A stretch of DNA of 38,657 nt from Candidatus Omnitrophota bacterium. Its GTDB lineage: Bacteria; Omnitrophota; Gorgyraeia; Gygaellales; Profunditerraquicolaceae. The notes beneath the pieces were generated by a model that did not search any database, was not told where the DNA came from, and saw nothing but the letters and a program-made list of their open reading frames with translations. The stretch covers positions 1 through 38,657 of the forward strand of contig JAMWCI010000005.1 in assembly GCA_023818655.1 (NCBI GenBank), written 5' to 3'. Shown here in pieces: positions 1 through 38,657 of the stretch (position 1 is the stretch's first letter; each line of letters starts with the position of its first letter). A program made the position numbers and the translations under genes.

Positions 1-1184
1 CCGTATGCCACTCCCACTCCCAGCACAAGCCCGACCATACTCCCGCTTAATTCCCGACTTATCCGCCTTATTGCCTTGGTATACTCGGCCTGCGGATTAT
101 CCAACAGAATTCTGTCTGTCGAGGTGTCTTCTATCTTGGGAAGAGTGGCAGACACCGGACGTTGCAAAATAGATACCTGTTCGGCATAAGAAAGCCGGGC
201 AAACTTGTATTCATTGATAATAATCTTTATTTTTTCTTCGGGGAAATTGAAAGTGGTCTTCAGATTATGGATTAGGTCTCGGGTACGCAGGAGATCTCCA
301 CGCTCTGGGCTAGAAAGGATATGCACGAGGTCCGATTGATTGAGGATATCACAAACAGAATTATCCATTGCCGAAGGCATATCAAGGATAAGGTAGTGGT
401 AATCATTGACAAGTAAGGTTAAAACAGCTACCAGCATCTTCATACACCTTTGTTCATCGGGACGATAATAAAAACAAATAAGGTCAACATCGAAGTTGCT
501 CTTTAAGATAAAATCCTTTGCGCAAGAGACATTCTCAGTAGACGCGCCGGATGATAAATCAAAAATCCTGTAATTTCCAATTTCTAATCTCTGCGGCAGG
601 GTATGGGTATTACCGACGGGCAGTATATCCAAAACTACCACTGACTTGTGCGTTTCCTTCTTTAAACTCAAGGCCAGATTAAGCGCATAGATGGTTTTCC
701 CTGAACGGGAGGATGAACTGAATACCGAGATAACCGTGCTCTCAAAGATGGTCTTCTGATGCACATCCTTTCTCTTTAGTCGGCGGGACAAGGTACGGCT
801 TAAATCTATTGCCAGGGTTGGTATTTTCTTCAGGATAAAATCAAAATCCTTCCTGTCAATAACCAGAAGCATAGAGTCATTTATGGCTTGGGCACTAACC
901 GAATGGGGCTCATTGGTCAATAGCGAAATTATGCCAAAATATTTTCCGCGATGCAGATACTCCAACACCATTCTATTCCCAGATTGGTCTTGGGTAAAAA
1001 TGACCACCCGACCAAGCACAACGCAGTATAAACCGCTTGCTTGCGAACCCTCCTGATAGATGATATCTCCCTTTTTATACTCAACAATATTAGACCTGCG
1101 CTTTATAATCTCGCGTTGACGGACAGATAAGCCGGAGAAAAGAGGGATTTCTTTCAATATTAAATCGCTATCAAGAAAACTCAT
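1..1184 (-). CDS. Partial multidomain protein: cyclic nucleotide-binding domain, MinD/ParA-like P-loop domain, start of a patatin-like phospholipase domain (cut by window edge)
   Basis: Own translation from ATG at 1184: MSFLDSDLILKEIPLFSGLSVRQREIIKRRSNIVEYKKGDIIYQEGSQASGLYCVVLGRVVIFTQDQ... (cNMP fold), ...VISVFSSSSRSGKTIYALNLALSL... (P-loop), ...SGSMVGLVLGVGVAYG at the window edge (patatin-like glycine-rich start). Not in the ORF track because it is open at the edge. ATGA overlap with the GH1 stop. Confidence 0.8.
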   Translation of the reverse strand, partial: MSFLDSDLILKEIPLFSGLSVRQREIIKRRSNIVEYKKGDIIYQEGSQASGLYCVVLGRVVIFTQDQSGNRMVLEYLHRGKYFGIISLLTNEPHSVSAQAINDSMLLVIDRKDFDFILKKIPTLAIDLSRTLSRRLKRKDVHQKTIFESTVISVFSSSSRSGKTIYALNLALSLKKETHKSVVVLDILPVGNTHTLPQRLEIGNYRIFDLSSGASTENVSCAKDFILKSNFDVDLICFYYRPDEQRCMKMLVAVLTLLVNDYHYLILDMPSAMDNSVCDILNQSDLVHILSSPERGDLLRTRDLIHNLKTTFNFPEEKIKIIINEYKFARLSYAEQVSILQRPVSATLPKIEDTSTDRILLDNPQAEYTKAIRRISRELSGSMVGLVLGVGVAY

Positions 1185-2394
1185 CTCTTAAGTACGCCTG
1201 TTTGGCATACCCGGGAAAATTTCCTTGCGCTCTCCCGGATATTGCGCTTGAAAGTGTCATAATCCACTTCCACAAGGCCAAAACGAGGACTGAAACCTTT
1301 ATCCCACTCAAAATTATCTAACAGTGACCAGTAAAGGTATCCGGTAATCACTGCTCCGTTCTGCATAGCCCTGAAGATACTCTCAAGATGACCTGCAATA
1401 TATTCCCAACGCAAGGTATCGTCATCTGTGCAGATACCATTCTCAGTAATCATTATGGGTAAATTATATCTTTTAAGTTGCATCAGTAGGTCGTAAAGGC
1501 CTTGGGGATATATCTCCCATCCCAAAGAGTTCTTTGGCAGGAAATAGTGATTCTCCCGACAGACGCCAAAACAAATCTCTTCTATAGTCCATCGTTTCAG
1601 GTCTATAAGGTTCCGGCTGTTATGCCGATAAAATCAAGCGCGTGTTTGCGCGCCAGTCTTTCAATAAAATACAGGTTATGGAGTTTATTCCTTAGATAAT
1701 AGGCAAGTCTATTTCTAAAATTAAGATTACAGGGGACAAATGCCTGCAGATGATGGGCAATGCTTATTTCCGGAGGAGTAAGGTTCTTTTCTTGGTATAT
1801 ACTGTGGATAAGCGAATAAGCATTTATATGGACTTGCGCAAAATTGTTAATTACGGATATTGCCTTTAACACAGATTTTTCCTGCGGGGGCCAATAGCCG
1901 AATATATAAGAATAGTAGGCATAAATTGTGGGCTCGTTTATGGTTATCCAGAAATGCACATCCTCCGCAAGAGCGCTGACTATCTTTGCGCAGTAACGCA
2001 GGAAATATTTCCTGCAGGATGCATTTGACCAACCATAATTTCTGGTAAACCAGATAGGACTAGTAAAATGATGCAGGGTAACTATAGGTTCTAAGCCACG
2101 TTCCCGGAGAGCCAGGATAACCTTGCGGTAATGACCAATCTCTTCCTTTGAGAACTTTCCTTCTTCAGGTTCAATGCGACCCCACTCCACAGAGAGACGG
2201 TGGGCGTTATGAGACAAACTCTTGGCTATATCAAAATCCTCGGTGAAAAGCTCGTAACTTCCGCAGGCAGAAGCAGAGGCGTACTTTATTTTGCCAAGCA
2301 TCTCCCACTCCCACCAGTCGCTATTTTTATTGTTGCCCTCAATCTGATAAGCAGAGGTAGATGCACCCCAGAGAAAATCTTTGGGAAATTCCAT
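1181..2394 (-). pseudogene. GH1 beta-glucosidase-like glycosidase, frameshifted (two ORF pieces 1603..2394 and 1181..1525 joined by a readable third frame)
   Basis: N-part MEFPKDFLWGASTSAYQIEG...TINEPT (acid/base motif); C-part ...PIMITENGICTDDD...GYLYWSLLDNFEWDKGFSPRFGLVEVD (nucleophile ITENG). Frame changes at GGCATAACAGCC, where a GH1 protein would read GINYYSRNL. Confidence 0.85.
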
Positions 2395-2424
2395 GGTCTC
2401 TATTATACACTACAAAATAAAAAA

Positions 2425-2490
2425 TCCCAACATTTTGTTGCCATCAGATAATTCCGGGCAACATCTTCCTTTACAGGAAGATTGTTGGGA
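2425..2490 (-). terminator. Three-way-junction intrinsic terminator candidate
   Basis: On the minus strand TCCCAACA pairs with TGTTGGGA (2483-2490/2425-2432). It encloses perfect hairpin ATCTTCCT-GTAA-AGGAAGAT (2463-2482) and stem GTTGCC/GGCAAC (2457-2462/2437-2442). Followed by TTTTTTATTTT. Confidence 0.65.
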
Positions 2491-2502
2491 CAAAAAAGAA
2501 AA

Positions 2503-2643
2503 GCCGATAAAGGGAGGTATTTCGCATACCTTTACCCTCTTACGGCAGCCCAGCCACCATATACATCCTGCCACCATAGCGTCGGATGCCGTTAGGTCTG
2601 TGGCTTTGCGCCCCTCGCTTTCGCGAGGTTTACCTTTATCGGC
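2503..2643 (-). promoter_or_regulatory. Cyclic di-GMP-I (GEMM-I) riboswitch
   Basis: Minus strand: GCCGATAAAGGTAAACCTCGCGAAAGCGAGGGGCGCAAAGCCAC...GGTGGCTGGGCTGCCG...CCTTTATCGGC. Contains the AAACC-(GAAA-capped stem)-GG(G)CGCAAAGCC signature, a receptor-like GGCTGGG...GCCG arm and a perfect 11-bp closing stem (GCCGATAAAGG/CCTTTATCGGC). Confidence 0.88.
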
Positions 2644-2685
2644 TAAATAAAATATAACATAAAAAAGCTAAGATTTCAACCCCGG

Positions 2686-3162
2686 TTAATTCTTTTTGGA
2701 CGGTTTAATCGGTGCATCTTTAACAGACGCGGGAGCGGGCGTATTGAGATATACACTTAATACAGCCCATGTCTTTGGTCCTACCTTGCCGTCTGCCTGC
2801 AGATTGTTTGCGCTCTGAAAATCTTCTATGGCTTTTTTGGTTAACGGTCCGATTTTTCCATCAATAGGTCCTGAATAATAGCCGGCATTCTGCAAGGCCT
2901 GTTGAATCTCTCTCTCGGAAGGTTTGTTGAAAGCGGCTTGCGGCTGAGCTGCGGGTAGAGCTACCTGAGGCTGCGCACCTTTCGCCTTCTGGACATCTGC
3001 AGTTTTTTGCGGGAGCGTAACCGGCGCAGTGGCGCTGATGCTGCTTATTGCCTCAATAGACATAGGCTCCTGCATCTCTTCCATGACTGTTTCCTTCTTG
3101 CCGCAACCAGATAGCGCAATTAAAAATATAAACGCAACAAAAAGCCAGCCGTATATCTTCAT
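2686..3162 (-). CDS. Lipoprotein with peptidoglycan-binding (PG_binding_1-type) domain
   Basis: Start at MKIYGWLFVAFIFLIALSGCGKKE (lipobox LSGC) after GGAGAGAGGT SD; C-terminal REIQQALQNAGYYSGPIDGKIGPLTKKAIEDFQSANNLQADGKVGPKTWAVL. Confidence 0.88.
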   Translation of the reverse strand: MKIYGWLFVAFIFLIALSGCGKKETVMEEMQEPMSIEAISSISATAPVTLPQKTADVQKAKGAQPQVALPAAQPQAAFNKPSEREIQQALQNAGYYSGPIDGKIGPLTKKAIEDFQSANNLQADGKVGPKTWAVLSVYLNTPAPASVKDAPIKPSKKN

Positions 3163-3240
3163 ACCTCTCTCCTTTCTTGTTTTTCTTTTAATCATAGCGA
3201 AGCACTTAAAGAAATCAATAAAAAAGTTGGCGACATCTTT

Positions 3241-3852
3241 TTAAGACTTGATTACCGCCTGACGGCGACAACGGGGACAAAGGATTTTGATACGGTCTGA
3301 CCGAAGAAAATCCCCTTCTTTGCGCCGAGAAATATTTTCTTTTAAGGCAAGCCCGAACGACTTCAAATAAAAGAGCATAAGCGATGCGTTGCTAAAGGTT
3401 AGCGGTCCCAGTCTTTTGGCTACCCAGGTATACTGAGCAGAAGGAACAATCGGCTGAGCGCAGCAATCACAAAGCACAAAATCCTTCTCCACTCCGTCTT
3501 TTAATTGTTGTCTGTTTTCGGTAGTGGCAAAAGCAAACTCCTGCGAAAGGATTATCCCTTTCCCGGTAAGGCAGTTCGCTTGGCATTGCCCGCAGAAGAT
3601 GCAAATATCCCAATGAATAGTTAATTTCCTTTTTGCCTGGCCGTCCTGAATAATATCCTCAACCTCTATCGCCTTTGCAGGACAAACCTGAGCACAGGCA
3701 GCACATCCGGTGCAATCTTCTTCATGAAAATATGGCCTGCCGCGGAAACGTTCATAGGGCTGATGCGGTTGGCAAGGAAACTTAGAGGTATAAGGACCTT
3801 TCAGCAGAGCCTTTATCGCTTCTTTTAATTCTCTTAATTTTGGGTATCTCAT
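3241..3852 (-). CDS. NuoI/MbhN-like 4Fe-4S ferredoxin subunit of membrane-bound hydrogenase
   Basis: CTGCAACAQVCPAKAIEV and CIFCGQCQANC motifs; last gene of the Mrp-hydrogenase run. Confidence 0.85.
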   Translation of the reverse strand: MRYPKLRELKEAIKALLKGPYTSKFPCQPHQPYERFRGRPYFHEEDCTGCAACAQVCPAKAIEVEDIIQDGQAKRKLTIHWDICIFCGQCQANCLTGKGIILSQEFAFATTENRQQLKDGVEKDFVLCDCCAQPIVPSAQYTWVAKRLGPLTFSNASLMLFYLKSFGLALKENISRRKEGDFLRSDRIKILCPRCRRQAVIKS

Positions 3853-3868
3853 TTATCCGTTTGATGCG

Positions 3869-4195
3869 CTATTTTTTGTCCTCGGCATACTTGTCACAGA
3901 CTGACTTGTCGCACAATTTCACCCCTGATTTATGCGCGCCTCTTGCTAAGGCATGGGCAGCTACAGGAGAGGTAAGCAGCAAAAATACAATCGTAAGTAG
4001 CGCTTTTATACCGGTGGCGCAAAACCCTTTCAAAATAAATGTGCCGAAAAGTATACCGCAGGTGCCCAAGGTAACGCATTTGGTTGTCGCCTGGAGGCGA
4101 TTATAGACATCCGGCAACCGGATCAGGCCAATGCAACCAAATATATCAAATCCTAATCCCACAACAATAAAAAGTGTTCCTATGGCCTCACTCAT
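3869..4195 (-). CDS. MrpG/MnhG-like (MbhC) antiporter subunit
   Basis: MSEAIGTLFIVVGLGFDIFGCIGLIRLPDVYNRLQATTKCVTLG, typical MrpG; operon position. Confidence 0.88.
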   Translation of the reverse strand: MSEAIGTLFIVVGLGFDIFGCIGLIRLPDVYNRLQATTKCVTLGTCGILFGTFILKGFCATGIKALLTIVFLLLTSPVAAHALARGAHKSGVKLCDKSVCDKYAEDKK

Positions 4196-4547
4196 CAAAC
4201 CCTCTTCCCTCCAAATACTTTGCCAATGCCAAGGCTCCGATAAAACTTTGCAAACCCCAGGCAATAGCGACATCCAGATACCAGTCCCTGCCTGTAGGTA
4301 TGCTTAAAATCGCGCAAAATCCCACAATCAGTATTCCTAGGGTATCAATTGCCACTGCCCGGTCAGCGGCGGTTGGTCCAAGCATTACCCTGATTAGACA
4401 CAAAGAAAAACAGAGCATCAGCACAAAAAAACAGCGGGACAAAAAGGGCGATTGCCACCCCAGTAAAGACGGTATGGGATAAATCCCGATAAAAAATATT
4501 GCGGCCAATATAAAAATAAGACCTATAAAATAACGGAGTTTCTGCAT
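4188..4547 (-). CDS. MrpF/MnhF-like (MbhB) antiporter subunit
   Basis: CLIRVMLGPTAADRAVAIDTLGILIVGFCA, typical MrpF. Confidence 0.88.
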   Translation of the reverse strand: MQKLRYFIGLIFILAAIFFIGIYPIPSLLGWQSPFLSRCFFVLMLCFSLCLIRVMLGPTAADRAVAIDTLGILIVGFCAILSIPTGRDWYLDVAIAWGLQSFIGALALAKYLEGRGFDE

Positions 4548-4557
4548 AGGGATTTAA

Positions 4558-5052
4558 TTAATCAAAAATCTTCCTTAATATATTCTCGAATTTCTTAACA
4601 ATTAACTGTGTGGCCTTTTCTGTATCTTGACTCTGGACATAAATCCAGTGTATATAAAGAATACCCTCCTTGGGGTCGATATCCACACAGAATGTGCCCG
4701 GGGTAAGGGTTATAGAATTAGCCAGAAAAGTAAGTGCGGTGTCAGACTTGAGCGTGGTTTTAACCCTGACAATACCCGGATTAATGGGAAGAGACGGATT
4801 CAACACCCTCAAGGCAACATCGATATTTGCCTTTAGGCATTCCCAGAGAAACATCGGCACATAATAACAGAACCAGACATATCTAGTTATCTGCCTAAGA
4901 CGGTGGATTCTCTGGGAAAAAAGGTCGCCGGTGACAAAGGTTACAAATCCGGCCACAGGCAACCCGATCAAGACATGCTGCAAATCTACCGGCCAACCCA
5001 GAAGTAGCCAGATTAAATAACCTATAATAAATAATACCATCCTGCTTTTCAT
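4558..5052 (-). CDS. MrpE/MnhE-like (MbhA) antiporter subunit
   Basis: Likely start MKSRMVLFIIGYLIWLLLGWPVD; LTPGTFCVDIDPKEGILYIHWI is MrpE-typical. ORF-track start lies inside the upstream gene. Confidence 0.87.
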   Translation of the reverse strand: MKSRMVLFIIGYLIWLLLGWPVDLQHVLIGLPVAGFVTFVTGDLFSQRIHRLRQITRYVWFCYYVPMFLWECLKANIDVALRVLNPSLPINPGIVRVKTTLKSDTALTFLANSITLTPGTFCVDIDPKEGILYIHWIYVQSQDTEKATQLIVKKFENILRKIFD

Positions 5053-6557
5053 CTTAAAGCCGCCTCTATAACATCCTTGGCATAAGCAGTACCTTTTAAC
5101 AAAACATCTGCCGCATCGCCCATAAAACTCTGCAAGGAAGTCAGGAGCAATAACCCTCCCAATAAACAGACAATAGCTAAACAGACGGTGGAGATTACCA
5201 TTGACCAAGGCGCCTCTTTAACCTCTTTAAATTTATCTTTCAACTCGCCAGAGAACAAAAATTTCTGCACTTTCGTAAAAGACGCCAGGGTCAGGATGCT
5301 GGCGATAATCGCGCAAGAGGCATAGCCAAAATAACCTTTCTGGACACAGGCGAATATAATCAGAAGCTTGCTAAAGAAGCCATTAAATGGCGGTATTCCG
5401 GCGATGGACATAGAAGCTATAAGGTTAGTCTTTGCGGTTATCGGCATAACCTTGGCCAATCCCCCTGTTTCTCTCAAGTCCCTGGTATCTAAGGCATAAT
5501 CTATGGAGCCGGAATTCAAAAAAAGCAATGACTTAAACACAGAGTGGTTAAAAAGATGGAAGAGGCCGCCTAATATACCTAAAGGCGTGCCTAAACCAAT
5601 ACCTAAAACCACATATCCTATCTGGCTAATGGAATGATACGCTAAGAGTCTTTTTAGATCCCACTGTGATAAAGCCAATATCACCCCTACCAACATCGAA
5701 AGGGCGCCCAGAAACATTAATACCGAAAGGTAGTTCTGTGTTGAGCCAATTATATTAAAGAAAACCCTCGCCAAGGCATAAATGCCCAAAGTCTTAATCA
5801 GGATACCGGAAAGCATGGCAGAGATAGATGCAGGCGCAGAAGGGTGTGCATCCGGTAACCATGCGTGAAAAGGAACCAGGGCCGCCTTCAATCCAAACCC
5901 CATCAAAAACAAGACCCCTACAAAGTGCACGAGATAGGCATTCTGTTTAAAACTTAACACCCTGGCCATATCCGCCATGTTCAGGGTTGAAGTGAATCCA
6001 TAGAGAAAAGCTATGCCAATAAAGATAAAGCTTGAGGCCACCGAACCCATAATCGCATATTTAAAGGATGCCTCCAGTTCTTCTGCCTCTGTGCCAAATG
6101 CCACTAAGGCATAGCTGGCAATAGAGGCAATTTCCAGGAAGACAAAGAGGTTGAATAAATCTCCGGTGATAATTACGCCGTTCATACCACAGAGCATTAA
6201 AGAAAAGAGGGTAAAAAATTTCGGTTTATCGGTATATTTATTCATATACTTTAGCGAATAAACAGCTACGCAAAAAGTAACGAGGTTTACCGTGACCAGC
6301 ATAAAAGAACTCAGACCGTCCAGAACCATAGCGATACCAAAAGGAGGAACCCATCCGCCTACTTTATAAACCAGGATTTTGTCTGTTAGTGAATTAAGCA
6401 ATATCCGGGCATGCAGGGATAAATATAAAAGCATGGCGCAACTAAGAAAGACAGCAAACTCCGAAAACCTTTTGACTAATCTCCCTAACAACGGAATCAA
6501 AAACGCCGCAGTCAAGGGTATAATTACAAATAAAGGTATAATATTTACTGTCTTCAT
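5049..6557 (-). CDS. MrpD/NuoN-like (MbhH) proton/sodium-translocating subunit
   Basis: Multi-TM protein with GLKAALVPFHAWLPDAHPSAPASISAMLSGILIKTLGIYAL and LAYHSISQIGYVVLGIGLG. Confidence 0.92.
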   Translation of the reverse strand: MKTVNIIPLFVIIPLTAAFLIPLLGRLVKRFSEFAVFLSCAMLLYLSLHARILLNSLTDKILVYKVGGWVPPFGIAMVLDGLSSFMLVTVNLVTFCVAVYSLKYMNKYTDKPKFFTLFSLMLCGMNGVIITGDLFNLFVFLEIASIASYALVAFGTEAEELEASFKYAIMGSVASSFIFIGIAFLYGFTSTLNMADMARVLSFKQNAYLVHFVGVLFLMGFGLKAALVPFHAWLPDAHPSAPASISAMLSGILIKTLGIYALARVFFNIIGSTQNYLSVLMFLGALSMLVGVILALSQWDLKRLLAYHSISQIGYVVLGIGLGTPLGILGGLFHLFNHSVFKSLLFLNSGSIDYALDTRDLRETGGLAKVMPITAKTNLIASMSIAGIPPFNGFFSKLLIIFACVQKGYFGYASCAIIASILTLASFTKVQKFLFSGELKDKFKEVKEAPWSMVISTVCLAIVCLLGGLLLLTSLQSFMGDAADVLLKGTAYAKDVIEAALR

Positions 6558-6896
6558 TTAACCTTTCAGCTTTTTTATCTTGGTGATATCAAAGGTGCCG
6601 TATTTCTCGTAAATCCTAATGGCGATAGAGATAACCAAAGCCATAACCCCTAAACCGATGACAATAGAAGTAAGCACCAGCGCCTGCGGCAGAGGATCTA
6701 CCATAGTCAGGATTGCCTGATCCTGCGCATCTATAGGGGCCCTGCCCTGGAAACGGTAGCCTAACAAGACAAAAAATAAATTCATCGAATATTCTATAAT
6801 ACCTAAGCCGATAATTATCTTTACAAGATTGCGTTTGCGTAAAACGCCGTACAGACCGATACTAAATAAGACTATGCACAAGAGATAAAGAATCAT
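6558..6896 (-). CDS. MrpC/NuoK-like (MbhG) subunit
   Basis: LLCIVLFSIGLYGVLRKRNLVKIIIGLGIIEYSMNLFFV...DPLPQALVLTSIVIGLG. Confidence 0.92.
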   Translation of the reverse strand: MILYLLCIVLFSIGLYGVLRKRNLVKIIIGLGIIEYSMNLFFVLLGYRFQGRAPIDAQDQAILTMVDPLPQALVLTSIVIGLGVMALVISIAIRIYEKYGTFDITKIKKLKG

Positions 6897-7342
6897 TTTT
6901 CCTTTTTCGCCTTTTCTAACAGCACTAGCGCCAGAAAAATAGCAAAGAGGCCTAAGCCGACCTTTATCCCAATAGAGATATTGCTTAAAGGAATGGTGCC
7001 GGCGCTAAACAGCTTAAATGGCGTTCCTTTGCTTAAAATATTCAAGAAAAATGAGCCACCCAAGAATCCCAGAAGCGCAATCGATAAAAACATAATTGCG
7101 CCCAGACTCTCCAGATTAGAAGCGAGGTTCTTGGAGATTTTGCTTACCGCCACATCCTTGCCAAAAGCAAGCATAAGATGAACAAACGACAAAGCCACAA
7201 TTACCCCTCCGGCAAAACCTCCTCCGGGAGACAGGTGTCCGTGTAAAACAATATAGATGCCAAAAAGCAAGATTAATCCTACTGTAAGGCGGGTAATGGT
7301 CTTCACAATCAAGGTCATTCCGGTTTTGGAATCAGTAGTCAT
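6893..7342 (-). CDS. MrpB/MnhB-like (MbhF) subunit
   Basis: GIYIVLHGHLSPGGGFAGGVIVALSF signature. Confidence 0.92.
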   Translation of the reverse strand: MTTDSKTGMTLIVKTITRLTVGLILLFGIYIVLHGHLSPGGGFAGGVIVALSFVHLMLAFGKDVAVSKISKNLASNLESLGAIMFLSIALLGFLGGSFFLNILSKGTPFKLFSAGTIPLSNISIGIKVGLGLFAIFLALVLLEKAKKEK

Positions 7343-7343
7343 C

Positions 7344-7865
7344 TTATTTTTTCTTAATCCTTCCGGGGCGACGTAAAACCGTCATAATTCCAATCACCGA
7401 GGTAAATAAAACCGTGGCCTCCCCCAGCGTGTCATAAGCGCGGAAGTCCAAGATAATCGCGGTCACTAAATTAACTGCCCCTGTCCTGCCTTCGCCTTCC
7501 TGCAGGTATTTTTTAACTACCGCCATTATCGGTTCGCCAAAACGCGGTAATTCTCTAAGCGCAAGCCAGGCAAAAAACAAAAACAGACAGATAAAAGCCA
7601 ATGTAGAAATGGTATTAAAGACCCAGCGGCCCTCTATAACCAAAGGCAGGTCCCGTTTAATCGTAGCGCGGATTAAGATAATCAGACATAAAATCTCAAC
7701 TACCAATTGGGTAATGGCCAAGTCCGGCGCCTTAAGGATTAAAAAGGCCAGACACAAAGCAAAACCCACCGCACCTACCGCAATCACACTGGAAAGCAAA
7801 TCCTTAACCTCAATGGCTATAATTGCGGCAAAGATCATAAACAACAAAAGGATATGCAGCTCCAT
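7344..7865 (-). CDS. MrpA C-terminal-like (fused MbhD/MbhE) subunit
   Basis: AVGFALCLAFLILKAPDLAITQLVVE and NLVTAIILDFRAYDTLGEATVLFTSVIGI. Confidence 0.9.
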   Translation of the reverse strand: MELHILLLFMIFAAIIAIEVKDLLSSVIAVGAVGFALCLAFLILKAPDLAITQLVVEILCLIILIRATIKRDLPLVIEGRWVFNTISTLAFICLFLFFAWLALRELPRFGEPIMAVVKKYLQEGEGRTGAVNLVTAIILDFRAYDTLGEATVLFTSVIGIMTVLRRPGRIKKK

Positions 7866-7866
7866 A

Positions 7867-9525
7867 TTACCTCATCAAAACCCAGAATAGCCCCATCATT
7901 CCCAAAAGAGTCCAGACCAGATAGGTGGGCAAGACTCCGTTATGCAGATATTGAAAGAATCTGCCCACTGCAAAAACCAGTGTTTTGCCTTGTTCGTAAA
8001 TATCGAAAAAACCCTTTTCTGCTTTCTTATAAATGAATTTTAAAACACCGAATTCCTTTATGGTATTATAGAACTCTATCCCAGTAACCCGGCCTTTACT
8101 TAAATCTATGGGCTCTCCTCCTACGAAACTCGCATCTTGACGTATGTTTGGCCTTAAGCTCTTTAACATAAAAACTATTGCTCCTAAACCTAAAGCCAAA
8201 ACAATAAGCAGGGTGGAGTATCCCGCGTACCATATTCCGGTAAAAGTAACCCCGGTTATCGCAGGCAGAATAAACATCTTGAGCGGAATCTGCAGGGCGA
8301 ATACGCCAAAGATAACACAGATTACAGCCAGAACAATACAGGGTAGCCACATTGTCGCAGGAACTTCATCTATATGTTTCTCTGGATATCTATTTTGTTG
8401 TTGGCCGAGAAAAATGGCATGAAGCAGCTTCATAAAACTGGCCAAGGTAAGCCCTGAGCCAAACATCGCCGCTGCCAAACAGAATACCGCTGTAAGTCGC
8501 AGGAGGTAATTAGCGGTTGTTAATTGGGTTATCAACCCCTGATAAATCATCCATTTAGAAGCAAAACCATTAAAAGGAGGAACTCCGGATATAGAGAGAC
8601 TGGCAACGAGACAGGCTATATAGGTAAAAGGCATTGACTTTGCTAACCCTCCCAACCTATCCAGCTCATCTGTATGCGTACGATACTCCACATTGCCGCC
8701 TGTAAAGAATAAACAGGATTTATATACCGCGTGATTCAACATATGGAATAAACCGCCGGCTATGCCAACAGGATTTCCTGTCCCTATACCCAAAATCATA
8801 TATCCTACCTGAGAAACTGCATGGTAACCAAGAAGTCTTTTGAAATTATGCTGAATAAGCGCCATCATTACCGCGGCAATTATAGTGAATGCCCCTATAG
8901 TCATCAAAAAGATATTCATCCCTTCATTCATCACAAATAAATTTAAGGAAATCCTGGCCAAGAGATAGACCCCTAGTAATTTGTCAAGGGAAGCAGGCAA
9001 AAAAGCTACTACCGTCACAGGCGCGCTTTCCGCGCAATCCGGAACCCAGGAATGAAAAGGCATTGCCCCTGCCTTGGCAAAACTAGCTACGGCTATACAT
9101 AGGTAGGCGGCAATTGCCAAAGCGCTGTCTAGCGGAACTCTTATCTTATCCATAACCCAAGTTCCCGTTAAATAATAAAGCATACCTATCCCCAACAGCA
9201 TCAGGGCATCAGAGCCGCCTACGATGATAAACGTCTTTTTTGCCACTACCCCGCTGTCTTTATCGCCCAGACCAATAAGCAGGTATAAGGTCAAACCCAA
9301 AAATCCCCAGAGCGCAAGAAGCACGATAAGATGATTAGCAAGGACTGTGGCTATAGAGACGATACCCGTTAATAAGATATAGGTATAATATTGCGCCAAA
9401 TGTTCTTTTCTCCTCATAAAACCAAAAGAGTAGACCAAAGTCAAGACGCAAAAGATGAACATAGCCAAGGTCACGAATCCGCTTAAATGGTCTAATTTAA
9501 AGTATGAAAATAAGGCTCCACTCAT
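7867..9525 (-). CDS. NuoL/MrpA N-terminal-like antiporter subunit (second large antiporter-like subunit)
   Basis: SFAKAGAMPFHSWVPDCAESAPVTVVAFLPASLDKLLGVYLL, LLGYHAVSQVGYMILGIGTG. Confidence 0.9.
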   Translation of the reverse strand: MSGALFSYFKLDHLSGFVTLAMFIFCVLTLVYSFGFMRRKEHLAQYYTYILLTGIVSIATVLANHLIVLLALWGFLGLTLYLLIGLGDKDSGVVAKKTFIIVGGSDALMLLGIGMLYYLTGTWVMDKIRVPLDSALAIAAYLCIAVASFAKAGAMPFHSWVPDCAESAPVTVVAFLPASLDKLLGVYLLARISLNLFVMNEGMNIFLMTIGAFTIIAAVMMALIQHNFKRLLGYHAVSQVGYMILGIGTGNPVGIAGGLFHMLNHAVYKSCLFFTGGNVEYRTHTDELDRLGGLAKSMPFTYIACLVASLSISGVPPFNGFASKWMIYQGLITQLTTANYLLRLTAVFCLAAAMFGSGLTLASFMKLLHAIFLGQQQNRYPEKHIDEVPATMWLPCIVLAVICVIFGVFALQIPLKMFILPAITGVTFTGIWYAGYSTLLIVLALGLGAIVFMLKSLRPNIRQDASFVGGEPIDLSKGRVTGIEFYNTIKEFGVLKFIYKKAEKGFFDIYEQGKTLVFAVGRFFQYLHNGVLPTYLVWTLLGMMGLFWVLMR

Positions 9526-10142
9526 GATTTTATTTTTAACAGATTCTTAGCTATCTTCTTAGTATGGTAATAAACCGCTGCGGTAAAATCCAGCATGTTT
9601 AGGTACATATTGCAGGCGATGGGGATACAGGCGCCTGTAAGTAAACGTTGATTATGCCTCTGGCGGAGCTCATCCACCAGAGTGTCAATATGCTCCTCTT
9701 TTCTTAAGACGCTTTTTACTAAGTTGAAGTCTTCGTTTTCAAAGGCACAGACTATTTCCGACATAACGTCTTCAGTCTTGCGATATAGGATTTCGTATTC
9801 CTTGACTGCCTCTTCGCTAAAAAGCAATTTTTCCTCAATCTTTATCTGCACCCGTTCCAGTATATCTTTGCAATAATCCCCAATCAATTCTAAGTCGCCT
9901 ACTATATCGGCGTATATCGCAAACTCTGCCTTATCGCCTTTATCGCTAAACTCTCGCCCTAATCTTACCAAATCAGAGGTTATCTCTTTTTCTAATTCAT
10001 TCAACTTATTTTCATCCTCTAAAACCTCGGAGATTAAATCCGCATTGTGCTCAAGGAAAGTGCGGTGGGTTGTCTTCCACATCTTGAGAGCAAGCTTAGA
10101 CATCTGGCTAATTTTTTTCTTTATGTTGTTTAAATCCTGCAT
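9522..10142 (-). CDS. PhoU-like helical-bundle protein embedded in the hydrogenase operon
   Basis: Start revised to MQDLNNIKKKISQ (TAATG overlap with large-subunit stop); LIGDYCKDILERV... repeated PhoU-like helical pattern. Confidence 0.78.
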   Translation of the reverse strand: MQDLNNIKKKISQMSKLALKMWKTTHRTFLEHNADLISEVLEDENKLNELEKEITSDLVRLGREFSDKGDKAEFAIYADIVGDLELIGDYCKDILERVQIKIEEKLLFSEEAVKEYEILYRKTEDVMSEIVCAFENEDFNLVKSVLRKEEHIDTLVDELRQRHNQRLLTGACIPIACNMYLNMLDFTAAVYYHTKKIAKNLLKIKS

Positions 10143-11341
10143 TACAGAAGCATCTCCTTTATCTTGTTGGTCTTTTCCTGAGATAGCTTTATTAAATCCC
10201 ACCCGTTCATTATCTTTTTGTCGGTAGACCGGTTTATTACCGCTACCCTCTCAGTACAACAGTAACAGGGGTCTACCGCTGCCAGAGTAATAGTGGCGTC
10301 GGCTATAGTCCCTCCTACTGCCGCCACCTTATTGGAGGCAACATTCATAAAACTCGGGGCACGGATTTTATGTCTAACCGGACGGTTAGTCCCGTCGCTT
10401 TTTATGTAGTGTATGCATTCTCCGCGCGGGGCTTCTACCCTGCCAATACCTTCTCCCGGCGGAATATCTTTAACATCGGCATCTATCGGGCCATTAGGCA
10501 GCTTCTTCAGGCATTGGCGGATGATATTTACGGAATCCTGCATTTCGAAGATTCTTACCAATGTCTTGGCGTAGACATCCCCTTCTTTTTGCAAGACCAC
10601 ATTCCAGTCAATAGTCCCCAGGAGTAAAGCACCGTACGGTTCATCGCGGCGCACATCTATATTTACTCCTGAGGCGCGGGCTGTAGGACCTATTACGCAC
10701 CATTCAATTGCCTGTTCTTTGGTAAGTATCCCTGCGCCTTTTAACCGCGCCTGTATGACCGGATCATCCATTACCGCGCCGCGGAACATCTCTAATGCCG
10801 GTAAAAGTTCATCCAGTGTTTTATTTAATAAAGGTAGATCCTCCTCTTTTATATCGCGCCGCACCCCACCAACTTTAAACATGGCGTAATTGTTGCGGTT
10901 TCCGGTAATCATCTCAAACATATCCAAAATCGGCTCGCGGTACTTCCAAGCCCACATCCATACCGTGTTATAACCGATAAAATGCCCGGCTAAACCCAGC
11001 CAAAGAAGATGACTGTGTATCCTTTGCAACTCATCAATAATGGTGCGTATATAAAGGGCTCGTTCCGGGACAACCGCTCCTTCGCCACCAAGTATATCTT
11101 CTACTGCCAGAACATAAGCATACGGATGGCTGGAAGAACAGATACCGCATATACGTTCTACCACAAAGGCGATCTGGTCGTAATGTTTGCTCTCGCAGAT
11201 TTTTTCTATTCCGCGGTGATTATAACCAATGATAATATCAATATCTACAACCTTCTCCCCTTCCACATAGAGCTGGAAAAATTCCGGCTCTTCTTGTAAA
11301 GGATGGTAAGGACCAATAGGGACAATAACTTTATGGCTCAT
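10142..11341 (-). CDS. Group 4 [NiFe]-hydrogenase large (catalytic) subunit, MbhL/NuoD-like
   Basis: ERICGICSSSHPYAY and C-terminal DPCYCCTER: both CxxC nickel-ligand motifs retained. Confidence 0.92.
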   Translation of the reverse strand: MSHKVIVPIGPYHPLQEEPEFFQLYVEGEKVVDIDIIIGYNHRGIEKICESKHYDQIAFVVERICGICSSSHPYAYVLAVEDILGGEGAVVPERALYIRTIIDELQRIHSHLLWLGLAGHFIGYNTVWMWAWKYREPILDMFEMITGNRNNYAMFKVGGVRRDIKEEDLPLLNKTLDELLPALEMFRGAVMDDPVIQARLKGAGILTKEQAIEWCVIGPTARASGVNIDVRRDEPYGALLLGTIDWNVVLQKEGDVYAKTLVRIFEMQDSVNIIRQCLKKLPNGPIDADVKDIPPGEGIGRVEAPRGECIHYIKSDGTNRPVRHKIRAPSFMNVASNKVAAVGGTIADATITLAAVDPCYCCTERVAVINRSTDKKIMNGWDLIKLSQEKTNKIKEMLL

Positions 11342-11766
11342 TTGTTCTGCCTCAAAGGGTAATTATCCTGCGGCCAATCGTCTGCCAAAAGCAGCCGTTT
11401 CAGATTAGGATGGCCTTTGAAATTTATACCCAGCATCTCCCACATCTCCCTCTCAATCCATTCCGCCCCCTGAAAAATAGGCGTGATGGCGTCTATTTCA
11501 GGATGCTCTTTATCATTAATTTCCACACGCAAAGAATAAATCTCTCCTGTCTGGTCAAAACTGAAGTGGTAGAGAATTTCAAATCCGGAAGGCGTCTGGC
11601 TTCCAGAGGCGGTAGAAAACCTCAATCCTAAATCCTTAAATAAAAATCTTGCTGTCTCATAAAGATCTTCTTTGCGTACGCTAAAATAAATCCTGCGGCT
11701 GGACCTCTCCTGCCAGGAAATTATCTTGCCTGCCAGTTTCTCTCTGATGCTTTCTTTTATCTTCAT
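11338..11766 (-). CDS. NuoC/MbhK-like hydrogenase subunit
   Basis: AITPIFQGAEWIEREMWEMLGINFKGHPNLKRLLLADDWPQDNYPLR. Confidence 0.92.
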   Translation of the reverse strand: MKIKESIREKLAGKIISWQERSSRRIYFSVRKEDLYETARFLFKDLGLRFSTASGSQTPSGFEILYHFSFDQTGEIYSLRVEINDKEHPEIDAITPIFQGAEWIEREMWEMLGINFKGHPNLKRLLLADDWPQDNYPLRQNK

Positions 11767-12188
11767 TTTTTGCTCTTTAGTTTATTGACCAGTTTTACAA
11801 TGCCGTCAATCATCGCTTCGGGTTTAGGCGGGCATCCCGGAATATACAAATCCACCGGCAAGATTTTATCCAGCGGCTCTTCCACATTATAGCTATATCT
11901 AAACAGATGCCTGGATAAGGCGCATTGCCCAACGGCAACCACCACGCAGGGTTTAGGCGCCTGCTCATATATCTTTTTCATGCGGACTACCGCCTTTTTG
12001 TTCATAGCACCAGTGATAAGAAGCGCGTCTGCGTGCCTTACTGAGCCGACCAGTTGTATGCCAAAACGCTCCACATCATGCCTAGGCGTCAACAAATCCA
12101 ATATCTCAATATCGCAGTTATTGCAGGAGCCAGCGCTTACATGAAAAACCCAGATAGATTTGGTTAAGGCCGAAAGCTTAAAGTCCAT
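11763..12188 (-). CDS. NuoB/MbhJ-like small hydrogenase subunit
   Basis: SCNNCDIEILDLL, VGQCALS, PGCPPKPEAM cysteines for the proximal 4Fe-4S cluster. Confidence 0.93.
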   Translation of the reverse strand: MDFKLSALTKSIWVFHVSAGSCNNCDIEILDLLTPRHDVERFGIQLVGSVRHADALLITGAMNKKAVVRMKKIYEQAPKPCVVVAVGQCALSRHLFRYSYNVEEPLDKILPVDLYIPGCPPKPEAMIDGIVKLVNKLKSKK

Positions 12189-12191
12189 ATA

Positions 12192-13118
12192 CTATAATCC
12201 AAAATACCCCAAAATAACGGCTAATATCGCCAATAACGTCGGTATCCGCCAAAAGAATCTCAAACTTTGGTCAATGCGCAAACGAGGGCTTGTATTTTTT
12301 ATCAGAATGATAACTATCAATAAAGCGATAAATTTTCCTATAACAGATAGCATAGTTAAATTCTGACCCAAGAAAAGTATAATTAATAAAACCGGCAGGG
12401 TATAAAGTAACATGGCCTTGATTAACTTAAAAATAGCTAAAGGCAATCCTGAGTATTCAATCAAGACCCCTCCCATTATCTCCTGTTCGGCCTCTGAGAC
12501 ATCAAAGGGAACAAACCCCAGTTTTGCCTGTATGCAAAGTACGGATACCAAAAAGGCAATCAAACCTGACCAGGAAAAAATATTAGAGCCGAAGAGCGCT
12601 TGGTGATTAAGGATGGTCCCAAACTGAATAGCTCCGCCGCTCTTGATGATAATCGCGATGATAGACAGGATAAACGGCAATTCATAGGCTAAAATCAATT
12701 TCATCTCCCGAGATGCGCCCACCGAAGCCAATGGATTCCTTGATGCGGAGGCGCCTAAAATCAGGCTTATCGCAGGTATAACTAAGAGGTACAAAACCAC
12801 AACCAAGTCTCCGGAAAATCCTTGAGATGGAGATATAATATTTCTGCCCAGTATCGTCGCCACCAAGACCAAACTTGCCAGACCCAGACAAGGCGCTAAT
12901 AAAAAGGTTAACTTGGCAGAAGAAGGCAGGATAGTTTCCTTGCCCAATAATTTTAGAATATCTGCAAAATTCTGATACCAAGGAGGACCTTTACGCCATT
13001 GCAGCCGGGCGGTAACCTTCCTGTCAAACCAGCCAGCGATTAAACCAATACAGACGCTGAATAAAAAACCGGGAAAAATCAAATAATTAAATATGATGTT
13101 TAGCATGCGATTTATCAC
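12192..13118 (-). CDS. NuoH/MbhM-like membrane subunit
   Basis: RKVTARLQWRKGPPWYQNFADILKLLGKE, FVPFDVSEAEQEIMGGVLIEYSG. Confidence 0.93.
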   Translation of the reverse strand: MINRMLNIIFNYLIFPGFLFSVCIGLIAGWFDRKVTARLQWRKGPPWYQNFADILKLLGKETILPSSAKLTFLLAPCLGLASLVLVATILGRNIISPSQGFSGDLVVVLYLLVIPAISLILGASASRNPLASVGASREMKLILAYELPFILSIIAIIIKSGGAIQFGTILNHQALFGSNIFSWSGLIAFLVSVLCIQAKLGFVPFDVSEAEQEIMGGVLIEYSGLPLAIFKLIKAMLLYTLPVLLIILFLGQNLTMLSVIGKFIALLIVIILIKNTSPRLRIDQSLRFFWRIPTLLAILAVILGYFGL

Positions 13119-13165
13119 CTACTATAAATATATTTATGGCACATAGTCATTGAGTTTAATGCGAA

Positions 13166-13663
13166 CTATTTTTTCTTAAGTGGTTGCATATCCTCTCTAG
13201 ACCACTTGCGGGTATGCACCGCCAGATGCTCACCGACAAAATAAATATCGCTCTCCAAATCTTCTTCTCCTATATCTCTTACTTCTATCGCCTTCTCAGG
13301 ACAGGTGGTGACGCATTTAGGCGCCCCTGCCGTTAATCCTACGCAATAATCGCACCGAGAGTCCAAATAGGGAATAAAATCCTGAAAGATAACTCCAAAT
13401 GGACAGGCTACAGTGCAGGACTTGCAGCTGGTGCAGCGCATCTTATAACGTTTAAGATGTCCGTCTGGCTGCCTCTCCAGCGCATTGTGGTAACAGGAGT
13501 TTACGCAGGGCGCCTGTTCACAGTGCCTGCAGATAGTGGCAAAGGTCGCGTATTCGCGCAGACTTGCGATACCGTTATTCTGCGGATGATAAAAATAATC
13601 GCAAGACACCTGACAGTCGCCACATCTGTTACATATTTCTAAATCCACAAATAAACGTTTCAT
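13166..13663 (-). CDS. 4Fe-4S ferredoxin electron-transfer protein (HydN/CooF-like)
   Basis: CNRCGDCQVSC, CRHCEQAPCVNSC, CTSCKSCTVACPFGV cysteine clusters. Confidence 0.82.
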   Translation of the reverse strand: MKRLFVDLEICNRCGDCQVSCDYFYHPQNNGIASLREYATFATICRHCEQAPCVNSCYHNALERQPDGHLKRYKMRCTSCKSCTVACPFGVIFQDFIPYLDSRCDYCVGLTAGAPKCVTTCPEKAIEVRDIGEEDLESDIYFVGEHLAVHTRKWSREDMQPLKKK

Positions 13664-13672
13664 CTTATTGAA

Positions 13673-14491
13673 TTAATCCCATATATCGCGTATATCCTTC
13701 AATTGCTCAAAGGTAAATACCGGACCATCCTTGCAGGCATAGTATCGGCCAATGCGACAATGACCGCATTTACCCAAGCCGCAAGACATACTTTTTTCCA
13801 TAGAGAGATAGATATCAACCGGCTTGAAACCTAAATCCAAGAGTTTCAACGTAACAAATTTCATCATAATCGGAGGACCGCAAACAATAGACACTGCCTT
13901 TTTTAAATCTACAGGCAAATCCTTCAGGATGGTAGTAACTAAACCCACGTGGCCTTTCCAGGTAGCATCCCCTACGTCAACCGTAGTCAGAATATCCACT
14001 TTCTTCTTTTTCTGCCACTGCGGCAAGGCGTCTTTATAGACTATATCAACAGGGGTGCGTGCGCCGTAACGTAGCACCACTTTGTTGTAATTGTCTATAT
14101 CGGAAAAAAGACTAAGGAGAAGGGAACGCAAAGGTGCCAGTCCCACTCCTCCGCCGACAATCAACACATCTTTATTCTTAAATTTATCCAAGGGGTAGCC
14201 TTGTCCGAATGGACCGCGTATCCCCAAAACCATACCTTCCTTTATGGCATGTATATAGGAAGTAACCCTTCCAACCTTCATAATAGTTACGTCTATCTTG
14301 TCTTTGACCCCCGGGTCAGAAGAGGGGGTAAAAGGTGCCTCTCCCGCTCCCGGAACAGTCAACTCGATGAATTGACCAGTCTGAAAGGAAAAATCGAATT
14401 TCGGTTTAAGGACAAAAGTTTTAATCGTAGGTGTCTCTGCAATAATCTCTTCAACCCTCGCCTCAAGCGGCTGGTATATATTTCTCTTCAT
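13673..14491 (-). CDS. FAD/NAD(P)-binding oxidoreductase, sulfhydrogenase gamma-like (HydG/AsrB type)
   Basis: GQFIELTVPGAGEAPFTPSS, VGGGVGLAPLRSLL, VCGPPIMMKFV, CGLGKCGHCRIG 2Fe-2S motif. Confidence 0.87.
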   Translation of the reverse strand: MKRNIYQPLEARVEEIIAETPTIKTFVLKPKFDFSFQTGQFIELTVPGAGEAPFTPSSDPGVKDKIDVTIMKVGRVTSYIHAIKEGMVLGIRGPFGQGYPLDKFKNKDVLIVGGGVGLAPLRSLLLSLFSDIDNYNKVVLRYGARTPVDIVYKDALPQWQKKKKVDILTTVDVGDATWKGHVGLVTTILKDLPVDLKKAVSIVCGPPIMMKFVTLKLLDLGFKPVDIYLSMEKSMSCGLGKCGHCRIGRYYACKDGPVFTFEQLKDIRDIWD

Positions 14492-15554
14492 AGAGTCTTC
14501 TTAATATATAACGGATATCAATCTTTCCCGGACAGACATCAATGCACCTGCCGCATCCGCAACAGGCCTGAATACCCATATTGTCAATAAAGAAATCAAA
14601 CTTCTTCAGATACCGGTTGCGCAACCTCATATAACGCATCTTTAAAGGGTTTGCGCCTCCGGCAACAAGAGTAAAATTCTTGAACAAGCAACCATCCCAT
14701 AAACGTAAGCGTCTTGCGTTTTCTCCGACTGGCTCGTCGCTCAGCAGAAAACAATGACAGGTATCGCACATAAATACGCACCCGCCGCACTCCACGCATG
14801 TCTTCATCTGCTCCTGCCATATCTTAGAGCTGTATCCAGAGGTAACGATATCCTTAAGGGTTTCTTTCTTGGGGATTTTATGCTGCGCCAGGTGTTCCTC
14901 CAATCTCCTGACCACTAACTCCCTTTTGGATGCCCTGCCTGAAAGCTGTCCTGCGGTAGCAGGAGAAAATACCTCTTTAATACTATCCGCTATATCCTTG
15001 GCTTTCTGTGTAGCTATATCTACCAGAAAACCGTTGTTTAAAGGAGATAAATTAAAATCAAATCCTTCTTCCACAAAAGGATTGATATCAAATGCGCGGC
15101 AGAAACAGGCCTCTTTAAACGCAGTGCAGTCGCCGCTTATAATCAGTGCGCTCTGGCGACGTTCCTTATACTGCTGGTCTACTACATCTGGACCGAGAAA
15201 AACCCAATCCTGGATCTTTAAGGAGAAGATATCACAGTTCTTTATACCGTAAACAGCCAAGGGCCTCTCTTTTGCTTTCTTGTCTTCGCAAAAATACTGG
15301 CTTACTTCTTCTTTACACGGTGTAAAATATGTGCGGGCTGGCTCTATCGAACGGTATTCATTAAAAATTATTGATTCTTCATTTAACTGGGTGTATTTCT
15401 CTAAAAAATAATCCTCGGCAGGAAGGCTAAAGCCAAAATCGCATTTAACCTTGGCGGTCGTGTTTATTTTGCAGGGGACATATAGTTCATAATCCAAAGA
15501 AATCCTGTCTAAAAACTTGAAAAAATCCTCGCTCTTCAGAAAAAGTGTATCCAT
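14463..15554 (-). CDS. 4Fe-4S protein, sulfhydrogenase beta-like (HydB/AsrA type)
   Basis: GIKNCDIFSLKIQDWVFLG, CVECGGCVFMCDTCHCF, ACCGCGRCIDVCPGKIDI. Confidence 0.85.
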   Translation of the reverse strand: MDTLFLKSEDFFKFLDRISLDYELYVPCKINTTAKVKCDFGFSLPAEDYFLEKYTQLNEESIIFNEYRSIEPARTYFTPCKEEVSQYFCEDKKAKERPLAVYGIKNCDIFSLKIQDWVFLGPDVVDQQYKERRQSALIISGDCTAFKEACFCRAFDINPFVEEGFDFNLSPLNNGFLVDIATQKAKDIADSIKEVFSPATAGQLSGRASKRELVVRRLEEHLAQHKIPKKETLKDIVTSGYSSKIWQEQMKTCVECGGCVFMCDTCHCFLLSDEPVGENARRLRLWDGCLFKNFTLVAGGANPLKMRYMRLRNRYLKKFDFFIDNMGIQACCGCGRCIDVCPGKIDIRYILRRLYEEKYIPAA

Positions 15555-15581
15555 CTAAAAAAACTTATCTGTTTTTAATTT

Positions 15582-15614
15582 ATAATAGACAGGCTGTCTG
15601 TGAGGAAATCACAA
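15582..15614 (-). promoter_or_regulatory. Candidate promoter/operator of the hydrogenase operon
   Basis: Minus strand: TTGTGATTTCCTCACAGACAGCCTGTCTATTAT. Perfect palindrome AGACAG-C-CTGTCT (15587-15599) abuts a TATTAT -10-like box and overlaps dyad TTGTGA-N5-TCACAG (15598-15614). Confidence 0.35.
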
Positions 15615-15679
15615 AACACCTTTTAGTCAATTTTAGGTATAGAGAATAACACAATTCCGCAAGTTTGTCTATGAAAATT

Positions 15680-16135
15680 TTATGAATTTTTTGGCAAAAG
15701 TCTTTCCTTGACTAAATCGCTTACTAATCTTCCATCCGCTTGGCCGGCGATCTTTGCGTTGGCCTCTTTCATTACCCTGCCCATATCCTTCATATCTTTT
15801 GCAGAGGTCTGAATTATTGCTTCTTCAATTATCTTTTTAATCTCTTCAAGGGAAAGTTGCGGAGGCAGATAATCCTTAAGTATCTTCATCTCTGCCTCTT
15901 CTTTCTGGGCCATCTCAGGTCTTCCTCCTCTGGTGAACTGCTCGATAGAATCCTGTCGCGCTTTTATCTGTTTCTTTATTACCGAAATTACCTCTGTATC
16001 TTCAAGCCTACTCTTCTTTTTAGCTACGGCAGCATTCAATAATTCAGCGCGCAGAAAACTCAAAACCGAGCTCTTAAGGTTATCCCTTGCCTTCATTGCT
16101 TCTTTGTAATCAGCGAGAATTTTCTCCTCCAGCAT
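15680..16135 (-). CDS. yqeY: GatB/YqeY domain protein
   Basis: MLEEKILADYKEAMKARD...SVLSFLRAELLNA...EEAEMKILKDYLPPQLS. Confidence 0.92.
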   Translation of the reverse strand: MLEEKILADYKEAMKARDNLKSSVLSFLRAELLNAAVAKKKSRLEDTEVISVIKKQIKARQDSIEQFTRGGRPEMAQKEEAEMKILKDYLPPQLSLEEIKKIIEEAIIQTSAKDMKDMGRVMKEANAKIAGQADGRLVSDLVKERLLPKNS

Positions 16136-16137
16136 AA

Positions 16138-16467
16138 TTATGCCTCCTTCTTGACTGTCTCCGGATAAATCTTAAACACATATCTGACCGTAAAGAAAAC
16201 AACCAACGAGACCGCAAAAAAATCTATTAAAGCCGCAATAATCAAACCTATCTTTATAGCTACGCGACCCAAAGGCAGAACCGCCTCCTGCCATTTATCT
16301 CCGGGCAGGAGCAGACCGATAATCGGCATAACCAAGCCTTCCACAATGACATTGATTACCTTGGCTACTGCCTGCCCCATAACAATGCCTATAGCCACGC
16401 CTATAATACCGAATGATTTTATAAAGGTGATGAATTCGTCCCTTATTCGTTTGATTTCTTTTTCCAT
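16138..16467 (-). CDS. mscL: Large-conductance mechanosensitive channel
   Basis: DEFITFIKSFGIIGVAIGIVMGQAVAKVINVIVEGLVMPIIGLLLPG; length and topology fit. Confidence 0.85.
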   Translation of the reverse strand: MEKEIKRIRDEFITFIKSFGIIGVAIGIVMGQAVAKVINVIVEGLVMPIIGLLLPGDKWQEAVLPLGRVAIKIGLIIAALIDFFAVSLVVFFTVRYVFKIYPETVKKEA

Positions 16468-16470
16468 AAA

Positions 16471-17370
16471 TTAAAAGACCACCGCCTTTCTGAATTTATT
16501 TAATCTACGATTAAGCGCTTCCAGCGTCAGACCGCTTGTTTTTTCCATCCCGAATCCTTCTACATTAAAAGAAGCGGCGATGGTTCCGTAAACAAGTGCC
16601 TTCTTTACGCTCGCCGCGTTTACCCTGCCTGTCTTTGTTAAGTACCCCATAAATCCACCGGCAAAGGTGTCTCCTGCTCCGGTAGGGTCAATTACTTTAT
16701 CCGTAGGATACGCTGGCAGTGAAACAATGAATCTATCGGTGTAAAATAATACTCCGTGTTCACCTTTCTTTATCAGTATCATCTTTGGACCGCAGCTACG
16801 CAAGTATTTTGCCGCCCGGATCAGATTATCCTCTCCGGATAAAACGCGCGCCTCCTGATCGTTTGCCACATAAATATCCACTTTCTTCAGAAGGCGTCGC
16901 AGTTGTCTTGGTTTATTATTTATCCAGTAATTCATGCTGTCTAAAGCAACCAGGCGCGGGGAATGCATATGAGCCAAAAGACACTCTTGTAATTCCGGGT
17001 CAATGTTGGCCAAGAATATATTCTTTATATCTCTCTGCTCAGCGGAGATGCGTGGCTTAAAGGTTATCAATACGCCCAATTCTGTGCTTATCGTCAATGC
17101 CGTATTCAAATCCCCCTGATATTGCCCTATCCATTGAAAAGTCTTCCCCTCGGAACGGATAAGCGAGGTTAAAACAATCCCTTTCTGTTTCAGGAAATCC
17201 ACATGATGCCGGGGAAAATCCTTACCTACTCCTGCCACTAGGTGCACGTCAGAAAATAACCTGGCTGCCATAGAAAAATGTACGGCAGAGCCGCCCAGCA
17301 TCTTTGTCCTTCTGCCATAAGGGGTCTTTACTGTATCCAAGGCAACCGTTCCCAACACCAGTATGCTCAT
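16471..17370 (-). CDS. PfkB/ribokinase-family sugar kinase
   Basis: N-terminal GGSAVHFSMAARLF and C-terminal DPTGAGDTFAGGFMGYL. Confidence 0.92.
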   Translation of the reverse strand: MSILVLGTVALDTVKTPYGRRTKMLGGSAVHFSMAARLFSDVHLVAGVGKDFPRHHVDFLKQKGIVLTSLIRSEGKTFQWIGQYQGDLNTALTISTELGVLITFKPRISAEQRDIKNIFLANIDPELQECLLAHMHSPRLVALDSMNYWINNKPRQLRRLLKKVDIYVANDQEARVLSGEDNLIRAAKYLRSCGPKMILIKKGEHGVLFYTDRFIVSLPAYPTDKVIDPTGAGDTFAGGFMGYLTKTGRVNAASVKKALVYGTIAASFNVEGFGMEKTSGLTLEALNRRLNKFRKAVVF

Positions 17371-17374
17371 ATTT

Positions 17375-18151
17375 TTATTTGTGCATCCAGACCAACCAGA
17401 AGAAAATAACTATTATTATCCTGTATACTCCGAATAAGATAAAATTGTTTCGTTTTATAAAAGCAAGTAAAAACTTAACCGCAATAGTCGCTACGAAAAA
17501 AGATGCCAAGAAACCGATACCCAAAAGAAAAAAATCTTGAGCGGTAAAACTGCCTGCCTCGTGCAGAAGATCTAATCCTGCTGCCGCCAGCATAGTAGGA
17601 ATAGCCAGAAGAAATGAAAATTCTACGATGGCCTTGCGCTCAAGGCCTAAGATCAATCCCCCCATAATCGTTGCGGCAGCCCGCGATACGCCGGGGATAA
17701 AGGCAATGGTCTGGAATAAACCTATGTAGATTGATTGGGCATAAGAAATGGACTTTACCTCTTGCTTAGCGCCACCTTTCTTTTGATAGAACATCTCAAA
17801 GATAATCAAAAATATACCCCCTAAAAACAAAGACCAGAGAACCAGTGTGCCGTTTGCCAGCAGCAAACGTTTGACGGTCTTGTAAAAAACAAGACCTATG
17901 CATGCGGAAGGTAGAAACGCCAGTAAAATACGCCTCCATATATCCAACCCCCCTAAAAGAGTTTTCCGGTAGAGTAGAATCACGGAAAATATGGCGCCAA
18001 GCTGTATGGCAATCTCAAAACTCTTCTGGAATTCTGTCTGGGCTAATCCCAGTAGTTTTGCGACTAATATAAGGTGTCCTGTAGAGGATACAGGCAAGAA
18101 TTCGGTAATCCCCTCGACAATACCTAAAATAACCGCTTGTATAACATTCAT
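17375..18151 (-). CDS. uppP: Undecaprenyl-diphosphatase
   Basis: VIQAVILGIVEGITEFLPVSSTGHLIL, FIPGVSRAAATIMGGLILGL. Confidence 0.95.
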   Translation of the reverse strand: MNVIQAVILGIVEGITEFLPVSSTGHLILVAKLLGLAQTEFQKSFEIAIQLGAIFSVILLYRKTLLGGLDIWRRILLAFLPSACIGLVFYKTVKRLLLANGTLVLWSLFLGGIFLIIFEMFYQKKGGAKQEVKSISYAQSIYIGLFQTIAFIPGVSRAAATIMGGLILGLERKAIVEFSFLLAIPTMLAAAGLDLLHEAGSFTAQDFFLLGIGFLASFFVATIAVKFLLAFIKRNNFILFGVYRIIIVIFFWLVWMHK

Positions 18152-18161
18152 TTATCTTCCC

Positions 18162-18785
18162 CTAATAGCTGCGTAAAATTTTCTGCAATGATTCCGGCAA
18201 CCCTACGTGCAGATGTAACATTTTTTTAGTTACCGGATGCCTAAACTCCAAATCACTGGCATGCAGACAAAGACGCCCTGCCTTAATCTTAAAATCCCGG
18301 CGAAAGGCAAACCTGTCTTCCCCCAAGATAGGAGAGCCTATCCTTTGAAAATGAATGCGTATCTGATTGGTCCTTCCGGTTTCTGGATATGCCTCTACAA
18401 TAGCAAAATCCTTCTTTTTTGCAACTATTTTATACCGGGTTAGCGCGGGTTTACCTTCAATAGGGCTATTTATCTCTCCCTGCGGAAAAAGCTTGCCTAT
18501 TTTCACAAAGGCAATATAGGTTTTCTTTACTAGCTTGCGCCTGAACTCATCCATCATCCTTTTCTGTATGGTTTTACCCTTGGCGTAAATCACTAAACCC
18601 GAGGTATCGCGGTCAAGCCGATGGCAGGGATGCAAACGACAAACCCCGCCCCCCTTATTAAAATCGTCGTTTAAAATAGAGGTAAGTGTGTGTTTCTCTT
18701 TTTTGGGAGTAGGTATGGTCAACAGGCCACTTGGTTTATCTACCACTAAAAGCCACTGGTCTTCGTAAATAATGGGAATATCCAC
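18162..18785 (-). CDS. RluA-family pseudouridine synthase
   Basis: IIYEDQWLLVVDKPSGLLTIP, HPCHRLDRDTSGLVIYAK. Confidence 0.93.
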   Translation of the reverse strand: MDIPIIYEDQWLLVVDKPSGLLTIPTPKKEKHTLTSILNDDFNKGGGVCRLHPCHRLDRDTSGLVIYAKGKTIQKRMMDEFRRKLVKKTYIAFVKIGKLFPQGEINSPIEGKPALTRYKIVAKKKDFAIVEAYPETGRTNQIRIHFQRIGSPILGEDRFAFRRDFKIKAGRLCLHASDLEFRHPVTKKMLHLHVGLPESLQKILRSY

Positions 18786-18786
18786 G

Positions 18787-19428
18787 TTAGGTTATCTTTG
18801 CGGTATCCAGCCATTTGCAAAATCCGCAGTTATCTTGAAGAGGCGGTATGGGTCCGGATAGACAAACCACGCCGTTACTAAAAATCTCCTTTGCCCTTTG
18901 GGGGTCTGTTTTAATCTCTTTCAGCAATATTTCAAATTGAAAATCCAATCCATAGGTTATCTTTTTGGGGATATAATAAACCAGATAGGCATTCTTTTTC
19001 GTCGGAAAACCGTTTTCTTCTAATAATAATGTGTAAACATCCATCTGCAGCTGATACGCCTGGTGCACGGCCTCTGGAATACTTCCTCTGGTTTTATGAT
19101 CCATGACCGCGTAATGCTTATCTTCAAATTCTATGCACTCATCAAGAAAACCGCCTAATTTTGCGTTCAATTTTTTATCCGTATATTCAAGCCAACCCCT
19201 CTTGGGAAAATTCACCATCAGTTTTCCGGGCAACTTATCTTTTAGAAAAGGAGGAAGCTCATTTTTAGCCCTGAACTCATTAAGATACTCCTTTATCGCC
19301 CTGTCTATACCGCTGGTGATAGAGGCTACCGGAGCGCCGGGTCGTTTAATTTCTCTGTTCAGATAAAGCCAGAAACAACGCGGACATTCTACAAATAGGT
19401 TTAAGCTGGAAGGCGAAATTTTAAACAT
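18787..19428 (-). CDS. PD-(D/E)XK nuclease superfamily protein (Cas4/AddB-like with Cys pairs)
   Basis: SPSSLNLFVECPRCFWLYLNREIKRP, LGGFLDECIEF...YAVMDHKTRG, AYQLQMDVYTLLL, CGFCKWL. Confidence 0.85.
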   Translation of the reverse strand: MFKISPSSLNLFVECPRCFWLYLNREIKRPGAPVASITSGIDRAIKEYLNEFRAKNELPPFLKDKLPGKLMVNFPKRGWLEYTDKKLNAKLGGFLDECIEFEDKHYAVMDHKTRGSIPEAVHQAYQLQMDVYTLLLEENGFPTKKNAYLVYYIPKKITYGLDFQFEILLKEIKTDPQRAKEIFSNGVVCLSGPIPPLQDNCGFCKWLDTAKIT

Positions 19429-19435
19429 CTCTTTT

Positions 19436-20359
19436 TTACACTATTTGCAGCATACGGTCAATAGCCCTCTTGGCTCGTTTGCGTATTTCATCACTAACCC
19501 TTACTTCTTCTTTAAGTTCCTCTAATGCCCAGAGAATCTTTTCCTGCGTGGTGCGTTTCATATTGGGACAGACCGCGCGCTCTGAGGCAGGATAAAATTC
19601 TTTGGTAGGATTATCCTTTTTAAGACGATAAATCAGGCCAACCTCTGTGCCTACAATTAACTCCTTTGCATCGGTCTCCTTGACAAACTTTACCATCTGA
19701 CTTGTGGAAAGCACTTTGTCTGCCATAAGCAGGACTCCGGGAAGACATTCCGGATGCGCCATTACCTTGGCAAAAGGATGGAATCGCTTTTTTCTTTTTA
19801 AGTCTTCTGGAAGAATCTTTACGTGCGTTGGACAAAAACCGTTCCACCAGATAAGCTTTCTCTTTGTCTGCTTGGAGACATAATCTGCAAGGTACTTATC
19901 CGGCACAAAGATAATCTCCTCTTTATCCTTAAGGGCATTCACCACCGCCACCGCATTGGTAGAGGTACAACAATAATCCAGCTCTGCTTTTACCTCGGCA
20001 GATGTATTTACATAACCTACCACTACCGCCTTGGGATGTTGCCTTTTCAGTTTTCTTAAATCCTCCACAGTAATCATATTGGCCATGGGGCATCCTGCGT
20101 TAATATCCGGAACGATTACCTTTTTATCAGGAGAAAGAATAGATGCGGTCTCAGCCATAAAGTGCACTCCGCAGAACACTATTACCTTGGCCTCTGTCTT
20201 TGCCGCTATCCTGCTTAATTCCAACGAATCTCCGCAGTAGTCCGCTACATCCTGAACTTCAGGCAGTTGATAGTTATGCGCCAGAATTACGGCATTGCGT
20301 TTTTTCTTAAGCTCTCTTATTTTGGATTCTAGTTCATTATTATTTCTTACTGCCAACAT
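19436..20359 (-). CDS. nadA: Quinolinate synthase A
   Basis: AVILAHNYQLPEVQDVADYCGDSLELSR, GCPMANMI, TSTNA, GTEVGLIYRL, CPNMKRTT. Confidence 0.96.
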   Translation of the reverse strand: MLAVRNNNELESKIRELKKKRNAVILAHNYQLPEVQDVADYCGDSLELSRIAAKTEAKVIVFCGVHFMAETASILSPDKKVIVPDINAGCPMANMITVEDLRKLKRQHPKAVVVGYVNTSAEVKAELDYCCTSTNAVAVVNALKDKEEIIFVPDKYLADYVSKQTKRKLIWWNGFCPTHVKILPEDLKRKKRFHPFAKVMAHPECLPGVLLMADKVLSTSQMVKFVKETDAKELIVGTEVGLIYRLKKDNPTKEFYPASERAVCPNMKRTTQEKILWALEELKEEVRVSDEIRKRAKRAIDRMLQIV

Positions 20360-21448
20360 CTACCCTAAAACCTCTTTGATTATCCCGCCACCAACAACAT
20401 AGTCCCGTTCATAAAACACTGCGGATTGGCCGGGGGCAATGGCAAACTGCGGTGTTTTAAAAACCACCTTTATTGCATCTGACAACACCTCAATAACCGC
20501 AGGCGCTTCCTTGTGATTATATCTTATCCGCACTCTAAGGGCAACCTTCTTTTTTATGGGCTGGCGGATAAAATGCGCATCTTCAACTAAAAACTCTCTT
20601 TTCAGCAACTCTTTCCGCGACCCCACAAATATACGGTTTGCCTGCGCCTCCATCCTGCTGACATAAACAGGATGCCCCAACGCTATACCTAACCCTTGAC
20701 GCTGCCCGATAGTGTAAAACGGTATGCCTTTATGCTCTCCTATAATAACCCCTTTGTTATTCAAAATATGACCGGGTTGTATTGCTTTTTTTATCTGGTT
20801 TTTAAGAAAATGCCGGTAGTCTTGCTCCGGCAAGAAGCATATCTCCTGACTGGCAACTTTATCCGCTACAGTAAGGCCGAGCCTCCTGGCAACAGCCCTG
20901 ACCTCTGACTTAGTATATTCTCCCAAAGGAAAAAGCGTATGTCTCATTTGATATTGATTTAAACGGTAAAGAAAATACGACTGGTCTTTATTCTTATCCT
21001 TTGCCTTCTTCAACAAATATGCCGGAGAGTCTTCACTTTTTTTGCTTTTTGACTTTTCGAGACGGGCGTAATGTCCGGTGGCTAAATACCGGGCATCCAA
21101 AGAAATTGCTTTACTTAACAAGATATCAAACTTCAAAAACTGGTTGCAGCGTACACAGGGATTCGGTGTGCGTCCGGAGAGATATTCATTCACAAAATCT
21201 TTGATTATATATTCCTGAAGCGGCCGCTGCATATTTATTACATAATGTTTTATGCCTAATTTATGAGCGGTACGACTGGCATCCTCTATGCCCTGCGCGC
21301 CGCAGCAGGAGGGTTTTTTTCTGGCGGCATCCGCAAGGTTAAAACACATAGTCATACCCACTACTTCAAAACCTGCCTTTAACAAAAGCGCGGCAGCCAC
21401 AGAAGAATCCACTCCGCCACTCATGGCTACAACTACCCTTCTTTTCAC
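20360..21448 (-). CDS. mnmA: tRNA-specific 2-thiouridylase
   Basis: VVVAMSGGVDSSVAAALL, TPNPCVRCNQFLKF, ATGHYAR, SQEICFLP, TIGQRQGLGI. Confidence 0.97.
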   Translation of the reverse strand: MKRRVVVAMSGGVDSSVAAALLLKAGFEVVGMTMCFNLADAARKKPSCCGAQGIEDASRTAHKLGIKHYVINMQRPLQEYIIKDFVNEYLSGRTPNPCVRCNQFLKFDILLSKAISLDARYLATGHYARLEKSKSKKSEDSPAYLLKKAKDKNKDQSYFLYRLNQYQMRHTLFPLGEYTKSEVRAVARRLGLTVADKVASQEICFLPEQDYRHFLKNQIKKAIQPGHILNNKGVIIGEHKGIPFYTIGQRQGLGIALGHPVYVSRMEAQANRIFVGSRKELLKREFLVEDAHFIRQPIKKKVALRVRIRYNHKEAPAVIEVLSDAIKVVFKTPQFAIAPGQSAVFYERDYVVGGGIIKEVLG

Positions 21449-21478
21449 CCTGCGCTTCCTTTCAGAACCGATTATCCG

Positions 21479-21772
21479 TCATTTTCTTACGATATCCACA
21501 GCCCTCAGGTTATAATAACCTAAAACCTTCACCTTGGCCTTGGATTTACTCACCAACCAATCATGATACTTGTTCATAAAAGTATCATGGTGTTTTTTCG
21601 AGACCCATTCGTATACAGAGGCGTACTGATTTTTAAAATCGTAACGTTTCATCGTATAATAGGCAATAAACCCTTTTGCCTTTTTGGCGTAACTAGCCCA
21701 CATCTTACTGTCCTTTCGGTACTGCGCCACTTCTTTTGGTTTAATTTCGAATAATGCCGAGTGAATAAACAT
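21479..21772 (-). CDS. Conserved hypothetical, dimeric alpha/beta-barrel (antibiotic biosynthesis monooxygenase-like)
   Basis: MFIHSALFEIKPKEVAQYRKDSKMWASYAKKAKGFIAYYTMKRYDFKNQYASVYEW, ABM-like pattern. Confidence 0.55.
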   Translation of the reverse strand: MFIHSALFEIKPKEVAQYRKDSKMWASYAKKAKGFIAYYTMKRYDFKNQYASVYEWVSKKHHDTFMNKYHDWLVSKSKAKVKVLGYYNLRAVDIVRK

Positions 21773-21783
21773 CCTGCCTCCTC

Positions 21784-23157
21784 CTATTTAAAGACCCCTT
21801 CCCCCTGTAGCTGCATAAAGGTAAGCTGCACTCTCTTGAATATGTCGTTCAATTCTTTCTCTCTTACGCAGAGCGGAAGAAACAGATAAATTATATTGCC
21901 CAGCGGCCTTAAAACAAGATTGTTCTCCAATCCCTTCTGATAGACCTTCAGACCTATTCTCTCTTTAAAGTCAAAGGGTTCCTTTCGTTCTTTATTCCTT
22001 ACCAATTCCAAGGCGCCAATCAGACCAATGTAACGCACATCTCCTACAAAATCAAGTCTTCTGAAAAACTCCATCTCTTTTGCAAATAGAGAGGAAACCC
22101 TATTTATACGCAAAAGTGTTTTTTCTCTTTTAAAAAGCTCAAGACTGGCTAACGCCGCAGAACAGGCAAGGGGATTGGCTGTATAGGTATGTCCATGGAA
22201 AAATGTTTTCTTTTGGCAATAATCGGCATAGAAAGCGTTGTATATTTTATCCGTAGTCAGGGTGGCGCCGAGAGGAAGATAACCGGCAGTAATACCTTTG
22301 GATAAACACAGAAAATCTGGCATAACCCCGGCGTGCTCTGCTGCAAACATCTTGCCTGTCCTACCAAAACCAGTGGCTACCTCATCTAAAATAAGGTGCA
22401 CTTTAAACCTTCTGGCTAACATAGCTACTTTCTCCAAATATTGCGCAGGATACACAAGCATCCCTGCCGCGCATAATACCATTGGTTCAAGGATTATTCC
22501 GGAGATTTCATCAGAGTTACGCTCTAATAATTTCTCCAGCGGCTTTATGCACTCAATAGTACAACTCTGATTGTTTTTGCCCATCGGGCAGCGATAGCAA
22601 TACGGAGAGGGTATTTTATAAGACAAAAAGAACAATGGAGAAAATACCCTATTGAATAAATCTATGCCGCTTAAACTCATCGTGCCGATGGTATCTCCAT
22701 GATAGCCCATATCTAAAGATACGAATTTCTTTTTTTTAACCATGCCTGTATTCTGCCAGTATTGAAAAGACATCTTTAAGGCAACCTCAACCGCTGTGGA
22801 GCCGTTGTCAGAGTAAAAAACCTTCTTTAACGACTTCGGCGCTATTGCGATTAATCCTTCTGCAAGAAGTATCGCCGGCTTATGGATGAACCCGGCAAAA
22901 AGCACATGTTCTAATCTCTCCAGCTGCGTTTTTATTGCTTTCTTTATATAAGGATGGTTGTGGCCATGCACATTGCACCACCAGCTGGAGATAGTATCGT
23001 AGTAAAAACGGCCTTTTGCGTCAAAAAGTTTTAATCCTCTTGCCTTCTCAATCAGGATGTTTGGTATCTGCCGGCAATCTTTCATCTGGGTATATGGGTG
23101 CCAGTTGTACTGCAGGTCTTTTTTAAGCCATAAATTTAGATTTCTAACTTTCGGCAT
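21784..23157 (-). CDS. bioA: Adenosylmethionine-8-amino-7-oxononanoate aminotransferase
   Basis: WHPYTQMKD, YDTISSWWCNVHGHNHP, LILDEVATGFGRTGKMFAAEHAGV, FFHGHTYTANPLACSAALASL. Confidence 0.96.
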   Translation of the reverse strand: MPKVRNLNLWLKKDLQYNWHPYTQMKDCRQIPNILIEKARGLKLFDAKGRFYYDTISSWWCNVHGHNHPYIKKAIKTQLERLEHVLFAGFIHKPAILLAEGLIAIAPKSLKKVFYSDNGSTAVEVALKMSFQYWQNTGMVKKKKFVSLDMGYHGDTIGTMSLSGIDLFNRVFSPLFFLSYKIPSPYCYRCPMGKNNQSCTIECIKPLEKLLERNSDEISGIILEPMVLCAAGMLVYPAQYLEKVAMLARRFKVHLILDEVATGFGRTGKMFAAEHAGVMPDFLCLSKGITAGYLPLGATLTTDKIYNAFYADYCQKKTFFHGHTYTANPLACSAALASLELFKREKTLLRINRVSSLFAKEMEFFRRLDFVGDVRYIGLIGALELVRNKERKEPFDFKERIGLKVYQKGLENNLVLRPLGNIIYLFLPLCVREKELNDIFKRVQLTFMQLQGEGVFK

Positions 23158-23870
23158 AATTTCCTCGCTATAGGTTGAAAATGTGCATACAGTACGTCTA
23201 TATTTCTGCTAAAAGGGAGCACGCCCAATATTTCCTGACCGCTTATTTTTCTAACAATGCAGGGGTTATCTTTAAGGATAAGACTGTTTTCTTCGGCGGC
23301 ATTATTAAAAATAATGCCTAAGATTCTTATCTTTCTTGATGTTAAGGCTTCTATACTAAGCAGGGTATGATTAATAGCGCCTAATTTATTCTCTGCCACC
23401 AAAATCAGGGATAAACCCAACTCTTTCACTAAATCCAGCGCTAATCTCTTTCTGTTGAAAGGCACAAGTAACCCGCCTATCCCCTCTACAATTACAAAAC
23501 CAAAATTATTCTTTAAAAACGTAAAACTATTTTTTATTTTGCGGATATCTATCCTGCGTTTTTCTTCTTGTGCGGCCAGATGCGCAGAGGCTGCTAATTT
23601 AAATACATACGGACAGACGTATTTTTCAACTCCCCAGACTCTACCGCGCTTGGTTGCTGCAATCTTACCTATTCCGGCTATCCGGAGATGGGTCTGGATA
23701 TCGCGGGAGTAACCTTTATACGAACCAGTCTCAACCCATTTTTGTGTAATAGCGGAGCACCCTTTTCCCTTCAAGTAACGAAGAAGCAATCCGATAATCA
23801 GACTTTTGCCTACGCCGGTATCTGTGCCTGCCACAAATACTGCATTCATGACGCATTTATCCCTGAACAA
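23136..23870 (-). CDS. bioD: Dethiobiotin synthase
   Basis: VFVAGTDTGVGKSLIIGLL, VIVEGIGGLLVPF. Confidence 0.94.
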   Translation of the reverse strand: MFRDKCVMNAVFVAGTDTGVGKSLIIGLLLRYLKGKGCSAITQKWVETGSYKGYSRDIQTHLRIAGIGKIAATKRGRVWGVEKYVCPYVFKLAASAHLAAQEEKRRIDIRKIKNSFTFLKNNFGFVIVEGIGGLLVPFNRKRLALDLVKELGLSLILVAENKLGAINHTLLSIEALTSRKIRILGIIFNNAAEENSLILKDNPCIVRKISGQEILGVLPFSRNIDVLYAHFQPIARKLCRKLEI

Positions 23871-24610
23871 AAAAATACCTGATAGGTCACTTGTATGCCG
23901 CCGAACCTCTTCAGGTATTCATCCTCTATCCTATTTAAATATTGAACAGTAACAATATCTCTCTTTAAAACAGATACACCTCTTATCCCTGTATATTTTA
24001 TCCTCTCCATAAGCTCCCTTAAATTCTTAAAGGTCTGTATGAACTCTGCCTCATTTATCTTTGCTTCCCTAAAATTCTCGGAAAGGATTTTTTCTAACTT
24101 ATCCTTAGTCATAAAACTCCTCGCCGGGATATTTACGCCCTCTAAGTTACTTAAAACGGTATCTAACTCTGCAAAGGTAAGCGGCCCGAATGCGGTAAAA
24201 GAAATCATCCCTTCAGGGGTAAGCATCCGGCGATATCCGGCAATCGCCTCACCGGGATTGTTAAGCCAGTGGAAACAGGCATTAGAGGTGATTAGGTCAA
24301 ATTTATCGTTAATAGACGGCTCTTCAGCATCAGCTATCAGAAATTCAATACGAGGGTCTTTTAGTTTTTCTCTGGCTACCTCAACCATCTCTTCGGATAT
24401 ATCTAAAGCCTTAACTCTTGCCTTGGGAAATCTTTCCTTAAGCAGCCGCGTATAATTGCCTGTACCGCAGCCTAACTCAAGGATATTAGAAAATATTTTT
24501 CCATCGGTCTGCCTGATTAACTGCAAGGCTATCCTGTTTTGAATATCTGCGTATTTATCGTAAAGACGGGCAGAGCGGGAGAAGTTCCTGAGAATCGTCT
24601 TTTTATCCAT
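23846..24610 (-). CDS. bioC: Malonyl-ACP O-methyltransferase
   Basis: FSRSARLYDKYADIQNRIA, ILELGCGTGNYTRLL, LITSNACFHWLNNPGEAI; cluster context. Confidence 0.92.
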   Translation of the reverse strand: MDKKTILRNFSRSARLYDKYADIQNRIALQLIRQTDGKIFSNILELGCGTGNYTRLLKERFPKARVKALDISEEMVEVAREKLKDPRIEFLIADAEEPSINDKFDLITSNACFHWLNNPGEAIAGYRRMLTPEGMISFTAFGPLTFAELDTVLSNLEGVNIPARSFMTKDKLEKILSENFREAKINEAEFIQTFKNLRELMERIKYTGIRGVSVLKRDIVTVQYLNRIEDEYLKRFGGIQVTYQVFFCSGINAS

Positions 24611-25301
24611 AAAACCTTTCTTGGAAGCTGGGACTAATAAACGGTATATGCCCTAACCCAGGAAAAACCACAAATTCCGCAAACGGCGCATCCTGTTTAA
24701 TCTTGAGGAGCTCGGAAAACGGAGCAATCTTATCTTGCCGGCCGTGATATATCTTTACTTTTTTTATGCTCTTAAGGTTCTGCGGATCCAGTTGGGATGT
24801 CCCTAAATAATCCAATCCGTAAATCAAGGTTTCTTCGGTAATGTCGTTTAGGTAATCATGCATAAGGTGACGTTTAAACCATAAATAGCTGTCTTGGTCG
24901 GATTGGGAAAAACAATCCTGATAAAATTTATAAAGAAACGCCCGCTTGTTCTTCCTCAGATTATCGGCGACTTCCTTTAATGCGGAATGGTCGTATCTCT
25001 TCCGAATACCTATCAGATAGAGCGCATCCACCAATTCCGGGTTGAGGATACTAAAATCATACGCCAAAAAAGCGCCCATAGACCAACCAAACAGCGAAAC
25101 CTTCTGAATAGAGTTATTCTTTAAATATGCGCAAAGAGAATTTACGAAATCCGCGGGATAAGAGTGTCTCGGGTAGAGATAGTCGTAATTCAGTTCTAAT
25201 CTGGAGAAGATACGGTAATCCGCAGCCCAACCAGGAACCAAGACAAGGATATCTTTAAATCCCTTCTTTACCAATTTAAATTCCGACTTGTAAGATGGCA
25301 T
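24603..25301 (-). CDS. Alpha/beta hydrolase, probable pimeloyl-ACP methyl ester esterase (BioH/BioG-like)
   Basis: LVLVPGWAADYRIFSRL, LFGWSMGAFLAYDF nucleophile elbow, HGRQDKIAPF, GLGHIPF; between bioF and bioC. Confidence 0.82.
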   Translation of the reverse strand: MPSYKSEFKLVKKGFKDILVLVPGWAADYRIFSRLELNYDYLYPRHSYPADFVNSLCAYLKNNSIQKVSLFGWSMGAFLAYDFSILNPELVDALYLIGIRKRYDHSALKEVADNLRKNKRAFLYKFYQDCFSQSDQDSYLWFKRHLMHDYLNDITEETLIYGLDYLGTSQLDPQNLKSIKKVKIYHGRQDKIAPFSELLKIKQDAPFAEFVVFPGLGHIPFISPSFQERFYG

Positions 25302-26427
25302 TGATTAATCTCTCTAATGTTTCTTTGTCATGATACAAGCTTAAAGAGAATCTTAAGCGCGCCTCTTTTTCTGGCACTGTCGGATACCTTACCGCCAGCA
25401 GATAAAAACCTTTTTCCTGAAGAAATCTAGCAGCCTCTAGCGTCCTCTGCGTCTTGCCGATAACTAACGGCACTATCTGAGAGGAACCCCTGACGTCAAG
25501 CCCTTTTTCCTTCAGGGCGCTGCGGAAAAACCACGCCTTCTCCAATAGCTCTTTTCTGCGCCAAGGTTCTTTTTTCACGAGCTCTATAGCCTTAAGATTA
25601 GAAGCAATTACCGCCGGAGGAAGCGCAGTAGAATATATGAAGGAGCGACAGGCATTAATCAGGTAATCAGTTATCTTTTTTGAACTTGCCAGATACGCCC
25701 CAAAACCTCCCAGCGCCTTGCTAAATGTCCCCATAATTAAATCAACTTTATCTAAGACGCCGTCTTCTTCTGCTAAACCGCTTCCGTTTTCTCCGTATAT
25801 CCCGGTGGCATGCGCCTCATCAAGCATAATCTGACAATCGTATCTTTCTTTTAATGCGACTATCTCTTTTAAAGGGGCTGTATCTCCCTCCATGCTGAAT
25901 ACTGATTCTGTAATAATGAGGCTATTTTTGAAAATTTTTCTTTCCTTCCTTAAAAGTTCCTTCAGATGCCCAATGTCATTGTGCCGAAAGCGAAACATCC
26001 GTGCGCCCGACAGGATTATTCCGTCTATAATACTGGCGTGGTTAAGTCGGTCGGAGAAGACGCAATCTCCCTTGCCAAAGAGCGCACTGATAATACCTAT
26101 ATTTGCCTGATATCCTGAGTTAAAAACTAAAGCGGATTCTTTCTGTTTAAAATCCGCCGTTGCCTCCTCCAATTTATGGTGCAGAGAAAAACTGCCACTC
26201 ATCAGCCGCGAAGCGCCGCTACCTGAACCAAATGCATCTAGGGCAATTTTTGCAGACTCAATTATTTCCGGATGACCGCTTAACCCCAGATAATCATTGG
26301 AGGAAAAATCAAAATATTCTTTATTGTCAATAATTACCCTGCTGTTCTTTCTGAACGAAACCGGCCTCAGATAACGCAAAAGACCCTGCTCTTTTCTTTT
26401 GCTTAAGAAATTTTCTATTGCCTCCAT
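25276..26427 (-). CDS. bioF: 8-amino-7-oxononanoate synthase
   Basis: YFDFSSNDYLGLSGHPE, GSGASRLMSGS, LMLDEAHATGIYGENGSGL-like segment, GTFSKALGGFGAY. Confidence 0.95.
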   Translation of the reverse strand: MEAIENFLSKRKEQGLLRYLRPVSFRKNSRVIIDNKEYFDFSSNDYLGLSGHPEIIESAKIALDAFGSGSGASRLMSGSFSLHHKLEEATADFKQKESALVFNSGYQANIGIISALFGKGDCVFSDRLNHASIIDGIILSGARMFRFRHNDIGHLKELLRKERKIFKNSLIITESVFSMEGDTAPLKEIVALKERYDCQIMLDEAHATGIYGENGSGLAEEDGVLDKVDLIMGTFSKALGGFGAYLASSKKITDYLINACRSFIYSTALPPAVIASNLKAIELVKKEPWRRKELLEKAWFFRSALKEKGLDVRGSSQIVPLVIGKTQRTLEAARFLQEKGFYLLAVRYPTVPEKEARLRFSLSLYHDKETLERLINAILQVGI

Positions 26428-27332
26428 AATTCTTTTATCTCCTGAATCAGCTTATGATCCTCGCATACCTCTCTGCCTTTTATTGTAAGATAGCCTCCGA
26501 TAAGCATGCCATTTGCCCCAGCCATAAAAGTCATAGCCTGAAAATCCTTTAACACAGATTCCCTTCCGGCGGCAATCTTTATAATTTTATCTTTTAGGAT
26601 TATTCTAAAAAGAGCGATTGTCCTGATTGCCTCTGCGCTGGAAAGCGGATTTTGCCTCTCTAAAGGCGTCCCTTTTATAGCCACCAGAACATTTATAGGC
26701 ACAGAGTCCACGTCTAGGTCCTTAAGAATCAAGGCCATATCTATTCTATCCCGCATGGTTTCTCCCATTCCGATAATCCCGCCGCTACAAACCTCCAGGC
26801 CTATCTTTTTGGCCAGCTTTATGGTCCTGATGCGGTCTTGAAAACTATGGGTGGTAACTATCTTTGGAAAGAAGTTAGGAGAGGTCTCAATATTATGGTG
26901 ATACCTCGTCAGCCCTGCCTCTTTTAACGCAATTAACCTCTTTTCATCCATGCTCCCTAAGGAGGCGCACATTCTTATACCCACCTTTGTGGTTATTTCA
27001 TGGATGGCTGCGCAAACTCTCTTCAACTCTGCGTCGGAAAGAGAATCGCCACTAGTCACAATATCAAACCTGTCCGCGCCAATCTCCTTGGCTATCCTTG
27101 CGCGTTCAACTATCTCTTCTATATCCTTTAAAGGGTATACAGGAGCTCCGGTTTTGTACCTGGAGGACTGGGCGCAAAACTTACAATCTTGATTGCAGGC
27201 GCCGGATTTGGCATTCATAATGCTGCATAGGTCTATTTTTGCGCCGAGATAATCCCGGCGCACCTTATTCGCCAGCCAGACCAGCTCGGAAAGCGGCAGA
27301 CCTATAAGCTTCTCTATTTCTCTTCTCTCCAT
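26415..27332 (-). CDS. bioB: Biotin synthase
   Basis: SGACNQDCKFCAQSSRYKT radical-SAM motif, YHHNIETSPNFFPKIVTTHSFQDRI. Confidence 0.97.
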   Translation of the reverse strand: MERREIEKLIGLPLSELVWLANKVRRDYLGAKIDLCSIMNAKSGACNQDCKFCAQSSRYKTGAPVYPLKDIEEIVERARIAKEIGADRFDIVTSGDSLSDAELKRVCAAIHEITTKVGIRMCASLGSMDEKRLIALKEAGLTRYHHNIETSPNFFPKIVTTHSFQDRIRTIKLAKKIGLEVCSGGIIGMGETMRDRIDMALILKDLDVDSVPINVLVAIKGTPLERQNPLSSAEAIRTIALFRIILKDKIIKIAAGRESVLKDFQAMTFMAGANGMLIGGYLTIKGREVCEDHKLIQEIKELWRQ

Positions 27333-27364
27333 TTGTCAACTATTTTATAATATCAGGTTTACAA
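27333..27364 (-). promoter_or_regulatory. BirA operator upstream of bioB
   Basis: Minus strand TTGTAAACC-N14-AGTTGACAA immediately 5' of the bioB ATG; matches the classical TTGTAAACC/GGTTTACAA biotin-operator dyad. An A/T-rich TATTATAAAAT lies in the spacer (likely -10). Confidence 0.85.
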
Positions 27365-27409
27365 TTACAAGTTATTCCTTAAAGAAAGCTGAGTCCAGCT
27401 GGGCGGGGT

Positions 27410-28366
27410 TTAAGAGCAGTGGATTAGGTCTCCAGAGAAAATCTTCTGAATTACTCCGGAATCTTTCCTGACCAACAGACCTCCGTCGGTATCTATATTT
27501 ACGACCTCACCTTCTATATACTGACCCTGACAATAAACCTTAACCCGCCTATGCAGGGTGATGGCGTATTCGCGCCACCTCTCGATAATCGCCTTTGAGC
27601 CTTTATGCCCCAGAATAAAATAGTTTGTTTCAAGCCGGCGCAAAATCTCCTGTAAAAGCTCAATACGACTGGTCTCCTGAGCCGATTTTTCTTTCAGCGA
27701 GATTGCCCCTGACGGCAGGAATCTTTTATCATTATTGACATTAAGCCCTATGCCGATTATCACAAAATTAACCTTGTCCATCTCGGCATTTAATTCTGTA
27801 AGGATACCGCCTAATTTCTTGTTCTCAAGGAGGATATCGTTGGGCCATTTTATCTCCGTATCCACTCCAGCTATCTTCTTTACTGCCTCGACAACGCTTA
27901 CGGCGGCAAGCAAGGTCAGGATAGAGATATTGGCGGGAGCCAACTTTGGCCTGAGTATAACTGAAAAATAAATGCCTTTGTATTTGGGAGAAAACCAGAC
28001 CCGCCCCAGTCTCCCGCGGCCGCGGGTCTGTGCCTCTGCGATAACAACAGAGCCTTCCGGAGCGCCTTTTATCCCCAGCTCCATTGCCGCATCCATTGTA
28101 GAGGTAATGCTCTCAAAATAATATATTTTTCTTCCCAAGATGCGCGTATTTAGGTTGCGGGAAACCTCGCAATCAAACAATCTGTCCGGGGTTGCCTGCA
28201 GGCGATAACCCAAATGCGGCACAGCCACGATATCGTAGCCTAACTCTTTCAAATCCTGAATATGCTTCCAGAGCGCCTGACGGCTGATACCCAGACGTTG
28301 CGCAAGAAAATCCCCGGAGATATAATTGGTTTTACGTTTCAGTAAATCCAGGATTTTTTCCCGCAC
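27410..28366 (-). CDS. birA: Bifunctional biotin-protein ligase / biotin operon repressor
   Basis: N-terminal HTH (RLGISRQALWKHIQDLKELGYDI), AEAQTRGRGRLGRVWFSP, IKWPNDILLENKKLGGILTE. Confidence 0.96.
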   Translation of the reverse strand: MREKILDLLKRKTNYISGDFLAQRLGISRQALWKHIQDLKELGYDIVAVPHLGYRLQATPDRLFDCEVSRNLNTRILGRKIYYFESITSTMDAAMELGIKGAPEGSVVIAEAQTRGRGRLGRVWFSPKYKGIYFSVILRPKLAPANISILTLLAAVSVVEAVKKIAGVDTEIKWPNDILLENKKLGGILTELNAEMDKVNFVIIGIGLNVNNDKRFLPSGAISLKEKSAQETSRIELLQEILRRLETNYFILGHKGSKAIIERWREYAITLHRRVKVYCQGQYIEGEVVNIDTDGGLLVRKDSGVIQKIFSGDLIHCS

Positions 28367-28368
28367 GG

Positions 28369-29532
28369 CTATTTCTTTTCATAGAGAGGGGACATAGACC
28401 TTAGTTTCTCCACCACCTTAACCAAAGAGGCAAGCAGGAAATCAATTTCCTCTTCCTTTGTCCATCTGCCTAAGGTTATCCTCACTGAACCGTGAGCTAT
28501 TTCATGGGGAAGACCTATGGCCAGCAATACGTGAGACGGCTCCAGAGAGCTGGAGGTACAGGCAGAACCAGTAGAGACCGCAATTCCCAGCATATCCAGA
28601 CTTAAAAGAATGGATTCGCCCTCAATATATTTTATGGAAAAATTGACGTTATTTGGCAGTCTTTTTTCGGGGTGACCATTGAGAATGACCTCCGGTATTC
28701 TTAAAGGTATCTCCTTTATCAATCTATTACGCAACCTAATCTGAAATTCTGCCTCCGCAGCCATCTTCTCTCGGCACAACTCTATTGCCTTGCCTAAACC
28801 CACTATCCCGGCTGTATTATAAGTGGATGCCCTCCTGCCCTTTTCCTGGTCTCCACCGTGTAAAAGCGGCTCAATACGAGCGCCCTTGCGGATAAAGAGC
28901 GCGCCCACTCCTTTCGGACCGTAAAACTTGTGCGCAGAAAGAGAGAGTAGGTCCACATTTAACGCATTCACATCTACAGGAATATGCCCAACAGTCTGCA
29001 CCGCGTCAACGTGGAAACAGATGCCTTTTTCTCTGGCAATTTTGCCTATTTCCGCGATAGGCTGAATTGTGCCTATTTCGTTATTAGCATGCATTACAGA
29101 GATAAGAATGGTCTTATCAGTGATTGCCTTCTTGATATCTTCTGGAGAAACCAACCCGTACTTATCCACTTCCACGCGGGTGATTCGAAATCCGTTTTTC
29201 TCCAGAAAACAACAGGGTTCGATTACCGCATGATGCTCAATAGCGCTGGTAATGATATGGTTGCCTTTCTTGGCTAAGGCATAAGCGACGCCCTTTATCG
29301 CATGATTGTTCGATTCGGTCCCTCCGGAAGTAAATACTATCTCTTCCGGCTTTGCCCCTAAAAACAAGGCGAGACTCTGGCGACTGTCTTCGAGGGCCCT
29401 TTTGGCTTCCTGCCCAAAGGTATGAATACTGGAGGCATTCCCAAATCTCTCCCGGAAATACGGCTCCATTGCTTTCAAGACCTCTGGATCGCAAGGGGTA
29501 GTTGCGGCATAATCCAGATATATCTTACTCAT
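28369..29532 (-). CDS. Cysteine desulfurase (NifS/IscS family)
   Basis: YLDYAATTPCDPEV, FTSGGTESNNHAIKG, LSAHKFYGPKGVGAL, STGSACTSSSLEPSHVL. Confidence 0.96.
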   Translation of the reverse strand: MSKIYLDYAATTPCDPEVLKAMEPYFRERFGNASSIHTFGQEAKRALEDSRQSLALFLGAKPEEIVFTSGGTESNNHAIKGVAYALAKKGNHIITSAIEHHAVIEPCCFLEKNGFRITRVEVDKYGLVSPEDIKKAITDKTILISVMHANNEIGTIQPIAEIGKIAREKGICFHVDAVQTVGHIPVDVNALNVDLLSLSAHKFYGPKGVGALFIRKGARIEPLLHGGDQEKGRRASTYNTAGIVGLGKAIELCREKMAAEAEFQIRLRNRLIKEIPLRIPEVILNGHPEKRLPNNVNFSIKYIEGESILLSLDMLGIAVSTGSACTSSSLEPSHVLLAIGLPHEIAHGSVRITLGRWTKEEEIDFLLASLVKVVEKLRSMSPLYEKK

Positions 29533-30334
29533 TTCTTATCACCTCATTTAAACTGCCTACGCGGTAACCTTCTAAATCCGCGGTTATATAATTATATCCC
29601 AACTCTTTCAACCTGTCGACAATCCGTTCTCTTTTTTTGAATAAACGGTAAATCTCTCCATTCCCCACTTCGATACGACATAAACTTCCATAGTGCCTGA
29701 GTCTGACCTGCCTAAATCCCATTTTTTTCAAATAGTTTTCAGCTGTATGAATACGCTTAAGCAATCTAACTGAAATCTCCTGGCCATAGGGTATGCGCGA
29801 AGCCAAACACGCAAGATTCGGTTTATTCCAAGTGTATAATCCTAATCTTCTGCTTAACCGACGGATATCGTCCTTGGTAAATCCGGCTTCCACAAGAGGA
29901 GAGCGGACGTTTAACTCTTTCCTAGCAATGCTACCTGGACGGAAATCTTCCGCGTCTGAAAGATTGCTAGCATCAACTACACAGGTAATTCTATACTTGC
30001 TTGCCAAATGATGCATTTTAGAAAAAAGTTCTTTTTTGCAAAAATAACAGCGATTGACAGGATTAGAAGAAAATCTTCTGTCTTTCAACTCTTTAGTTTT
30101 TATTACCGCATGCCTTATCTTTAGTCGACGCGCTATTTCTTTTGCCTGCCGTAATTCTTCCGGGGGATAAGTAGGTGAATCCGCAGTCACGGCAAGCAAT
30201 TTACTCTTGGGCAAAACCAAAGAGGCAATCTTTAAAAGAAACGTGCTATCTACCCCTCCCGAAAAAGCAATTGCGCAGGAACCGTATCCGAAAATTATCT
30301 TCTGCAGTCTCTTTATTTTATCTTCAAACCGCAT
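29525..30334 (-). CDS. LarE-like ATP-dependent sulfur transferase
   Basis: Start likely MRFEDKIKRLQK; AIAFSGGVDSTFLLKIA PP-loop, NPVNRCYFCKKELFSKM, PNLACLASRIPYG. Confidence 0.88.
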   Translation of the reverse strand: MRFEDKIKRLQKIIFGYGSCAIAFSGGVDSTFLLKIASLVLPKSKLLAVTADSPTYPPEELRQAKEIARRLKIRHAVIKTKELKDRRFSSNPVNRCYFCKKELFSKMHHLASKYRITCVVDASNLSDAEDFRPGSIARKELNVRSPLVEAGFTKDDIRRLSRRLGLYTWNKPNLACLASRIPYGQEISVRLLKRIHTAENYLKKMGFRQVRLRHYGSLCRIEVGNGEIYRLFKKRERIVDRLKELGYNYITADLEGYRVGSLNEVIRNE

Positions 30335-30336
30335 GA

Positions 30337-30744
30337 TTAAAAATGCACTTCCATTGCGCGCGATGGACAAATCTTAACGCATAGTTCGCAGGCGATGCAT
30401 TTGTTATCGTAAAAATGCACCTTACGCGTGTGACTGTCCATAACCAAAGCGCCACTGGGACATATGGGTACGCAAACCCCGCAGTCGGTGCATTTGGTTT
30501 CGTTACGGATAATATCCTGGCTTAATGGCTGAATCTTTACCCCTACAGATTGCAAATACTCAATCCCCTGTTGAAAATTTTCTTTCTTCCCGGATAATTC
30601 CAAAACCATCAATCCTTCCTCCTGCGGAGTAACATATGCCTTCAAGATATTAAACTGCAGGTCATAATCCTTTGTTAGTCTATAGACAATCGGCTGGTCG
30701 ACCAACCGATGAGGAAAATGCAAGACAATGCGTTTATGAACCAT
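30337..30744 (-). CDS. NIL-domain plus 2x[4Fe-4S] ferredoxin protein
   Basis: N-terminal NIL-like domain (VDQPIVYRLTKDYDLQFNILKAYV), CTDCGVCVPICPSGAL, CIACELCVKICPSRAM. Confidence 0.9.
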   Translation of the reverse strand: MVHKRIVLHFPHRLVDQPIVYRLTKDYDLQFNILKAYVTPQEEGLMVLELSGKKENFQQGIEYLQSVGVKIQPLSQDIIRNETKCTDCGVCVPICPSGALVMDSHTRKVHFYDNKCIACELCVKICPSRAMEVHF

Positions 30745-30754
30745 CGCTTATTCT

Positions 30755-31960
30755 CTATTGTCCTAAGGGACGTTCAGTTAACAACCTGAAGGTATAGCCT
30801 GAGTCATAAGCAGGCAATGCTGCCACTGGTTCAGTCAACAAAAAATCCCCTTTGTTAATCCACTCTTTAAGTTGTTCGGCTATAGAGCGGGCCTTGGAGT
30901 AACTAGATAAGTTTCCCGTCGGGACATCTCTGCCCTGTAGTGTTATCTTACCCGACTTTAATTGGGCGTAACTTACTTCTCCCAGCGAACCGGCTATACC
31001 CTGCGGATAATTATGGCTGTAATCCACCACCTGCGTATATATCTGGTCATCGCCGGCTGCTACATATCCCAATATTTCTTCATTCAAAATCGGAATAGGA
31101 ACGCCTATGCCAACCGATAAAGTAACTCCATAACCAAGCATACTTACTCCCGTTAACCACTCGGGCTTCATCTGTTTAAGGTCGCCTATAACCGCAAGGG
31201 TACCTGCCGGCAGGCAAGGTATCCCGTTTTCCTTGCGTTTTACGCCCGGATTATGCTGAGTGCCATGCCAAGCCACAAAGCCGATTCCACCGCCTAAAAA
31301 TATCTTTGTGCCAATACCTATTGTTTTATAATAAGGGTCTTTAAGAAGAGGGGAAAGTTGTCCGGCAGAACAATAGTTGGCATTACCCATATGCGGCTTT
31401 AATACGCCCATATAGGTATATATTATTTTATCCGAAAGGTTAACCGCTACATTGTAATTCTGATAACAGTTGCGCATATTGAATAATACTGCCTCGTTTA
31501 AGTCTTTGATGTTAAGTAGCGTCTCAAGCTTCTTGCGAGGATAACAATCTGTCCCATAAGCGCTGGCCTCCAGACGCACGTCTTTTCCGGCAACTATCTC
31601 TTGGATAACATGGGCGCCGCCATACTTAAATTCACCGGGGTAAACTTTATTCCGGGGGTCTTCATCAGGAAGGGCGGTTGCGCCTATATAAATATCCGCT
31701 GCTGCAAAACCCGCATAACAAGGCACGTCATTAATTTTAACTGCGCCGCCGCCGAGTTTAATGCGCGGTTTGGTATGGCCTATATTAAAATAAACCCCTG
31801 ATGAGCACATCGGTCCAAATGTCCCGGTAGTAACCACATCCACTTCAGAAGCAACCCGTTTTAACCCTTTTTTCTTAACCAGTTCAATTATTTCTTCGGC
31901 AGTAACGGCAACAACCTGACCCTTTTTAATTTTTTCGTTAATCTCTTTTATTGTGCGCAT
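30755..31960 (-). CDS. DUF39-family homocysteine biosynthesis protein
   Basis: TTGTFGPMCSSGVYFNIGHTKPRIKLGGG, GGGIGFVAWHGTQHNP; adjacent NIL-ferredoxin partner. Confidence 0.9.
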   Translation of the reverse strand: MRTIKEINEKIKKGQVVAVTAEEIIELVKKKGLKRVASEVDVVTTGTFGPMCSSGVYFNIGHTKPRIKLGGGAVKINDVPCYAGFAAADIYIGATALPDEDPRNKVYPGEFKYGGAHVIQEIVAGKDVRLEASAYGTDCYPRKKLETLLNIKDLNEAVLFNMRNCYQNYNVAVNLSDKIIYTYMGVLKPHMGNANYCSAGQLSPLLKDPYYKTIGIGTKIFLGGGIGFVAWHGTQHNPGVKRKENGIPCLPAGTLAVIGDLKQMKPEWLTGVSMLGYGVTLSVGIGVPIPILNEEILGYVAAGDDQIYTQVVDYSHNYPQGIAGSLGEVSYAQLKSGKITLQGRDVPTGNLSSYSKARSIAEQLKEWINKGDFLLTEPVAALPAYDSGYTFRLLTERPLGQ

Positions 31961-32002
31961 ATTTTATCAATCTGCTTTTGCCCGTTGTAATAACAAATGA
32001 AA

Positions 32003-32224
32003 TTATATAGCGATAACCTCTTTTATCTCAGGCACCTCCTCTTTCAAAATCCTCTCTACCCCCATCTTTAACGTCATTTGACTCATCGGGCAACATCCGC
32101 ATGTCCCGGTAAGTTTCAATTTTACTACGCCATTATTGCTAACCTCCACTAATTCCACATTGCCTCCGTCTGCCTGAAGCATAGGCCGGATTTTTTCCAA
32201 GGCCTTTTCTACCTTTTCTTTCAT
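32003..32224 (-). CDS. NifU C-terminal-domain (Nfu) Fe-S scaffold protein
   Basis: MKEKVEKALEKIRPMLQADGGNVELVEV...LTGTCGCCPMSQMTLKMGVERIL. Confidence 0.95.
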   Translation of the reverse strand: MKEKVEKALEKIRPMLQADGGNVELVEVSNNGVVKLKLTGTCGCCPMSQMTLKMGVERILKEEVPEIKEVIAI

Positions 32225-32318
32225 TATTATCCTCCTTTTGTCGGCCGCAGGTTATTAACCTGCCCGCTTATTATCTCGGCGAGTCCAATAAACAGAAATT
32301 TTACTCGTCTACCTTACC

Positions 32319-32635
32319 TTATCGGACCGGCCCGCGCGTTAAGCAACGCTTTTTATTTGTAGATATCGGCAACATCTTTAAAATATGGCGCCTATCTTTT
32401 CTCTCCTTAACTAGATCCGCAAAAGTAATACTATCCACCATATTGGCGGCTGTCCTTCCCGCCTCCTGCCAGATTATCCGAAATGCGAAGTATATATATC
32501 CTTGCATCCACCGTAATTCTTCATCAGACAATCTATGGGTTCTATCGGACCGTCAATAAACCTCACTACCTGGCCTGCCGCCGTAATCTTATATAGATGT
32601 CTAGCCAAAAGATATCCGCGACGAATTCCCTGTTG
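32319..32635 (-). pseudogene. Decayed Rrf2-family regulator (C-terminal part only, frameshifted)
   Basis: Minus-strand reading joins GIRRGYLLARHLYKITAAGQVVRFIDGPIEPIDCLMKNYGGCKDIYTSHF (stop TAA at 32474-32476) with -1 nt shifted RIIWQEAGRTAANMVDSITFADLVKERKD; in-frame TAG upstream at 32636; N-terminal wHTH absent. Confidence 0.75.
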
Positions 32636-32675
32636 CTATGCGAGATGTCAGATTCTTTTGAATGGAGGACATCTT

Positions 32676-33152
32676 TCAGTTTTTCAGATTTTCAAACATC
32701 TCTTCGTGGGTTATCTCTTCGCCCATAATGTGCACAGCAAGCTGATATGTATCGTGGTCCTTGCCAAATGTCTTGCGGGCAATTTTGTTATATACCTCAA
32801 TCGCTCCTGCCTCGGCATCGGTTACCAATTTAATAATTTCATCATAATTAGAGAGTTTTTTCATTACTCCGGGGTAAGATGCGTTGGCGTTCTTTTCTAA
32901 GTTGCTAGGCGTATTGGTCGGCAACCCCCCTAACTCAATTATCCTCTCTGCTAACTCCTGCGCATGCTCAAGCTCATCTTTGGCAATATTATTGAGAAAC
33001 TCTGCCATATCTTCATAGTATTTTCCTTCCACCGTTTGCGCCATATACCAATATGCATAGTAAGCCAACCATTCATCGCAATACGCCCTGTCCAAGTCCT
33101 TAATTAATTCTTTTAAATCAACCTCCACAATTTCTCTTGCCTTCTTCCCCAT
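32676..33152 (-). CDS. Ferritin-like/Dps-like (bacterioferritin-type) protein
   Basis: LDRAYCDEWLAYYAYWYMAQTVEG...NNIAKDELEHAQELAERIIELGG...EAGAIEVYNKI...EEITHEEMFENL: four-helix carboxylate/His pattern. Confidence 0.87.
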   Translation of the reverse strand: MGKKAREIVEVDLKELIKDLDRAYCDEWLAYYAYWYMAQTVEGKYYEDMAEFLNNIAKDELEHAQELAERIIELGGLPTNTPSNLEKNANASYPGVMKKLSNYDEIIKLVTDAEAGAIEVYNKIARKTFGKDHDTYQLAVHIMGEEITHEEMFENLKN

Positions 33153-33191
33153 ATTTATTTGCTCCTTTAAGATTGCAGTAAAGTTGCGCGA

Positions 33192-33347
33192 TTATTTCGT
33201 TAGTTTCATCTCTTCTCCGCAACAGACTATATCACAGGTATCTACGCAACCACAGAGATTGTCCACGCTGACAACTAAACCACATATCTTGCAAGCGTAT
33301 TTTGCCTTTTTCTTTGCCGTCTTCTTTGTTCCGCATCTCCTTGCCAT
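33192..33347 (-). CDS. Desulforedoxin-like mini-protein (51 aa)
   Basis: Own translation: MARRCGTKKTAKKKAKYACKICGLVVSVDNLCGCVDTCDIVCCGEEMKLTK*, with YxCxxCG...CCGxxM. Below ORF-track length cutoff. Confidence 0.8.
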   Translation of the reverse strand: MARRCGTKKTAKKKAKYACKICGLVVSVDNLCGCVDTCDIVCCGEEMKLTK

Positions 33348-33436
33348 CTCTTCTCACCTATCCTTTCTTCCGGTTTATTGCACCTTATCCTTCCTGTGTT
33401 TGTGTCACTCGCCTGTTTACCTCATTTTTTATCTCT

Positions 33437-33550
33437 TTAGCGTTCTAGTAAAGACGGTTGCATCCAGATTGCCTTAACTCCTAATTCCTTGCATTTCCAG
33501 AATTATTCTTTTGGTAACTTCTTTAGCCCAGCTGTAATTGCTAAATCCGA
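33437..33550 (-). pseudogene. Possible remnant of a CoA-binding (YccU-type) domain protein
   Basis: Two overlapping frames: ...WAKEVTKRIILE then KCKELGVKAIWMQPSLLER*. The LG-KA-WMQP ending is typical of CoA_binding proteins; frame broken and no start. Confidence 0.4.
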
Positions 33551-33602
33551 CCTGCTCTCCAGTTTTTTTAAGCTTCTATATTACATCTGCTTACTCAAAA
33601 GT

Positions 33603-34445
33603 TCACCGCAGTAGCTGTCTTATCCTTGATTCTCTGTCCACGTTTTCTGTCTGAGGTTTCAGAAATTCCTCCTCAAAAGTAGACTTTGTTTTTTTATAAA
33701 GCAACCCCAAGGCAATCCTGGCATCGGTATTATAGTCCCATTCCCGGATTTTATTTAATGCCTCATTATAATCCTGCGGGTTGTGGTCTTGCAATTCATA
33801 AGCCCTTTGGTCGTAGTATTCATACATATTATAAAAAGTCACACAAACCTGTAATACATCAACAATGGAAAACCCTTTGTGCATAATTGCTTCCTTGAGA
33901 ATATTTTTTAAGAGTTCCAAGCCATGGGAAAAACACCGAGCAATAAAGGTAGCTCCGCTTGCCAACATAAGCTCTAAAGGATTAAGAGGAAATTCAATTG
34001 TCCCATAAGGCGTGGACCGACCTTTAAAACCTAAAGGAGAGGTTGGCGTGTATTGACCAGTGGTAAGCCCATAGACGCGGTTATTATGGATAATCATGGT
34101 GATATCTATGTTCCTTTTAGCCGCAAATACTAAATGCTCCAGACCTTCACCATAGGCATCGCCGTCTCCAGCAAAACAAATTACTTTTAAATCTGGATTA
34201 GCGATTCTTATACCCTCAGCCACAGGCAATGTCCTTCCATGGATAGAATAAAAACTATTTACATTAATGTAATCCACAATCTTGGCATGACAACCAATCC
34301 CAGAAACCAAAACCACATTTTCTAAGGGAAAACCCTCTTCCTCCAATATCTTTAATACAGCTTTAATCGCTGTCAAAATCGCAAAGTTTCCGCATCCCGG
34401 ACACCAAGTATTACGGGCATAGGTGCCTAAATCTCTTTGCGCCAT
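33603..34445 (-). CDS. 2-oxoacid:ferredoxin oxidoreductase beta subunit (KorB-like)
   Basis: WCPGCGNFAILTAIK, GIGCHAKIVDYINVNSFYSIHGR, CFAGDGDAYGEGLEHL, NNRVYGLTTGQYTPTSPLG. Confidence 0.94.
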   Translation of the reverse strand: MAQRDLGTYARNTWCPGCGNFAILTAIKAVLKILEEEGFPLENVVLVSGIGCHAKIVDYINVNSFYSIHGRTLPVAEGIRIANPDLKVICFAGDGDAYGEGLEHLVFAAKRNIDITMIIHNNRVYGLTTGQYTPTSPLGFKGRSTPYGTIEFPLNPLELMLASGATFIARCFSHGLELLKNILKEAIMHKGFSIVDVLQVCVTFYNMYEYYDQRAYELQDHNPQDYNEALNKIREWDYNTDARIALGLLYKKTKSTFEEEFLKPQTENVDRESRIRQLLR

Positions 34446-36115
34446 TTAATTTTCTCCTTTACTTTTCCTTCTAATTCATCCAGAGAAAAAGGCCTGCCAT
34501 CATATTTTAATATTTTTTCGTCTACCCTAAATCCATAACCGTTAATAAGACGCGCTAATTGTCCTGTAGCGTTATTTTCTACACAGATTATTTTTTTCAC
34601 ATCCTTAAGAGACTCTTGAAATTGTCTTGCAGGAAACGGTAAAAACACTACTAGCTGAACAACCTTTAAGCCCAATCTCTGGGCTGTCTCTATACAGACG
34701 CCTTTATTTGAACCCCAGCAAAGAAGGGCAACCGTCGCATCGCTATTGCCATAAACCCTGACCGGTTCATAGCCTTCTAATTCTTTTAATAAATATTTTT
34801 CTTTGCGCAGGCGTTTATCTTGCATCAAAGTAGTAATGCTGGGCTCTTCGGTAGTTATGCCAAATTCATCGTGCTCATAGCTATTTACCTTAACAACCGC
34901 ATCTCTATCCGGAACAAAGGTCAGGGGAGAGATACCCGTATCGGTGTTTAGATATCTTTTATAGGGAGATTTCCTGTCCCATAAAAGAGCTTCTTCTTCC
35001 TTAATCTTATCTATAGAATCAATATCAAAACTGTAAATTCCTTCGCTTAATGTCTTATCTGAAAGGATAATTACCGGTAATTGATACTTCCAGGCGAAAT
35101 TTAATGAAACCGCCGACCAGAAATATGCCTCTTCCGCATCGCCTGGAGCCACCACCAATCTGGGAAATTCTCCGTGTCCAGCGCTTAGAATAAAAAGCAA
35201 TTCAGACTGGGCGGTATAGGTAGGCAGGCCAGTGCTGGGTCCTGTCCTTTGACCAACCATAATCACCACTGGTAACTCGCCCATCCCAACAAAACTCAAA
35301 CCCTCGGTCATTAGACAAAAACCGCCACCCGATGTCCCCACCGCCACCTTTTCTCCTGCATACGCACAACCCAAAGCCATCAAAATTACCGCTATCTCGC
35401 TTTCGGGATGAATAACCTTTAAAGAAAAATCTTTCGCCACGCTAGCTAAAAAATGCAGGAGACTGGAAGAAGGGGTCATCGGATAAGCAATATATGTTTT
35501 AAGACCTGCCCTGATAAGCCCTAAACCAATAGCCTGGTTTCCGTCAAGCAAGGCAAGCATAGGTTGCTTTAACGGCTCTATCTTTTTAAGCTCCTTCGCC
35601 TCATTATAACTCCTCTGGGCAACCTTTAAATTTAAATCTGTATCCTTGGTAATCTCTTTTCTAAAAACCGTCTCTAAAAAATCCCATTTTATTCCTACGG
35701 CTTTAAAGAATGCCGCAATGATACAGGTATTGCGCATTATCTCAGGCGCGTTTTCTTCTTTGGTTATCTTTGTCAGAGGAATCCCTGCTGTCTGCATTCC
35801 TGCAGCTAAACCCTCTAATTTTACGGAATCAGCATCGTAAATTACTACGGAATTATTTTTTAATCTGTGTTGATGAAAATTTAATGTGTCTTGATTTAAC
35901 GCTAGGAGAAAATCTATCTGGTTTTTATGGCAGGAGATTTTTTGGGAAGATACCCGGATTATAGAAAAGGTATGTCCCCCTCTTATAACAGAAGGATAAT
36001 CGCGGTAAATATATAAGCGAAATCCAAGTTGATTAAAGACCTGGCCGATAATGGCTTGAGATTTATCTATGCCAAAACCCGCCTTTCCACCAATAAGGAC
36101 AGAAGAATCAACCAT
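34427..36115 (-). CDS. 2-oxoacid:ferredoxin oxidoreductase alpha subunit with N-terminal gamma domain (KorA-like)
   Basis: N-terminal IGGKAGFGIDKSQAIIG...GGHTFSIIRVS (gamma) and GNQAIGLGLIRAGLKTYIAYPMTPSSSLLHFLA...GTSGGGFCLMTEGLSF. Confidence 0.93.
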   Translation of the reverse strand: MVDSSVLIGGKAGFGIDKSQAIIGQVFNQLGFRLYIYRDYPSVIRGGHTFSIIRVSSQKISCHKNQIDFLLALNQDTLNFHQHRLKNNSVVIYDADSVKLEGLAAGMQTAGIPLTKITKEENAPEIMRNTCIIAAFFKAVGIKWDFLETVFRKEITKDTDLNLKVAQRSYNEAKELKKIEPLKQPMLALLDGNQAIGLGLIRAGLKTYIAYPMTPSSSLLHFLASVAKDFSLKVIHPESEIAVILMALGCAYAGEKVAVGTSGGGFCLMTEGLSFVGMGELPVVIMVGQRTGPSTGLPTYTAQSELLFILSAGHGEFPRLVVAPGDAEEAYFWSAVSLNFAWKYQLPVIILSDKTLSEGIYSFDIDSIDKIKEEEALLWDRKSPYKRYLNTDTGISPLTFVPDRDAVVKVNSYEHDEFGITTEEPSITTLMQDKRLRKEKYLLKELEGYEPVRVYGNSDATVALLCWGSNKGVCIETAQRLGLKVVQLVVFLPFPARQFQESLKDVKKIICVENNATGQLARLINGYGFRVDEKILKYDGRPFSLDELEGKVKEKIKWRKEI

Positions 36116-36204
36116 AACTGTTTTTGAAAAGATTGCCTGCTCGATTATCGTCGTTGGTACAGAACATTCACCGCGTCTCTTATTATCCTAAAAACTCCTG
36201 TCAT

Positions 36205-36711
36205 CTACTCCCATATATGAGAAATGGCCTCGGTGATAGAATAACTATCAAGAAGGTCTGACTTGTCTTTTTCAATCCGGGCAAATCTTCTCTCTTTTTG
36301 CAGAAAGTTCCTTTGTTGATTTTTCTCTTTCAAGAGCCGCCTAAATAACTCTTTATCTTCTTTATCCCCGCTGAGATCCAATAATTCGCTGTAAGATCTT
36401 ATGGAGGCGTTAATAATCTCCAACCCTAAATTAAGCGCCCCCAACAAAGAAAAACTTGTCGGGTTTAGTTGACAAAGCTTACATTTATCCTCCAAGACAA
36501 AATTATTTACTCCTGCATTTTTCAGATACCCCAGCAGCAATCCTTTGTTTTTTTCCGCTAAATCTGCGAAATTATAGAACGTGGCTCTTACCTTACCGTT
36601 TTTAATTAAAGAGGCGGCATATTTAAAATAAACAGAAGCAGTGTGTTCTGCGTCTATAGCAGTCTGTAAATCTTCTTTTAGCTTGCCTTTATTCTCTTTA
36701 ACATCCTGTTT
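36205..36711 (-). CDS. Rubrerythrin/ferritin-like helical protein (divergent)
   Basis: KLKEDLQTAIDAEHTASVYFKYAASLIKNGKVRATFYNFADLAEKNKGLLLGYLKNAG; ferritin-like pattern; start chosen at MDKQDVKENKGK. Confidence 0.55.
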   Translation of the reverse strand, partial: KQDVKENKGKLKEDLQTAIDAEHTASVYFKYAASLIKNGKVRATFYNFADLAEKNKGLLLGYLKNAGVNNFVLEDKCKLCQLNPTSFSLLGALNLGLEIINASIRSYSELLDLSGDKEDKELFRRLLKEKNQQRNFLQKERRFARIEKDKSDLLDSYSITEAISHIWE

Positions 36712-36855
36712 ATCCATCCAAGCATCCCTCTTCTTCAAAAGCCTTAAAAGACAAAAGGACGTATACGACCTGACGCATCTGTCTTTTTAAGTATCTTTTT
36801 TGCTTTTTTATCTGGTCACTTTATAATAAACGCCCCTTTACCCTAATATTTAAAT

Positions 36856-36884
36856 AATATACCAAAGATAGCTGTATATTGCAA
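36856..36884 (-). promoter_or_regulatory. Candidate sigma70-type promoter
   Basis: Minus strand TTGCAA-17 nt-TATATT upstream of the ferritin-like gene. Confidence 0.45.
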
Positions 36885-36909
36885 AGTAATTATACCAATA
36901 ATTTAGAGG

Positions 36910-36954
36910 CTATCTACAACGTTTTCTAGATTTATTTAATCCGCACTTCGTCAT
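36910..36954 (-). CDS. Possible 14-aa micro-ORF MTKCGLNKSRKRCR
   Basis: AAGGAGG-5 nt-ATG on the minus strand between peroxiredoxin and the downstream promoter. Confidence 0.25.
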   Translation of the reverse strand: MTKCGLNKSRKRCR

Positions 36955-37030
36955 CTTTTTGCCTCCTTCAGACAAATATAGCTTTTCCTGCTGCCCTGCC
37001 TCTTTATTTCTTCATCTCAAAATCCACATC

Positions 37031-37645
37031 TCAAGCGCCAGCCTTTAATCGCTCGCCCACTTTTCCCACCAAGTCTTTTCCTGGTGTTAGGGTTTTTTTG
37101 CCGGGCTCCCATTTTGCTGGGCAAACGTGGGCCGGGTTTTCTCTTGTATACTTAAAGGCTCTAAGTTTCCTTAAGAGTTCATCGGAGTTTCTGCCTACAG
37201 GAAAGTAGTTAACCTCCGAGCCCATAAGCTTTCCATCTGGGTCAATAATAAATGTTCCTCTTAAGGCAAGACCGGCTGCCTCATCATAAACTCCAAAAAT
37301 CTTGGATAATGTATGTGTGGGGTCTGCGCCCATAGGATATCCAATCTTAGACAACAGCTTTTCTTGTCTCTGCCAGGCGTAATGTACATAATGGGTATCG
37401 GTGCTTACCGAGATTAACTCTGCGCCTTCTTTCTTAATCTCGACGTATCTGTCTCCCACGTCTTGTAATTCTGTTGGGCAAACAAAGGTATAATCCGCCG
37501 GATAAAAAAATAGTATCAGCCATTTTCCTTTTTTCCAGATCTCGGAGAACTTAAGCTTGCTAAAGTCTCCTTTTTCAGGAAGATAAACATCCAACTCAAA
37601 ATCAGGAACCTTTTCTCCTACGCTTAATGCTTTGATTTCGTCCAT
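37031..37645 (-). CDS. Peroxiredoxin (AhpC/TSA family)
   Basis: LILFFYPADYTFVCPTELQDVGDRY, STDTHYVHYAWQ, NPAHVCPAKWEPGKKTL. Confidence 0.96.
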   Translation of the reverse strand: MDEIKALSVGEKVPDFELDVYLPEKGDFSKLKFSEIWKKGKWLILFFYPADYTFVCPTELQDVGDRYVEIKKEGAELISVSTDTHYVHYAWQRQEKLLSKIGYPMGADPTHTLSKIFGVYDEAAGLALRGTFIIDPDGKLMGSEVNYFPVGRNSDELLRKLRAFKYTRENPAHVCPAKWEPGKKTLTPGKDLVGKVGERLKAGA

Positions 37646-37658
37646 CCAAAATCACCTC

Positions 37659-38054
37659 CTAATCTTCAACCTCAATATCCTTGGTTACCTCCCAAAGACC
37701 GTGTAAATTACATTTTGCCCATGCTTTTAATGGTCCGTGGGCATGACTCAGTTTTACTGGAATGCTAACCTTGGGCAAACTCAATGAGCCAGAAAGATTC
37801 GCTCTAAATAAAAAAGTATCCCCCGAATACAGCTCAATCCACTCAATAAAATGCCCCGGCTCATTGGGATGGACCCTTAGCTTTCCTGTCTCAACGGTTA
37901 CCTCAAATACCTCATCTCGCTTTACTTTCTCCGGAGCGCTGATAACCGGAAGATGCTTCTGTTCCAATTCAGATAATGTATTTAAATCTCTTGCTGTGCG
38001 CACCCCACAAAGTATATCCTGCTCACAGATATATTTAGCTTGAGTCATCTTCAA
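37659..38054 (-). CDS. Superoxide reductase (neelaredoxin/desulfoferrodoxin SOR domain)
   Basis: KHLPVI, HPNEPGHFIEWIELY, CNLHGLWE: His4-Cys centre motifs. Confidence 0.93.
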   Translation of the reverse strand: MKMTQAKYICEQDILCGVRTARDLNTLSELEQKHLPVISAPEKVKRDEVFEVTVETGKLRVHPNEPGHFIEWIELYSGDTFLFRANLSGSLSLPKVSIPVKLSHAHGPLKAWAKCNLHGLWEVTKDIEVED

Positions 38055-38082
38055 AATCCTCCTTTTTTCAACTTGCCTCCAC

Positions 38083-38232
38083 TCATCTCTTTGGCGAACT
38101 CATTGTATCTTTTTTCTTCATTGGTCTGCCGCAACACCAAAGGGTAATCTCAGATATCCCGCAACAATCAAATACGTTTTCTCTGCCGCAAAGCACACAT
38201 ATTAATTTGTCCATTTTCTTAAACTTAGCCAT
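38083..38232 (-). CDS. Second desulforedoxin-like mini-protein (49 aa) directly upstream of SOR
   Basis: Own translation: MAKFKKMDKLICVLCGRENVFDCCGISEITLWCCGRPMKKKDTMSSPKR*; CxxCG...CCGxxM. Missed by the ORF-length cutoff. Confidence 0.78.
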   Translation of the reverse strand: MAKFKKMDKLICVLCGRENVFDCCGISEITLWCCGRPMKKKDTMSSPKR

Positions 38233-38371
38233 ATCGCTTCACCCCCTTTTTTTCAACATCAAATATTTTCTTATACCTGTCCAATTCTGCCCTGTTTAAC
38301 ATATCCATATAAAACTTTCTTTGCCATTTTACACCTGAATCTACCTTTCTATCCGCGTCTTCTAAAAAGGA

Positions 38372-38657
38372 TTACAGGCCAACCTCTCTTATCACCATCT
38401 TTATGGTTTCAGCTGAGTTCTTAAAGGCCTGTTTTTCTTCCTCTGAAAAATCAATATTCAAAACCTCTCTTACTCCATTTTTATTAATTACCGCGGGAAG
38501 ACTTAAATAGACATCATTAACCCCCAAATAATCTTTGACCAAGGATGAAACAGGCAAAACCGCGTTTTCGTTATTCAAGATTGCCTCGGTTATCCTAACC
38601 AAAGCAAGACCAATTCCATACGAGGTTTCATTTTTTCTCTCGATTATTTTATAAGCA
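38372..38657 (-). CDS. L-lactate/malate dehydrogenase, C-terminal part (cut by window edge)
   Basis: AYKIIERKNETSYGIGLALVRITEAILNNENAVLPVSSLV...NIDFSEEEKQAFKNSAETIKMVIREVGL*, LDH/MDH C-terminal pattern. Confidence 0.88.
   Translation of the reverse strand, partial: AYKIIERKNETSYGIGLALVRITEAILNNENAVLPVSSLVKDYLGVNDVYLSLPAVINKNGVREVLNIDFSEEEKQAFKNSAETIKMVIREVGL

Follow-up and report, generated by a model that had tools for sequence, protein, structure and literature searches.

A PhoU-family gene is embedded in a hydrogenase operon of the window, the 38,657-nucleotide stretch of Candidatus Omnitrophota DNA analysed here, and on balance its product is probably a dedicated accessory protein of a group 4 [NiFe] hydrogenase-antiporter complex (Mbh-type, probably Fd/NAD(P)H-linked). 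Comparisons among genomes favor a subunit dedicated to the hydrogenase complex, with an accessory or regulatory role, over a gate specific to the Mrp module; both function and binding partner are predictions. The operon runs on the minus strand in the order HydB, HydG, 4Fe-4S, NuoH, NuoB, NuoC, large subunit, PhoU, NuoL/MrpA-type, DUF4040-like, MnhB-G and NuoI-like:

14463..15554, minus strand: HydB/AsrA-like Fe-S subunit (PF17179, E=7e-27; sulfhydrogenase beta models below cut-offs)
13673..14491, minus strand: HydG/AsrB-like FAD/NAD(P)-binding diaphorase subunit (PF00175, E=1.5e-17; sulfite_red_B and sulfhydrogenase gamma models below cut-offs)
13166..13663, minus strand: 4Fe-4S ferredoxin-like electron-transfer subunit (PF13247, E=1.7e-11)
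12192..13118, minus strand: NuoH/MbhM-like membrane subunit (PF00146, E=1.5e-60)
11763..12188, minus strand: NuoB/MbhJ-like small subunit (PF01058, E=6e-28)
11338..11766, minus strand: NuoC/MbhK-like subunit (PF00329, E=3.6e-28)
10142..11341, minus strand: [NiFe] hydrogenase large subunit, MbhL/NuoD-like (RICGIC and DPCYCC; best PDB match 6cfw_L, E=1.2e-87; TAATG with PhoU)
9522..10142, minus strand: PhoU-family protein, 206 aa, two tandem three-helix bundles (PF01895; AlphaFold2 model with PhoU fold; clade of hydrogenase-linked PhoU)
7867..9525, minus strand: NuoL/MrpA-type antiporter subunit, 552 aa (PF00361, E=4e-55; best PDB matches 6cfw_H and MrpA 6z16_A; ATGA with PhoU)
7344..7865, minus strand: MrpA C-terminal/DUF4040-like subunit (position and conserved homologs in related operons; named by inspection, outside the profile search)
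3869..7342, minus strand: MnhB, C, D, E, F and G (MrpB-G) antiporter subunits (synteny with related loci; MnhG PF03334, E=1.5e-24; others named by inspection)
3241..3852, minus strand: 2x[4Fe-4S] NuoI/MbhN-like subunit at the operon end (CxxCxxCxxxCP motifs; named by inspection)

The CxxC ligand motifs of the large subunit, RICGIC and DPCYCC, align with CGIC and DPCxxC of 6cfw_L, the Pyrococcus furiosus MBH large subunit and the closest PDB structure. These two NiFe-ligand motifs, which mark group 4 [NiFe] hydrogenases, together with the proximity to 6cfw_L, identify the protein as a hydrogenase subunit rather than one of complex I. Assignment to group 4g follows the Omnitrophota literature, in which Mrp-linked group 4g hydrogenases have already been reported (PMC8542988); HydDB lists the function of group 4g as unknown (PMC5037454). 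The complex resembles archaeal Mbh (group 4d) and HydDB group 4g enzymes in its large subunit and its Mrp-type module, and differs from them by the addition of HydB/HydG diaphorase subunits and the PhoU gene. Sulfhydrogenase/Asr-type HydB/HydG diaphorase genes (13673-15554) form the head of this Mbh-Mrp operon, and the complex as a whole could be a membrane-bound hydrogenase that is linked to ferredoxin as well as to NAD(P)H. The NuoL/MrpA-like subunit is shorter than canonical NuoL/MrpA by ~60 residues at the N-terminus, or roughly two helices; its counterparts are similarly short in PhoU-bearing and in many PhoU-less operons.

The PhoU gene is tightly coupled to both neighbors, in the window and in most relatives. 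As the initial annotation had proposed, its start overlaps the catalytic-subunit gene through TAATG (stop TAA at 10144-10142, ATG at 10142-10140), and its stop overlaps the NuoL-like start through ATGA (9525-9522). An upstream GTG at 10202 would lengthen the protein by 20 aa, but homologs start at the ATG, with M1 near-invariant in the alignment. Phosphate-transport genes had also been described as absent nearby, and inspection of the window ORFs by eye revealed no Pst, Pit or NptA gene; profile scans covered the operon proteins.

Membership in the PhoU family is evident from both profile and structural comparisons. PF01895 (Pfam PhoU) matches the protein at 71.9 bits (E=5.7e-20, cut-off 23.5), and an AlphaFold2 model built from 48 sequences (mean pLDDT 92, pTM 0.90) displays the two tandem three-helix bundles of the family. 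The best PDB matches of the model are all PhoU proteins (4q25 and 1t72, TM 0.86-0.89 across the full length). The metal motifs are only partly retained, one kept and one lost. According to work cited in PMC5686610, E(D)xxxD motifs are the iron-cluster binding sites of Thermotoga PhoU. The first, E85xxxD89, is invariant in 48 of 48 hydrogenase-linked sequences; the second is found in none of them versus all 11 Pst-PhoU, which carry both, and its E and D positions are occupied throughout by A/G/N and R/Y/H/N. Other residues are fixed in the hydrogenase-linked group, including N178, D185 and H193, with C172 in 47 of 48. H163xxR166 is universal both here and in the 23 NptA-type domains examined, and absent from the 11 Pst-PhoU.

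Phylogeny places these proteins apart from other PhoU groups. In a tree with Pst-PhoU and NptA-type domains, the 48 aligned hydrogenase-linked sequences form one clade (support 100/97) and Pst-PhoU another (100/100). The comparison with canonical PhoU suggested in the initial annotation thus reveals no clustering with Pst-linked proteins. Pst-linked PhoU shares with the window protein its fold, length and first ExxxD motif; the window protein differs in lacking the second motif, in having no pst genes in its operon, and in scoring 47.4 bits against the TIGR02135 (Pst-PhoU equivalog) cut-off of 130.25. The PhoU domain of NptA-type Na+/phosphate cotransporters, which combine PF02690 with PF01895, is the more similar of the two. 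A hydrogenase-PhoU profile HMM matches NptA-type domains over their whole length at 99-118 bits, versus 38-70 bits for Pst-PhoU, and this score difference and the shared H163xxR166 signature, mostly accompanied by GxC, both point to NptA. On the other hand, the window PhoU is an unfused 206-aa ORF that has lost the second ExxxD, belongs to a separate clade and is predicted to partner a hydrogenase complex. From these sequence relationships, hydrogenase-PhoU may descend from a single recruitment of an NptA-type transporter domain, with later retention, relocation inside the operon or loss. Such descent is not proven by a three-group tree with no outside root, and nesting inside the NptA domains was rejected as unsupported, given three separate clades. 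No NptA-type transporter or PF02690 (Na_Pi_cotrans) protein was found in the window genome. At one locus elsewhere (L229:3972-5678), an NptA-type gene is split into three ORFs and the final one encodes a PhoU domain on its own, which shows a route to separation. A further accessory PhoU-like gene beside its transporter gene is PitR, the partner of PitA (PMC13170248); the window protein differs from it in having no PitR/DUF47-type profile in family scans and no adjacent pitA.

The arrangement recurs widely. When contigs of ~85,000 species genomes were searched with the aligned PhoU family, all 62 loci recovered lay inside the same hydrogenase-antiporter operon, which, with the purifying selection on the gene, excludes chance and confirms that the PhoU ORF is a real part of it. 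PhoU follows the large subunit (MbhL) at 44 loci, two of them cut upstream, and MnhG at the operon end at 17; at the remaining one, L163, it lies between NuoH and NuoB. MbhL is present on 55 of the 62 contigs and its 3' end on one more (L165); contig ends truncate the operon at the remaining six loci, where antiporter genes are present. By label, 61 loci are from Omnitrophota and one, L163, is from a Nitrospirota MAG, a label that may be wrong because its group has only 9 genomes in the genome library. A protein search of 285 Omnitrophota genomes gave 18 orthologs, 42-66% identical and each located after the large subunit, followed by about a dozen proteins at around 30%, of which two lie after the large subunit and most others directly after MnhG. 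Weaker matches (21-31% identity, in ORFs of 536-591 aa) were set aside as NptA-type fusions outside the operon. The search for homologs in other genomes advised by the initial annotation therefore shows an arrangement that is not unique to this contig; this recurrence, along with the separation from Pst-linked PhoU, supports an accessory role.

Some apparent exceptions have other origins. Scaffold N gaps in two single-contig, chromosome-like records split the operon and imitate gene loss. L165 resembled a hydrogenase-free Mrp and PhoU locus and was rejected as an assembly artefact, because a 100-N gap (9824-9923) lies just upstream, followed by bases encoding the MbhL C-terminus. Similarly, L108 looked like a hydrogenase core with neither antiporter nor PhoU, and is cut by an N gap (6523-6622). 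Counting against the accessory reading, one genome, G206, carries a divergent, unlinked hydrogenase-type PhoU (L062:565-1233) and an intact PhoU-less operon (L077).

The initial annotation had suggested that the protein helps to assemble or gate the Mrp module. Its conservation and non-Pst clade uphold the accessory role; the Mrp-specific part is not supported. As a gate, PhoU would bind the NuoL/MrpA-like subunit and open or close ion translocation. Consistent with this, an antiporter subunit directly follows PhoU at 43 scan loci, with a median 4-nt overlap; the 17 loci with PhoU after MnhG mean that both common positions adjoin antiporter genes; and the protein resembles NptA-type domains, whose transporters are Na+-coupled. 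However, MrpB-G is absent from the operon in ~10 PhoU loci, where one or two NuoL-like genes follow PhoU, and the NuoI/MbhN-like gene is also found after NuoL in such operons. MnhB was undetectable in the four PhoU genomes searched that have no MrpB-G in the operon (G102 masked beyond the operon, the G184 and G216 loci readable). The antiporter adjoining PhoU is of three different kinds across loci, and at L163 PhoU lies between NuoH and NuoB. Moreover, PhoU distances correlate with those of MbhL (r=0.88) and HydG (r=0.87) versus r=0.31 for the NuoL-like subunit (NuoL_A), over 24 loci in which antiporter paralogs are mixed; these sequence distances are weak evidence that PhoU has diverged in step with the hydrogenase core and not with the neighboring antiporter. 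Taken together, the MrpB-G-less loci, the variable antiporter, the distance pattern and the lack of PhoU in a second hydrogenase cluster (L118-L123) favor a link between PhoU and this particular hydrogenase complex without pointing to the Mrp module, and a dedicated gate seems rather unlikely.

A second proposal is that PhoU is an assembly or maturation factor, a scaffold or metal carrier that builds the complex and stays outside the working enzyme. The gene often lies between two halves of the complex, and the retained metal-type motif E85xxxD89 together with invariant H163, D185 and H193 and the nearly invariant C172 would suit a metal carrier. The distribution of the gene argues against this role. 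A large subunit of this type (at least 61% identical) occurs in 79 of the 285 Omnitrophota genomes, and PhoU is linked to it in 31; the other 48, which include the nearest kin of carriers, have no linked copy, so assembly works without PhoU. PhoU-less operons are otherwise the same, and their large-subunit and NuoL genes overlap directly (median -4 nt). Presence or absence changes 13 times on the MbhL tree, a count reduced from 14 after L094 and L102, initially scored as PhoU-less, each proved to have a PhoU gene elsewhere in the genome, on a separate contig. Close relatives differ, as in L050 (with PhoU) and L075 (without) or L046 (with) and L071 (without), indicating that PhoU is not needed to build the enzyme. 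Presence in 31 of 79 genomes and the 13 changes make it optional, and the genomic pattern indicates that the protein is dispensable to this hydrogenase. As most Omnitrophota hydrogenase-Mrp operons have no PhoU, an obligatory assembly role is unlikely, and assembly in any form is less probable than gating.

Less probable again is a role in phosphate signaling, in which PhoU would read energy state indirectly, through the hydrogenase or ion flux, and report to a PhoR-type sensor. The precedent comes from Staphylococcus aureus, in which three PhoU clades tested repress PhoR together with the transporter (PMC13170248). Against it, the window genome already has a Pst-PhoU, encoded in a pstS-C-A-B-B-phoU operon on a different contig, no phosphate-transport gene stands alongside in the loci read gene by gene, and the second canonical motif is lost. 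Finally, a passenger gene with no function in the complex would fit a scattered distribution in which near relatives cleanly lack it, but is disfavored to the point of being barely credible by the confinement to one operon type at three positions, by purifying selection (dN/dS 0.07 and 0.15, two usable pairs), and by invariant residues that persist among proteins of 26-68% identity.

A dedicated accessory subunit of the hydrogenase complex therefore remains the preferred reading, and a working model can be proposed for it. The protein has no membrane segment and so is presumably cytosolic. Its docking site would be on the cytoplasmic face of the complex, with the hydrogenase arm or the junction with the first antiporter subunit likelier than MrpB-G. 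There, a cytosolic cue such as metal, phosphate or energy state may lead it to tune or shut down turnover. The loss of one of the two canonical metal motifs counts against this model. This control is modeled by analogy with known PhoU clades, each of which pairs with one transporter, in part modulating import (PMC13170248). More tentatively, and with somewhat less confidence than the accessory role itself, the hydrogenase-linked proteins might constitute a fourth PhoU clade, partnered with a redox-driven ion pump instead of a phosphate importer; in response to a signal in the cytosol they would reversibly throttle a membrane hydrogenase.

A 2026 survey distinguished three clades of PhoU, each associated with a single phosphate importer (PMC13170248). 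A further clade tied to a hydrogenase would show a wider role for PhoU, as a cytosolic regulator of ion-coupled membrane machines more generally. No literature linking PhoU to such hydrogenases was found in searches combining it with hydrogenase, Mrp or membrane-bound hydrogenase, with subscription papers and preprints largely outside their reach, and the word PhoU is absent from the report on Mrp-linked group 4g in Omnitrophota (PMC8542988). If the model holds, a relative of complex I has a built-in regulator, and a dedicated, dispensable partner suggests a new way to regulate ion-pumping membrane hydrogenases. Few dedicated regulatory subunits are known for energy-converting hydrogenases and complex I relatives. 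PhoU is a testable candidate for one in a large uncultured phylum, and its natural dispensability suits it to comparison of enzymes with and without it.

Several of the genomes also carry another Mbh/complex I-like cluster that includes several antiporter subunits and a large subunit 44-48% identical to that of the window; the six such loci read (L118-L123) have no PhoU. In one PhoU-less operon of the first type (L084:1432-4299, genome G211), the large and NuoL-like subunits share one frame of ~955 codons, possibly a fusion at the junction that PhoU occupies elsewhere.
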